In this document: one piece after another, positions 1 to 60,205 of the stretch
Layout of the letters: each line of letters begins with the position of its first letter
Numbering within the stretch: the first letter of the stretch is position 1
Assembly (NCBI GenBank): GCA_919902495.1
Contig: CAKKRC010000014.1
Coordinates: 1 to 60,205, forward strand
DNA length: 60,205 bases
Reading direction: 5' to 3'
From: Nitrospiria bacterium
GTDB lineage: Bacteria > Nitrospirota > UBA9217
Notes under the pieces: generated by a model
Seen by the model: the letters and a program-made list of their open reading frames with translations, nothing else
Databases searched by the model: none
What the model was told of the DNA's origin: nothing
Made by a program: the position numbers and the translations under genes

Positions 1-120
1 CGTCATTCGGTCTTTTTGCATTACCGTTACCCGAAAGACGTTTGACGATACGGGCGTCGTAACCATAAGACGTTACCAGATTTTCCGCCATTGTTGGCAG
101 GAATTTCATTTATAACTGAC
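1..120. repeat. Dispersed repeat, copy 1 (clipped by window edge)
   Basis: This segment closely matches 4994-5112: the same ACCGTTACCCGAAAGACG core, the same GACGATACGGG block and the same AT-rich tail ending in TTATAACTGAC. By eye roughly five bases in six agree. Copy 2 has another 40 bases on its left that pair with its own right arm, so copy 1 probably continues off the window. The repeat ends on the stop codon of ptsI (120-122). The two copies bracket the whole PTS operon. Confidence 0.8.
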
Positions 121-1874
121 TATATTTCCGCCATCAGCTCCGGGAACCGCTGGTGCATGAACGACAAGGCCGCCTGCCGCGCGAGGACTGCCGTGGGCTG
201 GCGCATCACCAGGTCGGCGAGCTCTACGGCGTCCTGCATGCGGACCGAGCGGACGACCTTCTTGACCCAGGGGATGGCAGCCACGTTCATGCTGAGATAC
301 TCAAAGCCCAATCCCATGAGGATGGCCGCGTAGAGCGGATCGCCCGCCATCTCGCCGCACATGGCCAGGCCGATCTTTCCCTCGTGGGCGGCGTGGGAGA
401 CACGTTGCAGCAGGCGCAGCACCGCCGGCTCAAGCGGTTCGTACATGAAGGCCACATGTTCATTGGTGCGGTCGATGGCGAGGGTGTACTGGATCAGGTC
501 GTTGGTGCCGATGCTGAAGAAATCGACCTCGGGTGCAAGGAGGTCCGCCGTCAGCGCCGCCGAAGGGATCTCGATCATAACGCCGATCTCGAGCCGTTCG
601 TCGAAGGGAACGCCCTCGGCCCGCAGCTCCGACCTCACATCGTCCATCAGCCGCTTGATCTCCTGCAGTTCCGGCAGGGCGGATATCATGGGATAGAGGA
701 TCTTGATCTTGCCATGTGCCGACGCCCGGAAGATGCCGCGCAATTGGGCGCGAAAGATATCGCGGTTCTGCAGACAGAAGCGGATGGCGCGGAGCCCCAG
801 GGCCGGATTCGGTTCCTCTTCGTACTGGTCGGGCAGCGCGAGCTTGTCGCCGCCCACATCGAGCGTCCGGATCACCACCTCGTTCGGCGCCGCCCGTTCA
901 GCAACATCGCGGTAGGCCAGGTAATGCTGCTCCTCCGTCGGCAGATGCTGCCGGTTCAGGAACAGGAACTCGGTCCGGTAGAGCCCGATCCCCACGCCGC
1001 CGTGCCTGGCGACGGTGGCAACCTCCTCCGGCAGTTCGATGTTCCCCTGCAGGTGGATCCGTTTGCCATCGAGCGTTTCTGCGGGAAGGTCCCGGAGCTT
1101 GTCCAGCTCCGCCTCGAAGTATTTATACCGCTGCTGCCTCCTGAGGTAGTCGAGGAACGTCTGCTCATCGGGGTCAACGATGACGGTGCCGTGGTTGCCG
1201 TCAAGGATGACGACGTCGCCGGTCCGTACGGAGGACGTGATCTTCTCAAGGCCCGCTGCGGCCGGGATGCCCAGGGAGCGGGCGACGATGGCCGTATGGG
1301 ACGTACGGCTTCCCATCTCGGTTGCGAAACCCAGGACCTTGTCCTTGCGCATCATCAGCGTATCGGACGGCGCAAGGTCATGGGCGATCACAATGACCTC
1401 CTCGCTGATCTCCGCGAGGCTTTCCTGCTTCTTTCCCGTCAGGTTCCGGAGCACCCGCTCCGCCACCTGCTCAACGTCATGCTTCCTCTCACGCAGGTAC
1501 TCATCTTCGATGGCGTCGAATTTCTTCGCGATGGCGTCAATGGTCTCCCGAAGGGCGCCTTCGGAATTGATCCGGACGTCCTTGATCCTCTTGACGGTCC
1601 CCTCAACCAGCATCTTATCCTCGAGCAGCATGATATGCGTGTCCAGGATATAGCGGTGGGATTTGCCGAGGTCCCGGGTATACCGTTTCCGGATATCCTC
1701 AAGCTGTCCCTTGGAGACCTCCACGGCCTTTTTGAACCGGGCAACCTCGCTCTTGACGTTGACTTCCTCGATCCGCTGTCCCGCAACCACGACCTTCTTG
1801 CGGTCCAGCAGATAGACCCGGCCGATCACGATGCCCGGCGACGCCCCGATCCCGTTAAATATTGTTTCGCTCAT
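120..1874 (-). CDS. ptsI: PTS enzyme I (phosphoenolpyruvate-protein phosphotransferase)
   Basis: Enzyme I takes phosphate from PEP and passes it to HPr, the first step of all PTS relays, in the cytoplasm. The 584 residues match the usual length of about 575. The phosphohistidine domain has the active His at residue 193 in GSRTSHTAIVAR. The C-terminal PEP-binding barrel has RTLDVGGDK near 336, GTNDLIQYT near 456 and the catalytic Cys506 in AMCGEMAGDP. The ATG at 1874 fits the N-terminal family start. It is the last gene of the minus-strand PTS operon, separated from ptsH by a CAGAC-word palindrome. Confidence 0.97.
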   Translation of the reverse strand: MSETIFNGIGASPGIVIGRVYLLDRKKVVVAGQRIEEVNVKSEVARFKKAVEVSKGQLEDIRKRYTRDLGKSHRYILDTHIMLLEDKMLVEGTVKRIKDVRINSEGALRETIDAIAKKFDAIEDEYLRERKHDVEQVAERVLRNLTGKKQESLAEISEEVIVIAHDLAPSDTLMMRKDKVLGFATEMGSRTSHTAIVARSLGIPAAAGLEKITSSVRTGDVVILDGNHGTVIVDPDEQTFLDYLRRQQRYKYFEAELDKLRDLPAETLDGKRIHLQGNIELPEEVATVARHGGVGIGLYRTEFLFLNRQHLPTEEQHYLAYRDVAERAAPNEVVIRTLDVGGDKLALPDQYEEEPNPALGLRAIRFCLQNRDIFRAQLRGIFRASAHGKIKILYPMISALPELQEIKRLMDDVRSELRAEGVPFDERLEIGVMIEIPSAALTADLLAPEVDFFSIGTNDLIQYTLAIDRTNEHVAFMYEPLEPAVLRLLQRVSHAAHEGKIGLAMCGEMAGDPLYAAILMGLGFEYLSMNVAAIPWVKKVVRSVRMQDAVELADLVMRQPTAVLARQAALSFMHQRFPELMAEI

Positions 1875-1884
1875 AGTAGTTTGT

Positions 1885-1983
1885 TCAGACTTTCAGATTA
1901 CAGACTTGCAGACGGCAGACTGAAGCAGTCTGTTGTCTGTGGTCTCCTGTCTGCTTTTCTTCGTCCGTCGTCTGTCGTCTGTC
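1885..1983. repeat. Word palindrome built from CAGAC / GTCTG
   Basis: The left half repeats CAGAC (TTCAGAC, TACAGAC, GCAGAC, GCAGAC) and the right half repeats GTCTG, so the 100 bases can fold back imperfectly on themselves. It fills the gap between ptsI and ptsH and stops at the ptsH stop codon. A second copy of this type lies at 52228-52340. It may act as an RNA hairpin inside the PTS transcript. No coding potential is seen. Confidence 0.7.
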
Positions 1984-1984
1984 C

Positions 1985-2254
1985 CTACTCCTTCTCCCCG
2001 AACTTGTCCTTGAACAACTGTTCCATACCGTCCAACGCCCGGTCCTCATCGCCGCCATCGGCCTGGACCAGGATCGTTGTGCCCCTGGCTGCCGCCATCA
2101 TCATGATGCCCATGATGCTCTTTCCATCCACTTCGACGCCGTCCTTGCACAGAAGGATCTTTGAACTGTAGCCGCTTGCGGTCTTGACGATCTGGGCGGC
2201 CGCCCGCGCGTGCAGCCCCAGCTTGTTCTCGATCAGCAGGTCCCTTTTCTTCAT
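1985..2254 (-). CDS. ptsH: Phosphocarrier protein HPr
   Basis: HPr carries phosphate from enzyme I to the IIA proteins. The 89 residues have the phosphoacceptor His at exactly position 15 (GLHARAAA) and the regulatory Ser at exactly position 46 (GKSIMG), the target of HPr kinase. Because hprK lies 4 kb away in the same orientation, both the metabolic and the Ser46 switch look intact. The ATG at 2254 is chosen over an upstream frame extension because it gives the standard HPr N-terminus. It follows the IID stop by two bases. Confidence 0.97.
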   Translation of the reverse strand: MKKRDLLIENKLGLHARAAAQIVKTASGYSSKILLCKDGVEVDGKSIMGIMMMAAARGTTILVQADGGDEDRALDGMEQLFKDKFGEKE

Positions 2255-2256
2255 GG

Positions 2257-3036
2257 TTAAGCGAATCCTCCCAGAGCAAGTATCAGACATGCCGCAGCCA
2301 GGCCGAGCATGAGTTTCACCGGCGATGCGCCCACGCGCAGCAGGGCGATCATGCCCAGCGTAAGCACCAGCCCTGCGGCCGCCAGAAGCGGTGGAAAAAC
2401 GGGAACGGACGTCCTGAACTCGGGACCCCAGGCGGAAAGGGTGCCGACAATGCATCCGACGATGGCAAGGGAAAGGACCTTGTACCTTCTTGCCAGCCTC
2501 GTAAAATTATACCGTGACATAAGGACAACCACGTCGCCTTCCGTTTCATAACCGACGAACACGAGGCTGAGTCTCAGCCCAACATGCACGATGTTGTACA
2601 GGACCAGGAACAGGAGCGGAGCCCACCACGCACCGGTAAGGAGCACGGCTACCGCTGCCGATGCCGCGAAAGGCTTCAGCGACCCCCAGAAGAAACTGTC
2701 TCCCAGCGCGCCCAGAGGGGCCATGAGGGTCTTCTTGAGCTCCACGACGTCGGCGGCGACGTTCCTGCCCGTCGCCCGATCTTCCTCGGCCCTCGCCGCG
2801 GCGCCAAGGACGAACGACGCGAGGTAGGGCTGTGTGTTGAAATACTCCATGTGCACGGCCAGGCGCCCGGCGAACTCCTCCCGGTCGGGATACAGGCGCC
2901 GGAGGACAGGGATAAGCGTGAAGGCGAATCCCAGGGACTGCATACGGTCATAGCTCCACGACGCCTGGATGAAGAAGGACCTCCAGAACACGCCCAGCAG
3001 GTCAACGGTGCGTATGGCGGCGGCATTATGCGCCAT
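2257..3036 (-). CDS. PTS mannose/fructose/sorbose family, subunit IID
   Basis: This is a membrane subunit of a mannose-class permease, forming the transport channel with IIC. It is 259 residues from the ATG at 3036, typical for ManZ/AgaD proteins (about 270). The N-terminal block with WSYDRMQSLGFAFTLIPVLR and YFNTQPYLASFVLGA is the IID signature. The C-terminal part has two or three hydrophobic helices. The start overlaps the IIC stop by 11 bases, implying translational coupling. The substrate cannot be told from sequence. Confidence 0.93.
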   Translation of the reverse strand: MAHNAAAIRTVDLLGVFWRSFFIQASWSYDRMQSLGFAFTLIPVLRRLYPDREEFAGRLAVHMEYFNTQPYLASFVLGAAARAEEDRATGRNVAADVVELKKTLMAPLGALGDSFFWGSLKPFAASAAVAVLLTGAWWAPLLFLVLYNIVHVGLRLSLVFVGYETEGDVVVLMSRYNFTRLARRYKVLSLAIVGCIVGTLSAWGPEFRTSVPVFPPLLAAAGLVLTLGMIALLRVGASPVKLMLGLAAACLILALGGFA

Positions 3037-3799
3037 GGAAACGCATCCCCATCCATCCGCCCCCTGCCGCGAGCATGATGGCGACCAGTTCAGGAACATG
3101 GAACAGCTGCACGCTCACCGCGCCTATCACGAACCCGATCAGCAGGGTCCGGTCCAGCGTGTTCATCGACAGCTTCCGCGCCACCGATGCCGCCCCCAGG
3201 AGGGGAAGGAACGTGATGAAAAGCGACATGGCCCGGTGAACAGCATCGGGAAGCGCCAAAAAACCGGAAACAAGGACAAGCCCCGCGGGGACCAGCGCGA
3301 GGCAGAGCAGGAACGCTTTCAGGAAGAACGCGACCGTCCCCCCGAAATGCCAGAACGTGACGCTCGCCTCGGTCGGCCGTCCCGATGAGGTCATGGCCAG
3401 TTCAGGTATCTGCGCGTTCCGTTGGCGCATCAGGTGATCGGCGAACATCGTCACCGGGACCATCGCCACGGTCAGGAGGAGGCAGAATCCGATCACCGGA
3501 AGCTGTCCGGGGGTCGTGCTGCCCAGCGCCGCGATCGCGGGGGCGGCCACGGCCGCCACGGTGGAATCCGCCGGAACGAAGGTGCCGATGGGCATATCGA
3601 GCACCCAGATGAGTTCCAGCGTCCCGCCGATGACAAGCCCTGCCGTGACATCGCCCAGGAGCCATCCCGTCAGCGGACCGGCAACCACCGGCTGGGAGAT
3701 CATGAACTGTCCCAGCGCCGTCCGGTCAAGCCCGATGATGCCGCCGATGAGAGCGGCAGCCAGGACCTGCGTGATCGTGTGTGCATCGAAGAGTGTCAT
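3026..3799 (-). CDS. PTS mannose/fructose/sorbose family, subunit IIC
   Basis: This integral membrane permease subunit of a mannose-class PTS has 257 residues, the family length. It is hydrophobic throughout, with about six or seven predicted helices. The N-terminal half has GLDRTALGQFMISQPVVAGP and GGTLELIWVLDMPIGTFVPA, conserved in ManY/AgaC. It is coupled to IID by an 11-base overlap. It is split from the upstream IIB gene by a 116-base gap holding an AAATTCC-word palindrome. Confidence 0.94.
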   Translation of the reverse strand: MTLFDAHTITQVLAAALIGGIIGLDRTALGQFMISQPVVAGPLTGWLLGDVTAGLVIGGTLELIWVLDMPIGTFVPADSTVAAVAAPAIAALGSTTPGQLPVIGFCLLLTVAMVPVTMFADHLMRQRNAQIPELAMTSSGRPTEASVTFWHFGGTVAFFLKAFLLCLALVPAGLVLVSGFLALPDAVHRAMSLFITFLPLLGAASVARKLSMNTLDRTLLIGFVIGAVSVQLFHVPELVAIMLAAGGGWMGMRFHGA

Positions 3800-3805
3800 C
3801 GTACT

Positions 3806-3912
3806 TTATATAAATCCAAAATATCAAATTTCAAATAAATTCCAAATCCCAATTACCAAAGTTGTTTGGCATTTAGTATTTCGGTCATTGGTGTTTATTT
3901 GATATTTGATGT
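3806..3912. repeat. Word palindrome built from TTCAAAT / ATTTGAA
   Basis: The left half repeats CAAAT-type words (ATCAAATTTCAAATAA, TTCCAAATCCC). The right half repeats the complement (TGTTTGGC, TTTATTTGATATTTGATG). It is much more AT-rich than the flanking genes. It sits inside the PTS operon between IIB and IIC. A close relative with the same CGGTCATT centre lies at 7930-8076. Confidence 0.7.
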
Positions 3913-3915
3913 TTG

Positions 3916-4416
3916 TTATTTTGCGTTTCCCTCTCCCAAACATGTTTTGAACATCTTTTCCAGCGACTGGGGCTTTTCCGTAGGAACGGTCTGGATATCG
4001 ATCTTGACCCCCTGGCGCAGGATCGCCTTCAGCGCTTCCAGATCGGCATCATTGACCGCACAGACATCCATGATCTTCCTCTTGCCCGGTACGAAGTGAA
4101 GGCCGCCCAGGTTCACCGAACTGCACAACAGGCCCGCCTGAAGCGACCGGAGCACATCCACCGGATTGGAGAACAGCAGGATGGCCCGCTCCCCGTCCAA
4201 GGATGAGGAAAGGAGCTTCCCGCAGATCTCCTCCACCTTCCCGATGATCACCTTCAATCCCTCGGGCACGGATATCTCAATGATCGCGCGCTGGAGCGGG
4301 TTCGCCGCCACCGTGTCGTCCGCCACCAGGATGCACGTGGCCTTCAGGAAGTTCACCCACCCTTCCACCACCTGTCCGTGGATCAGCCGGTCGTCTATCC
4401 TTGTGAGGATCACCAT
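3916..4416 (-). CDS. PTS mannose/fructose/sorbose family, subunit IIB
   Basis: This cytoplasmic phosphotransfer domain takes phosphate from IIA-His and passes it to the sugar. The 166 residues match the IIB(Man) family. The phosphoacceptor is His13 in RIDDRLIHGQV, the strict family motif. The C-terminal half has the SVNLGGLHF and VDLEALKAIL-like segments usual for the fold. It starts at the ATG at 4416, six bases after the IIA stop. Confidence 0.95.
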   Translation of the reverse strand: MVILTRIDDRLIHGQVVEGWVNFLKATCILVADDTVAANPLQRAIIEISVPEGLKVIIGKVEEICGKLLSSSLDGERAILLFSNPVDVLRSLQAGLLCSSVNLGGLHFVPGKRKIMDVCAVNDADLEALKAILRQGVKIDIQTVPTEKPQSLEKMFKTCLGEGNAK

Positions 4417-4422
4417 GATGCG

Positions 4423-4824
4423 CTATTTTTTCCCCTTGAGCATCTGGCTGGCAATAACGATGCTCTTCTGAGCCGCCTCCTGTACGAGTTTGGCAAGCTC
4501 CGGGAGGGTCTTCTCGTCCCGATGGTTCGCGAACTTGATGACCATCGACAGGTTCACCCCGCTGACGACCTCGACAGAATCGCCCAGGAACGCCAGGGCG
4601 ATGTTGGAGGGCGTACCCCCGAACATGTCGGTGAAGAGCATGACTCCTTTCTTCCGGTCCACTTTCTTGATGGCGCCCTGGATGCGGTCCCGGAGGGTTT
4701 CCGGCGCGCTGTCCTGTTTTACGCTCACCGTTTCGACCGCCTCGATCCTGCCGACGATCATTTCCGCGGCCCTGACCAGTTCAGCGCCCATATCCTCGTG
4801 ACAAACGATCACCAGACCGACCAT
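4423..4824 (-). CDS. PTS mannose-type IIA domain protein
   Basis: This phosphotransfer protein accepts phosphate from HPr and hands it to IIB. The 133 residues form a single IIA(Man) domain, with His9 in VIVCHEDMG as phosphoacceptor and the FTDMFGGTPSN segment typical of the fold. AAGGAG precedes the ATG at 4824. It is the first gene of the operon IIA-IIB-IIC-IID-HPr-EI. A GCATCCCG/CGGGATGC hairpin lies just ahead of its ribosome binding site. Confidence 0.95.
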   Translation of the reverse strand: MVGLVIVCHEDMGAELVRAAEMIVGRIEAVETVSVKQDSAPETLRDRIQGAIKKVDRKKGVMLFTDMFGGTPSNIALAFLGDSVEVVSGVNLSMVIKFANHRDEKTLPELAKLVQEAAQKSIVIASQMLKGKK

Positions 4825-4842
4825 ACCCTGTTCTCCTTTGCA

Positions 4843-4870
4843 GCATCCCGGGACGGAACTAGCGGGATGC
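4843..4870. promoter_or_regulatory. Hairpin in the 5' leader of the PTS operon
   Basis: GCATCCCG (4843-4850) pairs perfectly with CGGGATGC (4863-4870) around a 12-base loop. On the minus strand it lies immediately 5' of the AAAGGAG of the IIA gene, where it could affect translation. On the plus strand it is followed by TTTTCT, so it could also act as a terminator in that direction. The role is inferred only from position. Confidence 0.5.
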
Positions 4871-4903
4871 TTTTCTCAGTTCTGAATAATCATGCTCAGA
4901 CAA

Positions 4904-4937
4904 GCCCCGTTAGAGGCGAATGCCTCTAAAGCGGGGC
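4904..4937. other. Strong inverted repeat between rapZ and the PTS operon
   Basis: GCCCCGTTAGAGGC and GCCTCTAAAGCGGGGC pair across a four-base loop with a small bulge. It lies between the rapZ 3' end and the PTS operon leader. No T-run follows on either strand, so a Rho-independent terminator is not clearly supported. It may be a processing or pausing hairpin. Confidence 0.5.
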
Positions 4938-4952
4938 AAGCCGGAACCAAAA

Positions 4953-5112
4953 GGTACGGTAACGGTGACGACGCCCGTTTCGTCCAGCGGTTACGTGATT
5001 CGGTCTTTTAACATTACCGTTACCCGAAAGACGTTTGACGATACGGGCTTCGTAACCGTAAGACGTTACCAATAATTCCGCCATTTTGAGAAGAATTTTA
5101 TTTATAACTGAC
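4953..5112. repeat. Dispersed repeat, copy 2 (with internal inverted repeat)
   Basis: The full element is about 160 bases. The left arm 4953-4984 (GGTAACGGTGACGACG... start) pairs imperfectly with 5037-5070. A TTCGGTCTTT centre follows the left arm, and an AT-rich tail ending TTATAACTGAC closes the element. Bases 4994-5112 match window bases 1-120. The composition (low GC, CGTTACC words) differs from the flanking genes. It looks like a small non-autonomous element or REP-type repeat. Confidence 0.75.
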
Positions 5113-5158
5113 TCATTATTAATATAGACACCTTATTCTCTTGATACTACCGGCGGCA

Positions 5159-6025
5159 TCATGTCCTCATGATGTCCCGGTGCTTGACGATCACCTCGTA
5201 CCCCAGGTCCCGCAGGCGACCGGCGACGACAAGCCCCACGGAAACCGACCGGTGCCTGCCGCCGGTGCAGCCGAACCCGAGGGTAAGATAGCTTTTCCCC
5301 TCGCTGCGGTACCGCGGAAGCAGGTACGCAAGAAAGTCCAAAAAGCGTTTCAGGAAGTCCTGCGAGGCCGGCCCGGAGACAACATAGTCACGGATGCGTC
5401 CATCCTCCCCGGTCAGGGGTTTGAGCTCCGGGACAAAATGCGGGTTCGGGAGGAACCGCAGATCGAACAGCAGGTCCAGGTCATAGGGCGCTCCGAACTT
5501 GTACCCGAAGGTCACGACCGTGATCTGCATGGGCCTTCCGCCGTCACCGCCGGCATAGTACCGCTCGATCGCCTGCCGAAGGTCGTGCACGGTATAGTCC
5601 GTGGTCTCCAGGATCCGGTCGGCCTGCATCCGGATCTCGGCGAGCGCCTTCCGTTCCTGGCCGATGGCGTCCAGGAGCGGGGTGTCGCCCTTCGCGAGGG
5701 TGTGTGGACGCCGCGTCTCGCTATAGCGCCGGATCAGCGCCTGGTCCGACGCCTCCAAGAACAGCATCTCGATATCGTGGCCTGCCGCCTTGAGCCCGCC
5801 GTAACGGGCGGGGAATTCCTCGGCAAATCCCCTTTCCCGGATATCGATGCCGATGGCGGACCAGACCGCCTCTTCGGAGCGCTGGGCAAAATCGATGAAG
5901 GCGGGCAGCAGCGGCAGCGGCAGGTTGTCGACGCAATAGAAGCCGATGTCCTCGAAGGCCTTGAGGGCGGCGCTCCTGCCCGATCCCGACATCCCGGTCA
6001 CGACGACCATCCGTCTGCGCTTCAT
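5159..6025 (-). CDS. rapZ: RapZ/YvcJ family nucleotide-binding protein (P-loop Lys replaced by Arg)
   Basis: RapZ-family proteins bind nucleotide and, in enterobacteria, act as RNA-binding adaptors for sRNA decay. The 288 residues match the family. The N-terminal P-loop at residues 11-18 reads GMSGSGRS, where the family normally has GKS/GKT. The neighbouring FEDIGFYCVDNLP block is intact. The C-terminal domain has FGYKFGAP, DLRFLPNPHF and GFGCTGGRHRSV. It overlaps hprK by four bases (ATGA), as usual in rpoN loci. The Lys-to-Arg change may weaken nucleotide hydrolysis. Confidence 0.95.
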   Translation of the reverse strand: MKRRRMVVVTGMSGSGRSAALKAFEDIGFYCVDNLPLPLLPAFIDFAQRSEEAVWSAIGIDIRERGFAEEFPARYGGLKAAGHDIEMLFLEASDQALIRRYSETRRPHTLAKGDTPLLDAIGQERKALAEIRMQADRILETTDYTVHDLRQAIERYYAGGDGGRPMQITVVTFGYKFGAPYDLDLLFDLRFLPNPHFVPELKPLTGEDGRIRDYVVSGPASQDFLKRFLDFLAYLLPRYRSEGKSYLTLGFGCTGGRHRSVSVGLVVAGRLRDLGYEVIVKHRDIMRT

Positions 6026-6906
6026 CGTGCAAGCCTCTTGTTCAATTTTCTGCTGAGTTCACGGGCGGTATAGACGCCCTTCTCCTTGAGCATCTGGTTC
6101 CGGGCCGCGACCTCGATAAGGGTGGCCATGTTACGGCCCGGTTTTACCGGCAGCTTGAGGTACGGCAGGTTGGCGCCGAGGACCTTGTAACGGCGTTCCC
6201 GCAGGCCGAGGAGGCTGTAATAGACACCCTTCTTCCATTCCTCCAGCTCGACGACGAGGCCTACCTCGCAGCGGTCGATCGTCGCCGAATCGCCATAGAG
6301 CGCCTTGACGTCGATCACGCCCAGGCCGCGGATCTCCAGCAGGTCGGCGCCGATGTCCGTGGGCCTGCCGGTGATGCCCCCTTCGCTCCGCTCCAGCATC
6401 ACCACATCGTCCGCGGCGAGCTTATGCCCGCGCAGGACCAGGTCCAGCGCGGCCTCGCTCTTGCCGATGGCGCTCACGCCGATGATGAGCGTGCCGATGC
6501 CGAAGACCTGGACCAGCACGCCGTGAAGGCCGACCCGCGGGACCAGACGCTCTGCAAGGATGCGCTCCATTCCCGGGATATTCCCGCTCCTGAGGACCGG
6601 GATGGAAGCTGCCTCGGCGGCATCGAGGAACTCGCGGCATACGGTCCCGCCGCTCAAGACGATGCCGGCGGGTTTCTTCTTCATGATCTCCCGGGCCAGC
6701 CGCACCCGCTCCTTCACGGGAAGGGCGCAGAGATGGGACGCCTGGACGGGCGTGAGGTGGAGCATGCTGCCCCCCATGTCCCGGTAGGTTGACCACTGGG
6801 CCAGCTCCGGCCTGCTGATCTGGGGAGACGTTACCTCCCGTTTGATCCCTGCGGTGCCGGCAAGGACGCGGGCGCGGCCGATCAGGTCTTTCACGGTGAT
6901 CGTCAT
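6022..6906 (-). CDS. hprK: HPr kinase/phosphorylase
   Basis: HprK phosphorylates and dephosphorylates HPr at Ser46. The 294 residues contain the P-loop GVSAIGKS at 143-150, a conserved His in LHGV near 128, the LAADDVV segment and the C-terminal LPVKPGRNMATLIEVAA signature. Its substrate is encoded in this window with Ser46 intact. It overlaps both rapZ and ptsN by four bases, so the three are translationally coupled. This arrangement is common in proteobacteria carrying PTS regulatory genes. Confidence 0.96.
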   Translation of the reverse strand: MTITVKDLIGRARVLAGTAGIKREVTSPQISRPELAQWSTYRDMGGSMLHLTPVQASHLCALPVKERVRLAREIMKKKPAGIVLSGGTVCREFLDAAEAASIPVLRSGNIPGMERILAERLVPRVGLHGVLVQVFGIGTLIIGVSAIGKSEAALDLVLRGHKLAADDVVMLERSEGGITGRPTDIGADLLEIRGLGVIDVKALYGDSATIDRCEVGLVVELEEWKKGVYYSLLGLRERRYKVLGANLPYLKLPVKPGRNMATLIEVAARNQMLKEKGVYTARELSRKLNKRLAR

Positions 6907-7376
6907 CTGATATCGGGGTACTTGCCGTCCTCGTCGATGATCAGCTTCTGCATCTCCAGCCGGTCACCGGCATGCAGGAGCTGCTCGCGCAGCACGCGGC
7001 TCCTGGTCACCCGGGCCAGACGCCGCAAGGTCCCTAAATGAACGTCCGGCCTGCTTTCCGGGGTGACGAACAGGAAAAAAAGGTGGACCGGTTTATTGTC
7101 CACGGACTGGAAATCAACACCCTTGCGGGAACGTCCGAACGCAACGATGACCCCGGGGATATCCGTCAGTCTGCCGTGAGGAATGGCAATGCCGTCACCG
7201 ATCCCCGTTGTGGTGGATTCCCGCTGAAGGATGACGCTGACAAGATGCTCCTCGTCCCGGATCCTGCCCGTCCTTTTCAGGAGGGCGGCAAATTCCCGGA
7301 TCACCCCGGTCTTGTCCGTCGCCTGCAGTTCCTCGATGATACAATCTCCGTCGAGGAGGTCCTGGATCCCCGGCAT
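6903..7376 (-). CDS. ptsN: PTS IIA-like nitrogen regulatory protein PtsN (EIIA-Ntr)
   Basis: PtsN is a single-domain IIA of the fructose/mannitol class that serves regulation, not transport. It is 157 residues from the ATG at 7376, which is preceded by AAGGAG. The phosphoacceptor is His67 in GIAIPHGRL, with VHLFFLFVTP and HLGTLRRLARV further on. It lies between hpf and hprK, coupled to hprK by ATGA. Its likely phosphodonor is HPr or a separate NPr. Only one HPr is seen here. Confidence 0.95.
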   Translation of the reverse strand: MPGIQDLLDGDCIIEELQATDKTGVIREFAALLKRTGRIRDEEHLVSVILQRESTTTGIGDGIAIPHGRLTDIPGVIVAFGRSRKGVDFQSVDNKPVHLFFLFVTPESRPDVHLGTLRRLARVTRSRVLREQLLHAGDRLEMQKLIIDEDGKYPDIR

Positions 7377-7389
7377 TGCAGCGGTCTCC

Positions 7390-7926
7390 TTACAGGTTGG
7401 GTTCGATAAGTCCCACATTGCCGTCATTGCGGCGGTAAATGACGTTGATATGCCCGCTGGAGGCATTGGAGAAAAAGAAGAACTGCTTGTCCAGGAGCTC
7501 CATCTGCATGACGGCCTCATCGGGGTGCATGGGCTTCAGGTCGAACCGCTTGGTCTTGATGATCTGCGGGATGCGGTCCTCGGGATGGGCCGCGGTCTGC
7601 GCAGCTTCCGGCGTCCCCGTGATGCCGGCCTGGTGCTTGTGGTCCGTCAGCCGCTCCTTGTATTTCCTGACCCGTCGCTCGATCTTTTCATAGAGCAGGT
7701 CGATGGAAGAATACATCTCCTCGGTCTCTTCCGACGCCTGGATCAGCACGCCGTTCGCCTTGATCATGGCCTCGGCGATATGGTGCAGTTTCTTCACCAC
7801 CGACAGGGTAATGGTCGCCTGGCTGTTCTTGGGCAGATATTTCTCGAACCGCTGGAACCGCTCTGTCGCGTACTGTTTGAGTGCTTCTGTTGCCTCGATA
7901 TGTCTGCCGATCACGGTCACCTGCAT
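7390..7926 (-). CDS. hpf: Ribosome hibernation promoting factor, long form
   Basis: HPF binds the 30S subunit and drives 100S dimer formation in resting cells. The 178 residues carry both parts of a long HPF: the N-terminal YfiA fold (MQVTVIGRHIEAT to about residue 100) and the C-terminal dimerisation domain (RFDLKPMHPDEAVMQMELL to FSNASSGHINVIYRRNDGNVGLIEP). The ATG at 7926 is chosen because an in-frame ATG 15 bases upstream overlaps the AAGGAGG ribosome binding site. It ends 13 bases before ptsN. Confidence 0.96.
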   Translation of the reverse strand: MQVTVIGRHIEATEALKQYATERFQRFEKYLPKNSQATITLSVVKKLHHIAEAMIKANGVLIQASEETEEMYSSIDLLYEKIERRVRKYKERLTDHKHQAGITGTPEAAQTAAHPEDRIPQIIKTKRFDLKPMHPDEAVMQMELLDKQFFFFSNASSGHINVIYRRNDGNVGLIEPNL

Positions 7927-7929
7927 AAG

Positions 7930-8076
7930 AACCTCCTTCATAATTCAAAATTCCAAATAGCAAATCACAAATCTCAAACAATTCCCAATTCACAAATTTC
8001 CAAACCTGTTTCGGTCATTTGGATTTTAACATTGGATCTTATTTGGAGCTTGCTGTTTGACATTTGGTGCTTGCTC
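7930..8076. repeat. Word palindrome built from CAAAT / ATTTG
   Basis: The left half repeats TTCCAAAT, GCAAATCAC, AAATCTCAAA. The right half repeats the complement around a CGGTCATTTGG centre. It lies between rpoN and hpf and is very AT-rich against GC-rich neighbours. It is the same family as 3806-3912. It starts next to the hpf ribosome binding site and ends next to the rpoN stop codon. Confidence 0.7.
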
Positions 8077-8079
8077 TTC

Positions 8080-9558
8080 TCATCCCATTCTCTTCCGTAC
8101 GCTCGTCGGCGGGATCCGGAGCTCTTCCCGGTATTTTGCCACGGTCCTGCGGGCGATATCGAGGCCGACGGCCTTGAGGGCGTCCACGATCTGCTGGTCC
8201 TTGAGCGGAGCGGATGATTCTTCCTCCCGGATCATCTTCTGGATCGCGTCCTTTACCGTCAGGGATGAAACCTCGGTGCCGGTCCCTGCCGTGGTGAAGC
8301 CCGTTGTGAAAAAGAACTTCATCGGGAATATCCCCTGCGGCGTGTGTATGTGCTTGTTGGTCGTGACACGGCTGACGGTCGACTCGTGCATGGAAATGTC
8401 CTCGGCGACGTCCTTGAGGACCATGGGCTTCAGGCGGGTGATCCCCTGTTCGAGGAACTCCGTCTGGAACTTGACGATGCTCTCGGCAACCTTGTAGATG
8501 GTCTTGTTCCGCTGGTCCATGCCCTTGATGAGCCATTGGGCGGAACGGAGACGCTCCTCAATGTACTCCCGCGTCGTTTTGTCGAGGTTCTCCTTCTGGC
8601 TCAGGATCTTGCGGTAATAGGGGTTGATGCGCACCCGGGGGAACCCCTCTTCGTTCAACTGGATCACATAGCGGTCCTCCACCTTGACGACATAGACGTC
8701 GGGGACCACATAATGCGTATCGGCCGCGATGAAGGGCCGGCCGGGTTTTGGCTCCAGCTCGTGTATGATGAACGTGGAAGCCTCCAGCACATCCTGCTGG
8801 GTGACGTTCAGGACCTTGGCGATGTTCTGGTATTTCCGCTTTTCCAGGTCCGGCAGATGGCTCTGGACGATCTTTTCGATGAGCGACCCCTCCAGGTCGA
8901 GATACCGGACCTGGATCAAGAGACACTCTTTCAGGTCGCGGGCCCCGACGCCGATGGGATCGAAGTTCTGGATGAGCGTCAGGGCGTATTCCATGTCCCT
9001 GAACGACCCCCCTGCATCGCCGGCCATCTCTTCGATCCCGGCGCGAAGATACCCGTCATCATCGATGTTCCCGATGATGACCTCTCCGGCGGCAAGGACC
9101 GCATCATCGGAGGTGGAAAGGCGGAGCTGCCACATCAGGTGATCGTTCAACGTGGGCTGGCGGGTGAGGGTCTGGTCATAGGATGGACGGTCGTCCTCGT
9201 CCGGCTCGAGGGTCCCGTAATCCCTGCCGTCGTTCATCTCATCGATATACTCGTCCCATCGTGTGCCGATCTGGTCGAACTCGGTCTTGAGCTCCCGCTC
9301 GCCATCGGTCTCAGCGGCGAGTTCCGCGGTCTTCTCGACGGCCGCGCTCTCGGCCGCCGCTCCCGGCTCCGATACTTCCTCGGAAGCGGCCTCTTCCGTC
9401 TCAGGAGAGACCTCTTCCAGGACCGGATTCTCCACCAGTTCCTGGGCAAGGGTCTGGGTGAGCTCGAGGCGCGAGAGCTGCAGCAGCTTGATAGCCTGCT
9501 GGAGCTGCGGCGTCATGATGAGCTTTTGTGAGAGTTTTAGTTCGAGTCTGGCTTCCAT
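8080..9558 (-). CDS. rpoN: RNA polymerase sigma-54 factor
   Basis: Sigma-54 directs RNA polymerase to -24/-12 promoters that need activator ATPases. It is 492 residues from the ATG at 9558, which gives the canonical N-terminus MEARLELKLSQKLIMTPQL. Region I is Gln/Leu rich, followed by an acidic stretch, the core-binding domain and the HTH. The RpoN box ARRTVAKYRE is intact near the C-terminus. A TTCC-rich untranslated stretch lies upstream. No sigma-54 promoter was recognised in the window. Confidence 0.97.
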   Translation of the reverse strand: MEARLELKLSQKLIMTPQLQQAIKLLQLSRLELTQTLAQELVENPVLEEVSPETEEAASEEVSEPGAAAESAAVEKTAELAAETDGERELKTEFDQIGTRWDEYIDEMNDGRDYGTLEPDEDDRPSYDQTLTRQPTLNDHLMWQLRLSTSDDAVLAAGEVIIGNIDDDGYLRAGIEEMAGDAGGSFRDMEYALTLIQNFDPIGVGARDLKECLLIQVRYLDLEGSLIEKIVQSHLPDLEKRKYQNIAKVLNVTQQDVLEASTFIIHELEPKPGRPFIAADTHYVVPDVYVVKVEDRYVIQLNEEGFPRVRINPYYRKILSQKENLDKTTREYIEERLRSAQWLIKGMDQRNKTIYKVAESIVKFQTEFLEQGITRLKPMVLKDVAEDISMHESTVSRVTTNKHIHTPQGIFPMKFFFTTGFTTAGTGTEVSSLTVKDAIQKMIREEESSAPLKDQQIVDALKAVGLDIARRTVAKYREELRIPPTSVRKRMG

Positions 9559-9665
9559 AAATTTATCGAGAGAACGGGACCAGGGGCCAGGAACGGCGGT
9601 CATACCCCGGACTTCCGGTTTAGTAATGAAGGATCAAAATCCACTCAAAATGGCAAGAATCTTTT

Positions 9666-9769
9666 TGCCACAAAGGCACCAAGGCACTAAGAAGATCAAT
9701 AAAATTACCCGTTAATTAAGATGAAAGCGGCACTTCAAGATTTCTTCGTGCCTTCGCGCCTTCGTGGCA
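9666..9769. repeat. Word palindrome GCCACAAAGGCACC ... CGCCTTCGTGGC
   Basis: The left half (GCCACAAAGGCACCAAGGCAC) and right half (GTGCCTTCGCGCCTTCGTGGC) are complementary with mismatches around an AT-rich centre of about 50 bases. It lies between lptB and rpoN. It belongs to the same style of element as those at 28932, 31126 and 41285, but uses different words. Confidence 0.7.
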
Positions 9770-9799
9770 GATCTGGTTCCGGCTTGTCCGGGTCAGATT

Positions 9800-10522
9800 C
9801 TACAATTTAAATCCTTCTCCCAGGTAGAACTCCCGAACGCGGGGGCTTGCCGTGATCTCCTCAGGCGTTCCCGCTTCGATGATCTTGCCGTCGTTGATGA
9901 TATACGCCCGGTCGGTTATGGCCAGCGTCTCCCGGACATTATGGTCCGTGATGAGGATGCCGATCCCCTTCGTCTTGAGCAGGGAGATGATGCCCTGGAT
10001 ATCCTGCACCGCCAGCGGATCGATCCCCGCGAAGGGTTCGTCAAGAAGGATGAACTTGGGCGACATGGTCAGCGCCCGGGCGATCTCCACGCGCCGTCGC
10101 TCGCCGCCGGAAAGCGTGTACGCCAGGCTGTCGGCAAGGTGGGCGATCCCCAGTTCGGCGAGCAGGCTGTCACGCCGGTCGCGCCTCTCAAGATCGGACA
10201 ACCCGAGGGTTTCCAGGATGGCGACCAGGTTCTCCGCTACCGTCAGTTTCCGGAAGACAGACGGCTCCTGGGCTAGGTACCCGATGCCGTGCCGCGCACG
10301 CTGGTACATGGGCATCCGGGTGATATCCACCCCGTCAAGGACGACCCTGCCGTGGTCGGGCTTCACCAGGCCGACCACCATGTAGAACGACGTGGTCTTG
10401 CCCGCGCCATTGGGACCGAGGAGCCCCACCACTTCCCCGTGCTTGACCTGGAAACTGACCCCCTTGACGACCTTTCTGCCTCGGTAGGTCTTTTCGAGTT
10501 TTTTTACCTCGATCGCATCCAT
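9800..10522 (-). CDS. lptB: LPS export ABC transporter ATPase LptB
   Basis: LptB powers extraction of lipopolysaccharide from the inner membrane with LptF/G. The 240 residues have the P-loop [10 protein letters not shown] near 36, the signature LSGGERRR and Walker [13 protein letters not shown], with ITDHNVRE as H-loop. The FAGIDP motif separates LptB from amino-acid transporter ATPases. It follows lptA after 66 bases and precedes rpoN, the standard lpt-rpoN order. Confidence 0.96.
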
Positions 10523-10588
10523 GTTCGGCTACGCCATCCTCGCTGTGCCGGGGACGACAGGAGTGTGCCTGTCATCGTCCCGCCACGA

Positions 10589-11107
10589 CTATTTTATTTT
10601 CCGCGTGACCGGCTTCTGCTTGCCTTCCGCCTGCTTGTCCTGATAGAACAATACCTTGCCGCCTTCGACAATGCTCCGGTCATCCCGCATGAACAGGGTT
10701 ATCCGTTCGCCCCCCAGTTGGTTCTCGTTCTCATTGATACGCGCTTCGCCGGTCAGGACGATCTTTTCATCCTTACTGTAATAGATGGCCTTGTTCGCAT
10801 GGGCGATCCTTCCCTCTTTTCGGACAACCACGTTGCCAAGGGCCTCGATCTCACGAACACCCTTTGAAGCCGGGTCATAGAACACGACCAGATGGTCGGA
10901 CGTCAGGGTCATTGCCTCTTTCTTGAGGATCACCTCGCCGACGAACGTCACCGTATTGCCCAGTTCATCGGCCTCCATGCGGGCGGACGTCACCACCATG
11001 GGCTCCCGGTCCCCCTTTTCCAGGGCAACAGAAGCCGATGCCGGCGTCAGCAGGCACAGCGCAGCGATCATGATACGAAGGCTATTCCTGAAGAACCGCC
11101 TTGACAT
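10589..11107 (-). CDS. lptA: LPS transport periplasmic protein LptA
   Basis: LptA bridges the periplasm as a beta-jellyroll filament for LPS. It is 172 residues from the ATG at 11107, giving a basic n-region and a hydrophobic signal peptide (MIAALCLLTPASASVA). The OstA/LptA fold shows in DHLVVFYDP, NVVVRKEGRIAHANKA and LGGERITLFMRDDRS. The start overlaps the lptC end by 26 bases. A shorter start at 11071 is possible. No clear ribosome binding site favours either. Confidence 0.92.
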   Translation of the reverse strand: MSRRFFRNSLRIMIAALCLLTPASASVALEKGDREPMVVTSARMEADELGNTVTFVGEVILKKEAMTLTSDHLVVFYDPASKGVREIEALGNVVVRKEGRIAHANKAIYYSKDEKIVLTGEARINENENQLGGERITLFMRDDRSIVEGGKVLFYQDKQAEGKQKPVTRKIK

Positions 11108-11651
11108 TGCTGTCCACCAACATCTTCCGCATATCCACATCGGCGGAAAAGCCTTTGCCCTCAAGATAGATCTCCCTGCCCAGGACCTTGAACGGTTCTT
11201 CCGTCCTGATGACGCGCTCTCTCGCCTTCCAGAACAGGGAACTGGTCGTCATCAGGTAGCCGTCGCTCGTAATGATCCGTACGTCCCGCGCGCCCCGGCG
11301 GATCGTGCCGTTCCCGCTTACCATGTCCATGACCCCGGTCTCTCCGAGCAACGCAGCCGTCCTGCCGTCGGGATTGTTAAAGACCAGTTCGATATCCTTT
11401 AACCTGGCCTCCTTGTTCTCGAACAGGTCGGCGGCGCTCGCGCTCATGCGCAGCGAGACCCTTCCCTCCTCCGATTGGGTCAGACGGAAACCATCCATAC
11501 TGATGAACAGCCGCTTGCCGGAAGCAGGAGCGAACAAGGAGGGCATCTTAATATCGGCATCGCGCAGGAACAGGTAACTGCTGTAGAGAAATGCAGCGAG
11601 GACGATAAAAAGGGAAAGGTAAGCAATAAATCTGACGCGTGAAAGTATCAT
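11082..11651 (-). CDS. lptC: LPS export system protein LptC
   Basis: LptC is a bitopic inner-membrane protein that receives LPS from LptBFG. The 189 residues start with one transmembrane helix (residues about 8-27) followed by a periplasmic jellyroll, including ELVFNNPDGRTAALLGETGVMD and FWKARERVIRTEEPFKVLG. It is the first gene of the lptC-lptA-lptB-rpoN cluster and has a plausible sigma-70 promoter about 60 bases upstream. No KdsC homologue precedes it. Confidence 0.9.
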   Translation of the reverse strand: MILSRVRFIAYLSLFIVLAAFLYSSYLFLRDADIKMPSLFAPASGKRLFISMDGFRLTQSEEGRVSLRMSASAADLFENKEARLKDIELVFNNPDGRTAALLGETGVMDMVSGNGTIRRGARDVRIITSDGYLMTTSSLFWKARERVIRTEEPFKVLGREIYLEGKGFSADVDMRKMLVDSNVKAVLQE

Positions 11652-11984
11652 AGCCTGAAAGATAGTATGGCGACCTGGATTCGGGCCGCCATATGCATAA
11701 TTTATACCATATCCGTGGGCGTGATGTAAAGGTCAAAATGGCCATCACGCAATGAGCAGGCCTGTATTTTTCCCTGCGGTGACCTCTCCGCTTTGATCCG
11801 GCCGTTTTTCCGTTTACTTTTATCGCGCACTCGGGAATAATGCACAGGAACCATTACACAGTCACCCGTTCGCCAGGAACTGACGTTCGATCACGACGTA
11901 TCTGCTCCCCGCACATAGGGTATTTCCCTGTTCGGGCGCGGATCCCCTCTCCCGGCAGGCAGGCACGCACGAAGGACCCGACCG
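11652..11984. other. Intergenic region between divergent lptC and diguanylate cyclase
   Basis: These 333 bases carry no supported gene. The left side holds the lptC promoter candidate (11701-11730). The right side gives GAAGGACCCGACCG ahead of the ATG at 11985, a weak ribosome binding site. No repeat element or terminator was recognised. Confidence 0.6.
11701..11730 (-). promoter_or_regulatory. Candidate sigma-70 promoter of lptC
   Basis: On the minus strand TTTACA (11730-11725) is followed after 18 bases by TATAAA (11706-11701). Both boxes differ from consensus at one position. It lies about 50 bases before the lptC start. This is a pattern match only. Confidence 0.45.
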
Positions 11985-13250
11985 ATGACCCTGCAAAAGC
12001 GGCCAAAACCCTTTCAGTATTTCAAGGACGTCAGGATATTTCTGATCACCGTCAGTGTGGTGGTCATGCTGTTCATGTCAGCTATCTACCTGATCCGTTA
12101 CCTCACCGTGAACGAGCTCCTGATCCAGACCGTGCGGCACGAGGCAACGTCCTACGCCCAACTCATCGTACTCACCCGGCATTGGAATGCCCGGTACGGC
12201 GGGGTCTATGTAGAGAAAAAGCCCGGTGTCGAATCGAACCCCTATCTCAAGGAACTGGGCATAGATCCCGATATAAGGACCGCCGACGGCAGGGTCCTGA
12301 CCCTGCGCAATCCCGCCATCATGATCCGGGAGATATCGGAATTGGCCCGCGAGGAAAATTCCGTGGGATTCCACATGGTCAGCCTCAGGAACCTGAACCC
12401 CGAGAACCAGCCCGATGACTTCGAGCGCGCAGCGCTGGAACGGTTCGCGCGGGGAGAACGGGAGCATTGGCAGTTCGACAGGAGCGGCGGCAAACCCGTC
12501 TTCCGGTATGTCCTTCCGCTCGTTGTTGAAGAAGCCTGCCTCGCGTGCCACCGCCAGCAGAGCTACAACAAGGGAGACATCCGCGGCGGCGTCAGCGTCA
12601 TGATACCAGCCGAGGGGCTGGTGGCCCAGATGAGGACCAATCGGAACCAGATCGTCATCGATATCATTGTTACGATCGGCATCCTGCTGGCCATTCTCTA
12701 TTTCCTTGCATGGAAGCTGGTGGGACGGCTGGACGAGACACAAAAGCGGCTAAAGCACATCGCCGCGACCGATGAGCTTACCGGGCTCAAGAACCGCAGG
12801 CATATCATGGAACACACGCACAAGGAGTACCAGCGCGCCGTGCGTACCGGAGGTACGCTTTCGATTATCCTCCTCGACATTGACCACTTCAAACGGGTGA
12901 ACGACAGCCTCGGACATGCCTTCGGAGATAAGGTCCTCCAGGCTGTGGCCCAGGAGATGCAGGGTGGTCTCAGGAGCTATGATCTCCTGGGCCGGATCGG
13001 AGGAGAGGAGTTCCTCATCGCTTCGCCCGGATCGACGCTGGACGACGCGGCAGGGCTTGCGGAACGGATACGGCAGAAGATAAAAGGCCGGAAGATCTCG
13101 GACAGGACCCGGGAGATATCCGTTACGGTGAGCGCCGGCGTCACCTCGTTGAGCGAGCAGGACGCCTCGGCAGACGTCATTCTGCAGCGGGCCGATGAAG
13201 CCCTCTACCTGGCGAAGCAGCAGGGCCGCGACCGCGTGGTATCGGTGTAG
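11985..13250 (+). CDS. Diguanylate cyclase with Tll0287-like (DUF3365) heme-motif sensor
   Basis: It makes c-di-GMP from two GTP in response to a periplasmic signal. The 421 residues are: TM1 (about 18-40), a Tll0287/DUF3365 domain (about 45-215), TM2 (about 222-243) and GGDEF (about 257-421). The sensor domain contains CLACH (Cys185, Cys188, His189), a c-type heme attachment motif, so redox or gas sensing is likely. The catalytic loop is GGEEF, and the RSYD five residues before it is an RxxD inhibitory site for product feedback. It is a single gene, convergent with the next one. Confidence 0.93.
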   Translation: MTLQKRPKPFQYFKDVRIFLITVSVVVMLFMSAIYLIRYLTVNELLIQTVRHEATSYAQLIVLTRHWNARYGGVYVEKKPGVESNPYLKELGIDPDIRTADGRVLTLRNPAIMIREISELAREENSVGFHMVSLRNLNPENQPDDFERAALERFARGEREHWQFDRSGGKPVFRYVLPLVVEEACLACHRQQSYNKGDIRGGVSVMIPAEGLVAQMRTNRNQIVIDIIVTIGILLAILYFLAWKLVGRLDETQKRLKHIAATDELTGLKNRRHIMEHTHKEYQRAVRTGGTLSIILLDIDHFKRVNDSLGHAFGDKVLQAVAQEMQGGLRSYDLLGRIGGEEFLIASPGSTLDDAAGLAERIRQKIKGRKISDRTREISVTVSAGVTSLSEQDASADVILQRADEALYLAKQQGRDRVVSV

Positions 13251-13271
13251 CGTACGACCCCGTCCGGGACG

Positions 13272-14468
13272 CTAAAATAAGTTGCTTATATCGCCGAAGA
13301 CCATCTCGAGCCTGAACATGATCCCCGGTGTGTATTCAAAACCCCTGTCCCGCGGGTAACGGACCTGCGGCGCGATCTCAAGGAACAGCCAGTCCCGCCA
13401 AAACCGCTGGCGGTAACGGAACACGAACAGTTCCTCGGTCAGGAGATCGGTTGGCCGGGTCTGGAAACTGTTGACCCATTCATACTGCAATGCCCGGTTG
13501 CCGTCCAGCGGCTGCCGCAGCAGAAAGCTCAGGGCATACGGATAGCCGCGCACGTTCTCGGTCCAGATCCCCTCGAGGCTCGTCCGAAAGAACAGGTCAT
13601 TGGGGAGAGGCCGCTCCAAATCGAACCGGGTCCGCACCTGAAACCCTATGTCCGTGGTCCACAGCTCTTCCTGCGTGAACCGCGCGTCCCAGGGTCCCAT
13701 ATGCACGAGATACCGGTACCGGGGACCCAGCATCAGCTCCAGTTTCCCGCTGTGGATCTTGACGCCGGCACGGATGCTGAGGTTGCTGCGCTTCGTGTCC
13801 AGGGGGACGACCTGGAGCGCGGTAGTAACGCTCTTCTCCTGACCCTTGGCAAGCTGGGTGGCGGGCGTCCCCGGGTGGGATGTGGTATCGACATCTACGT
13901 TCGGATCGCCCGAGATGACCAGGCGGGTCTTGTGCCTGAGCTGGGGCAGCACCAGCCTGAGATCGAAGTTCAGCCGCCGGTAGTCCATGCCGCCGCCGCC
14001 CTCACGGAACGCCTCGAAGCGCACCTTGAATTGAGACCGGTTGATCTCCGACTCATACCGTTCATCACCGAAAAAGGAATCCAGCCACGTTGCCGAGGTC
14101 AGGAATCCCTGGGAAATGCCGCCGTGCAGCGCATCAACAAGCCCCGTGTCCGCACGCTTGGATGCCGGCGGGGCGGCCGGAGCCGAAGGTGCTGTCGCGG
14201 TCGGCCCGGTCTGCGGCTGGCCCGACATCGACGGCGTTGTTCGTTCTTCCTCGTCCTGCGGCAGGGGCGATTCGGGAACGGACGATGCCGGTTGTCCTTC
14301 CGGCGCTCCCGTGGGAAAGCCGGCCGGCACGGGCTCTTCAGGACCGGCCCAGACATCAAAGGTCGCCCCGGGACACACGATGGATGAAGGGATGAAGATG
14401 GCCCATACGGCGATCAGCGTCATCGTCCTGACACGGGATCCGATGTATGTTCCCGGACCTGACAGCAT
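13272..14468 (-). CDS. Secreted beta-barrel-like protein of unknown function
   Basis: I do not recognise a named family. From the ATG at 14468 it is 398 residues: a hydrophobic signal segment (TLIAVWAIFIPSSIVC), a Pro/Ala-rich linker (about 45-105), then about 270 residues of alternating amphipathic strands such as YRRLNFDLRLVLPQ, LELMLGPRYRYLV and FRYRQRFWRDWLFLEIAPQVRYP. It ends with a terminal Phe, as outer-membrane barrels do. Alternative ATGs lie at 14423 and 14537, and no ribosome binding site settles the choice. Confidence 0.7.
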   Translation of the reverse strand: MLSGPGTYIGSRVRTMTLIAVWAIFIPSSIVCPGATFDVWAGPEEPVPAGFPTGAPEGQPASSVPESPLPQDEEERTTPSMSGQPQTGPTATAPSAPAAPPASKRADTGLVDALHGGISQGFLTSATWLDSFFGDERYESEINRSQFKVRFEAFREGGGGMDYRRLNFDLRLVLPQLRHKTRLVISGDPNVDVDTTSHPGTPATQLAKGQEKSVTTALQVVPLDTKRSNLSIRAGVKIHSGKLELMLGPRYRYLVHMGPWDARFTQEELWTTDIGFQVRTRFDLERPLPNDLFFRTSLEGIWTENVRGYPYALSFLLRQPLDGNRALQYEWVNSFQTRPTDLLTEELFVFRYRQRFWRDWLFLEIAPQVRYPRDRGFEYTPGIMFRLEMVFGDISNLF

Positions 14469-14841
14469 CGACCTGCCGGGAACTCTTCTCCTGGCGGGGT
14501 GCTTCGCGTTGTTATTGTCCGACGGGGCTGGGTGCATTCCCTGAAGAATAGGCAAACAGGTCCGTATTGTCAAGCGTGACATGCATGATCGAGCATACAA
14601 CGATCTTCGCTCTCCCGGGGAAGGGTCGATATCCCGTTCGCTCCTGGGTCCATTTTTTGATAACTATGGTGTGACCGTATCGTTCGATCAGTGTTCGCCT
14701 GTATTAAACGTTGGTCCGCTTCCTCTGCGTCACAGGCTGTCTCCAGGATAAATCCCTTGCAATCAAATAATCATTATGGAATAATCCTGACCGCTGCACC
14801 CATCAGACCGGGACAGCAGCCAGTCCCTTGACGGAGGCTCC
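14469..14841. other. Intergenic region upstream of the DUF853 ATPase
   Basis: About 370 bases carry no supported gene beyond possible N-terminal extension of the barrel protein. The right end contains a good promoter (14757-14785) and the GGAGG ribosome binding site of the next gene. Nothing else stands out. Confidence 0.55.
14757..14785 (+). promoter_or_regulatory. Candidate sigma-70 promoter of the DUF853 ATPase
   Basis: TTGCAA (14757-14762), a 17-base spacer and AATAAT (14780-14785), each box one mismatch or two from consensus. The predicted start lies about 50 bases before the ATG at 14842, with GGAGG in between. Confidence 0.5.
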
Positions 14842-16308
14842 ATGGCACCGAGAACGGATACCCTGCTTATCGCAAAAGGCACGAACGACGCCGCCATCCT
14901 GCCCAGGATGGCCAACCGGCACGGGCTCATTGCCGGCGCCACCGGCACGGGCAAGACCGTGACGCTCCGCGTCCTGGCGGAGCAGTTCAGCCGGATAGGC
15001 GTCCCGGTCTTTATGGCCGACGTGAAAGGCGACTGCTCGGGCATGGCGCTGCCCGGCGGCGACCGGCCGGAGCCGAAGGCGCGGGCAGAACAGCTCGGCA
15101 TGGGCGAGTTCACCTTCGAGGGCTATCCGACCGTGTTCTGGGACGTCTTCGGCCAGCAGGGCCATCCCGTCCGCGCCACGGTCTCCGAGATGGGCCCCCT
15201 GCTCCTCAGCCGCATCCTGGACCTGAACGACGTCCAGAGCGGGGTGCTTACCCTCATCTTCAAGATCGCCGATGACAACGGCCTCCTGCTTTTGGACCTC
15301 AAGGACCTGCGCGCCATGGCGCAGTTTGCCGGAGAGAATGCGGCCCAGTTCAAGACCGAGTACGGCAACATCTCGGCGGCCAGCATCGGTTCCATCCAGC
15401 GGGGCCTCGTCGCCCTCGAGGAGCAGGGCGCCGGCGCCTTCTTCGGCGAACCGGCCCTTGACCTGAACGACCTCATCCAGACCGGTCCCGGTGGCCGGGG
15501 GGTCATCAACATCCTGGCCGCGGACAAGCTCATGCAGTCACCCAAGCTCTACGCGACCTTCCTGCTCTGGATGCTGGCCGAGCTGTACGAGAACCTTCCC
15601 GAGGTCGGCGATCCTGACAAGCCGAAGCTGGTCTTTTTCTTCGACGAAGCGCACCTCCTGTTCGAAGACGCGCCCAAGGCGCTGCAGGACAAGATCGAAC
15701 AGGTCATTCGGCTCATCCGCTCCAAGGGCGTGGGCGTGTACTTCGTCACCCAGAACCCCCTGGACGTGCCGGAGACCGTGCTCGGACAGCTCGGCAACCG
15801 GGTGCAGCACGCGCTCCGGGCGTTCACGCCCCGGGACCAGAAGGCCGTCCGGTCGGCAGCCGAGACCTTCCGGTCCAATCCCGGCCTCGACGTATCAAAA
15901 GCCATCACCGAGCTCGGCGTGGGCGAGGCCCTCGTGTCGGTGCTCGACGCGAAAGGCTCGCCGACACCGGTGGACCGTGCCCTCATCCTTCCGCCCCATA
16001 GCCGCCTCACCCCCCTGTCTCCCGAAGAGCGGGCCGGGATCATCAAGGCATCGGTCCTGTTCGGCCACTACGAGAAGACCGTGGACCGGGAGTCTGCTTA
16101 TGAAAAGCTCAAGGCAAAGGCCGAGGCACAAGCCGCGGAAGCACCGGCGGCAAAGCAAAAGGGCCGGTCCGCTGAGCCCCAGTCCGACACCTCGAAGATC
16201 TTCGGCGCCATGGCAAAGAGCGCGGCCCATGCCATCGGCAGCCAGATAGGCAGGCAGATCATCCGTGGCGTGCTCGGCTCGATCCTCGGCGGCGGCAAAC
16301 GGCGATAG
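14842..16308 (+). CDS. DUF853 / HerA-like C-terminal domain ATPase
   Basis: This is a P-loop ATPase of the HerA-FtsK superfamily (YjgR-type, DUF853), of unclear cellular role. The 488 residues include Walker A GATGTGKT at 32-39, [13 protein letters not shown], Walker [13 protein letters not shown] near 265 and [15 protein letters not shown]. The C-terminal 90 residues are Ala/Lys rich, ending in a glycine-rich tail. The start is fixed by GGAGGCTCC before the ATG. It stands alone, with no NurA, Sir2 or other defence partner next to it. Confidence 0.93.
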
Positions 16309-16323
16309 CATAGAGCGGCCTTC

Positions 16324-16352
16324 TTGACAGAGCGGCATCGATTGGCTATAGT
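16324..16352 (+). promoter_or_regulatory. Strong sigma-70 promoter for the small exported protein
   Basis: TTGACA (16324-16329), exactly 17 bases, then TATAGT (16347-16352). The -35 is perfect and the -10 has one mismatch. It lies 35 bases before the ATG at 16387, with GAAGGAGG in between. It is the best promoter match in the window. Confidence 0.75.
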
Positions 16353-16386
16353 TCTCATTATTCTCTATCTCCGAAGGAGGTATTCT

Positions 16387-16641
16387 ATGAAGCGTTTTAT
16401 CGTTTTTGCGGTTGCATTGGTTCTGGTCGCATCGATTGCGTTCGCCGCCGGCAAGACCTACCAGTTCACCGGCAAGGTCCTGGAGGTGAAGGACAATGTC
16501 ATTGTTGTGGACAAGAACGGCGAGAAGTTCGAAATGGCAAAGGACGCAAACACGAAGGTCAAGGGAGACCTGAAGGTCGGCGCAAAGGTCACGGTGAAGT
16601 ATGAGTCGCGGGCCGCTGAGATCGAGGTGAAGGCGAAGTAA
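16387..16641 (+). CDS. Small exported protein with OB-like/DUF5666-type fold (hypothetical)
   Basis: The 84 residues have a clear signal peptide (MKRFIVFAVALVLVASIAFA) and a mature part of about 63 residues, very Lys/Val rich: TYQFTGKVLEVKDNVIVVDK, then KVKGDLKVGAKVTVKYE. This repeated short-strand pattern resembles small periplasmic OB-fold/DUF5666-like proteins. The function is unknown. A strong promoter, AAGGAGG ribosome binding site and tight terminator make it a well-expressed single-gene unit. Confidence 0.85.
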   Translation: MKRFIVFAVALVLVASIAFAAGKTYQFTGKVLEVKDNVIVVDKNGEKFEMAKDANTKVKGDLKVGAKVTVKYESRAAEIEVKAK

Positions 16642-16667
16642 TAAGGCATCTGCTCTCGTAGAAGCAC

Positions 16668-16697
16668 AAAAGGCTCCGGAATATTCCGGAGCCTTTT
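16668..16697. terminator. Bidirectional Rho-independent terminator
   Basis: AAAGGCTCCGGA pairs perfectly with TCCGGAGCCTTT around ATAT, with T- or A-rich flanks on both sides. It serves the small exported protein on the plus strand and vapC on the minus strand. An almost identical hairpin lies at 17663-17688 on the other side of vapBC. Confidence 0.85.
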
Positions 16698-16766
16698 GTA
16701 CCGCTATGACACATCGTTTTGAAATGCACTACCTGTCCGCCCGCTGCCTTGAATTGAATCTCCCTC

Positions 16767-17162
16767 TTAGTTCTTCCCTACCAACAATAATCCGTCGATC
16801 TCTTTGAAATGCCGATCAAAGGAATAGAGCGCCATGCCGTGACGAAGCGCATTCGCGGCGATCCATATATCATTGGTGGGTATCGGTTTACCTTTCGCCT
16901 TCAGTTTTTTTACTATCAGCGCGTAGTATTCCGCCGTCTCCAGATTGTGCTCCAGCATCTCCACACGCGGGGTGTTCAGGAATGTCTCCAACTCCCGCCG
17001 GTTCTTTGCCTCGCGGCTACCGAGTGAGAAGCCCGCATAGAGCTCGGCGATCACTGCAATGTCCACACCAATGGTGTCACAAGTCCGGAACACTTCGATG
17101 GTGTCGGCATCATTGTTCTTGAACGCCACATAGACGTTCGTATCGATAGACAGGTATCTCAT
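16767..17162 (-). CDS. vapC: PIN-domain toxin VapC
   Basis: VapC toxins are Mg-dependent endoribonucleases, typically cutting tRNA. The 131 residues have the four PIN acidic positions: D in LSIDTNVYVAF, E in VIAELYAGF, D in TNDIWIAANAL and D in LYSFDRHF. The ATG at 17162 overlaps the vapB stop as ATGA. A GTG six bases upstream is an alternative. It is the second gene of the pair, as expected. Confidence 0.93.
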   Translation of the reverse strand: MRYLSIDTNVYVAFKNNDADTIEVFRTCDTIGVDIAVIAELYAGFSLGSREAKNRRELETFLNTPRVEMLEHNLETAEYYALIVKKLKAKGKPIPTNDIWIAANALRHGMALYSFDRHFKEIDGLLLVGKN

Positions 17163-17416
17163 TTCCACTGGTCCTCATCGATCCGCTCAAAGATCTTCGT
17201 GTTCTTACTGAACGACGCGGTCTCCTCCTTGCTCCAGCCCCCCGCAAGCCCGTCCAGGTCGTGGTGTTTCTTGAATACCGGCTCCTTGCCCGTGCCGGTG
17301 ACCTTCTTCAGGGCCTGGATGATCCACTGGTTCGCGCTCAAATTGTTCTGTAGCGCCCGAGACTTGATGGCCCGGTCCAGCTCGGTGTCGATGCCGCGTA
17401 TGGTCAGCGTTTTCAT
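17159..17416 (-). CDS. vapB: Antitoxin VapB, ribbon-helix-helix type
   Basis: The antitoxin binds VapC and represses the operon. The 85 residues begin with an RHH DNA-binding segment (TLTIRGIDTELDRAIKSRAL then NNLSANQWIIQALKKV) and end in a charged, probably disordered VapC-binding tail (WSKEETASFSKNTKIFERI). The ATG at 17416 follows GGAGGC. A near-perfect promoter lies 45-75 bases upstream. Confidence 0.92.
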   Translation of the reverse strand: MKTLTIRGIDTELDRAIKSRALQNNLSANQWIIQALKKVTGTGKEPVFKKHHDLDGLAGGWSKEETASFSKNTKIFERIDEDQWK

Positions 17417-17460
17417 GGAAGCCTCCAAAATAGTTGCATTCACAATATGATGTCACTATG

Positions 17461-17489
17461 ATTATACTATTTGCCTGCATGCACGTCAA
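17461..17489 (-). promoter_or_regulatory. vapBC promoter with possible operator arms
   Basis: On the minus strand TTGACG (17489-17484), a 17-base spacer and a perfect TATAAT (17466-17461). The spacer holds the palindrome TGCATGCA. Between promoter and vapB, AAATAGT (near 17424) and ACTATTT (near 17467) form a spaced inverted repeat that could be VapB half-sites. The promoter is well supported, the operator is inference. Confidence 0.7.
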
Positions 17490-17662
17490 CCTGTTTTCCA
17501 CGCGGGCCCGAAAGTTATTTTGGTGACGTTGTTGTTGAAATTGCGTGGCAATAAAACAACCTATTCTTGCCGTCCCCGCTTCTTTCTCGAAACCTCATAC
17601 CTTCAGACTTGAGTTGTCGATGTATTGCTTTTCTCCATTTGCAGCACAAACCAGAAAAGCAA

Positions 17663-17688
17663 AAGGCTCCGGAGTATTCCGGAGCCTT
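17663..17688 (-). terminator. Rho-independent terminator of the GAF-PAS gene
   Basis: AGGCTCCGGA and TCCGGAGCCT pair around GTAT-type loop bases. On the minus strand the stem is followed by TTTTGCTTTTC. It lies about 30 bases after the GAF-PAS stop codon. The sequence is nearly the same as the terminator at 16668-16697. Confidence 0.8.
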
Positions 17689-17714
17689 CATAAATATTGT
17701 TTCCTGAGTCTCTG

Positions 17715-18989
17715 TTATTTGTTCCCCGCCCGCAGCTCCGCGATCTCCCGCTCCTTTTCCGCCAGCCGTTGTTCCAGACGGGCGTAAGCGGACATGTCGC
17801 GCGCGACCGCCTGGACGAAGCGCCTGCCCATGAGTGTCAGACCGACGCAGCTCACCTCGACCGGGACAACAGCACCATCGTTGCGCTTCAGTCCCGCGTT
17901 CCTGAGCGACTGGCCGCCCTGGACCGTTTCGGCGAGCATGCCCTGCACCTGGGACGCGTCGGACAGGAGCTCGGCAAGGTTCTTGTGCACGAGGTCGAAC
18001 TTCCCGAATCCCGACAGGCGCACGGCGTGCTCGTTGGCGAACACGATGTCCCCGCCCTCGGACAGGACAAAGATCGCTTCATTGGCGTTCTCCACCAGGG
18101 TGCGGTACCGTTCTTCCGAGGAACGGAGCTCCTCGGTCTTCTCCGTGACCCATTGTTCCAGTTCCATGTTCATCTTCCGGAGCTCGGCCTGAAGCAGTTC
18201 GTTCTGCATGGTGTTGGAAAGGAGACCCGCGAGTGTGGTGAAGAAGTTGATCTCCTCGTCGGTGAAGTTCTTCGCTTTCCCATAGAGCAGCTCAATGACG
18301 CCCATCAGCGCGCCGTTGGAATAGACATAGAGCGGCAGGCAGTAGAGGGACGAGTAGCTGGAAAGCGCGAGGCCCGGCGCCTCGCTGAACCGCTTGTCCT
18401 TGGTAAAGTCCTTGAGCGTGACCGGTTCGACCCTGCGCGCCACCCATCCCTCGATGCCCTGTCCCTGCGGGATACGCACCATGCCGACGGCCTCCTGGCG
18501 GTAGCCGTTGGTCGCGGCCAGGACCAGTTCGTCCTTCTTTTTCTCATAACGGTAGATCAGGCAGACATCGGCAGACATGACCCGGGCCGTGATGTCGGCG
18601 ACGTCCTTCAACCGGTCGGGGAACAGCCGGGGCGAGTTCGCCGCGTAGTTGGCGTCATGGATCCCCAGGAACTTGATGAACAGGTCGTCCTTCATGTCCA
18701 GGAGCTCTTCCTGCTTGATGTGCAGCTCGAGGTTGGCGTCCTCCAGCCTGCGGTAGTAGGGGGCGATCATGGTGCGGAACAGGACATAGGCCGCGATCGG
18801 GATGACCAGGAAGAACAGTATGGTCAGGGCAAAACCCCGCGCATCATGGTTGGAGATATAGTAGCCTCCCACCGTGCCTGCGGTTATGGCCGCCACCAGC
18901 ACAAGGGCGAGGAGAACGATGCTCAGCCCCTTCCTGCCCCCCTGTTCGACGTCGGACAGCGGTCCGCTGCCACCTCTCCTGTTCAGCAT
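17715..18989 (-). CDS. Membrane GAF-PAS sensor protein without output domain
   Basis: The 424 residues run: two transmembrane helices (about 22-44 and 51-72), a coiled-coil linker (RRLEDANLELHIKQEELLDMKD), a GAF domain (about 130-270), a second coiled coil (NMELEQWVTEKTEELRSSEERY) and one PAS domain (about 300-405), ending in another short coiled coil. There is no kinase, GGDEF, EAL or HTH output. It must act through a partner, possibly by heteromerisation. The start is set by GAGGAGG before the ATG at 18989. Confidence 0.88.
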   Translation of the reverse strand: MLNRRGGSGPLSDVEQGGRKGLSIVLLALVLVAAITAGTVGGYYISNHDARGFALTILFFLVIPIAAYVLFRTMIAPYYRRLEDANLELHIKQEELLDMKDDLFIKFLGIHDANYAANSPRLFPDRLKDVADITARVMSADVCLIYRYEKKKDELVLAATNGYRQEAVGMVRIPQGQGIEGWVARRVEPVTLKDFTKDKRFSEAPGLALSSYSSLYCLPLYVYSNGALMGVIELLYGKAKNFTDEEINFFTTLAGLLSNTMQNELLQAELRKMNMELEQWVTEKTEELRSSEERYRTLVENANEAIFVLSEGGDIVFANEHAVRLSGFGKFDLVHKNLAELLSDASQVQGMLAETVQGGQSLRNAGLKRNDGAVVPVEVSCVGLTLMGRRFVQAVARDMSAYARLEQRLAEKEREIAELRAGNK

Positions 18990-19026
18990 TGCTCCTCCTC
19001 GTTGTTCCGGAATAACCATGATTATA

Positions 19027-19878
19027 TCATTTTTTAAGGGAACGGAGCAGATCATCCACTGCTTGTTCCACATTGACCGGCATCGCAAGGTCGACGCCGT
19101 TCTCCCTCAGCCTGTTGAACAGATCGGTCAGCACCGGCGGATCGATGCTCGATCGCCGGAGCGCGTCCACCTGCGTAAAGATGTCCAGGGGCGTCCCGGC
19201 GGTGACAACGCCCTCCCCCTTGGCGAGGACATAGACCCGGTCCGCGAAGCTTCCCACGAGGTTCAGGTCATGGGTGGACATGATGATGCTCATCCCCTCT
19301 TTGTTCCGCCGGTTCAGGATACCCACGAGCTCGGCCCGGGAACGGGTATCAAGGCCCTCGAACGGTTCATCGAGGATCAGGAGTGCGGGGCGCATGACCA
19401 GGGCGCCGGCCAGGGCAACCTTGCGCTTTTCCCCGCCCGAGAGATAGTGGCAGATCTTGTCCCGCAGATGGGCGATGCCGAGCTCGGCCATGACCGCGTC
19501 CACCATCCGGCCCGTCTCGTCCCTGCTGATGCCGTAGTTCCGGGGCGAGAACGCTATGTCCTCCCAGACCGTGGGAGACAGGATCTGCTCCTCCACATTC
19601 TGCAGAAGAACGCCGATGCGCTCGCGGATGGTGTTGTACTCGGTCGCGGGATCCACGCCAAAGACCGTCACCCTGCCCTCGTCCGGTTTCAGGAGGCCGA
19701 GGATATGATAGAGGAGCGTGGTCTTTCCGGACCCGTTCCCGCCCAGCACCACCACCCGTTCCCCGCGGTTCACCACGAAATCCAGACCGCAGATATGGAT
19801 CTCCGTCGTGTCGGGATAGATGTGCTTGAGGCAACTGACGGTTACGATGCTGTCTATAAGCGTGGGTAATTTGATCAT
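19027..19878 (-). CDS. cbiO: Energy-coupling factor ATPase CbiO (cobalt/nickel import)
   Basis: This is the ATP-binding subunit of an ECF-type metal transporter. The 283 residues have Walker A GGNGSGKTT, Q-loop LLQNVEEQILSPTVWEDIAF (typical of CbiO/EcfA), signature LSGGEKRK, Walker B LLILDEPFEGLD and H-loop STHDLNL. It is downstream of cbiM and cbiQ in the same direction, separated from cbiQ by a REP-like repeat. Confidence 0.94.
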   Translation of the reverse strand: MIKLPTLIDSIVTVSCLKHIYPDTTEIHICGLDFVVNRGERVVVLGGNGSGKTTLLYHILGLLKPDEGRVTVFGVDPATEYNTIRERIGVLLQNVEEQILSPTVWEDIAFSPRNYGISRDETGRMVDAVMAELGIAHLRDKICHYLSGGEKRKVALAGALVMRPALLILDEPFEGLDTRSRAELVGILNRRNKEGMSIIMSTHDLNLVGSFADRVYVLAKGEGVVTAGTPLDIFTQVDALRRSSIDPPVLTDLFNRLRENGVDLAMPVNVEQAVDDLLRSLKK

Positions 19879-19921
19879 AACAGGTCTCTATTTCGCATCT
19901 ACTACAAACATACTCACTATT

Positions 19922-20007
19922 GTGTCATTGCGAGGAGCGTAGCGACGAAGCAATCTTTTATTTTACGCCGGGATTGCCGCGCTCCCTTCGGTCGCTCGCA
20001 AAGACAA
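19922..20007. repeat. REP-like palindrome (GTCATTGCGAGGAGCG family)
   Basis: GTCATTGCGAGGAGCGTAGC and AAGCAATCT on the left face AGATTGC-type and GCTCGCAAAGAC words on the right. It separates cbiQ from cbiO. The same family is seen at 46968-47055. This element type recurs in many environmental genomes, usually between genes. Confidence 0.75.
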
Positions 20008-20032
20008 GGGAACATGACTTTATGCAGGCGAC

Positions 20033-20737
20033 TTAGCGCCATAACAGGACCGTCGTCAGCACCGCCAATCCCGTTCCCACGGGCAGCCAGTCATGCACAC
20101 CGACGGCTCCCACGGTCGTTTCCGCCATTTTCCCATTGTATCCCCGCACGACCATGACCGCGTAGAGCCGCGAGGACCGTTCAACGGCCCGGACCAGCAG
20201 CGCCCCGATGCCCTTGGCGATGTTCGAGCTGTTCTTCACGATGTTGCCCGGTGAGAACCCGCCCCGGAGCCGGATCGCCGTGCCGAAATTGTCCATCATG
20301 TCCAGCAGGATAAAGAGCGTCCGGTAGGTCATGAACAGCCCGGCTGCCAGTATCTCGGGAAGAAATGCGCTCAGGAACGAAAAGATCTTCGGGTACGGGG
20401 TGCTTACAATGACCATCCCCACGGCGTACGCGGGGGTGACGGCCTTGAGCAGGAGTACGGCATAGGTCCACCCGTCGCCCCGGAGGCTGACGGCATAGAG
20501 CAGGGCAAAGACCGCGGCGTACAACGACAGAGCGCCGATGACCGCCCAGGGGAGCCCTGCCAGGGCCGCGAGAACGATCAGCATGCCTGTCCCAACCGCC
20601 AGCGGGTAGGGATCCCTGCACGCAACGGCTGCGGCAACCACGAACGCCAGGAACAGGAGCTTGGACAGCACGGAGGCCCGATGGAACGGACCGGAGCCGT
20701 TTGCCGCCCAGTAATCGACCCTTGCCACATCGATCAT
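20033..20737 (-). CDS. cbiQ: ECF transporter transmembrane protein CbiQ
   Basis: CbiQ couples ATP hydrolysis by CbiO to substrate binding by CbiM. It is 234 residues from the ATG at 20737, with five or so transmembrane segments. The two cytoplasmic coupling motifs are recognisable: AIRLRGGF near 165 and VVRGYNGKM near 205. It overlaps cbiM by ATGA. The ending TVLLWR is close to the membrane. Confidence 0.92.
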   Translation of the reverse strand: MIDVARVDYWAANGSGPFHRASVLSKLLFLAFVVAAAVACRDPYPLAVGTGMLIVLAALAGLPWAVIGALSLYAAVFALLYAVSLRGDGWTYAVLLLKAVTPAYAVGMVIVSTPYPKIFSFLSAFLPEILAAGLFMTYRTLFILLDMMDNFGTAIRLRGGFSPGNIVKNSSNIAKGIGALLVRAVERSSRLYAVMVVRGYNGKMAETTVGAVGVHDWLPVGTGLAVLTTVLLWR

Positions 20738-21453
20738 AGGCCGCACCTCGATGGATCGGTCCGGCAGGTATCCTTGTGCAGGGTGTGGGCAAGCAGGTCC
20801 GGCCGTACCTGGGAGATGAACCTGATGACCGCGCCGGTAATGGCCCCTTCGATGATCCACCCGATCACACCGAGGGACAGCACGACGATCGCAAAGGTGG
20901 TAAGCGACGCGGGTACCGCCGCATCATGGCCGCGCTCCGCTGCCGTTTCTGATCCATGTTCGTGACCGTAGGTCTGGGGATCGACATGGGAGACGCCGAC
21001 GATGGCGATCAGGAGCAGCGAGACCAGAAAGAGTGCCAAGACCGTTGCAAGGGCTGCGCGCCAGTAGGTTGAGAGCTTATCTGTCAAGATATAGTAGAAC
21101 GTATGGCCGAGCATGGCCTCGGCCCCCAGCAGGATCGTGTTCAGGCCTATCACGGTGATCCCGCCGTGGCCCAGGAAGGCCAGCATGAGGTTCACGATGA
21201 CCGCCGCGACGAACCCCAGCGAAGGGCCCAGGAGGATACCGGTGGCGACGGACAGGTTCAGGTGATAGGCGATGGGAATGATCTCAAGGCTCATGGCGAC
21301 CAGCATGACCGCCGACAGGACGCCCAGGAGCGGGATCTTTTTCTTCATGTCCATGCCGCGGAGCCGGTAGAGGCTGAAGGCGAGCAAACAAGCCATGATC
21401 AGGAAGCCGGAGATCCAGAGCCAGACGGGAAATATCCCGTCCGGGATGTGCAT
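20734..21453 (-). CDS. cbiM: Cobalt/nickel ECF substrate-binding component CbiM
   Basis: CbiM binds Co(II) or Ni(II), using the amino-terminal MHIPDG. It is 239 residues from the ATG at 21453, chosen because it puts His at position 2 as the family requires. An ATG nine bases upstream has the better-spaced AAGG. Helices carry GHGGITVIGLNTILLGAEAMLG. A His-rich loop (HVDPQTYGHEHG) and a last helix take the place where separate CbiN/CbiL genes are often found. No cobalamin riboswitch was seen upstream. Confidence 0.92.
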   Translation of the reverse strand: MHIPDGIFPVWLWISGFLIMACLLAFSLYRLRGMDMKKKIPLLGVLSAVMLVAMSLEIIPIAYHLNLSVATGILLGPSLGFVAAVIVNLMLAFLGHGGITVIGLNTILLGAEAMLGHTFYYILTDKLSTYWRAALATVLALFLVSLLLIAIVGVSHVDPQTYGHEHGSETAAERGHDAAVPASLTTFAIVVLSLGVIGWIIEGAITGAVIRFISQVRPDLLAHTLHKDTCRTDPSRCGL

Positions 21454-21506
21454 ATGCGTCATAGGAATGCCTTAATTAAGAATAAAATTCTTACAAAAAT
21501 GGAAAG

Positions 21507-21651
21507 AATATCTCTCGCAACCAACAGTAGGCGCTTCTAAGCGAGTCGCCAAGCTCGCAAAGAAAGGCCAAATCATTTGGTTTCAAAACCAGGATTTAAA
21601 GATTTCCTTTGCGTACTTTGCGGCTTTGCGAGAGATGCCTTTTGCTTTCGA
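21507..21651. repeat. GCAAAG-word palindrome, with 55-base arm copied at 26313
   Basis: The left part has CTCGCAACC and AGCTCGCAAAGAAAGG, the right part CCTTTGCGTACTTTGCGGC. Bases 21597-21651 are, on the opposite strand, identical to 26313-26367. It lies between cbiM and the holin-family protein. The right arm alone was enough to survive at the second locus. Confidence 0.8.
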
Positions 21652-21753
21652 CCTTTTTTCCATGTTGTCCGGATTAGGGAAATTAGACACCGATGACAGA
21701 TATCCAATCACAGACTGATGCCCTAGATCTTTACTTTCTTCATTCCACTGACC

Positions 21754-22146
21754 CTACTGTTTGTCCCCGCCCTTCCGGGTAGAACTGATATGGACCATCC
21801 TGCCGTCTCCCCCGATGAAGATATTGAGAAGCCAGCTCACGAGGCTGATCACCAGCGCCCCCCAGAATGCCGCGCGGAACGTCTCGATGGTGAATCCGGG
21901 CACCAGGTCCGCGACGATCTTGAGCATGAAGGCGTTGATCACGAGGGTGAACAGGCCGAGGGTGAGTATGTTGATCGGCAGGGTCAGGAGCAGCACCACC
22001 GGCCGGATGATGGCATTCACCACGCCCAGGATCCCGGCGGCCAGGATCCCCATGCCGAGGGTCTTGATCCTGATGCCGTCGATGAGGGACGCGGCGACCA
22101 TGAGCGCCAGCAGGTTCATGGACCACCGAAGGAAGAAACCGATCAT
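21754..22146 (-). CDS. Phage holin family 4 (PF04020) small membrane protein
   Basis: The 130 residues have four transmembrane helices: MIGFFLRWSMNLLALMVAA, GMGILAAGILGVVNAIIRPV, LPINILTLGLFTLVINAFML and FWGALVISLVSWLLNIFI. The NAIIRPVVLLLTLPINILTLGLF block is the family signature. Such proteins are widespread in chromosomes and are not evidence of a prophage. Function is unknown. GGAGGC precedes the ATG at 22146. Confidence 0.9.
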   Translation of the reverse strand: MIGFFLRWSMNLLALMVAASLIDGIRIKTLGMGILAAGILGVVNAIIRPVVLLLTLPINILTLGLFTLVINAFMLKIVADLVPGFTIETFRAAFWGALVISLVSWLLNIFIGGDGRMVHISSTRKGGDKQ

Positions 22147-22276
22147 GCTGCCTCCAAGGTTTGAGATAGTAGCATACTTACCGGGTGTTTGCAACCGGAG
22201 GCTCCCCAGCCGGGATTATTAATACGTGGGAAAAGAACTGATCAGGATGCGCGGCGGCAGAATGAGGCACGGGACC

Positions 22277-23179
22277 TCACGGATCGGTGGTGACGCGGTT
22301 CTTTCCGGCGGTCTTGCTCTCATACATGAACCGGTCCGCCCGTTCCAGCACCGTCGCTTCGGTGTCGTCGCTGCGGGCGAGGGTCGCGCCGACGGAGATC
22401 GTGACCTGCTGGACGGGACTGGCGATCCGGCTGGACTGTTCCACGAGGATGCGGAACCGGTTGGCGGCGGCGATCAGCTGCTCCTTTTCGACGTTCGCGA
22501 TCACCGCGATGAACTCGTCGCCGCCCCACCTCGCGACCACGTCGAAGGAACGGGCGCTGTTCATCAGCGTTTTCGCCACCATCTTCAGCACCTCGTCGCC
22601 GGCGGCGTGCCCGCACTCGTCGTTGATGCACTTGAAGCGGTCGATGTCTATGAAGACCACGCCGAACGGCCAGCCGTAGCGCTGGAACTCCTCATACCGC
22701 GCATGGAGGGTGATCTCGGCGTATCGCCGGTTGGCCGTGCCGGTGAGGGGATCGAGATAGGCAAGCTTTTCGAACGCCTCCATCCGTGCTATGGCGGAAA
22801 GCTTCAAGGAGTTGTCGGTGAACACTTCGACCCCTCCCATGATCTCGCCGCGCTCGTTCCGAAGCGGGGTGATGCGTACGTTGACGGAAACGCGGTGTCC
22901 GTCCTTGTGCCGGAGATACACATCGGCGGTCCGCTCGACGCCGTCCAGCATCGTTGCCGCGAGCGGACACAGTTCTTTGCACAGGAGGGTGCCTTTGCCG
23001 TCGACATGCATCAGGATGTTATCGAAGCAGCGGCTGCCGACGACCTCGGCCGCGGAGTGCCCCGTGATCCGCTCGGCCCCCTTGTTCCAGTAGGTGATCT
23101 TCCGGTCACGGTCGACGAAGTAGACACCGTCGTAAAGGTTGTCCAGAATCGCGTGATAGAAATTGTCGCTGTCCGTCAT
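22277..23179 (-). CDS. PAS-GGDEF diguanylate cyclase
   Basis: This 300-residue cytoplasmic protein has an N-terminal PAS domain (about 8-130, with DGVYFVDRDRKITYWN) and a GGDEF domain (about 145-300). The catalytic loop is WGGDEF, and RSFD lies five residues before it, so the RxxD inhibitory site is present. Cys residues in the PAS (CFDNIL, LLCKELC) might bind a metal or cluster. The ATG at 23179 is preferred to a TTG 15 bases upstream. Confidence 0.93.
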   Translation of the reverse strand: MTDSDNFYHAILDNLYDGVYFVDRDRKITYWNKGAERITGHSAAEVVGSRCFDNILMHVDGKGTLLCKELCPLAATMLDGVERTADVYLRHKDGHRVSVNVRITPLRNERGEIMGGVEVFTDNSLKLSAIARMEAFEKLAYLDPLTGTANRRYAEITLHARYEEFQRYGWPFGVVFIDIDRFKCINDECGHAAGDEVLKMVAKTLMNSARSFDVVARWGGDEFIAVIANVEKEQLIAAANRFRILVEQSSRIASPVQQVTISVGATLARSDDTEATVLERADRFMYESKTAGKNRVTTDP

Positions 23180-23200
23180 ACTGTTGCCCGCCAAATCGGT

Positions 23201-23418
23201 CTAGTGTAGTGCATCCAACGCTTCTTTACTTAGACAGCCTCTCTTCTTGAAAAAAGAGGTCTTGCAGGCCTTCTCGGGCATCAGGTTCGAACCACCTCCC
23301 CAACCCCTCCTTGGCAAGGAGGGGCAGTGAAGAGTCCCTCCCCTTGCTAAGGGGAGGTCAGGTGGGGTGATTTAAGTTGAATGGCATAGGTAAAGCAATT
23401 TACGACTCACTACACTAG
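23201..23418. mobile_element. MITE-like element with 11-bp terminal inverted repeats
   Basis: CTAGTGTAGTG (23201-23211) and CACTACACTAG (23408-23418) are perfect inverted ends. Similarity continues imperfectly inward for another 15-20 bases. The 218-base interior holds a CCTCCCC/GGGGAGG palindrome (23291-23369) that also occurs at 47846-47922 inside an element with different ends. No transposase is encoded. The right end supplies the stop codon of the next gene. Confidence 0.65.
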
Positions 23419-23681
23419 GATTGTCGTTCGGTGCCTTGCAGGTCCCCTTCCTTTTCTTTTTCCTTGATCTCCACCGTTTCCAGGACACGAAGAAGCCGCT
23501 TCAGCCGGTCCCGCACCTGTTCTTTCCTGGCGCGAAGGTCCTCCGCCTCCCGGGCGCTGGCGCTCGCCCGGTCCAGATCCCCTTCGAGCTCGCGGACCCT
23601 GTCGCGGAGCCCGTGGTTCTCCTCGACCAGCGCACGCACCCTCTTTTCCACCTCGGCGAACCGCGCAGCAAGATCGTTCAC
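23415..23681 (-). CDS. Small coiled-coil protein (ZapB-like)
   Basis: The 88 residues are almost wholly coiled coil with a heptad pattern (VRALVEENHGLRDRVRELEGDLDRA), rich in Arg, Glu and Leu. This resembles ZapB-type cell-division proteins, but zapA is not next to it. It starts with GTG at 23681 after GGAGGGACT, 22 bases behind the transglycosylase gene. Its TAG stop lies in the inverted end of the MITE-like element, so the original C-terminus may differ. Confidence 0.75.
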   Translation of the reverse strand: MNDLAARFAEVEKRVRALVEENHGLRDRVRELEGDLDRASASAREAEDLRARKEQVRDRLKRLLRVLETVEIKEKEKEGDLQGTERQS

Positions 23682-23703
23682 AGTCCCTCCACCAGCCGGA
23701 TGA

Positions 23704-26163
23704 TCATGGACAGTTCACCGTGGAACCGCACGATCGAATGTCGCCGGTCCTTATCCCCCCCGCGCCCTGATCGGCCGGGCCGGACAGGGGAAGCGGCGCA
23801 GCAAGGTCCGTCCTGCCGTAGATACGCCGGTACTCCGCGTAGTTCCTGAGCACCTTCTTCACATACCCCCGGGTCTCCCGGTAGGGGATGGTCTCCACGA
23901 AAAGAACGGGGTCTGCCGCTCCACTGCCCGCGCCGGCCCAGGTCGTCACGACCTCCGGTCCGGCATTATATGCGGCGCTCACGAGATACAGGTCGTTCTT
24001 GAACCGCTTCATCAGATAGCCCAGGTACCACGTCCCGATGGAAATGTTCGTGTCGGCGTCATAGAGCTTCGCCCGGTCGAAATCGCGTATGCCGGTCATC
24101 CTTGCGATCCATTCTCCCGTGGCGGGCATGACCTGCATCACACCCCGGGCGCCCGCAGGCGAGAGGGCCTCGGAACGGAACTGGCTCTCTTCGCGGATGA
24201 TGGCGGCGACGAAGTACGGATCAAGCCCGTTGCGTTTCGCCGCGGAAACGATGCTCTGCCAGTATCCCTGCGGATAGGCGAGCAGCCACAGGTCCTCGGG
24301 GATCCGGGAGGACGGCCTTTCCAGGAGGCGGTCGAAGCTCCGCAGCACAGTGATCAACGAACTGTGGTAATCACCCAGTTCGAAGAAGGCCTTGGAGAGA
24401 CCGATGCGCGCCCCGTACCGTCCGGGCAACAGCTCCTGGAGCGACCAGAGCTCCGTAGCCGCCTCTTTCTTCATACCGAGATACATGAGCTCGAGCGTTT
24501 TCCGGTACGCGGGATAGGTGGACAGCGCGACAACGGCCTCATCGGCCCAATCCGGCGGGCCGTCAAGATCGGACAGGTCCGCCCCCCCCTCCTGCGGCAG
24601 ATCGCTGTCCTCGGGCACGGGCTCGGCCATGACCGGTTCATCGGCAGCCGAGAGGACCGGAAGATCATTGCCGGCAAGCCTCTCCGCGGCTAGGTACCCG
24701 TAATAGGTATAGGGACCCCGGTTCACGGCCCGCCGGTAATATCGCTGTGCCGTGTCCCGTTCACCCGACCTCTCCGCGCCCCTCCCCTGCCAATACAGCG
24801 CCTGGTTGACGAGGAACGAGCGCGGGTACCTGCTGACCAGCTCCTGAAAGGTCTGCACGGCCCTTCGGTGATCGCCGGCGTTGTAATAGGCCCACCCCTG
24901 CCACCAGATCGCGCTGTCCGCCAGGGAGCTCTCCGGATACTCCGTCACCAGCTGACGGTAGTATTTGAGCGCCTTTCTCATGTCGTTGGCCTCACGGTAC
25001 ACATTGCCGGTGAGGTAAAGCGCGTCGTCCGACCAGTCGCTTTCCGGATACATGCGGACGAGCTTCAGATAGGTCTCGACGGCCTCGTCGCGCAGACCGA
25101 GCCTGCTGTACGATTTGCCCAGCCAGTTCAGCGCCTCGGCGCACCGGCAGTCGGGAAGCTTTGCCTTGAGCAGGCGCTCCAGCGTCGACGCCGCTTCGGG
25201 GCGCCTGCCGAGGTTATACAGGGCGATCCCGGTGCGGAGGAGCATGTCCGCCCGCTGGGGATGGGACGGGTCCGATTCAAGGGCGGCGCGGAAGGATTCC
25301 GATGCCTTGTCGTACTGCATGGCCCGGTACAGGTTCTTTCCCCGTTCGTACTGCTCGTCAGCGGTGAGCTTCGGGACCTGTGCGCCCCGGGCCGCAAGCG
25401 CTGCCAGGGCCTTCTCCACCTCGAAGTCATTCCCGTTCCCGGGATACCGTACCCGCACGTCGAGGAACGCCCTCACCGAGCCGGGGAGATCGCCCGCGTC
25501 AGCGCGCGCCCTGCCGAGGCCGAGCCCGGCCTCAGACGCCTGTTCGGAGCGAAGGAATTCATGGAGCGTCCGCTCATAGGCCGTTGCCGCGTCCCTGAAC
25601 AAGCCAGCGGCAGAGAGGGCCTGCGCCTTTCTGAGGGAGGCCCGGCCGACCAGCGAGCTGGACTGATAGTTGCTGATCAGCCGCTGATACAGGCCGACCG
25701 CATCGGTATATCTTTTTCCTGCATGATTATGCTCGGCAAGCTGAAACAACGCATGATCGGCAAGGTCGGGATACTCGGTCGGGACGCGAAGCATGATCTT
25801 CTCCGCATCAGCGGTCATGTCCCGGGCGATGAAGGTCCTTCCGAGCAGGAACAGGGCACGTTTGTGCCAGGGGGTGGCGGGATATCGATCCATCACGCTC
25901 TCCGCGTAGAGGCCGGCAGCCTCCATCTCCCCGACCTTGTAGGCCTCAAGGGCGATCCCGAAACCCTCTTCGGGTGACGCTATGAGGGGGAGCGGTCTCT
26001 TCGGTTGAGGAGGAACGGTGACCGCGGGAGCGGACATCGGAACAGCGGCCATGGTCGGCGGTTGTGGTGTTGCGCAGCCGGCCAGACCGAGCAGGAACGC
26101 CGCGGTGAACGCCGGTATCAAAACACGCGTCAGGAAATTACTCGTTCTGCGGGATCCCATCAT
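23704..26163 (-). CDS. TPR-containing soluble-type lytic transglycosylase lipoprotein
   Basis: This enzyme cleaves peptidoglycan glycan strands in the periplasm. The 819 residues begin with a lipoprotein signal peptide (lipobox LAGC, Cys30). About 500 residues of tetratricopeptide-like helices follow (many YPES, YY..RG..A patterns), then the SLT catalytic domain near 640-770. The catalytic Glu is in IIREESQFRSEA, followed by GARGVMQVMP and SAAYNAG. The fused TPR superhelix resembles the Slt70 U-domain plus BamD/YbgF-style repeats. Slightly longer than typical Slt. Confidence 0.92.
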   Translation of the reverse strand: MMGSRRTSNFLTRVLIPAFTAAFLLGLAGCATPQPPTMAAVPMSAPAVTVPPQPKRPLPLIASPEEGFGIALEAYKVGEMEAAGLYAESVMDRYPATPWHKRALFLLGRTFIARDMTADAEKIMLRVPTEYPDLADHALFQLAEHNHAGKRYTDAVGLYQRLISNYQSSSLVGRASLRKAQALSAAGLFRDAATAYERTLHEFLRSEQASEAGLGLGRARADAGDLPGSVRAFLDVRVRYPGNGNDFEVEKALAALAARGAQVPKLTADEQYERGKNLYRAMQYDKASESFRAALESDPSHPQRADMLLRTGIALYNLGRRPEAASTLERLLKAKLPDCRCAEALNWLGKSYSRLGLRDEAVETYLKLVRMYPESDWSDDALYLTGNVYREANDMRKALKYYRQLVTEYPESSLADSAIWWQGWAYYNAGDHRRAVQTFQELVSRYPRSFLVNQALYWQGRGAERSGERDTAQRYYRRAVNRGPYTYYGYLAAERLAGNDLPVLSAADEPVMAEPVPEDSDLPQEGGADLSDLDGPPDWADEAVVALSTYPAYRKTLELMYLGMKKEAATELWSLQELLPGRYGARIGLSKAFFELGDYHSSLITVLRSFDRLLERPSSRIPEDLWLLAYPQGYWQSIVSAAKRNGLDPYFVAAIIREESQFRSEALSPAGARGVMQVMPATGEWIARMTGIRDFDRAKLYDADTNISIGTWYLGYLMKRFKNDLYLVSAAYNAGPEVVTTWAGAGSGAADPVLFVETIPYRETRGYVKKVLRNYAEYRRIYGRTDLAAPLPLSGPADQGAGGIRTGDIRSCGSTVNCP

Positions 26164-26312
26164 GTTTCTATATTATAGTCGCGCGGACCGCATGTCAATA
26201 GAAGTTCTTGAGGAATGCATGGGCAAGGTGTTGATAAAGGCGGGATTTCTGCAAGGATGAGCGGACAGGGGGGAATGTAATGACTGAACCGGATAAAATG
26301 GAACAAAATAGT

Positions 26313-26367
26313 TCGAAAGCAAAAGGCATCTCTCGCAAAGCCGCAAAGTACGCAAAGGAAATCTTTA
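26313..26367. repeat. 55-base exact inverted copy of 21597-21651
   Basis: The sequence CGAAAGCAAAAGGCATCTC and onwards is the exact reverse complement of 21651-21597, 4.7 kb away. Only one arm of the palindrome is present here. The identity over 55 bases in non-coding DNA points to a recent copy event. Confidence 0.85.
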
Positions 26368-26388
26368 GCAGACTTACTATGCTGAAAA

Positions 26389-26462
26389 CGCACCCAAAAG
26401 GGTGCGGCTACCTTGCGAGAAATCAATACGCTGTGATCTGGTAGCCGCAGGCTTTAGCCTGC
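26389..26462. repeat. Paired hairpins CGCACCC/GGGTGCG and GCAGGCTTTAGCCTGC
   Basis: CGCACCC-AAAA-GGGTGCG is followed after 40 bases by CGCAGGC-TTTA-GCCTGCG. GCGGCTACC and GGTAGCCGC join the two hairpins as an outer stem. The GGTAGCCGCAGGCT word is a known dispersed repeat in environmental genomes. It lies between ykgJ and the transglycosylase and could end transcription. Confidence 0.7.
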
Positions 26463-26484
26463 GAAATCTACCTCCTGATATTCA

Positions 26485-27180
26485 CTAACGCGACCTCAGG
26501 AATTCCGGCAGTTTCCGGCGGGCCGTCGCCATGCGGAGCAGGAACCGCTCCTCGGGAGACGCCGGAGCATTGGCAGGATCCGATGATGGCGGGGTATCGG
26601 GACTGTACACCAGCAGGTGAAAGGCAACGGAGGTGACGGGCTTGTCGGAAAGGCCCAGGTCCTCCATGTCCGTGACGAACTCGATCCAGGCGTCGGCCAT
26701 GCGGATCTGCGTCTCCGTGTCCTGCTCGCGGAGATAGTCGGCGACGGTCCGGGCAGGCGCTTCGGCAAGTCCCGTGCACAGGTTGCGGTCCGGCAGGACG
26801 ATATACGACCGTCCGTTCTCGAACACCCTGCCGAGCGGGAAGAGCCTGCAGGCCAGGGGCCGTGCCTCGTAGACGCGGCACCCCCGGTCCGTCCAGAAAT
26901 GGCACGCCGGGTCCCGGGGCAGCATGACCAGCGGGAAACCGTTCACCCGGTCCGTCTCGACGATGTCGAGCAGGTCCTCGTAGGACATCCCGCTCGCCCT
27001 GCACAGGCGGTCGATCTCGTAGGGATTCAGGATGATGTGCGGCCCGTTCGTGCAGCAGTTGGAACTGCAGCCCGTAGTGCCGCAGGTGAGCTGGACGGGA
27101 TCGGGGCCGGACAGCGGAACAGCATCGCTCCCGGCGATCCGGATGGTCATTAAGGCAGTATTGATCACAGTGTTATCCAT
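26485..27180 (-). CDS. YkgJ family cysteine-cluster protein
   Basis: The 231 residues hold the YkgJ/PF03692 pattern: CGTTGCSSNCCTN near 33-45, then FWTDRGCRVYEARPLACRLFP near 95-115, and a fourth Cys in LCTGL. These cysteines are thought to bind zinc or an Fe-S cluster. No enzymatic role is established. The ATG at 27180 has no strong ribosome binding site. It is followed by hairpins that may end transcription. Confidence 0.85.
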   Translation of the reverse strand: MDNTVINTALMTIRIAGSDAVPLSGPDPVQLTCGTTGCSSNCCTNGPHIILNPYEIDRLCRASGMSYEDLLDIVETDRVNGFPLVMLPRDPACHFWTDRGCRVYEARPLACRLFPLGRVFENGRSYIVLPDRNLCTGLAEAPARTVADYLREQDTETQIRMADAWIEFVTDMEDLGLSDKPVTSVAFHLLVYSPDTPPSSDPANAPASPEERFLLRMATARRKLPEFLRSR

Positions 27181-27207
27181 TATTGCTGTAACGAACGATC
27201 CCTGGTA

Positions 27208-27585
27208 TCAGGCCGCTTCCTTCACAATTCGATACGGTTGGATCAATACTTCAGCCGGAATGCCGAGACCCTTGTGCAGATTGCGTATCATTTCCATGGT
27301 GAGCGCCCGCTTCCTGTTCAACACTTCGGAGACACGAGCGCGGCTTCCGATGTATTGCTCCATATCGCCGCGAGTCAGTCCTCTGCTCTCCATGTAATAA
27401 CGTATGGCGTCGATGGGATTCGGCGGTGAGATCGAGTGATGTTTTTCCTCGTACGCCTCGATCAGCGTAGCCAGCACGTCCAACCGGTCGCCCTCACGCG
27501 TACCCGACGCGGCGTTGAAGAGACGGCCGATCTCCTTCAAGGCCGTTTCATAATCCTTTTTCGTTCTAATAGGCTTGATTTCCAT
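27208..27585 (-). CDS. higA: HigA-type antitoxin, XRE-family HTH
   Basis: The antitoxin binds HigB and represses the operon. The 125 residues place a long N-terminal region (1-60) before a C-terminal HTH (GLTRGDMEQYIGSRARVSEVLNRKR), the layout of HigA proteins encoded after the toxin. GGAGGGG precedes the ATG at 27585, 12 bases after the toxin stop. Confidence 0.92.
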   Translation of the reverse strand: MEIKPIRTKKDYETALKEIGRLFNAASGTREGDRLDVLATLIEAYEEKHHSISPPNPIDAIRYYMESRGLTRGDMEQYIGSRARVSEVLNRKRALTMEMIRNLHKGLGIPAEVLIQPYRIVKEAA

Positions 27586-27597
27586 TATCCCCTCCGT

Positions 27598-27891
27598 TCA
27601 AATCGTCACTGCGTCGATCTTGTCATAATCTGTGTGCGTTCCCACAAACCGAATGTAGACAATCCCGAAATCATACTGGACAACCGCGACGAGCCGGTAT
27701 TTATTTCCCTTGATGTTGAATACGACCCGATTGTCTGCCAGAAAACTTGCGTTCCGGTAAATATTTTTGATGTCCGCAGGACGGCTCCATCGGGAATGCT
27801 TAACATCGAAATACCATGACTGCAGCGGTTGCTGCGCATCCGGGTGCTTTTCCCAAAACTCGCACAGAGCTTTCCGTGATAGTATACGCAC
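27598..27891 (-). CDS. higB: HigB-type mRNA interferase toxin
   Basis: HigB toxins cut mRNA on the ribosome. The 97 residues match the HigB_toxin family (PF09907): RILSRKALCEFWEKHPDAQQPL, DIKNIYRNASFL, RVVFNIKGNKYRLVAVV and IRFVGTHTDYDKID. The GTG at 27891 is the only start that gives the conserved N-terminus. The perfect TATAAT lies just six bases before it, leaving no room for a ribosome binding site. Toxin precedes antitoxin, as in higBA loci. Confidence 0.93.
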   Translation of the reverse strand: MRILSRKALCEFWEKHPDAQQPLQSWYFDVKHSRWSRPADIKNIYRNASFLADNRVVFNIKGNKYRLVAVVQYDFGIVYIRFVGTHTDYDKIDAVTI

Positions 27892-27926
27892 GACAAAATT
27901 ATACTATGTTCCCGTATTGGGAGCAA
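27879..27926 (-). promoter_or_regulatory. higBA promoter inside a perfect inverted repeat
   Basis: On the minus strand TTGCTC (27926-27921), 17 bases, then TATAAT (27903-27898). ATAGTATA (27879-27886) and TATACTAT (27900-27907) form a perfect 8-bp inverted repeat with a 13-base gap, covering the -10, the predicted start site and the GTG codon. A HigA dimer bound here would block transcription. The -35 overlaps the T-run of the secF terminator. Confidence 0.75.
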
Positions 27927-27930
27927 GCAA

Positions 27931-27957
27931 AAAAAGGGAGAGGCTTTTCGCCTCCCC
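27931..27957 (-). terminator. Rho-independent terminator of the yajC-secD-secF operon
   Basis: On the minus strand GGGGGAGGC, a short GAAAA loop and GCCTCTCCC, then seven T residues. It lies about 30 bases after the secF stop. It separates the sec operon from the higBA promoter, which begins within the T-run. Confidence 0.85.
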
Positions 27958-27988
27958 CTTTTGCAATGCCTGTCTTGTTTTCAGCTTC

Positions 27989-28897
27989 CTACTTCTTTTT
28001 GATCAGGCTCCCGCCGGTCCGCACATGCCACACCACCAGGAGGGGGCTCGCCACGAAGATCGACGAGTACGTGCCGATCACGACGCCCATGAGGAGGGCC
28101 AGCGAGAAATCGTGAAGCACCTCGCCGCCGAACAGCACGAGCGGCACCAGCACGAGGACGACCGTGAGGGAGGTGATGATCGTGCGGGAAAGCACTTCGT
28201 TGATGCTGTTATTGACCAGCGTTCCGAGCGGCTCCCGCTTCGCCCTCTTGAGGTTCTCACGGATACGATCGAAGACCACCACGGTGTCCGTCAGTGAATA
28301 ACCGGCGAGCGTCAGAAGCGCCGTCACGATCAGGAGGTTGATCTCCTTGTTCACGATATAGAAGATCGCGAGGACGGCGCAGACGTCATGGATCGTCGCG
28401 ACGGCCGCGGCCACGCCGAACTTGAACTCGAACCGGATGGCGATGTAGATGATGATCGCTATGATAGAAAAGACAACGGCCAGGAGCGCGTCCTTCTGGA
28501 GGTCCTTCCCGATGGTCGGCCCGATCTCCGTGGTGCTGTCCACCTCGAAGGCTCGCGTCGGGAAGGCCTGTTTGAACGTGGCCACGACCTTCTCCGCGAC
28601 GCCTTCATGTTCCCGGAGGCGGATCAGGATCTTGTTCCCGTCGGTGAACTCCTGAAGGGTTGCCCCCTGAAATCCGCTCTGTTCGAGCGCTTTGCGCGCC
28701 TCGTCGATGGGCAGCCGCTCCTTGAAGCTGAGCTGAACGGTTGTCCCGCCCACGAAGTCGATGCCCAGGTTCGCCTTGCCCCGTCCGACCTGCACCAGGG
28801 CGAAGAGCCCCAGGGTGATCATAATGGCCGAAACGGCGAACGAGACATTCTTCCACCCCATGAAATCGATATTGGTCTTATGCAGTATTTGCAGCAT
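27989..28897 (-). CDS. secF: Protein translocase subunit SecF
   Basis: SecF works with SecD to drive late steps of Sec export using the proton gradient. It is 302 residues with six transmembrane helices and a periplasmic P4-like domain (residues about 45-125). GIDFVGGTT and AGYSLTDTVVVFDRIREN are the family signatures. GGAGG lies before the ATG at 28897. It is the last gene of yajC-secD-secF. Confidence 0.96.
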   Translation of the reverse strand: MLQILHKTNIDFMGWKNVSFAVSAIMITLGLFALVQVGRGKANLGIDFVGGTTVQLSFKERLPIDEARKALEQSGFQGATLQEFTDGNKILIRLREHEGVAEKVVATFKQAFPTRAFEVDSTTEIGPTIGKDLQKDALLAVVFSIIAIIIYIAIRFEFKFGVAAAVATIHDVCAVLAIFYIVNKEINLLIVTALLTLAGYSLTDTVVVFDRIRENLKRAKREPLGTLVNNSINEVLSRTIITSLTVVLVLVPLVLFGGEVLHDFSLALLMGVVIGTYSSIFVASPLLVVWHVRTGGSLIKKK

Positions 28898-28931
28898 TGT
28901 ATCCTCCAAAGAATTCACAAAAGTTCAATTT

Positions 28932-29031
28932 TTAACCGCAGAGGTCGCTGAGATCGCAGAGCCTTGCGTTTTGAATCTTAAGTTCTTGAATCTCGTTCTC
29001 TGCGTGCTCTGCGTTCTCTGCGGTAAAAAGT
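28932..29031. repeat. Word palindrome ACCGCAGAGG ... CTCTGCGGT
   Basis: The left half repeats CGCAGAG / CGCTGAG words. The right half repeats CTCTGCG (GTTCTCTGCGTGCTCTGCGT). It separates secD from secF and ends against the secD stop region. It is the same kind of element as 31126-31216 and 41285-41428. Confidence 0.75.
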
Positions 29032-29039
29032 CTTAAGTC

Positions 29040-30611
29040 TTAAATGCTCAGCTTCTCCAGCTTCCACTTGGAGTTGATGATGTCGAAGATGACCTTGGTG
29101 CCTACGAGCGCCGAGTACAGGTTGATCATGATGCCCAGACAGAGCGTTACGGCGAATCCCTTGATAGGACCGGTACCGAACATGAACAGCATTGCGCCAG
29201 TGATCAGCGTCGTCACGTGCGAGTCAAGGATCGTGAGGAACGCCTTGTCATATCCGGAGTCGATCGCCGGCCGCGGCGGCTTGCCCGACCTGATCTCCTC
29301 CCGTATGCGTTCGAACATGAGCACGTTGGAGTCCACGCCCATGCCGATGGTCAGGATGATGCCCGCGATGCCCGGCAGGGTGAGCGTGGCGTTCAGGAAC
29401 GCCATGGCGCCCAGAAGCAGCACCAGGTTCAGGACGATCGCATAGTCCGCGATGATCCCCGAGAGGCGGTAGTAGATGATCATGAACACGACCACGACGA
29501 GCCCGCCGATGACGGCGGCCCGCACGCCTTTCGTGATGGAATCAAGGCCGAGGGACGGCCCCACGGTCACGTTCTGCACGATCTTCATGGGCGCGGGAAG
29601 CGACTCCCGGAGCACGATGGCGAGCCTCGCCGCCTCGTCGTGCGTGAAGCTGCCGGTGATCTGGGCGCTGCCGCCGGCAATGCGGTCCCTGATGCGCGGC
29701 GCCGAATGGACCACCCCGTCCAGGACGATGGCAAGCTGCTTGCCGATGCTCTCGCCGGTGATGCGCTCAAAGACCCTCGCGCCGTCGCCGTCAAAGGTAA
29801 TGCTGATGGCCGGCTTGCCGTACTCATCGATGCTGACCTTGGCCTCCTTCAGGCGGTCGCCCGTCAGCAGCGTCTGTTTGAACACGAGGTTCGGCTGACG
29901 GGACACCTTGCCCGTTTCCCCGACGCCTTCGCTGTACAGGATCTCGCGGCCCTCGGGGACCTTGCCCGCCAGGGCCTTTTGCAGATCGGAATCGTTGTCC
30001 ACGAGCTTGAACTCGAGGCGTCCCGCGGTGCGGATGAACGATATGGCCTCCTGGGGGTTCTTGATCCCGGGAAGCTGGATCACCAGCTGGTCCGTTCCCT
30101 GCTTGTAGACGTTGGGTTCGGCGACGCCGAACTTGTTGATCCGACGCTCGGTCCGCTCCTTCGACTGCCGGACGGCATCCTCCTTCATCTCGCTGGCGCG
30201 GGCGGACTGGAGAGCGTACACCAGCTCTCCCTTTGCCCGGTTCTTCGACACGAGGATGGCATAGGTCTTCTTGACGAAGGTGTCAACCTTGTCCTCCAGC
30301 GCCTCGGCGAACTTCGCGGTGACGTCCTGGCCATTCCGGCTGAACTGGACCGCTACCCCCTGGGACGCTGCCGTTGTTTGCAGGTCCGCGATGATGTTGT
30401 CGACGGCGGCCTCGACCGCCTTGTCCGTCTCCACCTGCATCACCAGATGGCTGCCGCCCCTGAGGTCGAGCCCCAGGGAGATCTTCGAAACGTTCAGGCG
30501 CCACCAGTCCGGCAGGTTCGCTCCCAGCGGGGTGGACGGCAGGAACAGGAACAGGGCGATCACGATCGACAGAACAATGAGCCCGAGCCTCCATTGGATA
30601 CTTTTATTCAT
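29040..30611 (-). CDS. secD: Protein translocase subunit SecD
   Basis: SecD is the larger partner of SecF in the inner membrane. The 523 residues have TM1 (about 8-26), the LGLDLRGGSHLVMQV P1 start, a long periplasmic region to about 350, then five helices. Diagnostic segments include RINKFGVAEPNVYKQG, QLPGI, ITGSFTHDEAARLAIVLR and GMGVDSNVLMFERIREE. It is coupled with yajC and secF in the standard order. Confidence 0.97.
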   Translation of the reverse strand: MNKSIQWRLGLIVLSIVIALFLFLPSTPLGANLPDWWRLNVSKISLGLDLRGGSHLVMQVETDKAVEAAVDNIIADLQTTAASQGVAVQFSRNGQDVTAKFAEALEDKVDTFVKKTYAILVSKNRAKGELVYALQSARASEMKEDAVRQSKERTERRINKFGVAEPNVYKQGTDQLVIQLPGIKNPQEAISFIRTAGRLEFKLVDNDSDLQKALAGKVPEGREILYSEGVGETGKVSRQPNLVFKQTLLTGDRLKEAKVSIDEYGKPAISITFDGDGARVFERITGESIGKQLAIVLDGVVHSAPRIRDRIAGGSAQITGSFTHDEAARLAIVLRESLPAPMKIVQNVTVGPSLGLDSITKGVRAAVIGGLVVVVFMIIYYRLSGIIADYAIVLNLVLLLGAMAFLNATLTLPGIAGIILTIGMGVDSNVLMFERIREEIRSGKPPRPAIDSGYDKAFLTILDSHVTTLITGAMLFMFGTGPIKGFAVTLCLGIMINLYSALVGTKVIFDIINSKWKLEKLSI

Positions 30612-30639
30612 GGAACATCCTCCTGAAAATCTGAGTTCA

Positions 30640-30738
30640 TTGCAAAATGCAAATATTAAATTTCAAATTGCAGACTGAGGTCTGCAGCAACTATAACTAC
30701 CGCATTACAATTTGCATTTTACAATTTGCAATTTGATA
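30640..30738. repeat. Word palindrome AAATGCAAAT ... ATTTGCATTT
   Basis: AATGCAAATATTAAATTTCA and ACAATTTGCATTTTACAATT face each other around GACTGAGGTCTGCAG. It is AT-rich and lies between yajC and secD. Confidence 0.65.
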
Positions 30739-30747
30739 TTTTATTTA

Positions 30748-31086
30748 CTATTCCTTGCTCGCTTCTTCCTCGGTGAGCACCGTGGCCACGGAGCTGCGCG
30801 CGATTTTCACCTTGGTCCCTTCGGCGATCTTGACCGTAAGGGTATTGGCGCCCGCTGTTTCCACCATGCCGTAGATGCCGCCCTGCGTGATGATCTTGTC
30901 GCCCTTCTTGAGTTCCTCGACCATCTTCTTATGCTCTTTCACCTTCTTCTGCTGCGGCCGAATGAGGATGAAATAGAAGATGCCGAAGATGATCACCATC
31001 ATGAAGAGACCGCTGAACCCGCTGCCTGCCGGCTGTCCTGCCGCGCCGCCGCCGGCGCCCATCGCGTGTGCTATCGAATCGAACAT
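30748..31086 (-). CDS. yajC: Preprotein translocase accessory protein YajC
   Basis: YajC associates with SecDF. The 112 residues have one transmembrane helix (FMMVIIFGIFYFILIRPQQ, about 28-46) and the conserved cytoplasmic part KKVKEHKKMVEELKKGDKII-type with TQGGIYGMV. It is a little longer than E. coli YajC because of a Gly/Ala-rich N-terminus. GGAGG precedes the ATG. Confidence 0.95.
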   Translation of the reverse strand: MFDSIAHAMGAGGGAAGQPAGSGFSGLFMMVIIFGIFYFILIRPQQKKVKEHKKMVEELKKGDKIITQGGIYGMVETAGANTLTVKIAEGTKVKIARSSVATVLTEEEASKE

Positions 31087-31125
31087 GGTTTGTTCCTCCT
31101 TGGAATTTTATTAAAACCTTAAAGC

Positions 31126-31214
31126 TACCACGGAGACACTGAGTCACGGAGGAGATTCACAAGAGATACATAAAACATGACCAAGCTTTTCTCCGTGTCT
31201 CCGTGACTCCGTGG

Positions 31215-31216
<2 letters not shown>
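31126..31216. repeat. Word palindrome CCACGGAGACACTGAG ... CTCCGTGTCTCCGTG
   Basis: The left half repeats CACGGAG / CACTGAG. The right half repeats CTCCGTG (TCTCCGTGTCTCCGTGACTC). The right end overlaps the tgt stop codon at 31215-31217. It separates tgt from yajC. Confidence 0.75.
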
Positions 31217-32428
<1,212 letters not shown>

Positions 32429-32432
32429 CGTA

Positions 32433-34097
32433 TCACATTCTCTCCGGCGCCGCAACACCCAGTATCTTGAGCGCGCTCTGGATGACCGTTTTCACCTGTT
32501 TCATGAGGAAGAGCCGTGCGCCGGTGCGCGCAAGGTCCTCGGTGATGATCCGGTGCTTGAAATAGTAATTATGGAGCAGCCCGGCCAAATCTTGTAGAAA
32601 GAACGTGATCCGGTGCGGTTCATACGCCAGCGCCGCCTCTTCGATCATCTCGGGATACTTCGCCAGCGCCTTGATGATGTTCTGCTCTTCCTCGACGTCG
32701 AGGAGGTCAATCTGCACGGCGTCCCTGCCCGGGACCGGGATGTTCCTTGTTTCGACCTCGCGGAACACGCTCGCGATCCTCGCGTGGGCGTACTGCACGT
32801 AATAGACAGGGTTCTCCCGGGACTGTTCCTTGGCGATGTCGAGGTCGAAGTCCAGATGGCTGTCGGTCTTCCGCGTCAGGAAGATGTACCGCGCCACGTC
32901 GGCGCCGACGTCCTGGACCACGTCGCGCAGCGTCACGAAATTCCCCGCCCGCTTGGACATGGGCACTGGCTGGCCGTGGCGTAATATCGAAACGAGCTGC
33001 ACGAGCAGCACATGGAGCGAATCTTTCGGATGGCCGAAGGCCTGGATCACGGCCTGCACCCGCGGGATGTAGCCGTGGTGGTCGGCGCCCCAGATGTTCA
33101 CGAGCTGCGTGAAGCCCCGCGCCAGCTTGTTGCGATGATAGGCGATGTCAGACGCGAGGTAGGTGTACTCGCCGTCCTTCTTCACCACCACCCGGTCCTT
33201 GTCGTCGCCGAAGGCGGTGGACCTGAGCCACTGCGCCCCGTCCTGGTCGTATAGATATCCCCGCTCCCGGAGCTCGGCGATGGACCTCTGCACCGAGTTG
33301 TCGGCGAGCAGGGTCTTCTCGCTGAACCAGACATCGAACCGCACGCCGAAGGCTTCCAGGTCGGTCCGGATATCGGCAAGCATGGCGTCCTTGCCGAAAT
33401 CGGTGAAGATCGCCGCGCACTCTTCAAGGGGCTTGTTCAGGAACGTGTTGCCATGGACCTTGATGAGGTCCTGCGCCACCTCGGCGATGTACTCGCCATG
33501 ATAGCCGTCCTCGGGGAACGCGACGTTATTGCCCAGCGCCTGCTGGTACCGCGCATACAAGGACTGCGCGAGAAGCCGTACCTGCCTGCCCGCGTCGTTG
33601 ATATAGAATTCCCGCTGGACATCGTAGCCTACGGCTGCCAAAAGATTGGCGAGCGCGTCGCCGACCGCAGCGCCCCTGCCGTGGCCCACGTGGAGCGGTC
33701 CCGTTGGGTTCGCGCTCACGAACTCCACCTGGACCCGCTCCCCTTTGCCGATGTCCTTAAGGCCGTACTCGTGGGCCTCGGCATCGATGTCAAAGAGCGT
33801 CTTGCGCCAGCGGTCCTGCTTCAGGAAAAAATTGATGAAACCCGGTCCCGCGATCTCGGTCTTCGCGATGATACCTTCCTCGTCCTGGATGTTCGCCAGG
33901 ACGATCTCGGCGATCTTGCGCGGCGGCTTGCCCTCGATCTTCGCCATCGCGAGGGCGAACGTCGACGACATATCGCCGTGGTTCTTGTCCTTCGGGGTTT
34001 CCAGCGTGATGACCGGCTGGGTGTCGAGCTTCAGTTCGCCCTTGCTCTTTGCCCGGGCAAGGGCTTCGAGGAGGATCTCCGTGAGTGTTTGTTTCAT
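32433..34097 (-). CDS. argS: Arginyl-tRNA synthetase
   Basis: ArgRS charges tRNA-Arg. It is 554 residues from the ATG at 34097. The N-terminal additional domain (1-110) is followed by the class I HVGHG signature near 125 in NPTGPLHVGHGRGAAVGDAL, the KMSK-equivalent MSKRAG near 375 and the DALR anticodon-binding domain at the C-terminus (ALAYEPHRITFFLQDLAGLL). All catalytic motifs are intact. It heads the argS-tgt-yajC-secDF cluster. Confidence 0.97.
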   Translation of the reverse strand: MKQTLTEILLEALARAKSKGELKLDTQPVITLETPKDKNHGDMSSTFALAMAKIEGKPPRKIAEIVLANIQDEEGIIAKTEIAGPGFINFFLKQDRWRKTLFDIDAEAHEYGLKDIGKGERVQVEFVSANPTGPLHVGHGRGAAVGDALANLLAAVGYDVQREFYINDAGRQVRLLAQSLYARYQQALGNNVAFPEDGYHGEYIAEVAQDLIKVHGNTFLNKPLEECAAIFTDFGKDAMLADIRTDLEAFGVRFDVWFSEKTLLADNSVQRSIAELRERGYLYDQDGAQWLRSTAFGDDKDRVVVKKDGEYTYLASDIAYHRNKLARGFTQLVNIWGADHHGYIPRVQAVIQAFGHPKDSLHVLLVQLVSILRHGQPVPMSKRAGNFVTLRDVVQDVGADVARYIFLTRKTDSHLDFDLDIAKEQSRENPVYYVQYAHARIASVFREVETRNIPVPGRDAVQIDLLDVEEEQNIIKALAKYPEMIEEAALAYEPHRITFFLQDLAGLLHNYYFKHRIITEDLARTGARLFLMKQVKTVIQSALKILGVAAPERM

Positions 34098-34123
34098 TGA
34101 ATCCAGGAGCAAGCGCATGCCCC

Positions 34124-34141
34124 GTCCCGCCTAGGCGGGAC
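34124..34141. other. Perfect 18-bp palindrome before argS
   Basis: GTCCCGCCTAGGCGGGAC is a perfect palindrome 27 bases before the argS ATG. A further nested hairpin, GAAGCTGC (34187-34194) with GCAGCTTC (34211-34218), lies upstream. They may be operator or leader structures. No T-box features were seen. Confidence 0.6.
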
Positions 34142-34327
34142 GTGGGACAGCGAGCGATTAGAATAAACGTCCGAACCTTGAGGATCGAAGCTGCGTGCAT
34201 CACGCAACGGGCAGCTTCAACTCCGCAGATTCTCTAAGGATTACAGGCTCGTAAGTATATCGTATGTAAATAAAAAGTCAATAGAATAATCCCCCATTTC
34301 CCTGTTTCGAGGGCATTTCCAGTATGT

Positions 34328-34333
34328 TATACT
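34328..34333 (+). promoter_or_regulatory. Candidate -10 box of the SpoU methyltransferase gene
   Basis: TATACT lies seven bases before the ATG at 34341, with no Shine-Dalgarno sequence between. If used, the transcript would be leaderless. The -35 region is poor (TTTCGA-like), so this is tentative. Confidence 0.4.
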
Positions 34334-34340
34334 CCTGACC

Positions 34341-35159
34341 ATGGAACGCACCTCACCCCATGCTCCGATCACGAGCAAAGAGAACAAGGCCGTCAGATAT
34401 CTTGCATCCCTGTCCGATCCCAAGGCCCGGAAGAAGGAGAAGGCCTTTCTGGTCGAGGGGCTCAAGATGGTCGAGGATGCGCTGCGGGACAAGCTCGGCG
34501 TGCAGCAGGTGATCGCGGCCCCTTCCCTTACCCAGCACCACGGGAAAGGAGTGCTCAAGCTCGCGGAAAGGAGCGGCGTCGAGATCCTCTGGATATCGGA
34601 GCGGCTGCTGGGCTCCCTGTCGGACAGCAAGACGCCCCAGCCGGTCATGGCGGTCGTGGGGATGCGGGAGCATTCCGAAGAAGCGCTGCTGGCCCATGAC
34701 GCAGGGCTCATTGTGATCGCCCACCATCTCCAGGACCCGGGCAACCTCGGCACGATCATCAGAACGGCCGAAGCGGTCGGCGCGTCAGGCGTCGCGGTCA
34801 CGCCGCACACCGTCGATGCGTACAATGGGAAGGCCATACGCGGATCGATGGGAAGCATCATGCGGGTCCCGGTCGTGAAAGTGCAGAACGAACACGATTT
34901 CGTCAAGATCTGCAAGGAGCGGGGATTTCAGACAGTAGCGCTGGAATTGAACGGCAGGAAGACGCCCTTCGAACTGGACCTCACCCTGCCGACGGTCATC
35001 ATGCTGGGCCAGGAAAGCTCCGGATTGTCGGCGGAGGAACTTGTAGATTTCGACCACCGCGTCCGCATCCCCATGGCCGAAACGATAGACTCGCTGAACG
35101 TGGCGACCTCGGCTGCGGTGTTCCTCTATGAAGCTATGCGGCAAAGGATGAAGGGGTAA
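34341..35159 (+). CDS. TrmH/SpoU family RNA 2'-O-methyltransferase
   Basis: It methylates a ribose 2'-OH in rRNA or tRNA using SAM. The 272 residues have an N-terminal RNA-binding domain (1-100, with KEKAFLVEGLKMVEDAL) and the SPOUT knot with all three motifs: QDPGNLGTIIRTAEA near 136, VIMLGQESSGL near 220 and SLNVATSAAVFLYEA near 253. Target base is not predictable. It is divergent from argS. Confidence 0.95.
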   Translation: MERTSPHAPITSKENKAVRYLASLSDPKARKKEKAFLVEGLKMVEDALRDKLGVQQVIAAPSLTQHHGKGVLKLAERSGVEILWISERLLGSLSDSKTPQPVMAVVGMREHSEEALLAHDAGLIVIAHHLQDPGNLGTIIRTAEAVGASGVAVTPHTVDAYNGKAIRGSMGSIMRVPVVKVQNEHDFVKICKERGFQTVALELNGRKTPFELDLTLPTVIMLGQESSGLSAEELVDFDHRVRIPMAETIDSLNVATSAAVFLYEAMRQRMKG

Positions 35160-35229
35160 TATTTACGCGAACCTGCCTGTAGCGCCGATTCCCGCCCAGA
35201 GACCCATCGTTGTTCGCTATTTTACCATC

Positions 35230-35784
35230 TCAATGCGAAAAGCGGTTCTGCAGCGTCCGGACAAATGCGCGGTCGGCCCGTGAAGAGACCATCTCGAGCG
35301 GTGAATGCCCGCGCTTTCCCGCCCGGTAGAACATCACCGCGAGGAGCACCCCGGTGATCATGAAGTTCTGCCAACCATTGAGCGGCCACTGGCCGCTCCA
35401 GACATATTCATGGTCCGAGAGGGGCCAGAAGTACGGCACGGCCCAGAAGTCGTCCCCAAAACCCCGGGCCCCGAGGATGTCCCCGAGCAGATGGAGATGG
35501 AAGCTCACGAACATGAGCGCGGCGACGAGCCGCTTCCGGACCCCGAACAGAAGCCCGCATGCAGCGACCAGAAGGCCGAAGAACAGATTATGGCCGAAGA
35601 CATGATGGTATCGCTGGTAGAATTCGAAATTGCCGCTCCGCGAGACGAGGTCCCAGAGCACGCCCATGCCGTCGATGTCGGGGACAACGCCGGCCAGCGT
35701 GATCGCCGCCCGTTCCCGGGGCGTAAGCGAAGTATCCGTGCCGGCAACGGTCCATCCGAGCAAAATATGCGTCAACGGACTCAT
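35230..35784 (-). CDS. YdjM/PF04307 membrane-associated metal-dependent hydrolase
   Basis: The 184 residues have four hydrophobic segments and the family's metal-site pattern: SPLTHILLGW, VVPDIDG, RYHHVFGHNLFFG and FHLHLLGDIL. GGAGTGTCC precedes the ATG at 35784, which is preferred to a GTG six bases upstream. It may be the last gene of the minus-strand cluster that runs from 38.4 kb. Substrate unknown. Confidence 0.88.
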   Translation of the reverse strand: MSPLTHILLGWTVAGTDTSLTPRERAAITLAGVVPDIDGMGVLWDLVSRSGNFEFYQRYHHVFGHNLFFGLLVAACGLLFGVRKRLVAALMFVSFHLHLLGDILGARGFGDDFWAVPYFWPLSDHEYVWSGQWPLNGWQNFMITGVLLAVMFYRAGKRGHSPLEMVSSRADRAFVRTLQNRFSH

Positions 35785-35849
35785 GGACACTCCTTATTCA
35801 TTCTTACATATGGAAAGAACCGACCAAAGCAGTGGTGTTACGTTTGGTT

Positions 35850-36311
35850 TTAGTGGCACTTATCCCCTCTTTTAATGAGAGCGGCAAGGTCCCGAAGTGA
35901 ACCTTTGTAATACCATATTGCTCCGCAAATGAAATAGAGCGCGGACGACACTTTGAAATTCTCCCACCTGAGCATTTCGTTTCCCATGGCCGTATGATAG
36001 AGCCAATACACCCAATCGACGGCAACCAGCGCCGGTAAAAATGCAGCCAGTATCTGCAATGGCCATCCGCGCGGCCGGTATCGTACGGCGTTGAATAGTA
36101 CGCCCAGGCTCCATGGAGCGCAGAGATACGCAAGCCCTCCCATGATCAGGCTTATGCCAATGTCCCAATCTGAAATACCATAGGACAGCGCGCCATAGAA
36201 AAGCCAGGACATGCCGATACTCAATGTCGCGAGCTTCCAGGGACGGCGAAGTTCGAGGAAATATTGCTTATCGGGGAGAAAATTGTGCTGAAATTCTATC
36301 TCCGTCATCAT
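35850..36311 (-). CDS. Four-helix membrane protein of unknown function
   Basis: I do not recognise a family. The 153 residues show a hydrophilic start (MMTEIEFQHNFLPDKQYFLELRRP) and about four transmembrane helices (ATLSIGMSWLFYGALS, IGISLIMGGLAYLCAPW, LQILAAFLPALVAVDWVYWL, VSSALYFICGAIWYY). It ends with a charged tail. It follows the pilin-like-domain gene in the same direction with 22 bases between them. Confidence 0.72.
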   Translation of the reverse strand: MMTEIEFQHNFLPDKQYFLELRRPWKLATLSIGMSWLFYGALSYGISDWDIGISLIMGGLAYLCAPWSLGVLFNAVRYRPRGWPLQILAAFLPALVAVDWVYWLYHTAMGNEMLRWENFKVSSALYFICGAIWYYKGSLRDLAALIKRGDKCH

Positions 36312-36333
36312 TGTTCGTCCATATCCTTTTGCA

Positions 36334-37116
36334 TCACGGTTCCGCCGGAGTAAGTTCACCTTTGTAGGTAATAACAGCGACCGGATTCTTCAGTTTCCAT
36401 GAATCCGGTCCGGTCAGCCGTATACTGCCGGACGTAGCGGTCAGATCGGAGAAACACGTGATGTCCTTGCGCGTCACAAAGCCGGCCTTCACCAGGTCCT
36501 CGCACGTGACCACTTTGGCCTTCGGATGATCGAACAGATATATTTCCGCAGCGGTCTTGGCGTTCCTTGCCTCCGCGCTCAACTGCGCGACGCGTCCCTT
36601 ATTTCTCCAGTCGGGGTTGATGCCAGTCACTTCGTCGAGGTTGAGCAACGAGTAGCCGAAGAGGAGCAGGGTCAGCACAATAAGCATGATCCCGGCGATC
36701 TTGAGCCTTTTCGGGTTCGCGCCTTCAAGGTGCGCCGGCCGTGCCCCTTCCTTTTCGGCGTCCCTTGACCACTTTATCATCTTGACGCCCCGGCCGATCG
36801 CGTAGAGCGAAAATCCCGCTACGCCAAGGATCGATGACATGATGCCCGCAAAGAACAGTATAACCCCTGCGATGAATTCCAGGGTGTTCATGATCGTGCG
36901 CTTCACCTTCGACGGATACTTGGCATCATGAAGCCGCCTGACCACGCTGTAACCGCCGCCCGCAGAGGTCAGGGCCACGATCAAAATGACCAGAGAGAAG
37001 AGCGATACGACCGCGAGCGGTCCGGGTGCATTGTTCGCGAAGGCATGCGAGGCCGCCGCAAGGACAATGCAGAACGCGGATAACAACGGAGCCAGTCTTC
37101 TTTTGATATCGATCAT
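36334..37116 (-). CDS. Multi-TM protein with pilin-like C-terminal ectodomain
   Basis: No named family is recognised. The 260 residues have hydrophobic segments at about 9-28, 36-54, 80-107 and 138-156, then about 100 residues outside the membrane. From RVAQLSAEARNAKTAAEIYL on, that part looks like the amphipathic alpha-1 and ectodomain of type IV pilin-like proteins, with a Cys pair (VTCEDLVKAG, DITCF). It begins at an ATG overlapping the previous stop (TAATG). It is the middle gene of a cluster of five unknowns. Confidence 0.72.
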   Translation of the reverse strand: MIDIKRRLAPLLSAFCIVLAAASHAFANNAPGPLAVVSLFSLVILIVALTSAGGGYSVVRRLHDAKYPSKVKRTIMNTLEFIAGVILFFAGIMSSILGVAGFSLYAIGRGVKMIKWSRDAEKEGARPAHLEGANPKRLKIAGIMLIVLTLLLFGYSLLNLDEVTGINPDWRNKGRVAQLSAEARNAKTAAEIYLFDHPKAKVVTCEDLVKAGFVTRKDITCFSDLTATSGSIRLTGPDSWKLKNPVAVITYKGELTPAEP

Positions 37117-37628
37117 TAGTCCAGATACCCCCATTTCTTGGTCTCGAAATGATAGATCGGCCTGCCAAAAGGCGGGAACCGCACGAACATCAGATCGTGC
37201 TTAGTATCGCTTGCCGAATATCTGAAATTGCCGCTCGCAAAGGTATATTTGGCGGGCGGTACGTTGTTCAGGAATTCCGGCACAAGGTCGGATAATTTCG
37301 CAGGGTATGCCCCATGTTTATTTTTGTAGTTCTCGCACGCGGTTATGATCATTCCGGCATGCTTCATGGCAACGCGATTATTGAGATCGTTCGATCCCTG
37401 CACCATGAGGGCCATGACTGCATAGATCACCGCGATAATGGTCCTCCTCTTAAGGAACTCCCGTTCCTTTTTAAATATCATCATCGCGCCCATTACTGCC
37501 AACGAGACAAGCGCGACGAACAATATACCGGCAGAGAGCACTCCCTGGTTCAGGATAAAAGCGTCAAGCACAAATAACGACAGGGCAATTATTGAATGCT
37601 TCCTGATGCCCGGGAGTTTTTTATCCAT
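37116..37628 (-). CDS. Membrane protein with pseudopilin-like ectodomain
   Basis: The 170 residues carry three hydrophobic helices (HSIIALSLFVLDAFILN, SAGILFVALVSLAVMGAMMIF, TIIAVIYAVMALMVQG), then a soluble domain starting MKHAGMIITACENYKNKHGAYPAKLSDLVPEFL-type. That pattern is typical of GspG-like pseudopilin ectodomains, but there is no prepilin peptidase site. GGAGGAGG precedes the ATG at 37628. It overlaps the upstream gene by eight bases. Confidence 0.73.
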   Translation of the reverse strand: MDKKLPGIRKHSIIALSLFVLDAFILNQGVLSAGILFVALVSLAVMGAMMIFKKEREFLKRRTIIAVIYAVMALMVQGSNDLNNRVAMKHAGMIITACENYKNKHGAYPAKLSDLVPEFLNNVPPAKYTFASGNFRYSASDTKHDLMFVRFPPFGRPIYHFETKKWGYLD

Positions 37629-38214
37629 CTTTCCTCCTCCAGGTAAATTGCCAGTCCTTGTCCGGCATGAAGCCGGTCTTATGGAAACCCGGCGCCTTGC
37701 CGGGGAGATCGAGCGGATAATTTGACGATACGATGATCGCACCATGGGGATACAGGGTATAGACGCCGCGTTCGAGCGGCCTGCCCCAAGGCTGGGTGGT
37801 CTTCAGGATATACGTGGCGCTCATCCCCCCGGCCTTCTGGCGGTAGGTCACCCGTATCTCCGCCTCCTCGTGAGCGGCGAAGGATACGTCAAAACCCGTG
37901 CTTCCGAAGAGATGTCTCAGTCGAATGTCCTCTTTTCCCGGCGTCCGGCGCTCGACATGGACGTCCACCGGCTCCGGATGGTCTTTGTCGATGGGGAATG
38001 GGATGGTGAAGCCCTGCGCTACCGGGAAGGGAAAGGGATTCTTATAGAGATAATACCCGTCGACCACTATTTCATCCGGATATATGTGCACGTCTATCCG
38101 CTCGGACGTGAACTGGACCGTCGGGAGGACACCGGAGGCGAACGGCAGGACCGCGGCGATGAACAGCAGCGATACGGCAGGGAAAGAAAAAAGGACAGGT
38201 CTCTTTAATCTCAT
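37621..38214 (-). CDS. Secreted beta-rich protein of unknown function
   Basis: The 197 residues have a signal peptide or anchor (VLFSFPAVSLLFIAAVLPFASG) and a mature part rich in strands with YYLYKNPFPFPVAQGFTIPFP, VHVERRTPG and EEAEIRVTYRQ. No family is recognised. The ATG at 38214 follows AAGGGG. It is the second gene of the unknown cluster and overlaps the next one. Confidence 0.72.
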   Translation of the reverse strand: MRLKRPVLFSFPAVSLLFIAAVLPFASGVLPTVQFTSERIDVHIYPDEIVVDGYYLYKNPFPFPVAQGFTIPFPIDKDHPEPVDVHVERRTPGKEDIRLRHLFGSTGFDVSFAAHEEAEIRVTYRQKAGGMSATYILKTTQPWGRPLERGVYTLYPHGAIIVSSNYPLDLPGKAPGFHKTGFMPDKDWQFTWRRKDG

Positions 38215-38235
38215 CGGCACCCCTTTTGGACCGTC

Positions 38236-38445
38236 CTATCCGAAGATGGCGCTGTAGATCCACTTGATCAACGCCAGCAACATCAGCACCCCGATGAGCA
38301 GAATGGCGATGTCCAACTGAATGCCGAGGAAGCGCGTGCCGCGCTGTTTCTCCTTGCGGTCAAGCCAGAAATATATCCCGAATACGGCCAGCACCGGAAC
38401 GATCACGATCATCCATATCATTACCATGCCCCAATCGATATGCAT
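38236..38445 (-). CDS. Small two-helix membrane protein
   Basis: The 69 residues have two transmembrane helices (about 9-27 and 42-62) joined by a basic loop (DRKEKQRGTRF). AGAGGTG precedes the ATG at 38445. It heads the cluster of unknown membrane and secreted proteins that continues to 35850 or 35230. No family is recognised. Confidence 0.65.
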   Translation of the reverse strand: MHIDWGMVMIWMIVIVPVLAVFGIYFWLDRKEKQRGTRFLGIQLDIAILLIGVLMLLALIKWIYSAIFG

Positions 38446-38713
38446 CAAAGCACCTCTTGCTCAAAATACCACCACGCCGCCGCGCTCTGCCGAGTCGGCT
38501 CTCACCGCCTTCCAGACGCGTCTACTGGCTTTTCAATTGTTCAATCCTGCGAATTGGGATCCCCCGGCTCCTGCCGGTGGGGGCTCCACTCGCTGCGTTA
38601 AAAAAACATAGGGCTATGCGACAATAATTGGCGGGGAACATACTTTGACGCATTCTTCGAATCGAATGCGGAGGTCTTAACGGAAGCACGGCGAGTCGTC
38701 CCGAACCAGACAA

Positions 38714-39196
38714 CTACCTCCCGAACCGCTTCCGCAGCTTTTCCACGACCCCTCTTGGAACGAGGCTGGACACGTCGCCGCCATAGCTCGCTGCTTCCTT
38801 CACGATGGTCGAGGTAATGAAGGAATACTCCTCGTTGGGCATCATAAAGACCGTTTCGATATTGTTATCCAGTCTCCGGTTCATGAGGGCCATCTGCATC
38901 TCGTGCTCGAAATCCGACACCGCGCGCAGGCCGCGGATGATCGCCACTGCCTTTCGTTCCTTGACGTAATCGACAAGAAGCCCGTCAAATCCTTCGATCA
39001 CCAGGTTCCGGTATCCCTTGGTCGCCTTTTTGAACATGGCGATGCGTTCGCTGAGCTCGAACAAGGGCTGCTTTTTTGGATTGGCCGCAACCGCCACGAT
39101 GACACTGTCGAACATCCGGAGGCTCCGCTCCGCAAGATCGACATGGCCGTTGGTAACGGGATCGAAGGTGCCGGGATAGACCGCAATTCGTTTCAT
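38714..39196 (-). CDS. coaD: Phosphopantetheine adenylyltransferase
   Basis: CoaD makes dephospho-CoA from phosphopantetheine and ATP. The 160 residues match the family, with YPGTFDPVTNGHVDL (T/HxGH) at the N-terminus, IRGLRAVSDFEHEMQMAL-type near 90 and YSFITSTIVKE near 125. All key residues are present. It follows rsmD by two bases, the usual rsmD-coaD pairing. Confidence 0.97.
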   Translation of the reverse strand: MKRIAVYPGTFDPVTNGHVDLAERSLRMFDSVIVAVAANPKKQPLFELSERIAMFKKATKGYRNLVIEGFDGLLVDYVKERKAVAIIRGLRAVSDFEHEMQMALMNRRLDNNIETVFMMPNEEYSFITSTIVKEAASYGGDVSSLVPRGVVEKLRKRFGR

Positions 39197-39198
39197 CG

Positions 39199-39245
39199 TT
39201 ACTCCTCCTGACTCCTGACCTCTGACCCCTGGCTCCTGACGCCTG
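39199..39245. repeat. AGTCAGGAG-word repeat inside the rsmD 3' end
   Basis: CTCCTGACTCCTGACC, CCCCTGGCTCCTGACGCC repeats overlap the last 15 codons and the stop codon of rsmD. It resembles one half of the palindrome at 32341-32428. Confidence 0.7.
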
Positions 39246-39777
39246 CCTTATAGAACGCCAGCACCGTATCTCCGTACCGCGCCTCGCGCTCCAGCGTCAG
39301 CTCCCCTGCCGTACCGGGAGACGGCTGTTTCCTGAAATGCTCGGCGATGACGATGGCCTCCGGCTTGAGCAGACCCGAACCGGCGACCAGTTGCAGCAGC
39401 GGCAGCATCTCCATGGAATAGGGCGGATCGAGGAACACGAAATCGTAGGGGCCGGTGCGCTTTTTGAGGAAGGGCTCGACTTTGGACAGCACCACCTCGG
39501 CCCGATCATCGAACCCGGCCAGTTCGATATTGTGCCTGACCACGTCCAGGGACTCCCGGTCGCCGTCCACGAAGACCACGCGCAAAGCGCCGCGGCTCAG
39601 GGCCTCAATGCCGACCCCTCCTGCCCCGGCAAAGAGATCGAGGAAGGACGCCCCCGGGACCCCGTCGCCCAGGATGTTGAACAGGGCCTGCTTCACCTTG
39701 TCCGACGTGGGCCTGACCTTCTCCCCCGCCGGAACTTTGAGCTTTCTCCCCCTGCCTGTGCCTCCCGTGATCCGCAT
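39199..39777 (-). CDS. rsmD: 16S rRNA m2G966 methyltransferase RsmD
   Basis: RsmD methylates G966 of 16S rRNA. The 192 residues have RITGGTGRGRKL, VRPTSDKVKQALFN, FLDLFAGAGGVGIEALSRGA and the catalytic FLDPPYSME. The enzyme fold ends near DTVLAFYK (residue about 175). The last 15 residues, GVRSQGSEVRSQEE-like, are encoded by an AGTCAGGAG-word repeat and look like an addition from a repeat insertion. coaD follows. Confidence 0.96.
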   Translation of the reverse strand: MRITGGTGRGRKLKVPAGEKVRPTSDKVKQALFNILGDGVPGASFLDLFAGAGGVGIEALSRGALRVVFVDGDRESLDVVRHNIELAGFDDRAEVVLSKVEPFLKKRTGPYDFVFLDPPYSMEMLPLLQLVAGSGLLKPEAIVIAEHFRKQPSPGTAGELTLEREARYGDTVLAFYKAGVRSQGSEVRSQEE

Positions 39778-39915
39778 GTTCTCCTGTTTTCCGATGCTAC
39801 AGAAAAAGCCCGGTCAAGTCAAGGGCTTCTTGACAGCGGCGTTCAATACGGATATACTTTTTTCGTCACGCCTGCGCGGTCTCTATCTCATCACGAGTGG
39901 GAGCTCTCCACACCA

Positions 39916-41265
39916 ATGCGAACGACCATTGCCAAGATCATCATTTCACTCTCCCTGCTGCTGGTCCTCATCGGCCTGGCCGGCATCGCTTTGTCCGCGG
40001 CTCCGTCGAAAGCGGTAAAGACGTCTCCCACCGCCACGCCGCCGATCTCTCCCGCCCGCACGGTGATGCTGATCACGATCGATGCGCCCATCACGCCGGT
40101 CGTTGCCGAATACATCATCAGGTCCATCGATACCGCCGAGAAGGACGATGCCGAGGCCATCATCATCCAGCTCAATACGCCCGGCGGGCTCGTGGACTCC
40201 ACCAATGAGATCATCATGAAGATGATGTCCTCGGCGGTCCCGACCGTCGTCTACGTCGCCCCCAGCGGCGGCAGGGCGGCCTCTGCCGGCGTGTTCATCA
40301 CTTTGGCGGCGAACATCGCGGCCATGGCGCCAACGACGCACATCGGCGCCGCATCGCCGGTCCAGATGCAGGGAGAGATGGACAAGACCATGTCCAAAAA
40401 GGTGACCAACGACCTTGCCGCCATGATCCGGGGCATCGCCGAAAAGCGCGGCAGGAACGCCAAATGGGCGGAGGAAGCGGTCCGCAAGAGCGTGTCCATC
40501 ACCGAGACCGAGGCGCTCAAGCTCGGGGTCATCGACCTGATCGCATCGGACATCACCACGCTCGTCAAGAAGATCGACGGCAGGACGGTGGATGTGGTCC
40601 TCGGGAAAAGAACGATCAAGACCGCTGACGCAGTCGTAAAAGAGCACCCCATGGGGCTCCGGTACAAGCTCCTGGGCATCATCAGCAACCCGAACATCGC
40701 CTACATCCTCATGATCCTGGGCTTCTACGGCCTCTACTTCGAACTGTCGAATCCCGGCGCCATCTTCCCCGGCGTGGCGGGCGCCATCTGCCTCATCCTC
40801 GCCTTCTATGCCCTCCAGACCCTGCCCATCAACTACGCGGGGCTCATGCTCATCGTCCTCGCCATCATACTCTTCATCGCCGAGGCATTCATCACCAGCC
40901 ACGGCGTTCTGGGTATCGGGGGCGTCGTCGCCATGCTGTTTGGTTCGCTCATGCTGATCGACTCGCCCGATCCGTCGCTCCGGATCTCCTGGGTAGTGAT
41001 CATCCCCGTGGTGGCGGCATCGTCGCTCCTGTTCATCATCACGGTGACCGTTGCAGTCCGCGCTCAACGAAGCAGGGTGGACACGGGCAAGGAAGGGCTT
41101 ATCGGCATGCATGCCGAGGCCAGGACCGACGTCAACGGGGACGGACAGGTGTTCCTGCGGGGTGAGTACTGGAACGCAAGGAGCGACGAGCACATCGCAA
41201 AGGGTGAAAAGGTCACGGTTGTGGCAGTGGAAGGGTTAAGGCTGACAGTGAAAAAGCAGGGATAG
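39916..41265 (+). CDS. NfeD-family membrane-bound serine protease (ClpP-class)
   Basis: Long NfeD proteins are membrane proteases that cleave stomatin-type proteins. It is 449 residues from the ATG at 39916, with a signal anchor (about 7-27) and a ClpP-like domain (about 45-215). The nucleophile Ser lies in GGRAASAGVFITLAA and the catalytic Lys in the DKTMSKKVTNDLA region. Four or five transmembrane helices (about 255-385) follow, then the C-terminal OB-fold (about 395-445). The slipin encoded next is its likely partner. Confidence 0.94.
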   Translation: MRTTIAKIIISLSLLLVLIGLAGIALSAAPSKAVKTSPTATPPISPARTVMLITIDAPITPVVAEYIIRSIDTAEKDDAEAIIIQLNTPGGLVDSTNEIIMKMMSSAVPTVVYVAPSGGRAASAGVFITLAANIAAMAPTTHIGAASPVQMQGEMDKTMSKKVTNDLAAMIRGIAEKRGRNAKWAEEAVRKSVSITETEALKLGVIDLIASDITTLVKKIDGRTVDVVLGKRTIKTADAVVKEHPMGLRYKLLGIISNPNIAYILMILGFYGLYFELSNPGAIFPGVAGAICLILAFYALQTLPINYAGLMLIVLAIILFIAEAFITSHGVLGIGGVVAMLFGSLMLIDSPDPSLRISWVVIIPVVAASSLLFIITVTVAVRAQRSRVDTGKEGLIGMHAEARTDVNGDGQVFLRGEYWNARSDEHIAKGEKVTVVAVEGLRLTVKKQG

Positions 41266-41284
41266 CGGCCAAGGTCAACAGCAT

Positions 41285-41428
41285 CTTGCCACAGAGGGCT
41301 CAGAGCGCACGGAGAACAGCCACAGCAAGAAGTGATCGGTTTCCTCGGTGGCCTCGGTGATCTCGGCGGCGAAAAGAATTTGCATTTTCAATCTTCGATT
41401 TCCATTTTCAATTTCGCGGCACGCGGAA
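41285..41428. repeat. Word repeats CCACAGAG ... CTCGGTGG, then CATTTTCAAT words
   Basis: TTGCCACAGAGGGCTCAGAG faces GGTTTCCTCGGTGGCCTCGG, an imperfect palindrome of the same kind as 31126. It is followed by ATTTGCATTTTCAATCT-type words. It fills the gap between nfeD and the slipin gene. Confidence 0.65.
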
Positions 41429-41442
41429 CAAGGAGGCAGCAC

Positions 41443-42219
41443 ATGGGCTACCAGGCAGTTGGACTCGGTATCATGGTTTTCATCTTCATCGGTGCGTGGT
41501 TACTGTTCAACATCTTCAAGATCCTGAAGCAGTACGAGCGGGGTGTCATCTTCACTCTCGGGAGAGTGCCGGATGACGGCGGGGTCAAAGGCCCGGGACT
41601 CATCATTCTCTGGCCCGGCATCCAGAAGATGGTGCGCGTGGGGCTCCGGACCGTGACCATGGACGTTCCCAGCCAGGACGTGATCACCAAGGACAACGTG
41701 AGCGTGAAAGTGAACGCCGTGGTCTACTTCCGGGTGATCGATCCGCGCAAAGCTATCATCGAGGTCGAGGACTTCTACTACGCGACGTCGCTCATCTCGC
41801 AGACGACGCTCCGGAGCATTCTCGGCCAGAACATGCTGGACGACCTGCTTTCGAACCGCGAGTCCATCAACGCCGAGCTCCAGAAGGTCATCGACGAACA
41901 GACCGAGCCCTGGGGCGTGAAGGTGACCGCGGTGGAAGTGAAGAACGTCGACCTCCCGGTGGAAATGCAGCGCGCCATCGCCATTCAGGCGCAGGCCGAA
42001 CGGGAACGCCGGGCGAAGATCATCCACGCCGAGGGTGAGCTACAGGCGTCCCACAAGCTGGGCGAGGCAGCTGCGATCATCAGCAAGGACCCCGTCGCGC
42101 TCCAGCTCCGCTATCTCCAGACCCTCACCGAGATCGGGACCGAGAAGAACACCACCATCGTCTTCCCGCTCCCCATCGATCTCATGGCGGCGTTCAGGAA
42201 GATCGCCGACAAGGCCTGA
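41443..42219 (+). CDS. Slipin / stomatin-like SPFH protein
   Basis: Slipins form membrane-associated oligomers in lipid microdomains. It is 258 residues from the ATG at 41443 (AAGGAGG upstream). The N-terminal helix (about 5-26) anchors it. The SPFH domain (about 30-190) includes [13 protein letters not shown]-type start, [16 protein letters not shown] and [18 protein letters not shown]. The C-terminal part is helical. It is paired with NfeD, the common operon partner. Confidence 0.95.
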
Positions 42220-42252
42220 TACTGCCTTTCCCACTCAACGGCTGAAAAAAGG

Positions 42253-42285
42253 AAGGGGCCCGGTCATTTGACCGGGCCCCTTTTT
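42253..42285 (+). terminator. Rho-independent terminator of nfeD-slipin
   Basis: GGGGCCCGGTCA and TGACCGGGCCCC form a perfect 12-bp stem with a two-base TT loop, followed by TTTTTC. It lies 35 bases after the slipin stop. It can also serve the ferredoxin gene on the other strand, since the left flank is A-rich. Confidence 0.92.
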
Positions 42286-42310
42286 CATTGCATCACTGTT
42301 GTAAAGCTGA

Positions 42311-42496
42311 TTACATCTCGGTAACGGTGATCGCGTTCTGCGGGCAGTTCTCCACGCAGGTCAGGCAATTGATGCACTCGGCCATGTTCACTGCTTCCGC
42401 CTTGCCGCCATTGACCGCAAATACCGCCTGGGGGCAGAGGTTCGCGCAGGTGCCGTCTCCGTCGCACTTGCCGGTATCGATTGTCACCATGATCAT
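42311..42496 (-). CDS. Small two-cluster ferredoxin with Asp in cluster I
   Basis: The 61 residues have two ferredoxin motifs. The second is complete: CINCLTCVENCP. The first reads CDGDGTCANLCP, that is C-x2-D-x2-C-x3-CP, with Asp where the second Cys should be. Asp at this place ligates a [4Fe-4S] or [3Fe-4S] cluster in some archaeal ferredoxins. GGAGGAA precedes the ATG at 42496. The gene is monocistronic. Confidence 0.9.
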   Translation of the reverse strand: MIMVTIDTGKCDGDGTCANLCPQAVFAVNGGKAEAVNMAECINCLTCVENCPQNAITVTEM

Positions 42497-42633
42497 GTAG
42501 ATGTTCCTCCTTAAAAATGGGTTGCAACTCAAATCAGGGCACATAATACCGAGAGATGGGCAGAAAAGCAACAGGAATTCGCGCCAGGGCAACAGGGACC
42601 GGACATGGGGCAAATGATAACATGTCTTATTTA

Positions 42634-43668
42634 TCAAGCAGTTCGTTCGTCCCTGAGATAGACCGTGCGCGTAGGATAAGGAAACTCGATGCCTTCCTGC
42701 CTGAACCGCTTTAGGATCCGCTTGTTCAGTTCGTTCATGACGGGATTCTGGTCCGCGATCTCGCGGATATGACACAACAGGCTGAAGTTCAGCGATGAGT
42801 CGCCAAAGCCGGGAAGGAGCCGGACCAACGGCGCAGGCTCGGCCAGCAGGCCGGGGACCTCGGCTTGGGCCTTTTTCACCTCTTCTAGCAATACCCGTTC
42901 GACTTGGTCCGGGTCCGATGCATAACTTACGTTCACGGGAAGCTGCAGGACCATCTTCTGTTCGGGAAGGTAGTAGTTCGTGATGACGCTCTGGGACAGT
43001 TTATTGTTGGGAACGACCACCATATTATTGGGAAGCATGCGGATCCGCGTCGTCCGCCAGCCGATGTCCTCGACGTACCCTTCCTGGCCGCCCTCCAGCT
43101 GGATGAAGTCCCCAACCCGTATGGCCTGCTCCGCCATGATATGGATGCCGGCGAACAGGTTGGACAGCGTGTCCTGCAGGGCAAGGGCCATGGCCAGTCC
43201 GCCGACGCCGAGAGCGGTTATGAGCGGCGCGATGGAGATGCCCAGGTAGTTCAGGATGATCAGAACGCCGATGACATAGATCACTGCTTTGACCACGGCA
43301 AGGAGGAGGCTGGTCACGGAGATGGGGAGCTCGACTTGTTTCAGGAAATAGGCGAGCAACCGGCCGCTCACATTGGCTAGCCCCATGGTAATGGCGAAGA
43401 TGATCGAAAGATGCATCCCCCGCGTGGCGTAAGCGAACCAGGACTCCGGCAGGTTTGCCATCCTGATGCCGATGTACATCGACAGGACCATGACCAGGAA
43501 CAGCGAGGGGATCCGGAGGCCGGCGACAAGAAGGTCGTCGATCCGGGTCTCGGTCTTCCGGGTGATCCGGTGCAGTATCCGGAAGAGGAGATTGCGGAGC
43601 AACAGGAGCAACGCCATGCTGCCCAGGACAATGAGACTGGATACGAGCCAGGGTTGTTGATCGTTCAT
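42634..43668 (-). CDS. MscS-family mechanosensitive channel
   Basis: It opens under membrane tension. It is 344 residues from the ATG at 43668, with four or five N-terminal helices. The pore helix and start of the beta domain read ALGVGGLAMALALQDTLSNLFAGIHIM. The vestibule has GDFIQLEGGQEGYVEDIGWRTTRIR and MLPNNMVVVPNNKLS. A further ATG at 43683 is possible. A still earlier one would lie inside the tusA terminator. Confidence 0.94.
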   Translation of the reverse strand: MNDQQPWLVSSLIVLGSMALLLLLRNLLFRILHRITRKTETRIDDLLVAGLRIPSLFLVMVLSMYIGIRMANLPESWFAYATRGMHLSIIFAITMGLANVSGRLLAYFLKQVELPISVTSLLLAVVKAVIYVIGVLIILNYLGISIAPLITALGVGGLAMALALQDTLSNLFAGIHIMAEQAIRVGDFIQLEGGQEGYVEDIGWRTTRIRMLPNNMVVVPNNKLSQSVITNYYLPEQKMVLQLPVNVSYASDPDQVERVLLEEVKKAQAEVPGLLAEPAPLVRLLPGFGDSSLNFSLLCHIREIADQNPVMNELNKRILKRFRQEGIEFPYPTRTVYLRDERTA

Positions 43669-43716
43669 GATCGGTAAAGGCATCCCTTCAACGGAATTTT
43701 CGTTGCGGAGAACGCG

Positions 43717-43740
43717 AAAACCCGGCATACCATGCCGGGC
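43717..43740 (-). terminator. Rho-independent terminator of the isc-tusA operon
   Basis: On the minus strand CCCGGCAT, a short GGT-type loop and ATGCCGGG are followed by TTTT. It lies 37 bases after the tusA stop. Confidence 0.8.
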
Positions 43741-43776
43741 CTGACGGTCTCCTGCGTGCTCCGGGCTGAACGCCCG

Positions 43777-44025
43777 CTACTTCTTCCGGACGAATACATG
43801 GTACTCGTCCGTCCCCTCGACCTTGACCAGCCCGAGGTACTCATTGCCCGTCCGCTTGCACCATGCGGGCATGTCCATCTCGATGCCGTCGTCGTCGGAT
43901 TGCACTTCCAGCACCTGCCCGGGCTGCATTTCCTTGATCTTGTTCGCGGTCTTGAAGATAGGCACGGGGCATGCCAAGCCAACACAATCCAGAACATCGT
44001 CCGGTATGATCTCTTTGAGGTCCAT
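43777..44025 (-). CDS. TusA-family sulfurtransferase
   Basis: TusA-like proteins carry persulfide sulfur from cysteine desulfurases. The 82 residues have the active-site motif LACPVPIFKT (CPxP) near 19-22 and the C-terminal strand pattern TGNEYLGLVKVEG. It is the last gene of iscR-iscS-iscU-tusA, so it likely receives sulfur from the IscS encoded beside it. Whether that IscS is active is in question. Confidence 0.93.
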   Translation of the reverse strand: MDLKEIIPDDVLDCVGLACPVPIFKTANKIKEMQPGQVLEVQSDDDGIEMDMPAWCKRTGNEYLGLVKVEGTDEYHVFVRKK

Positions 44026-44034
44026 TCGTGCGAC

Positions 44035-44463
44035 TCACTCCATCTCGTTCTCGTGACCGGTCTCGGCAGGCATCGTCACGGGAGAGGCAAGGCCTTTTTT
44101 CTTGTAGTAATCGTCCAGCGCTGATTTGAGCGCTTCCTCCGCCAGCACCGAGCAGTGCATCTTCACTTTCGGCAGACCGCCGAGCGCCTCGGCGACCGCC
44201 GCGTTGGAGATCTTGATCGCTTCGTCGATGGTCTTGCCCTTTACCAGGTCCGTGACCATGCTGCTGGTCGCGATGGCCGCCCCGCACCCGAAGGTCTTGA
44301 ACTTTGCGTCGACGATCACATTGTTCTCCACCTTGATGTAGAGCCTCATCACGTCGCCGCAGACCGGGTTGCCCACGGTGCCGACACCGTCGGCGTTCTC
44401 GATCTCGCCCACATTATGGGGCTGGGCGAAATGCTCCATCACTTTCGAACTGTACTGTTCCAT
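44035..44463 (-). CDS. iscU: Fe-S cluster scaffold protein IscU
   Basis: IscU assembles [2Fe-2S] and [4Fe-4S] clusters. The 142 residues keep all ligands: Cys in NPVCGDVMRLYI with the neighbouring Asp, Cys in FKTFGCGAAIATSS, and Cys in KVKMHCSVLAEEAL preceded by His. The C-terminal tail is longer than in E. coli. It lies 10 bases after iscS. Confidence 0.96.
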   Translation of the reverse strand: MEQYSSKVMEHFAQPHNVGEIENADGVGTVGNPVCGDVMRLYIKVENNVIVDAKFKTFGCGAAIATSSMVTDLVKGKTIDEAIKISNAAVAEALGGLPKVKMHCSVLAEEALKSALDDYYKKKGLASPVTMPAETGHENEME

Positions 44464-44473
44464 AGATCCCTCC

Positions 44474-45658
44474 TCAGGTTGTTTTCCTGTTCTTTAGCAT
44501 ATCCTCATAGAGCGGGGACATTTCCCGCAGACGCTGTACGATGGGCGGAAGTTTTTCGATCACATAGTCCACATCCTCCGCACTGGTCCCCATGCCGAGC
44601 GTCATCAGCAGGGTGCCGTTGGCCGCCGCTGCATCTGTCCCGATGCAGGAGAGCACATGCGACGACTTGAGCGACCGCGAGGTGCACGCCGATCCGCTGG
44701 ACACGTAAATGCCAGCCATGTTCAGGAACAGGAGCATGGACTCCCCTTCCACGAACAGGAACGAAACGTTCACGTTGTGCGGAAGCCGCCGGGTAGGATG
44801 GCCGTTCAAGATCAGGTCCGAGATCCTGTCCTGAAGCCCTTTCAAGAGTTTGTCTCGAAGCGGCAGCAGATAGCCGCTCCGGTTCGGCAGTTCCGCAGCC
44901 GCGATCTCGGCGGCCTTGCCCAGTCCCACGATCCCCGGAACGTCCTCGGTGCCGCCCCGCCTGCCGTCCTCCTGAACGCCGCCTTCGATCTGCGGTTTGA
45001 TCCGGACCCCTTTTCGGACGAACAGCGCGGCTGTCCCCTTGGGGCCGTAGAACTGGTGCCCCGAAAGGGACAGCGCGTCCACGCCGAGGGCCTGTACATC
45101 CACAGGGACCCATCCCACGGAGGCCACGGCATCGGTGTGGAACAGCGCCCCTTTCGCCCGGGTGATCGCTCCGATCTCCTCGATCGGCTGCAAGGTCCCG
45201 ATCTCGTTGTTCGAATGCATGATCGAGACAAGGACCGTTTCCTTGGTGATGGCCTTCGCAACGTCTTCCGGGTCTATGATCCCCTGCTTGTCCGGCGCTA
45301 TGGCAGTGACCTTGAAACCGGCTTTTTCCAGGGACTTCACCGGGTGCAGAACGGAGAAATGCTCCACCTGGGAAACGATGATGTGATCGCCCTTTTTGAT
45401 GTTGGCCTGGGCAAGCCCTTTGACGGCAAAATTATTGGACTCCGTACCGCTGGAGGTGAAGAAGATCTCCTCCGGTTTTGCCCCGATAAGCGCGGCGGTC
45501 TTTACCCGGGCGTCCTCCACGGCGTTCTTGGCTTCCCGGCCCATATCATGGAGATTGGAGGGATTGCCGAACTTCGCGGTGAAATAGGGCAGCATGGCTT
45601 CCACGACCTTGGGATGCACCGGCGTGGTCGCCGCATGGTCGAGATATACTTTTCGCAC
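44474..45658 (-). CDS. iscS: Cysteine desulfurase IscS/NifS with Gln in place of the PLP lysine
   Basis: The enzyme takes sulfur from cysteine for Fe-S clusters. It is 394 residues from the GTG at 45658, ten bases from AAGGGGG. A TTG six bases upstream is possible. Features intact: YLDHAATTPVHP, TSSGTESNN, VEHFSVL (His100), HTDAVAS (Asp176) and the sulfur-carrying Cys in SSGSACTSRSL. At the PLP Schiff-base position the family has SGHK, but here it reads SGHQFYGPKG (Gln202, codon at 45053-45055). One base change from AAG explains it. Confidence 0.93.
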   Translation of the reverse strand: MRKVYLDHAATTPVHPKVVEAMLPYFTAKFGNPSNLHDMGREAKNAVEDARVKTAALIGAKPEEIFFTSSGTESNNFAVKGLAQANIKKGDHIIVSQVEHFSVLHPVKSLEKAGFKVTAIAPDKQGIIDPEDVAKAITKETVLVSIMHSNNEIGTLQPIEEIGAITRAKGALFHTDAVASVGWVPVDVQALGVDALSLSGHQFYGPKGTAALFVRKGVRIKPQIEGGVQEDGRRGGTEDVPGIVGLGKAAEIAAAELPNRSGYLLPLRDKLLKGLQDRISDLILNGHPTRRLPHNVNVSFLFVEGESMLLFLNMAGIYVSSGSACTSRSLKSSHVLSCIGTDAAAANGTLLMTLGMGTSAEDVDYVIEKLPPIVQRLREMSPLYEDMLKNRKTT

Positions 45659-45660
45659 GA

Positions 45661-46137
45661 TCAACAGACCCCCTTTCCCGCCGCGACAAGCTTCTTGCGG
45701 TGTACCGGATGTTCGCGGTCCTTCCCGTGGTACTGGCGAAGCAGCTGTTCGAACGTGATGCTGTCCAGCGCCTCTTCGATCTTTTCTCCCACCTTGCTCC
45801 AGACCATCCGGGCAACGCAGTCCTCGGCCTGGTAACAGCCGTCCGTCGCGCCGGGCTCCAGGCAGTGGGACAGGGCGATCGGTCCTTCGAGCGCCCGGAC
45901 CACGTCGCCGATCGTCAGTTCGACCGGCTTCCGGGCCAGTTCATAGCCCCCATGGGGCCCGCGCACGCTTTCGATGATGCCCGCCTTGCCGAGCCGGTGG
46001 AGGATCTGTTCAAGATAGGAGAGCGATATCCGCTGGCGCTCGGCGATCTCCTTGATGGCGAGCGGCCCCTTGCCGTAGTTTCGAGCGATCTCGAACAGGG
46101 CGCGAACACCGTATTTTCCTTTTGTCGAAAGTTTCAT
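45661..46137 (-). CDS. iscR: Fe-S cluster-sensing Rrf2 regulator IscR
   Basis: IscR represses the isc operon when loaded with [2Fe-2S]. It is 158 residues from the ATG at 46137, giving MKLSTKGKYGVRAL. The winged HTH includes ERQRISLSYLEQILHRL and SVRGPHGGYELAR. Three cysteines (HCLEPGATDGC, then EDC) can ligate the cluster. A near-perfect type-1 binding site overlaps its promoter. It heads the operon. Confidence 0.95.
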   Translation of the reverse strand: MKLSTKGKYGVRALFEIARNYGKGPLAIKEIAERQRISLSYLEQILHRLGKAGIIESVRGPHGGYELARKPVELTIGDVVRALEGPIALSHCLEPGATDGCYQAEDCVARMVWSKVGEKIEEALDSITFEQLLRQYHGKDREHPVHRKKLVAAGKGVC

Positions 46138-46179
46138 GGCAGCACACGATGCGGGACTGTAAGCATCCCGTATGCACCT

Positions 46180-46212
46180 ACGATAACAAACCTGACTAAT
46201 TCTGTCAAGTAT
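46180..46212 (-). promoter_or_regulatory. isc promoter with IscR type-1 binding site
   Basis: On the minus strand a perfect TTGACA (46208-46203), 17 bases and TATCGT (46185-46180). Bases 46188-46212 form a dyad with GACT and GTCA half-sites that matches 23 of 25 positions of the E. coli IscR type-1 consensus by eye. It covers the -35 box and the spacer, so holo-IscR would repress. The start site would lie about 36 bases before iscR. Confidence 0.8.
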
Positions 46213-46389
46213 TTTTCCGGGTGTTTGATCCGGCGAACGGTCGTTACCCCGCCGTTGGATACTCCTGTGCAAGAAAGCAATCTGGTAGAGCTCCCGCTCA
46301 GTTTGAAATGCACTTCAATGTGATTTTTCAACAACGGGGTTTACTGCGATGAGATACTGTGGTATGGTACCAACAAGGCGGAAATGGGC

Positions 46390-46845
46390 ATGTGGATACA
46401 GATGAGCGTGAATACCGTCCTGTTCGACAGCAAGAACAGCAGCTACATCGTCGTCCTGAAGGATGAGACAGGGAAGAAGCTCCTGCCCATCTGGATCGGC
46501 GCGGCGGAAGGCAATTCCATAGCCCTGGCGATGAGCAACGTGAAGGCCGGCCGCCCCCTCACCCATGACCTGATGATCAGCATCTTCGACCGGCTGGAGA
46601 TCGAGATCGCCCGGGTCGTCATAAGCGATCTCATCGACAATACCTTCTACGCCTCCCTGTACCTCCTCCACAACAGCAAGGAGTTCCATATCGATTCCCG
46701 CCCCAGCGACGCCATCGCCATCGCGATCCGGGTCGGCGCGCCCATCTTCGTCCAGGAAGAGGTCCTCGCGAAGCAGGACCAGTCGACGCTCGATAACTGG
46801 ATGAAGAACCTCGGGGAAGGCGGCGGGACGGAATACAACGCTTAA
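46390..46845 (+). CDS. Bifunctional nuclease (BFN, DUF151) protein
   Basis: The family has reported DNase/RNase activity in plants and is widespread in bacteria. The 151 residues match DUF151: YIVVLKDETGKKLLPIWIG, AMSNVKAGRPLTHDLM and SRPSDAIAIAIRVGAPIFVQ. The ATG at 46390 is chosen for spacing to AAGGCGG. ATGs at 46384 and 46402 are alternatives. It is divergent from iscR. Confidence 0.93.
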   Translation: MWIQMSVNTVLFDSKNSSYIVVLKDETGKKLLPIWIGAAEGNSIALAMSNVKAGRPLTHDLMISIFDRLEIEIARVVISDLIDNTFYASLYLLHNSKEFHIDSRPSDAIAIAIRVGAPIFVQEEVLAKQDQSTLDNWMKNLGEGGGTEYNA

Positions 46846-46850
46846 ACAGA

Positions 46851-46874
46851 ATGAGCTGCCGGTCGGCAGCTCAT
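46851..46874 (+). terminator. Rho-independent-type hairpin after the BFN gene
   Basis: ATGAGCTGCC and GGCAGCTCAT form a perfect 10-bp stem with a four-base GGTC loop, six bases after the stop. The T-tract is short (CTTCATT), so termination may be moderate. Confidence 0.7.
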
Positions 46875-46933
46875 CTTCATTGCAAATTTTAAATTGGAAA
46901 TTGAAAAATGTAAATGTACAGAACGAGACGGTC

Positions 46934-47080
46934 TAACAGGCTGTTGAAATAGTATTTTAGCTGTCTTTGCGAGCGGAGCGAAGCAATCGCGCAGTTAAAT
47001 AAATCAACAAGTTCGAGATTGCCGCGTCGCAAAAAGCGCTCCTCGCAATGACGAAATAGGGGTTTTTCAACAACCTGCTA
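46934..47080. mobile_element. MITE-like element A with TAACAG/CTGTTGAAA ends
   Basis: The ends TAACAGGCTGTTGAAA (46934) and TTTCAACAACCTGCTA (ending 47080) are inverted. The interior holds a REP-like palindrome (GCGAGCGGAGCGAAGCAATC to GATTGCCGCGTCGC, CTCGCAATGACG). It lies just downstream of ubiX, and element B with the same ends lies on the other side. No ORF is encoded. Confidence 0.7.
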
Positions 47081-47107
47081 ATCCTCAATCCGCAATCCGA
47101 AATTGTA

Positions 47108-47707
47108 TTACAACCCCCACCTCGGCGACAGTTCATTCTCCACCCCCAGCGCATCGAGCACCCTGCCCGCGACAAAGTCGACCATGTCCTGCAGCTTTTT
47201 CGGATGGTGATAGAATGCCGGCATGGCCGGTATGATATGGCATCCCATCTCGGACAGGGAGAGCATGTTCCTGAGATGGATCGGGGAAAGCGGCATCTCC
47301 CGCGGCACGATGATGAGCTTCCTTTTTTCCTTGATGGTCACATCGGCGGCGCGCTCGATCAGGTTCGACGCGAATCCGTTCGCTATGGACGCAAGCGCTT
47401 TCATGGAGCACGGGACCACGACCATGCCGTCCACCTTCGCCGAACCGCTGGCGATGGGCGAATACATGTTGTCCTCGTCGAAATACCGGAGCTGTCCTTC
47501 CTTTGCCTCCAGGTGCTTCTCCAGGGTATTCTGGATGTCCGTCTCCGAACCTTTCAGCAGCAATCCCGTCTCGTCGTTCAGGATCGCCAGCCCGTCGCCG
47601 GTGATGGTCAGGTACACATTGTGCTCGCCCTTGATCAGGGTCTGGAGCACGCGCATGCCGTAGGGGGCGCCGCTGGCGCCGGTTATTGCGATGGTATAGA
47701 TCGCCAT
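47108..47707 (-). CDS. ubiX: Flavin prenyltransferase UbiX
   Basis: UbiX makes the prenylated FMN cofactor used by UbiD-type decarboxylases. The 199 residues have the N-terminal TGASGAPYG flavin site, IASGSAKVDGMVVVPCSM and the C-terminal REMPLSPIHLRNMLSLSEMG. The ATG at 47707 follows AAAGGA. No ubiD is in the window. The gene is bracketed by two MITE-like elements with shared ends. Confidence 0.94.
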   Translation of the reverse strand: MAIYTIAITGASGAPYGMRVLQTLIKGEHNVYLTITGDGLAILNDETGLLLKGSETDIQNTLEKHLEAKEGQLRYFDEDNMYSPIASGSAKVDGMVVVPCSMKALASIANGFASNLIERAADVTIKEKRKLIIVPREMPLSPIHLRNMLSLSEMGCHIIPAMPAFYHHPKKLQDMVDFVAGRVLDALGVENELSPRWGL

Positions 47708-47734
47708 GATCGTTCCTTTCTCCCGTTCGTTCGT

Positions 47735-48039
47735 TAGCAGACTGTTGAAAAATGCTGTTCGACACATTTTCCCGTCATTCCCGCCCCTGCTTGCGTCATG
47801 CTGGGGCAGGCTCCGGCGGGAATCCAGGGTTTTCACATGTAAATGCACCCCACCTAACCTCCCCTTGGCAAGGGGAGGAATAATATGTAGCCCCTCCTTT
47901 CCAAGGAGGGGTTGGGGAGGTAATTTTCATGCTCCTTCATGCGCCGAAGGCTCATGAAAGTTTCATATCGTTACTGGATCCCCGTTTGCACGGGGATGAC
48001 GAATTAATCTACACATAAAGCTTTTTCATCATCCTGTTA
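47735..48039. mobile_element. MITE-like element B with nested palindromes
   Basis: Ends TAGCAGACTGTTGAAAAA (47735) and TTTTTCATCATCCTGTTA (ending 48039) match those of element A. The 305-base interior holds two further families: GTCATTCCCGCC with GGGATGACG (a GTCATTCC-type repeat), and CACCCCACCTAACCTCCCC with GGGGTTGGGGAGG (47846-47922), which also occurs at 23291-23369. No ORF. It fills the gap between ubiX and the MFS gene. Confidence 0.7.
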
Positions 48040-48055
48040 TTGATTGATCAGCACT

Positions 48056-49258
48056 TCATGCTTTCCGTTCCCGCAGCATCGCCAGCATCACGCTCGAAAC
48101 GAGCGCAAGTCCGGCACCCATGCCGAATGCCACGCCTGCGCCGAACCGTTCCCACGCCAGGCCGAAGAGGAGCGACGCCGGGAACGCGCCGATGCCGACG
48201 GTCAGATGATAGAGGCCGAAGGCGGAACCCCGGAGATGGACAGGCGCGAGATCTGCTACGAGCGCTTTCTCCACACCCTCGGTCAGGCCGAAATAGATGC
48301 CGTACGTTGCAAAGAGCGCCCAGACATGCCACTGCCGGCTCGCGAAGGCGAATCCCGCGTACACCAGGGCGTACACCACCCAGCCGGCGACGATGATCCT
48401 CTTTCTTCCCAGCCGGTCGGAGAGCATCCCTCCGGGCACGGAGAACGCCATCTTGACGACGTGGAGGGCCACCCAGATCGTGGGAAGGAGCGCGATGGGG
48501 ACGCCCAGCGACTGTGCGCGCACGAGGAGGAACGCATCTGTGGAGTTGCCGAGCGTAAAGATGAGGATGATCATCAGGTATTTCCGGAAGCTGCCCGGCA
48601 TCTCCGTCCAGGCCGACCGGAAGCTGAACGGCCCGCTGCCCGCGCCGGGAACGGCCTCCTTCTCCCGCAATCCAGCGAGCAGCAGGACCACGGCAAGCGT
48701 CCCGGGGATGAAGGAAAGCAGGAAGACCGTGGAGATGCTGTCCTGATAAAGCAGGAGCAGGCCCGTGGCAATGAGCGGTCCCACAATGGCCCCGCCATGG
48801 TCCATGGCCCGGTGGAAACCATATGCCATGCCGCGGAACTCGGGCGGCGTGGAATCGGCGATCATGGCGTCCCGCGGTGATGTCCTGAGCCCCTTGCCGA
48901 CACGGTCGGAAAAACGGAGCGCCAGCACCTGCACCCAGGAACCGGCAAAGGCAATGAGCGGCCTGATGACGTTCGAGATGGAATATCCTGCGACCACCCA
49001 GCCCTTGCGGCGCTTCACCCGGTCCGAGAGGTAACCCGAATAGAGCTTCAGCAGCGAGGCCGTTGACTCCGCGACGCCCTCGATCATGCCCAGGGCCGCC
49101 GGTCCCGCGCCGAGCACGGTGGTGAGGAACACCGGGAGCAGCGGATAGATCATCTCGGAGGCGGCATCGTTCAGCAGGCTGACAAATCCGAGGATGACGA
49201 CATTGCGGGTAAGGCCCTGACGCCAGGTTGCCGGGCCGGACAGATCACGTTCAGACAT
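48056..49258 (-). CDS. Major facilitator superfamily transporter
   Basis: The 400 residues have about 12 transmembrane helices. The GYLSDRVKRRKGWVVAGY loop between helices 2 and 3 is the MFS signature A, repeated in the second half as GGMLSDRLGRKRIIVAGW. The NDAASEMIYPLLPVFL motif near 30 is typical of a subfamily of exporters in soil and sediment bacteria. Substrate is unknown. The ATG at 49258 is the natural start. Confidence 0.92.
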   Translation of the reverse strand: MSERDLSGPATWRQGLTRNVVILGFVSLLNDAASEMIYPLLPVFLTTVLGAGPAALGMIEGVAESTASLLKLYSGYLSDRVKRRKGWVVAGYSISNVIRPLIAFAGSWVQVLALRFSDRVGKGLRTSPRDAMIADSTPPEFRGMAYGFHRAMDHGGAIVGPLIATGLLLLYQDSISTVFLLSFIPGTLAVVLLLAGLREKEAVPGAGSGPFSFRSAWTEMPGSFRKYLMIILIFTLGNSTDAFLLVRAQSLGVPIALLPTIWVALHVVKMAFSVPGGMLSDRLGRKRIIVAGWVVYALVYAGFAFASRQWHVWALFATYGIYFGLTEGVEKALVADLAPVHLRGSAFGLYHLTVGIGAFPASLLFGLAWERFGAGVAFGMGAGLALVSSVMLAMLRERKA

Positions 49259-49361
49259 AGGGGGAATGTAACCGATTCATGCTTTTTTTGCAAGGGAGGG
49301 AAAGTTCGGCGAAAGAGAAACCGCAGGGACGATCGTTCGCCTCGCTACTGCCTGACCGCTC

Positions 49362-50843
49362 TTACTTGGACAGATACTTCTCGATGGACTGCTCCGCCAT
49401 GATCGCCAGCCGTGCCTCGCTCTCCCGGAGAGACTCCTGGGCGCGTTTCGCCTCATCATAGAGCCGGGCGTTCTCGATGGCCACGGCTGCGTGTCCCGCC
49501 AGTACTTCGAGCAGGTCGATATCGCTCTGTACGTAGGGTTCACCGTTCCCCTTGCTGCCGACCGTCAGCACACCGGCGAGCTGCCCCTTGTACCGCAGGG
49601 GAATGATCAGTTCGGCGCAGGCCTCCCTGAGGGTCCGGTTCAGGCCGCCGAAGTCCTTCTCCGACAGGACCCGCTCCAGTTCCTCGCGGACCACGGCAGT
49701 GCCCGCCTGCTGGACCAGATCGATCATTGCCGGATCCAGGGTAAGTCCCTGCGGTGCCTGGGCGATGCCCCCGATGCCATGGCGGAGCGCGAAGCGGCCA
49801 TCTTCCCCTTTGAGGTACAATGAGACGCACTCGGCCCGCAGGCCTTTCTGTATCGTATCGGAGATATAATCGAGCAGTTCGCCGAAATCCAGGATCGTGA
49901 CGATGGCATTGATGGATTCCCGCAGCACGTCCTGGTAGAGATACTTGTCCTGCAGGACCGACCGCTGGACGAGGTCCCGCACCGTCCTGCTGAACGGTGT
50001 GGCGAAGAACAACAGCACGATGACCGATAGCGAAAGAGGGATCGCGAAGACGCTCCCGGCAAAGGGCTCCAACAGCCGGAACAGGACCACATGGGCCCAC
50101 GCGAACAATGCGAACAGCAGCAGGGTGCTCATGGTGTTCGAAATGACGATCCGTACGTCAAAGAGCCGATAGCGCGTGATGGCATAAAAGATCATCAGGA
50201 CCCAGGGAAGGCTGAAGTAGGCGCTCAGCGTGGGTTCAAGCCCGGTGCCCGTGAACAGCTGCAGAAAACCGCCGACCACGGCGCCGCCGGCCCCGAAAAT
50301 GATCGTGCCGGAGAGATACCAGCCGAGCTGTGACCGGCGATACCCCGTCAGGCGGCCTCTGAGCCGGAGGATCTCGTAGACCAGCCAGAAGACCAGCAGG
50401 CCCCCGATGAGACGCAGGGGCGCCTCGAGCGGGCCGGGGCTATTGTGATAGGGAAACGGAACATACCCGTTCGTCACGATCAGGTCCGTGAACAGGCAAA
50501 GGGCCAGCACAGCCGTCCAGAAAGGATAGAGGACCATCCCGGCGATGCGGGCCCGTCGGCTCCGCTCGTCCTTCAGGAAAAGCACGGACTGGAGCGCCGT
50601 CGGGACCGTGAACCAGCCGATCCAGCTGAGCCGGGCGAAAACAATATGGTCCAGCCCCATGGACGACCGGATGTACATGAACGCCGCACTGAGCGACCAC
50701 ACGGCCGCTGCAATGGCGCAGGCAGCGGTGGCCTTGTTCACCGGGCTGTTGCGCGGGTTCTGGCGGAGCAGAAGAATCCCGAGCAAAAGCTCGAGACAGG
50801 CGACGGCAAGTAACGGAAATCCAAGGATCTGCGGTATGTTCAC
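49362..50843 (-). CDS. 7TM-GAF sensor protein without catalytic domain
   Basis: The 493 residues begin with about 230 residues of seven or eight transmembrane helices, like the N-terminal 7TM region of histidine kinases. One more hydrophobic pair follows near 240-290, then a GAF domain (about 325-460) with IIPLRYKGQLAGVLTVGSK. It ends in a coiled coil. No HisKA, HATPase or GGDEF is present. The GTG at 50843 is preferred because AGGGGAGG lies just before it, inside the ATG-started extension. Confidence 0.88.
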   Translation of the reverse strand: MNIPQILGFPLLAVACLELLLGILLLRQNPRNSPVNKATAACAIAAAVWSLSAAFMYIRSSMGLDHIVFARLSWIGWFTVPTALQSVLFLKDERSRRARIAGMVLYPFWTAVLALCLFTDLIVTNGYVPFPYHNSPGPLEAPLRLIGGLLVFWLVYEILRLRGRLTGYRRSQLGWYLSGTIIFGAGGAVVGGFLQLFTGTGLEPTLSAYFSLPWVLMIFYAITRYRLFDVRIVISNTMSTLLLFALFAWAHVVLFRLLEPFAGSVFAIPLSLSVIVLLFFATPFSRTVRDLVQRSVLQDKYLYQDVLRESINAIVTILDFGELLDYISDTIQKGLRAECVSLYLKGEDGRFALRHGIGGIAQAPQGLTLDPAMIDLVQQAGTAVVREELERVLSEKDFGGLNRTLREACAELIIPLRYKGQLAGVLTVGSKGNGEPYVQSDIDLLEVLAGHAAVAIENARLYDEAKRAQESLRESEARLAIMAEQSIEKYLSK

Positions 50844-51024
50844 AACGCCTCCCCTATACATTTAATATAGCATATGGTTTTCCCGACACACAAGGATTCT
50901 TCTTAAATGAATATCGCTCCTGGCTGGGCCTGCTCCAACCAAAAATGAATTGACTTTGACACAGCGCTATGATAAAAACGGAGAAATTTCAACTTATTCC
51001 GTACTGAGAAAGGATTTTGTTACC

Positions 51025-52224
51025 ATGACGATCGGCATTGCACAACGGGCCAAGGCGATCAAGCCGTCACCCACACTTGCCATGGCGGCGAAGGCCAAGG
51101 CCATGAAAGCGCAGGGCATCGATGTGGTGGATTTCGGCGTCGGCGAACCTGATTTTGACACGCCCGAGAACGTCAAGCAGGCGGGGATCAGGGCGATCCA
51201 GTCGGGCTTCACGAAGTACACCCCGGCCAGCGGCACCGATGAGCTCAGGGACGCGGTCGTTGACAAGTTCAAAAAGGACAACGGCCTCGCCTATGAACGG
51301 TCGCAGATCCTCATTTCCTGCGGGGCGAAGCACAGCCTCTACAATATCGCCGAAGCGCTCTTCGATCCCGGCGACGAGGTGATCATCCCCTCCCCCTACT
51401 GGGTCTCCTATCCCGACCAGGTGATCCTGAACGATGCCGTCCCGGTCATCGTGGAGACGACGGAGCAGGAAGGTTTCCGCATTTCGGCGGCCAGGCTCGA
51501 GAAGGCGATCACCAAAAAGACCAAGGCGATCGTGCTGAACAGCCCCTCGAACCCCACCGGCCTGGCGTACGACCGGAAGACCCTGGAGGAGATCGCGGCC
51601 GTTGCCGTTAAGCACGGGATCTATGTCATCTCCGATGAGATCTACGAAAAGCTCGTCTATGACGGGTTCACCCATATCAGCATCGCCTCCCTCGGCCCGG
51701 AGATCAAGGAGCTCACCATCGTGGTGAACGGCGTATCCAAGTCCCATGCGATGACCGGCTGGCGCATCGGCTTCGCGGCCGGGCCCAAGGACGTGATCAC
51801 GGCCATGGCCAACATCCAGAGCCAGAGCACCTCGAACCCCGCGTCCATTTCCCAGAAGGCCGCCCTGGAAGCGCTGCGCGGCCCCCAGGATTTCCTCCCG
51901 GTGATGAACGCCGAGTTCGACAAGCGCAGAAAATACATGGTTGAGCGCCTGAACAAGATGCAGGGCGTGTCCTGCATGCTGCCTGTCGGCGCCTTCTATG
52001 CCTTCCCCAACGTTGCGAAGCTCTATGGACGGTCCGCGGACGGGAGGACCATCAGGAATTCGGCGGACCTCGCCGCCTATCTGCTGGAGGCGGCAAGAGT
52101 GGCGCTGGTGTCGGGCGACTCCTTCGGCGCCGACGCCTATATCCGGCTCTCCTATGCCACTTCCATGGAGATCATCAAAAAGGGCATGGACCGGATCGAA
52201 GAAGCAGTGAATGCGTTAAAGTAA
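51025..52224 (+). CDS. aspC: Aspartate aminotransferase, class I
   Basis: This PLP enzyme moves amino groups between aspartate and 2-oxoglutarate. It is 399 residues from the ATG at 51025 (AAAGGA upstream). It has VVDFGVGEPDFDTPENVK, SPYWVSYPD, NSPSNPTG, SDEIYEKLVYDG and the Schiff-base Lys239 in GVSKSHAMTGWRIGF, then IRLSYATS. All catalytic residues are present. It matches the type found in archaeal-like and delta lineages. Confidence 0.93.
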   Translation: MTIGIAQRAKAIKPSPTLAMAAKAKAMKAQGIDVVDFGVGEPDFDTPENVKQAGIRAIQSGFTKYTPASGTDELRDAVVDKFKKDNGLAYERSQILISCGAKHSLYNIAEALFDPGDEVIIPSPYWVSYPDQVILNDAVPVIVETTEQEGFRISAARLEKAITKKTKAIVLNSPSNPTGLAYDRKTLEEIAAVAVKHGIYVISDEIYEKLVYDGFTHISIASLGPEIKELTIVVNGVSKSHAMTGWRIGFAAGPKDVITAMANIQSQSTSNPASISQKAALEALRGPQDFLPVMNAEFDKRRKYMVERLNKMQGVSCMLPVGAFYAFPNVAKLYGRSADGRTIRNSADLAAYLLEAARVALVSGDSFGADAYIRLSYATSMEIIKKGMDRIEEAVNALK

Positions 52225-52227
52225 GGC

Positions 52228-52340
52228 AGCAGATGTCAGACGATCGGACCGCAGACGGGATCAGATCCCTCAGGTTACTGTCTGTATATCTTTAGTCTGT
52301 CGTCTGTTTGTCTGCTGTCGGTGTATCTGCCATCTATTGT
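52228..52340. repeat. Word palindrome CAGACG ... GTCTGTCG
   Basis: Words CAGATGTCAGACGATCGG and GCAGACGGG face AGTCTGTCGTCTGTTTGTCTG. It is the same family as 1885-1983. It lies between aspC and the OmpA-like gene. Confidence 0.7.
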
Positions 52341-52359
52341 CTAACCTCAAGGAGGTTCC

Positions 52360-53184
52360 ATGAAGATCGTTACCTATATCGTCATCGCGTTGCTGGTCGT
52401 GACCCTGGCCGGCGGAGCTTACTTTTTTCTCACTATTTACAATCCCATGGCCGGAGAATACGCCAAGCTCCAGGCGGGCCAGCCGGAGTTCGAAAAAACG
52501 CGGAAAGAGCTTAACCAGTTCAAAGCAAAGGAAAAGCAGGAAACAGGCTGGATGGACGCCGCCCGGCAGGCGCTCAAGAAAGGCCTGGAAAGCGAGATCA
52601 CCGCCGGCAGGGCCGAGGTCGTAGCAGCCGGCAGCCGGATCATCGTCAATATCGCCGAAGGCGTCCTCTATACCCCCCAGTCCGTCACCTTTGGCCGGGA
52701 GAGCAAACCGGCCCTCGACAACCTGGCCGCGCTCCTGAAGGAGCTCAAGGACAAGGAGATCGTCGTCGGGAACATGACAAAGTCCGCGCCGGCGCAGGGA
52801 AGGGGCCGAAAAAGGGTCCCCGCCAGGGACGGCCGGACCCTGGCCTCGGGACGATCCCTGGAGTTGGTGAAATACCTGGCGAAGAACGGTGTGACAGCTG
52901 AGGCCCTTGTAGCAGCGTCCTACCCGGAGAAAGTACCCGATCGCGGGTTCAAGATCAAGGACCAGAAGACGATCATCGTGATCACCGCGCCGGCGTCAAC
53001 ATCGCCGGAAGCCGCCGCACCGAAGCAGGAGACCAGGACCGCGCCCGCGGCCCAGCCGACGGCAACGATTGCTGCCAAACCAACGTCAACACCGGCGACC
53101 AAACCGACCGCAACGGCCGCAGCACCTGCGCCGCAGCCGAAGTCGATCCCCATATCCACGGTGCCGCCGAAAAAGGCCCCATGA
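52360..53184 (+). CDS. Signal-anchored protein with degenerate OmpA-like domain
   Basis: The 274 residues have an N-terminal anchor (about 4-27), a helical linker and a domain at about 95-210 resembling OmpA/MotB: LYTPQSVTFGRESKPALDNLAALLKELKDKE and SLELVKYLAKNGVTAEALVAASYPE. The classical NxxLSxxRA peptidoglycan motif is altered to GRSLELVKYL, so binding is uncertain. The C-terminal 65 residues are low-complexity Pro/Thr/Ala. AAGGAGG precedes the ATG. Confidence 0.85.
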   Translation: MKIVTYIVIALLVVTLAGGAYFFLTIYNPMAGEYAKLQAGQPEFEKTRKELNQFKAKEKQETGWMDAARQALKKGLESEITAGRAEVVAAGSRIIVNIAEGVLYTPQSVTFGRESKPALDNLAALLKELKDKEIVVGNMTKSAPAQGRGRKRVPARDGRTLASGRSLELVKYLAKNGVTAEALVAASYPEKVPDRGFKIKDQKTIIVITAPASTSPEAAAPKQETRTAPAAQPTATIAAKPTSTPATKPTATAAAPAPQPKSIPISTVPPKKAP

Positions 53185-53328
53185 TCGAGCGGCCGTCCAC
53201 GCGGTCATGCTGCACGAGCGGCCTGGCCCTGATGCGGATACCGCACCGCTGCTCTGTCCCCTCTTGTTCCCATTCGTTCGTTGTTTCGAAGGCATGTGCT
53301 GCAGGTGATGCGCACCACGCGGGGTCCC

Positions 53329-54453
53329 ATGTCGGATGAACTGAAAGCACGCATCGACCGGCTCAAGCTGGAGCTGGAGCAGGAACGGGCCCAGGTCAAC
53401 TGCATGGGGAACCTGCTCGAAAAATCGAACAATCAGGTCTTCACCTTCTACCACATCTCCAAGACCATCGCCGCGACCAATGATTTTCATGAGATGATCC
53501 ACCTGATCATGGGGACGCTCAGAAAATCGATCCCCTTTGACCGCGTATCGCTCTACCTTCTTGACGACAGCCGTAAAAAGCTGATGCTCACCTACTTCAG
53601 CGGATTCGAGATCTCCGATAAGACCTCCATCGGGATCGGCGAAGGCGTCCCGGGCAGGATCGTCGAGAGCGGCGAACATTCCCACATCCACGATCTCTCG
53701 CTTTTCTACGAGACCTTCAGCGATTTCATACATATCCCCGGCGAGGAAAAGCGGGACGGCGCGTACATCGGCGTCGCGCTCAAGTCGCGGAACACCACCG
53801 TCGGCGTGATCGGCATCGACTGCCGGGAGAAGCAGGGATTGAGCGTCGACGATATGGACTTCATGGCGCTGACCTCGCACCAGATATCCATCGGCATCGA
53901 GAAGGCCAGCCTCTTCATGAAGACCGAACAGCTCTCCCAGCTCGATGGCCTGACCAGCCTCTTCAATCACCGCGTGTTCGAGGAGAGGCTCGAGCAGGAA
54001 GTGAGCAAGCGGAGCAGGACCGGCAAACCCCTGTCGCTGATCATGCTGGACATCGACCATTTCAAGCAGTTCAATGATAATTTCGGACACCAGGAGGGCG
54101 ATGCCATCCTGAAAGAGCTGGCGGTCGTCATCAAGGGCCAGTGCAGGCACACGACCATGGACGCCTGCTTCCGGTACGGCGGGGAAGAGTTTTCCGTGCT
54201 CCTGCCGGAGCTGGACATGGGCATTGCCCTGAAGGTCGCCGACAGGATGCGCGTGATCGTGGAGAACCATCCGTTCCGGATCAAGGAAAAGCATCCGGGG
54301 ACGGCTTTGACCATCAGTCTCGGCGTTGCGGGATTGAGCGGAAGTGATGACATACGACCGGAAGAACTGCTCAAGAAGGCGGATGAAGCGCTGTATGCCT
54401 CGAAACGGAATGGCAGGAACCGGGTGACCGCGAGCCCGGCGCCAGCCGCGTAA
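53329..54453 (+). CDS. GAF-GGDEF diguanylate cyclase
   Basis: The 374 residues have a short coiled coil, a GAF domain (about 40-190, with IPFDRVSLYLLDDSRKKLM and GVIGIDCREKQGL) and a GGDEF domain (about 205-370). The catalytic loop is YGGEEF. The place of the inhibitory site reads TTMD, so RxxD feedback is lacking. The ATG at 53329 is chosen. One at 53308 is possible. It is convergent with the glycosyltransferase. Confidence 0.92.
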   Translation: MSDELKARIDRLKLELEQERAQVNCMGNLLEKSNNQVFTFYHISKTIAATNDFHEMIHLIMGTLRKSIPFDRVSLYLLDDSRKKLMLTYFSGFEISDKTSIGIGEGVPGRIVESGEHSHIHDLSLFYETFSDFIHIPGEEKRDGAYIGVALKSRNTTVGVIGIDCREKQGLSVDDMDFMALTSHQISIGIEKASLFMKTEQLSQLDGLTSLFNHRVFEERLEQEVSKRSRTGKPLSLIMLDIDHFKQFNDNFGHQEGDAILKELAVVIKGQCRHTTMDACFRYGGEEFSVLLPELDMGIALKVADRMRVIVENHPFRIKEKHPGTALTISLGVAGLSGSDDIRPEELLKKADEALYASKRNGRNRVTASPAPAA

Positions 54454-54459
54454 TTTTTC

Positions 54460-55251
54460 CTATCCCTGCCCCAGGGTTCCGCTCTGATCGGTCCCGGACA
54501 CCCTGTTCCCCTGCTTGGTGAACAGGACGGAGTTGCCCAGGCCTCTTTTCTGCAGAACATACCGCATGGTCGTTCCCAACACACCGAAACCATATTTCAC
54601 GCTGCGGCTGAAATTGATGGACGAGGCCTCTTCGAAATACTTCGCCGGACAGCTGATCTCCCCGATCCGGAAGCCGAAGTAGACGGCCTGGGCGAGCATC
54701 TCGTTGTCGAACACAAAATCATCGGAATTTCCCTCCAGGGGAAGCGTCTCGATGACCTCCCGGGTGAAGGCCCGGAAGCCGGTATGGTACTCCGACAGCT
54801 TCACGCCGAGGAAAAGGTTCTCCACGAACGTCAGGAACCGGTTGGCGATGTATTTGTAGAGCGGCATCCCGCCCGTGAGTGCCCCTCCGCCCAGGATGCG
54901 CGATCCCAGAACGACATCGTAGTGTCCCGACACGATCATGGACGCCATGGCCGTGACCAGCCGCGGCGAGTACTGGTAGTCCGGATGGACCATCACCACG
55001 ATGTCCGCGCCGTGGCGGAGCGCTTCCCGGTAGCAGGTCTTCTGGTTGGCGCCGTATCCCCTGTTCTCCGTATGGATGACCGTCCGGATGCCGAGTTCCG
55101 CGGCCAGACGCGCGGTCCCGTCGGCAGACGCGTCATCGACCAGGATCACCTCATCGACATGATCGTGGGGGAGTTCGCTGTACGTCTGCCGCAGGGTATG
55201 CGCCGCGTTGTATGCCGGCATCACCACGACGATCTTTTTTCCGAGAAGCAT
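54460..55251 (-). CDS. Family 2 glycosyltransferase, dolichol-phosphate-mannose synthase-like
   Basis: It likely transfers a sugar to a polyprenyl phosphate. The 263 residues have [17 protein letters not shown], the nucleotide-binding [30 protein letters not shown], the metal-site [11 protein letters not shown] and [14 protein letters not shown]. No transmembrane segment follows. It stands alone. Confidence 0.92.
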
Positions 55252-55566
55252 CTAACCCATCTCCCGTTCTCCGCGAAGGACTGGTGCATTATACTGAAAT
55301 TGAACAAACTCTGCAATTTCTTTGCATCATCGGATTCGAAGACGCAGGATGACCCGCCGTGATCCTGCATAGTGAGGACTGTCGATCCATCGTTACGTCG
55401 CGGGATCGATCGTGAAGGAGCGGTTACATATTGAAGAACTGCTGAAAAAGCGGAGGGGCGCTGAAAGAGCGGGATAGGATCGTCAGGACCGGTATGCGCT
55501 ATGCTCAAGCGAGCATGCCCGGAGTTCATTCGATCTGCGTATATTGCCTGCTGTAAATCTTCTCCG
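55252..55566. other. Intergenic region with no recognised feature
   Basis: About 315 bases between the glycosyltransferase and the large barrel protein. I see no gene, repeat, promoter or terminator that I can support. Confidence 0.5.
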
Positions 55567-57444
55567 TCAGAACGGTCTCGACAGTTTAGCCATGTAATAC
55601 TGCGAGGTCGTTCGCAGATTGTCCTCGGCAGCGTCCTGCTTCCAATGATAATCCAAGTTCATAAAGATCGACCGTATCCGGTACTCCAGGCCTAAATGTG
55701 CCGAATGTGTCACGATCTCGTACTGGAAGGTCCTTCGGTATTCTTCCCGTACTTCAGCCCTGACTGACAGGCTCCTCGTCAGCATGATCGCGTAGTTGGC
55801 CGCCGCATAGTAAAGATCATCCTGCGTAATTGCCGTAGAAGGAAGTGTTGATAAAGAATAGGTTATGTGCGATGTGGTGTTTCCCCGAGCTGCACCTGCC
55901 AGGAGCGTCAGTTCCGCCGTTGCCGCATGCGAAACAGTCGCGGTGTAATTCAGCGTCCTGGTTTGATTGGTATTGCTCGAAAAAGCATAAAAAACGCTGT
56001 TAAACGACGTCATCTCCAATGTCTGGTAGTATCCCGATAGAGAAATATAGGTACGCGGCACCCGCTTTGATGACAAGAAAACACTATATCGCTGGCTTAG
56101 GACATTGTTCTCTGATGGACCATCATCGCGCCTGTTGCGATAGGTATAATCGAGCGATGCGGTTTCCTCTTTCCAGCCGATACTGGCAAGACCGAGGGTG
56201 ACATTATTTTCATAATACCGCCCCGTTCCTTCCGGTCGTCCACCAGCAAGCTGGCCGGAGTACTTTGTAGTGCCCGAGCTCAGTCCATAACTCGTTCTGA
56301 ATCCAAAGGGCCCCAGGAATTCCGGAGTGTATAATTTGCTATACAACGCTCCAACCGTAAGGCTTCCTGTCTCTTCCCTTGCCTTTTCCGCCTGCGTCGT
56401 CGCTGTGGCCTTTCTGACAAATTCGGACTGTCCATAGTCAACGCCGCCGTACAGGCTCAATTCAGGCAGCATTTTATAGGTCACTCGTGCCCCTGCACGT
56501 TCTGTGATAAGATTATCACGGTCAGAATACTGGTCGCTATAGTTCACATAGTAGGACTGGGAAATTCTCTTATCGTCGAACATGAGGTTCGCGTTATAGG
56601 ATTCCCCTCCATATTTATTAGCATAATTGGTGATGTTCCTGACCTTGTTATCGGTCACTCTTGCATCGAGATTCAATTTCCCGGAAGGAGAGACCCGTAT
56701 GTTCCCGTTAAAGAACGAATCGGTTTTGTCATATGAAGACCCGTCCATAAGGTTCTTGTAGTTTTCCATACGGCCGTCATAGTTGAGAATAACGGCAGAA
56801 CTATAGAGATAGTTTATCGTTGCACGGGTGTTATCTCGCTCTTCATGCAGATAATTCGTCGATGAACTGGTCGTTTCGCTCTCTGTATGGCTTCGAGAAA
56901 GCGAAATGTCGGGAAGGGGAAATGGTGCCCGCTGACTGCCTGAAAAACTATCATTGTTATTATTATTGCTATTACTATTGATCGCTTGCCGCTTTCCCTG
57001 GTTAAGACGCAGGTGCAAATCCGCCCCATAGGTCGTCGTAGTGATATCGTAACCGCCGAGGTTCTGAGTGCCCTGATAGGAGGTGCTGATCTTACTGCCG
57101 TATAGGTCCCATGATATTTTCCGTGCCGGAAAAAATGACGCGGCAAGGTTGTAATCAAGCGAGCTGGAATCCGATCCGTTGTTTACCTTGACGGTATTAT
57201 ATCCCACCCCTGCCGTGTAACGCAGGAACCGTGGATCAAAAAGGAACGAAGATAAGGCTGCGCGATATGTCTGGCTGAAACTGGATGAGGAGGAATGCTG
57301 GTCCCCGATCTTTGTTTCATAGTGGCGGTAGGTAAATTCCACAACACCGTTAACAGTGTATTGGGCATGCACCCGGCCTGGGGAAATAATGGCAAGAAAG
57401 ATAACCAGACCAAGCAATGATAATTTATAATATTTTGAAAACAA
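55567..57444 (-). CDS. Large outer-membrane beta-barrel protein
   Basis: The 625 residues have a signal peptide (MFSKYYKLSLLGLVIFLAII, cleavage near VHAQ) and then long runs of alternating strands rich in Tyr, Ser, Thr and Asn, ending in a terminal Phe as outer-membrane barrels do. A poly-Asn/Ser stretch lies near 155-165. The start must be the TTG at 57444, because a stop codon lies just upstream in frame. Base composition is clearly lower in GC than its neighbours. It follows the PPIase and NHL genes, as in some porin-cytochrome clusters. Function not proven. Confidence 0.82.
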   Translation of the reverse strand: MFSKYYKLSLLGLVIFLAIISPGRVHAQYTVNGVVEFTYRHYETKIGDQHSSSSSFSQTYRAALSSFLFDPRFLRYTAGVGYNTVKVNNGSDSSSLDYNLAASFFPARKISWDLYGSKISTSYQGTQNLGGYDITTTTYGADLHLRLNQGKRQAINSNSNNNNNDSFSGSQRAPFPLPDISLSRSHTESETTSSSTNYLHEERDNTRATINYLYSSAVILNYDGRMENYKNLMDGSSYDKTDSFFNGNIRVSPSGKLNLDARVTDNKVRNITNYANKYGGESYNANLMFDDKRISQSYYVNYSDQYSDRDNLITERAGARVTYKMLPELSLYGGVDYGQSEFVRKATATTQAEKAREETGSLTVGALYSKLYTPEFLGPFGFRTSYGLSSGTTKYSGQLAGGRPEGTGRYYENNVTLGLASIGWKEETASLDYTYRNRRDDGPSENNVLSQRYSVFLSSKRVPRTYISLSGYYQTLEMTSFNSVFYAFSSNTNQTRTLNYTATVSHAATAELTLLAGAARGNTTSHITYSLSTLPSTAITQDDLYYAAANYAIMLTRSLSVRAEVREEYRRTFQYEIVTHSAHLGLEYRIRSIFMNLDYHWKQDAAEDNLRTTSQYYMAKLSRPF

Positions 57445-57737
57445 TGGTTTTTAAACCCTTTAATGATATGAACATATTTATAGCAGTAAGTAATCATGCA
57501 AAAACACTGCCGCTCATGTAAATTATTTTCTATTATATTATCAAATAGATATGCATTAACTTCTGAAGGGAAACTGGTGAGTTGAGCGCAAACACTCAAG
57601 AGGTGAGTATTAATAATCAAACATTTGCTGCTATCGGATAACAAATAATCATTTCAACATATTGAAATACAATATAAATTCATTGGCTATCGGGAACTAT
57701 CTGTACGGCGATACTACTATTATGAATTTATCATTTT
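57445..57737. other. AT-rich gap before the barrel gene
   Basis: Nearly 300 bases, strongly AT-rich compared with the rest, with runs such as TTATTTTCTATTATATTATC. AAAGGG lies at 10-11 bases from the TTG start of the barrel gene. No gene is supported. Confidence 0.5.
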
Positions 57738-58658
57738 TTAAGGATTGGAAGAAGATCTTAGTATCTCTATCTTTGCCCGCGCTCGCATATCAGAGGTCCA
57801 GGCTTGAAGCAACTCTTCTCGTTTTTTTGACTCGAGATCGTTCTTTAACCTGTCCCGGATCTCCTCGAACCCCACCTGATGCTGCGGCTTCCGTTCCTCG
57901 ACCTTGACGATGAACCACATCTTTGCCGTTTTGATCAATCCACGGACCTCGCCCGGCTTCATCAAGAAGGCGGCCTCCTCGATCTCCGGCTCCAACATCC
58001 CCTTATGGACAAAGCCGATGTCCCCTCCTTTGATCCGGTAATCATCTTCGGACATTTTCGCAGCCACCGTGCCGAAGTCCTCACCCGCTTTCACCCTGGC
58101 ATGGGCGTCCCGCGCCTTTTTCTCGTCCTTTGACGAGATGATCCGCAGTCTCGCGCTTTCCGGCTGCACGAACTTGTCACGGTTCTTAGTGTAATAGTCC
58201 TTTACGGCGTCGTCGGTCATGCGCGCTGGTTCAGTCACCATTCTCGCTATCACCTGGGAAACAAGAACTTCTCTTTCCATACGAGAATAGAGATCGTCCT
58301 CCGTGATACCCGCCTGTTCGAGCGCTTTCTTGAACGCTCCTTTTGACTCGAACCGTTCCCGGACCCTGCCAACCTGCTCCTTCACAAATTTTTTATCCGG
58401 CTTCATCCCCTTCGCCAGGGCATCCTGATACTGCAGTTCGCGGGTGGTCAGGTTTTCCAGCGCATCGGTCCGGAACTGCTCTCTTTTCTCTTCCGATATT
58501 TTCCCATGAAACGACATTTTGGGAATAAGCCGGCCCACCTCTTCCGCGAGCTGCTGTTCCGTGATGACGGCATCATTGACCTTCGCCACGACGGCGGCAG
58601 CGGCGTGCAACGCGAACGGAACAAGAAGGAGCAGCAGCAGAAACGCGATTCGCCTCAT
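57738..58658 (-). CDS. Periplasmic SurA/PrsA-like peptidyl-prolyl isomerase
   Basis: This chaperone helps outer-membrane or secreted proteins fold. The 306 residues have a signal peptide (IAFLLLLLLVPFALHAAAA), a SurA-type N-terminal helical domain (about 20-160) and a parvulin domain (about 165-265, with SEDDYRIKGGDIGFVHKGML). It lies between the NHL lipoprotein and the barrel gene, which may be its client. Confidence 0.93.
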   Translation of the reverse strand: MRRIAFLLLLLLVPFALHAAAAVVAKVNDAVITEQQLAEEVGRLIPKMSFHGKISEEKREQFRTDALENLTTRELQYQDALAKGMKPDKKFVKEQVGRVRERFESKGAFKKALEQAGITEDDLYSRMEREVLVSQVIARMVTEPARMTDDAVKDYYTKNRDKFVQPESARLRIISSKDEKKARDAHARVKAGEDFGTVAAKMSEDDYRIKGGDIGFVHKGMLEPEIEEAAFLMKPGEVRGLIKTAKMWFIVKVEERKPQHQVGFEEIRDRLKNDLESKKREELLQAWTSDMRARAKIEILRSSSNP

Positions 58659-58780
58659 GAGAAGGTCCTTTATTCTTCAGAGATTTCACAGCATGTGCGG
58701 CGGTCTGTGACCCTGACGTATGCAGGAACTCGGGAGCTATCCGACTCAACGTGCAGAAAAGGCTAATAATGCCTTACGAG

Positions 58781-59854
58781 CTACTTCGGCGGTGAAGGGG
58801 TCAAATATTTCTTATATTCTTCGGGATTTGCTTTTATCCATTTATCGCTGAAATACTGATACACGCAAACCCGGTTATTCAACGCATCGACCACATAGAT
58901 CCTGTCATTTTCGTCGATATACATCCCCGCCGGGGACTGGAAGAAGCCGCCTGCCTTTCCAAAGCTGCCGAAAAAGATCAGAAGTCGGCCTGTCTCATCG
59001 AACACCTGAATGTTGGAAAAACCCGCGTCAGCTACGTAGATATTCCCGTCGCTGTCCACCGCAATGCCCTTCGGCCGGGAAAAGTTCCCCGGTATATCTC
59101 CAACCTCGCCGAACTTTCTCAGGAACTTGCCGTCCTTGTCAAATACCTGGACCCTGAAGTTCTGGGTATCGGCAATGGCGATATTCCCGTTCCTCCTGTC
59201 CACCGCGACATTCGTGGGATAGTACAGTTCGCCCTCCTTAATGCCGACCGTACCAAAGCGGAGCAGTTTCTGTCCGCTGAGCGAGAAGACCGTCACCCCA
59301 TGCCCGAAGCTGTCGGCAACATACAGGCGGGACAGGCTCTCGTTGATAGCAAGCCCGGCAGGCCGCTGAAAGTCCTCGGAGGAGCCGAACGACGTCTTAT
59401 GGGTTCCCTTTTCATCGAACACATGGATCTTTTTTTGATCGGAATCAGCAACATAGACAGTTCCGTTCTTTGCGGCGGCAATGCCGGTGGGAAGCCCGAA
59501 CCTGAATAACGGCTGCTCGCCCAGCATCGCTACCTTGCGCTCTTTCGGATTTATCACTGCCACACCCGGCGCATTTCCTGCCAACGTCACATAGATGCTG
59601 TCTCCAGTGGTCGCAACACCATAGGGTTTTATCATTGACCGGACCCTTGGGACACCAAACAATTTATCGAAAAAAGAAACCTGCTGAAAATCAGGTTCCC
59701 CATAATAACTCATCAAATACGCGATGCGGGGATCGTTTGGCAGTTCAGGATAGAGTATCACGGATTCCTGGCGAATTTTGGCGGGCGCGCAGGCGAACAG
59801 CATTAATGCCGAGATTACCATCGTCATCTGATAAAGCACTCTTTTCTGTAGCAT
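58781..59854 (-). CDS. NHL-repeat beta-propeller lipoprotein
   Basis: The 357 residues begin with a lipoprotein signal peptide (lipobox LFAC, Cys22). They carry five or six NHL repeats, such as RPAGLAINESLSRLYVADS, YPTNVAVDRRNGNIAIADT, RPKGIAVDSDGNIYVADA and SPAGMYIDENDRIYVVDA, forming a propeller. The ATG at 59854 follows GGAGTG. It heads the three-gene NHL-PPIase-barrel unit. Such propellers occur beside outer-membrane electron conduits, but no cytochrome is in the window. Confidence 0.92.
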   Translation of the reverse strand: MLQKRVLYQMTMVISALMLFACAPAKIRQESVILYPELPNDPRIAYLMSYYGEPDFQQVSFFDKLFGVPRVRSMIKPYGVATTGDSIYVTLAGNAPGVAVINPKERKVAMLGEQPLFRFGLPTGIAAAKNGTVYVADSDQKKIHVFDEKGTHKTSFGSSEDFQRPAGLAINESLSRLYVADSFGHGVTVFSLSGQKLLRFGTVGIKEGELYYPTNVAVDRRNGNIAIADTQNFRVQVFDKDGKFLRKFGEVGDIPGNFSRPKGIAVDSDGNIYVADAGFSNIQVFDETGRLLIFFGSFGKAGGFFQSPAGMYIDENDRIYVVDALNNRVCVYQYFSDKWIKANPEEYKKYLTPSPPK

Positions 59855-60151
59855 CGCTTCACTCCGTATAGGTCGAATTACGTCAGCACTATCCAGGTCT
59901 CTGCCACTGGGATTTTCCGGCTTGCAGGCAAGCACAAGCGTGCTGGCGCTGTCCGCGAAAACTCCTGATGTAGGTAAGTGATAGATATTACATCAGACAG
60001 GAGAAGTAAGTCAATTACAATGACAAAAATGTTGATGGCAGCACGAACCTGCTAGAGCAAGATATGAACACTGGACCGAAATGTTGGACGTGCATCTCGC
60101 GTGCCGAGCTTTTACCGGCACACCTGCTCGACTGAGTCAATAAATAATATG
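59855..60151. other. Region between the NHL operon and the group II intron
   Basis: No gene is supported. CTCCTGATGTA (59962-59972) and TACATCAGACAGGAG (59989-60003) form an imperfect inverted repeat that may be an operator or hairpin ahead of the NHL operon. Confidence 0.5.
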
Positions 60152-60205
60152 ATCGGGTAGGAGGCGGGGTCGCCCCCGCCGTCCTCCCACACCACCGTAC
60201 GTGCC
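60152..60205 (-). mobile_element. 3' end of a group II intron (clipped by window edge)
   Basis: Read on the minus strand, the segment begins GCACGTACGGTGGTG, the 3' strand of a domain V, then GTGGGAGGACGGCGGGGGCG with its partner CCCCGCCTCC, a domain VI hairpin, and ends CTACCCGAT. An unpaired A lies seven bases from the end, where the branch point is expected. These features are typical of bacterial group II introns. The reverse transcriptase, if present, lies beyond 60205. Confidence 0.7.

Follow-up and report, generated by a model that had tools for sequence, protein, structure and literature searches.

Cysteine desulfurases bind PLP through a lysine, and the window analysed here, a stretch of 60,205 nucleotides from a Nitrospiria bacterium (contig CAKKRC010000014.1), carries an iscS-like gene whose product lacks it. 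Is this an error, or does it mark a real departure from the mechanism, and what could such a protein do beside IscU? The gene lies at 44474–45658 on the minus strand, starts with GTG and encodes 394 residues (Pfam Aminotran_5, 270 bits). The minus-strand codon 45053–45055 is CAG, giving Gln202 in the stretch SLSGHQFYGPKG (the PLP motif reads SGHQFYGPKG), and the residue aligned with it in E. coli IscS is Lys206. The initial annotation had stated this replacement correctly, as it had the presence of the sulfur-carrying Cys and of the His and Asp that hold PLP. They are found as Cys325 (TGC, 44684–44686, minus strand), aligned with E. coli Cys328 and A. fulgidus Cys321 and thus a sulfur-carrying or cluster-ligating residue, His100 and Asp176. 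The iscR-iscS-iscU-tusA operon was also borne out by Pfam matches (Rrf2, Aminotran_5, NifU_N, TusA); its genes, on the minus strand, are about 2, 10 and 9 bases apart. Its first gene is an Rrf2/IscR-type regulator (45661–46137; Rrf2, 149.5 bits, below the IscR equivalog cut-off). The iscS-like gene is followed by iscU (44035–44463), whose scaffold protein keeps three Cys, Asp and His, and by a tusA-like sulfur carrier gene (43777–44025; 77.5 bits, below the NCBIfam TusA equivalog cut-off) with the CPxP cysteine. Among solved chains, the window IscU is closest to that of A. fulgidus in the 4eb5 complex (182 bits, the next 156). A mechanosensitive channel gene follows tusA, and downstream of it a small ferredoxin with two 4Fe-4S motifs is encoded (42314–42505, minus strand).

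Sixty related genomes were searched. All 13 window-family genomes that carry the gene, the window's own counted, have Gln at position 202 (identity 78–100%; 78–94% for the relatives). In the homologue alignment that had been proposed as a check, Gln is found in each of the relatives with 94, 87, 86, 84 and 79% identity, and SGHK in none of them. The codon is CAG, with the synonymous CAA in one family genome. A residue fixed in this way excludes chance or error. A sequencing or assembly error at 45055, which had been offered as one explanation and would need one base only (CAG for AAG), is therefore refuted by the family-wide Gln, the two codons and the co-loss of other active-site residues, and it can be given practically no weight; the real departure stands. 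Hardly more credible is a decaying pseudogene, at which the lost catalytic residues might hint. It is contradicted by purifying selection, since dN/dS of the window iscS against nine relatives is 0.05–0.12 (0.084 for the closest pair; dS approaches saturation in several of the comparisons), similar to the 0.085–0.15 of canonical NifS in these genomes. The open frame, the conserved operon, the retained Cys and the confident fold also stand against it. The lysine-less window IscS is genuine and under purifying selection.

The lysine is not the only residue lost. The initial annotation was right about the lysine but did not remark on two further changes in the active site. In the alignment to E. 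coli IscS, Ala179 (GCC, 45122–45124, minus strand) replaces the PLP-contacting Gln183, and Leu351 (CTG, 44606–44608, minus strand) replaces the substrate-carboxylate Arg of IRFSLGR (Arg354 in the numbering of this alignment). SufS Arg379 binds the substrate carboxylate, and by its motif E. coli Arg354 is the equivalent residue. Asp7, Thr72, His100, Asn151, Asp176, Ser199, His201, Thr237 and Cys325 are kept. A Cys is present at the position of Cys325 in every sequence compared; in the window IscS it lies on the loop SSGSACTS. An AlphaFold model built with 18 homologues has a mean pLDDT of 89.9, and its least certain stretch is the Cys loop 326–329, in keeping with a mobile loop. The closest solved folds are human NFS1, A. 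fulgidus IscS and E. coli IscS, with TM scores of 0.90–0.94 against NFS1 and IscS (fold type I). The window IscS thus shares with the canonical group I desulfurases (E. coli IscS, NFS1, NifS) the fold and family, the Cys loop with its persulfide Cys, the His and Asp, the phosphate-site residues, the C-terminal segment and the adjacent iscU, but it differs from them in lacking the S(G/A)HK lysine, the IRFSLGR Arg and Gln183. Its match is below the NCBIfam equivalog cut-offs for both NifS and IscS. In the comparison set, the lysine is absent from 62 sequences, and in 56 of them the Arg is absent too. The ability to hold PLP covalently has disappeared along with the ability to hold cysteine, which makes a hidden desulfurase less likely. 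The 30 columns with the best separation between lysine-less and canonical sequences showed no conserved lysine that could be a substitute.

Lysine-less IscS as a kind is already known, so that the departure from the mechanism has precedent in A. fulgidus IscS and Methanosarcina acetivorans IscS1 (PMC7585200). The A. fulgidus protein has Asp in place of the lysine (PMC7585200), and its PDB sequence, seen at the C-terminus only, also has Leu for the substrate Arg (GTLLLTLG). PMC8617193 (citing Pagnier 2015) and PMC7585200 describe it as devoid of desulfurase activity and as the source of a possible cysteine ligand. In the A. fulgidus complex, IscS Cys321 completes the cluster site on IscU, and 4EB5 is shown with PLP (PMC9769115). 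Other PDB entries of this protein (IscS 2) are 4eb7, 4hvk and 4r5f, the D199K mutant. The window IscS is 47–48% identical in structural alignment to the protein of this anaerobe. Like it, it has the lysine and the Arg replaced (Q202 and L351), the latter by Leu in both, the Cys kept and a closely similar IscU partner, encoded next to it in the window. On the other hand, the residue at the lysine site is Asp in one and Gln in the other, the window operon is bacterial with an Rrf2 regulator and tusA, and the window genome has a lysine-bearing NifS too. In M. acetivorans, IscS1 lacks the essential lysine and adjoins iscU, and an active IscS2 is present in the same genome (PMC7585200). By this published description it resembles the window IscS as an iscU-adjacent paralogue without the lysine; it differs in being archaeal and formed inclusion bodies on expression. 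We also note a series of PDB chains of near-identical cysteine desulfurases with stepwise PLP-site changes (9wep, 9wer, 9wew, 9wf8, 9wfb, 9wfe and 9wfy). One chain of the series has Leu at the lysine site, and entry 9wfy holds IscU too.

The wider distribution was followed on a tree of 100 representatives, from which columns 183, 206 and 354 were left out and on which A. fulgidus IscS was not placed. Absence of the Arg requires one change and defines one clade of 39 rows (SH-aLRT 93; 99.7 for the same branch in a thinned 45-row tree), and the lysine requires four changes. Three members of this clade (L023, L033 and L054) have kept the lysine and lack the Arg; therefore, the loss of the Arg is the event common to all members. 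Loss of the Arg first and of the lysine later is the simplest order, the root and direction not being given by the tree. The members belong to Nitrospirota, to many Desulfobacterota and to single Eisenbacteria, Desantisbacteria, Chloroflexi and Schekmanbacteria bins. Most have lost the lysine as well and have Q, P, T, M, R, N, S or A at its site. Because the sample was collected with peptide patterns of the window IscS, one (GHQFYGPK) with the Gln in it, its frequencies do not reflect those in nature. Independent pairs relating loss of the lysine to loss of the Arg or Gln had no power, with only three usable pairs. A literature search of open-licence papers found no prior report of a bacterial lysine-less IscS clade. 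To our knowledge, it has not been described before how widely this clade extends among bacteria, that its members share the loss of the Arg, that tusA is associated with it or that it occurs together with dsrA and a separate NifS.

These data bear on the view that the protein is still a working desulfurase with altered chemistry, in which PLP would be held non-covalently, another base would stand in for the lysine, and cysteine or another substrate would be cleaved. The PLP-site His, Asp, Thr, Ser and His are kept in the window IscS, the fold is intact, and PLP is seen in the archaeal structure. However, the substrate-carboxylate Arg and Gln183 have gone along with the lysine, other subclades have P, T, S, A, M, R or N at the lysine site, some of them also lacking Asn155, and A. 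fulgidus IscS is inactive by the accounts cited above. An altered but active desulfurase is accordingly unlikely, and we give it little credit.

The proposed search for a second iscS or sufS returned at least one lysine-bearing NifS-type gene in each of the 13 family genomes with the lysine-less IscS. In the window genome it is L120:4230-5354 (the same gene as L001), which has the Lys, Arg, Gln and Cys and stands directly after the cysteine synthase gene (cysK). A SufS-like class V protein with an AHK motif and no obvious catalytic cysteine is encoded at L136:3984-5126, near an mnmE-like gene. Most family members have one short SufB-like protein each, and HscB was not found in the window family genomes. 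DsrA scored over the cut-off in 11 of 14 family genomes, the window's included (its match is partial, 314 of 402 positions), and the cells therefore probably handle sulfide, as far as gene content can tell. Across 61 Nitrospirota genomes, DsrA is over the cut-off in 21 of 28 with the Arg-less IscS vs 5 of 33 without it (Fisher 2.6e-6); counted by family units, the figures are 8 of 9 vs 2 of 8 (p 0.015). Part of this link is due to shared descent, and the presence of dsrA is by itself no proof of sulfide production. In anaerobic E. coli, sulfide can replace IscS but not IscU (PMC13015791). An mnmA-like gene, recognised by eye, adjoins nine canonical loci and no Arg-less locus. In some lineages the canonical desulfurases seem to be tied to tRNA thiolation, and IscU seems to be the partner of the Arg-less ones. 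Such a pattern agrees with a division of labour.

The neighbouring tusA suggests another reading. A tusA-like gene on the same strand within 1.5 kb accompanies 29 of 63 Arg-less loci vs 0 of 87 canonical ones; among IscU-linked loci the counts are 24 of 55 vs 0 of 43 (Fisher 9e-8, kinship ignored). It is conceivable, though improbable, that TusA passes sulfane sulfur to Cys325 of the lysine-less IscS and from there to IscU without PLP chemistry. The sulfur on TusA would come from sulfur metabolism or from another desulfurase, and the flow from TusA to IscS would be the reverse of that in E. coli. The association is confined to the Arg-less clade and recurs in several of its subclades, Cys325 and the TusA cysteine are both kept, each family genome has 3 to 8 TusA-like matches, and the cysteines of E. 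coli IscS and TusA lie within 4 Å in their complex (PMC11302665). However, tusA is not adjacent in the Desulfobacterota subclade or in some others, the direction of transfer between TusA and IscS is only putative, and the TusA counts ignore kinship. In its broad form, with a small chance of being right, the proposal is that a wide bacterial clade of IscS, with the loss of the Arg as the common change, gave up PLP chemistry and now works in a PLP-independent relay from TusA through IscS to IscU. It is the most interesting alternative, for if it were true, an enzyme from the start of sulfur trafficking would now be an acceptor in its middle. As a separate observation, a TusA domain and a sulfite-reductase-like domain are joined in one 385-residue open frame at G000:C20:17481-18530, and similar fusions occur in G001, G002, G008 and G011.

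The explanation that we favour, and hold to be probable, is that the window IscS is a partner of IscU that is no desulfurase and contributes Cys325 when clusters are assembled from sulfide, a role already put forward for an archaeal protein. In its favour we count the losses of the Lys, Arg and Gln, the conservation, the selection, the operon, the second desulfurase and dsrA, together with the work of others on the inactivity of A. fulgidus IscS and its cysteine ligand to the IscU cluster. The lysine-less IscS would no longer take sulfur from cysteine and would stay in complex with IscU, where the mobile Cys325 would act as a ligand and might also hold sulfur briefly. IscU would build the [2Fe-2S] cluster from sulfide, which should be plentiful in these probably sulfide-forming cells. 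Desulfuration of cysteine for other needs, such as tRNA thiolation, would be left to the lysine-bearing NifS. For the window protein, we infer all of these functional steps from sequence and from the A. fulgidus case. Several points count against the sulfide-based reading, the limits of the dsrA link noted above among them. His100, Asp176, Thr72, Ser199 and His201 are kept, which may still allow binding of PLP or of an external aldimine, and the adjacent tusA points to continued persulfide chemistry.

Annotation by fold alone easily calls such genes cysteine desulfurases. As a consequence, a wrong sulfur source would be assigned in reconstructions of Fe-S assembly and sulfur flow for many sulfate reducers and other anaerobes. 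The clade also provides many natural cases of an IscS kept for a non-catalytic use, so that the cysteine-ligand hypothesis from A. fulgidus can be tested in bacteria by comparison and genetics, and it hints at a possible connection with TusA and sulfide.

That all lysine losses go back to one origin was rejected (p-AU 1e-7 on the thinned tree when all lysine-less rows were held together), there being a separate E. coli-like branch in Nitrospirota family f10. Its IscS proteins (L169, L170, L171, L173, L175 and L177) are the remaining six of the 62 lysine-less sequences. They have Leu for the lysine, Asn for Asp180, Tyr for Gln183 and Ile or Gly for His104, and they keep the Arg. By these residues, the PLP site was lost here a second time, independently of the Arg-less clade. 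The loci are of the E. coli isc type, with DnaK/HscA-like and HscB-like genes nearby. In the sister branch, from Nitrospirota family f2 (L168, L172, L174 and L176), the lysine is kept, His104 is replaced by Ser and Gln183 by Glu.
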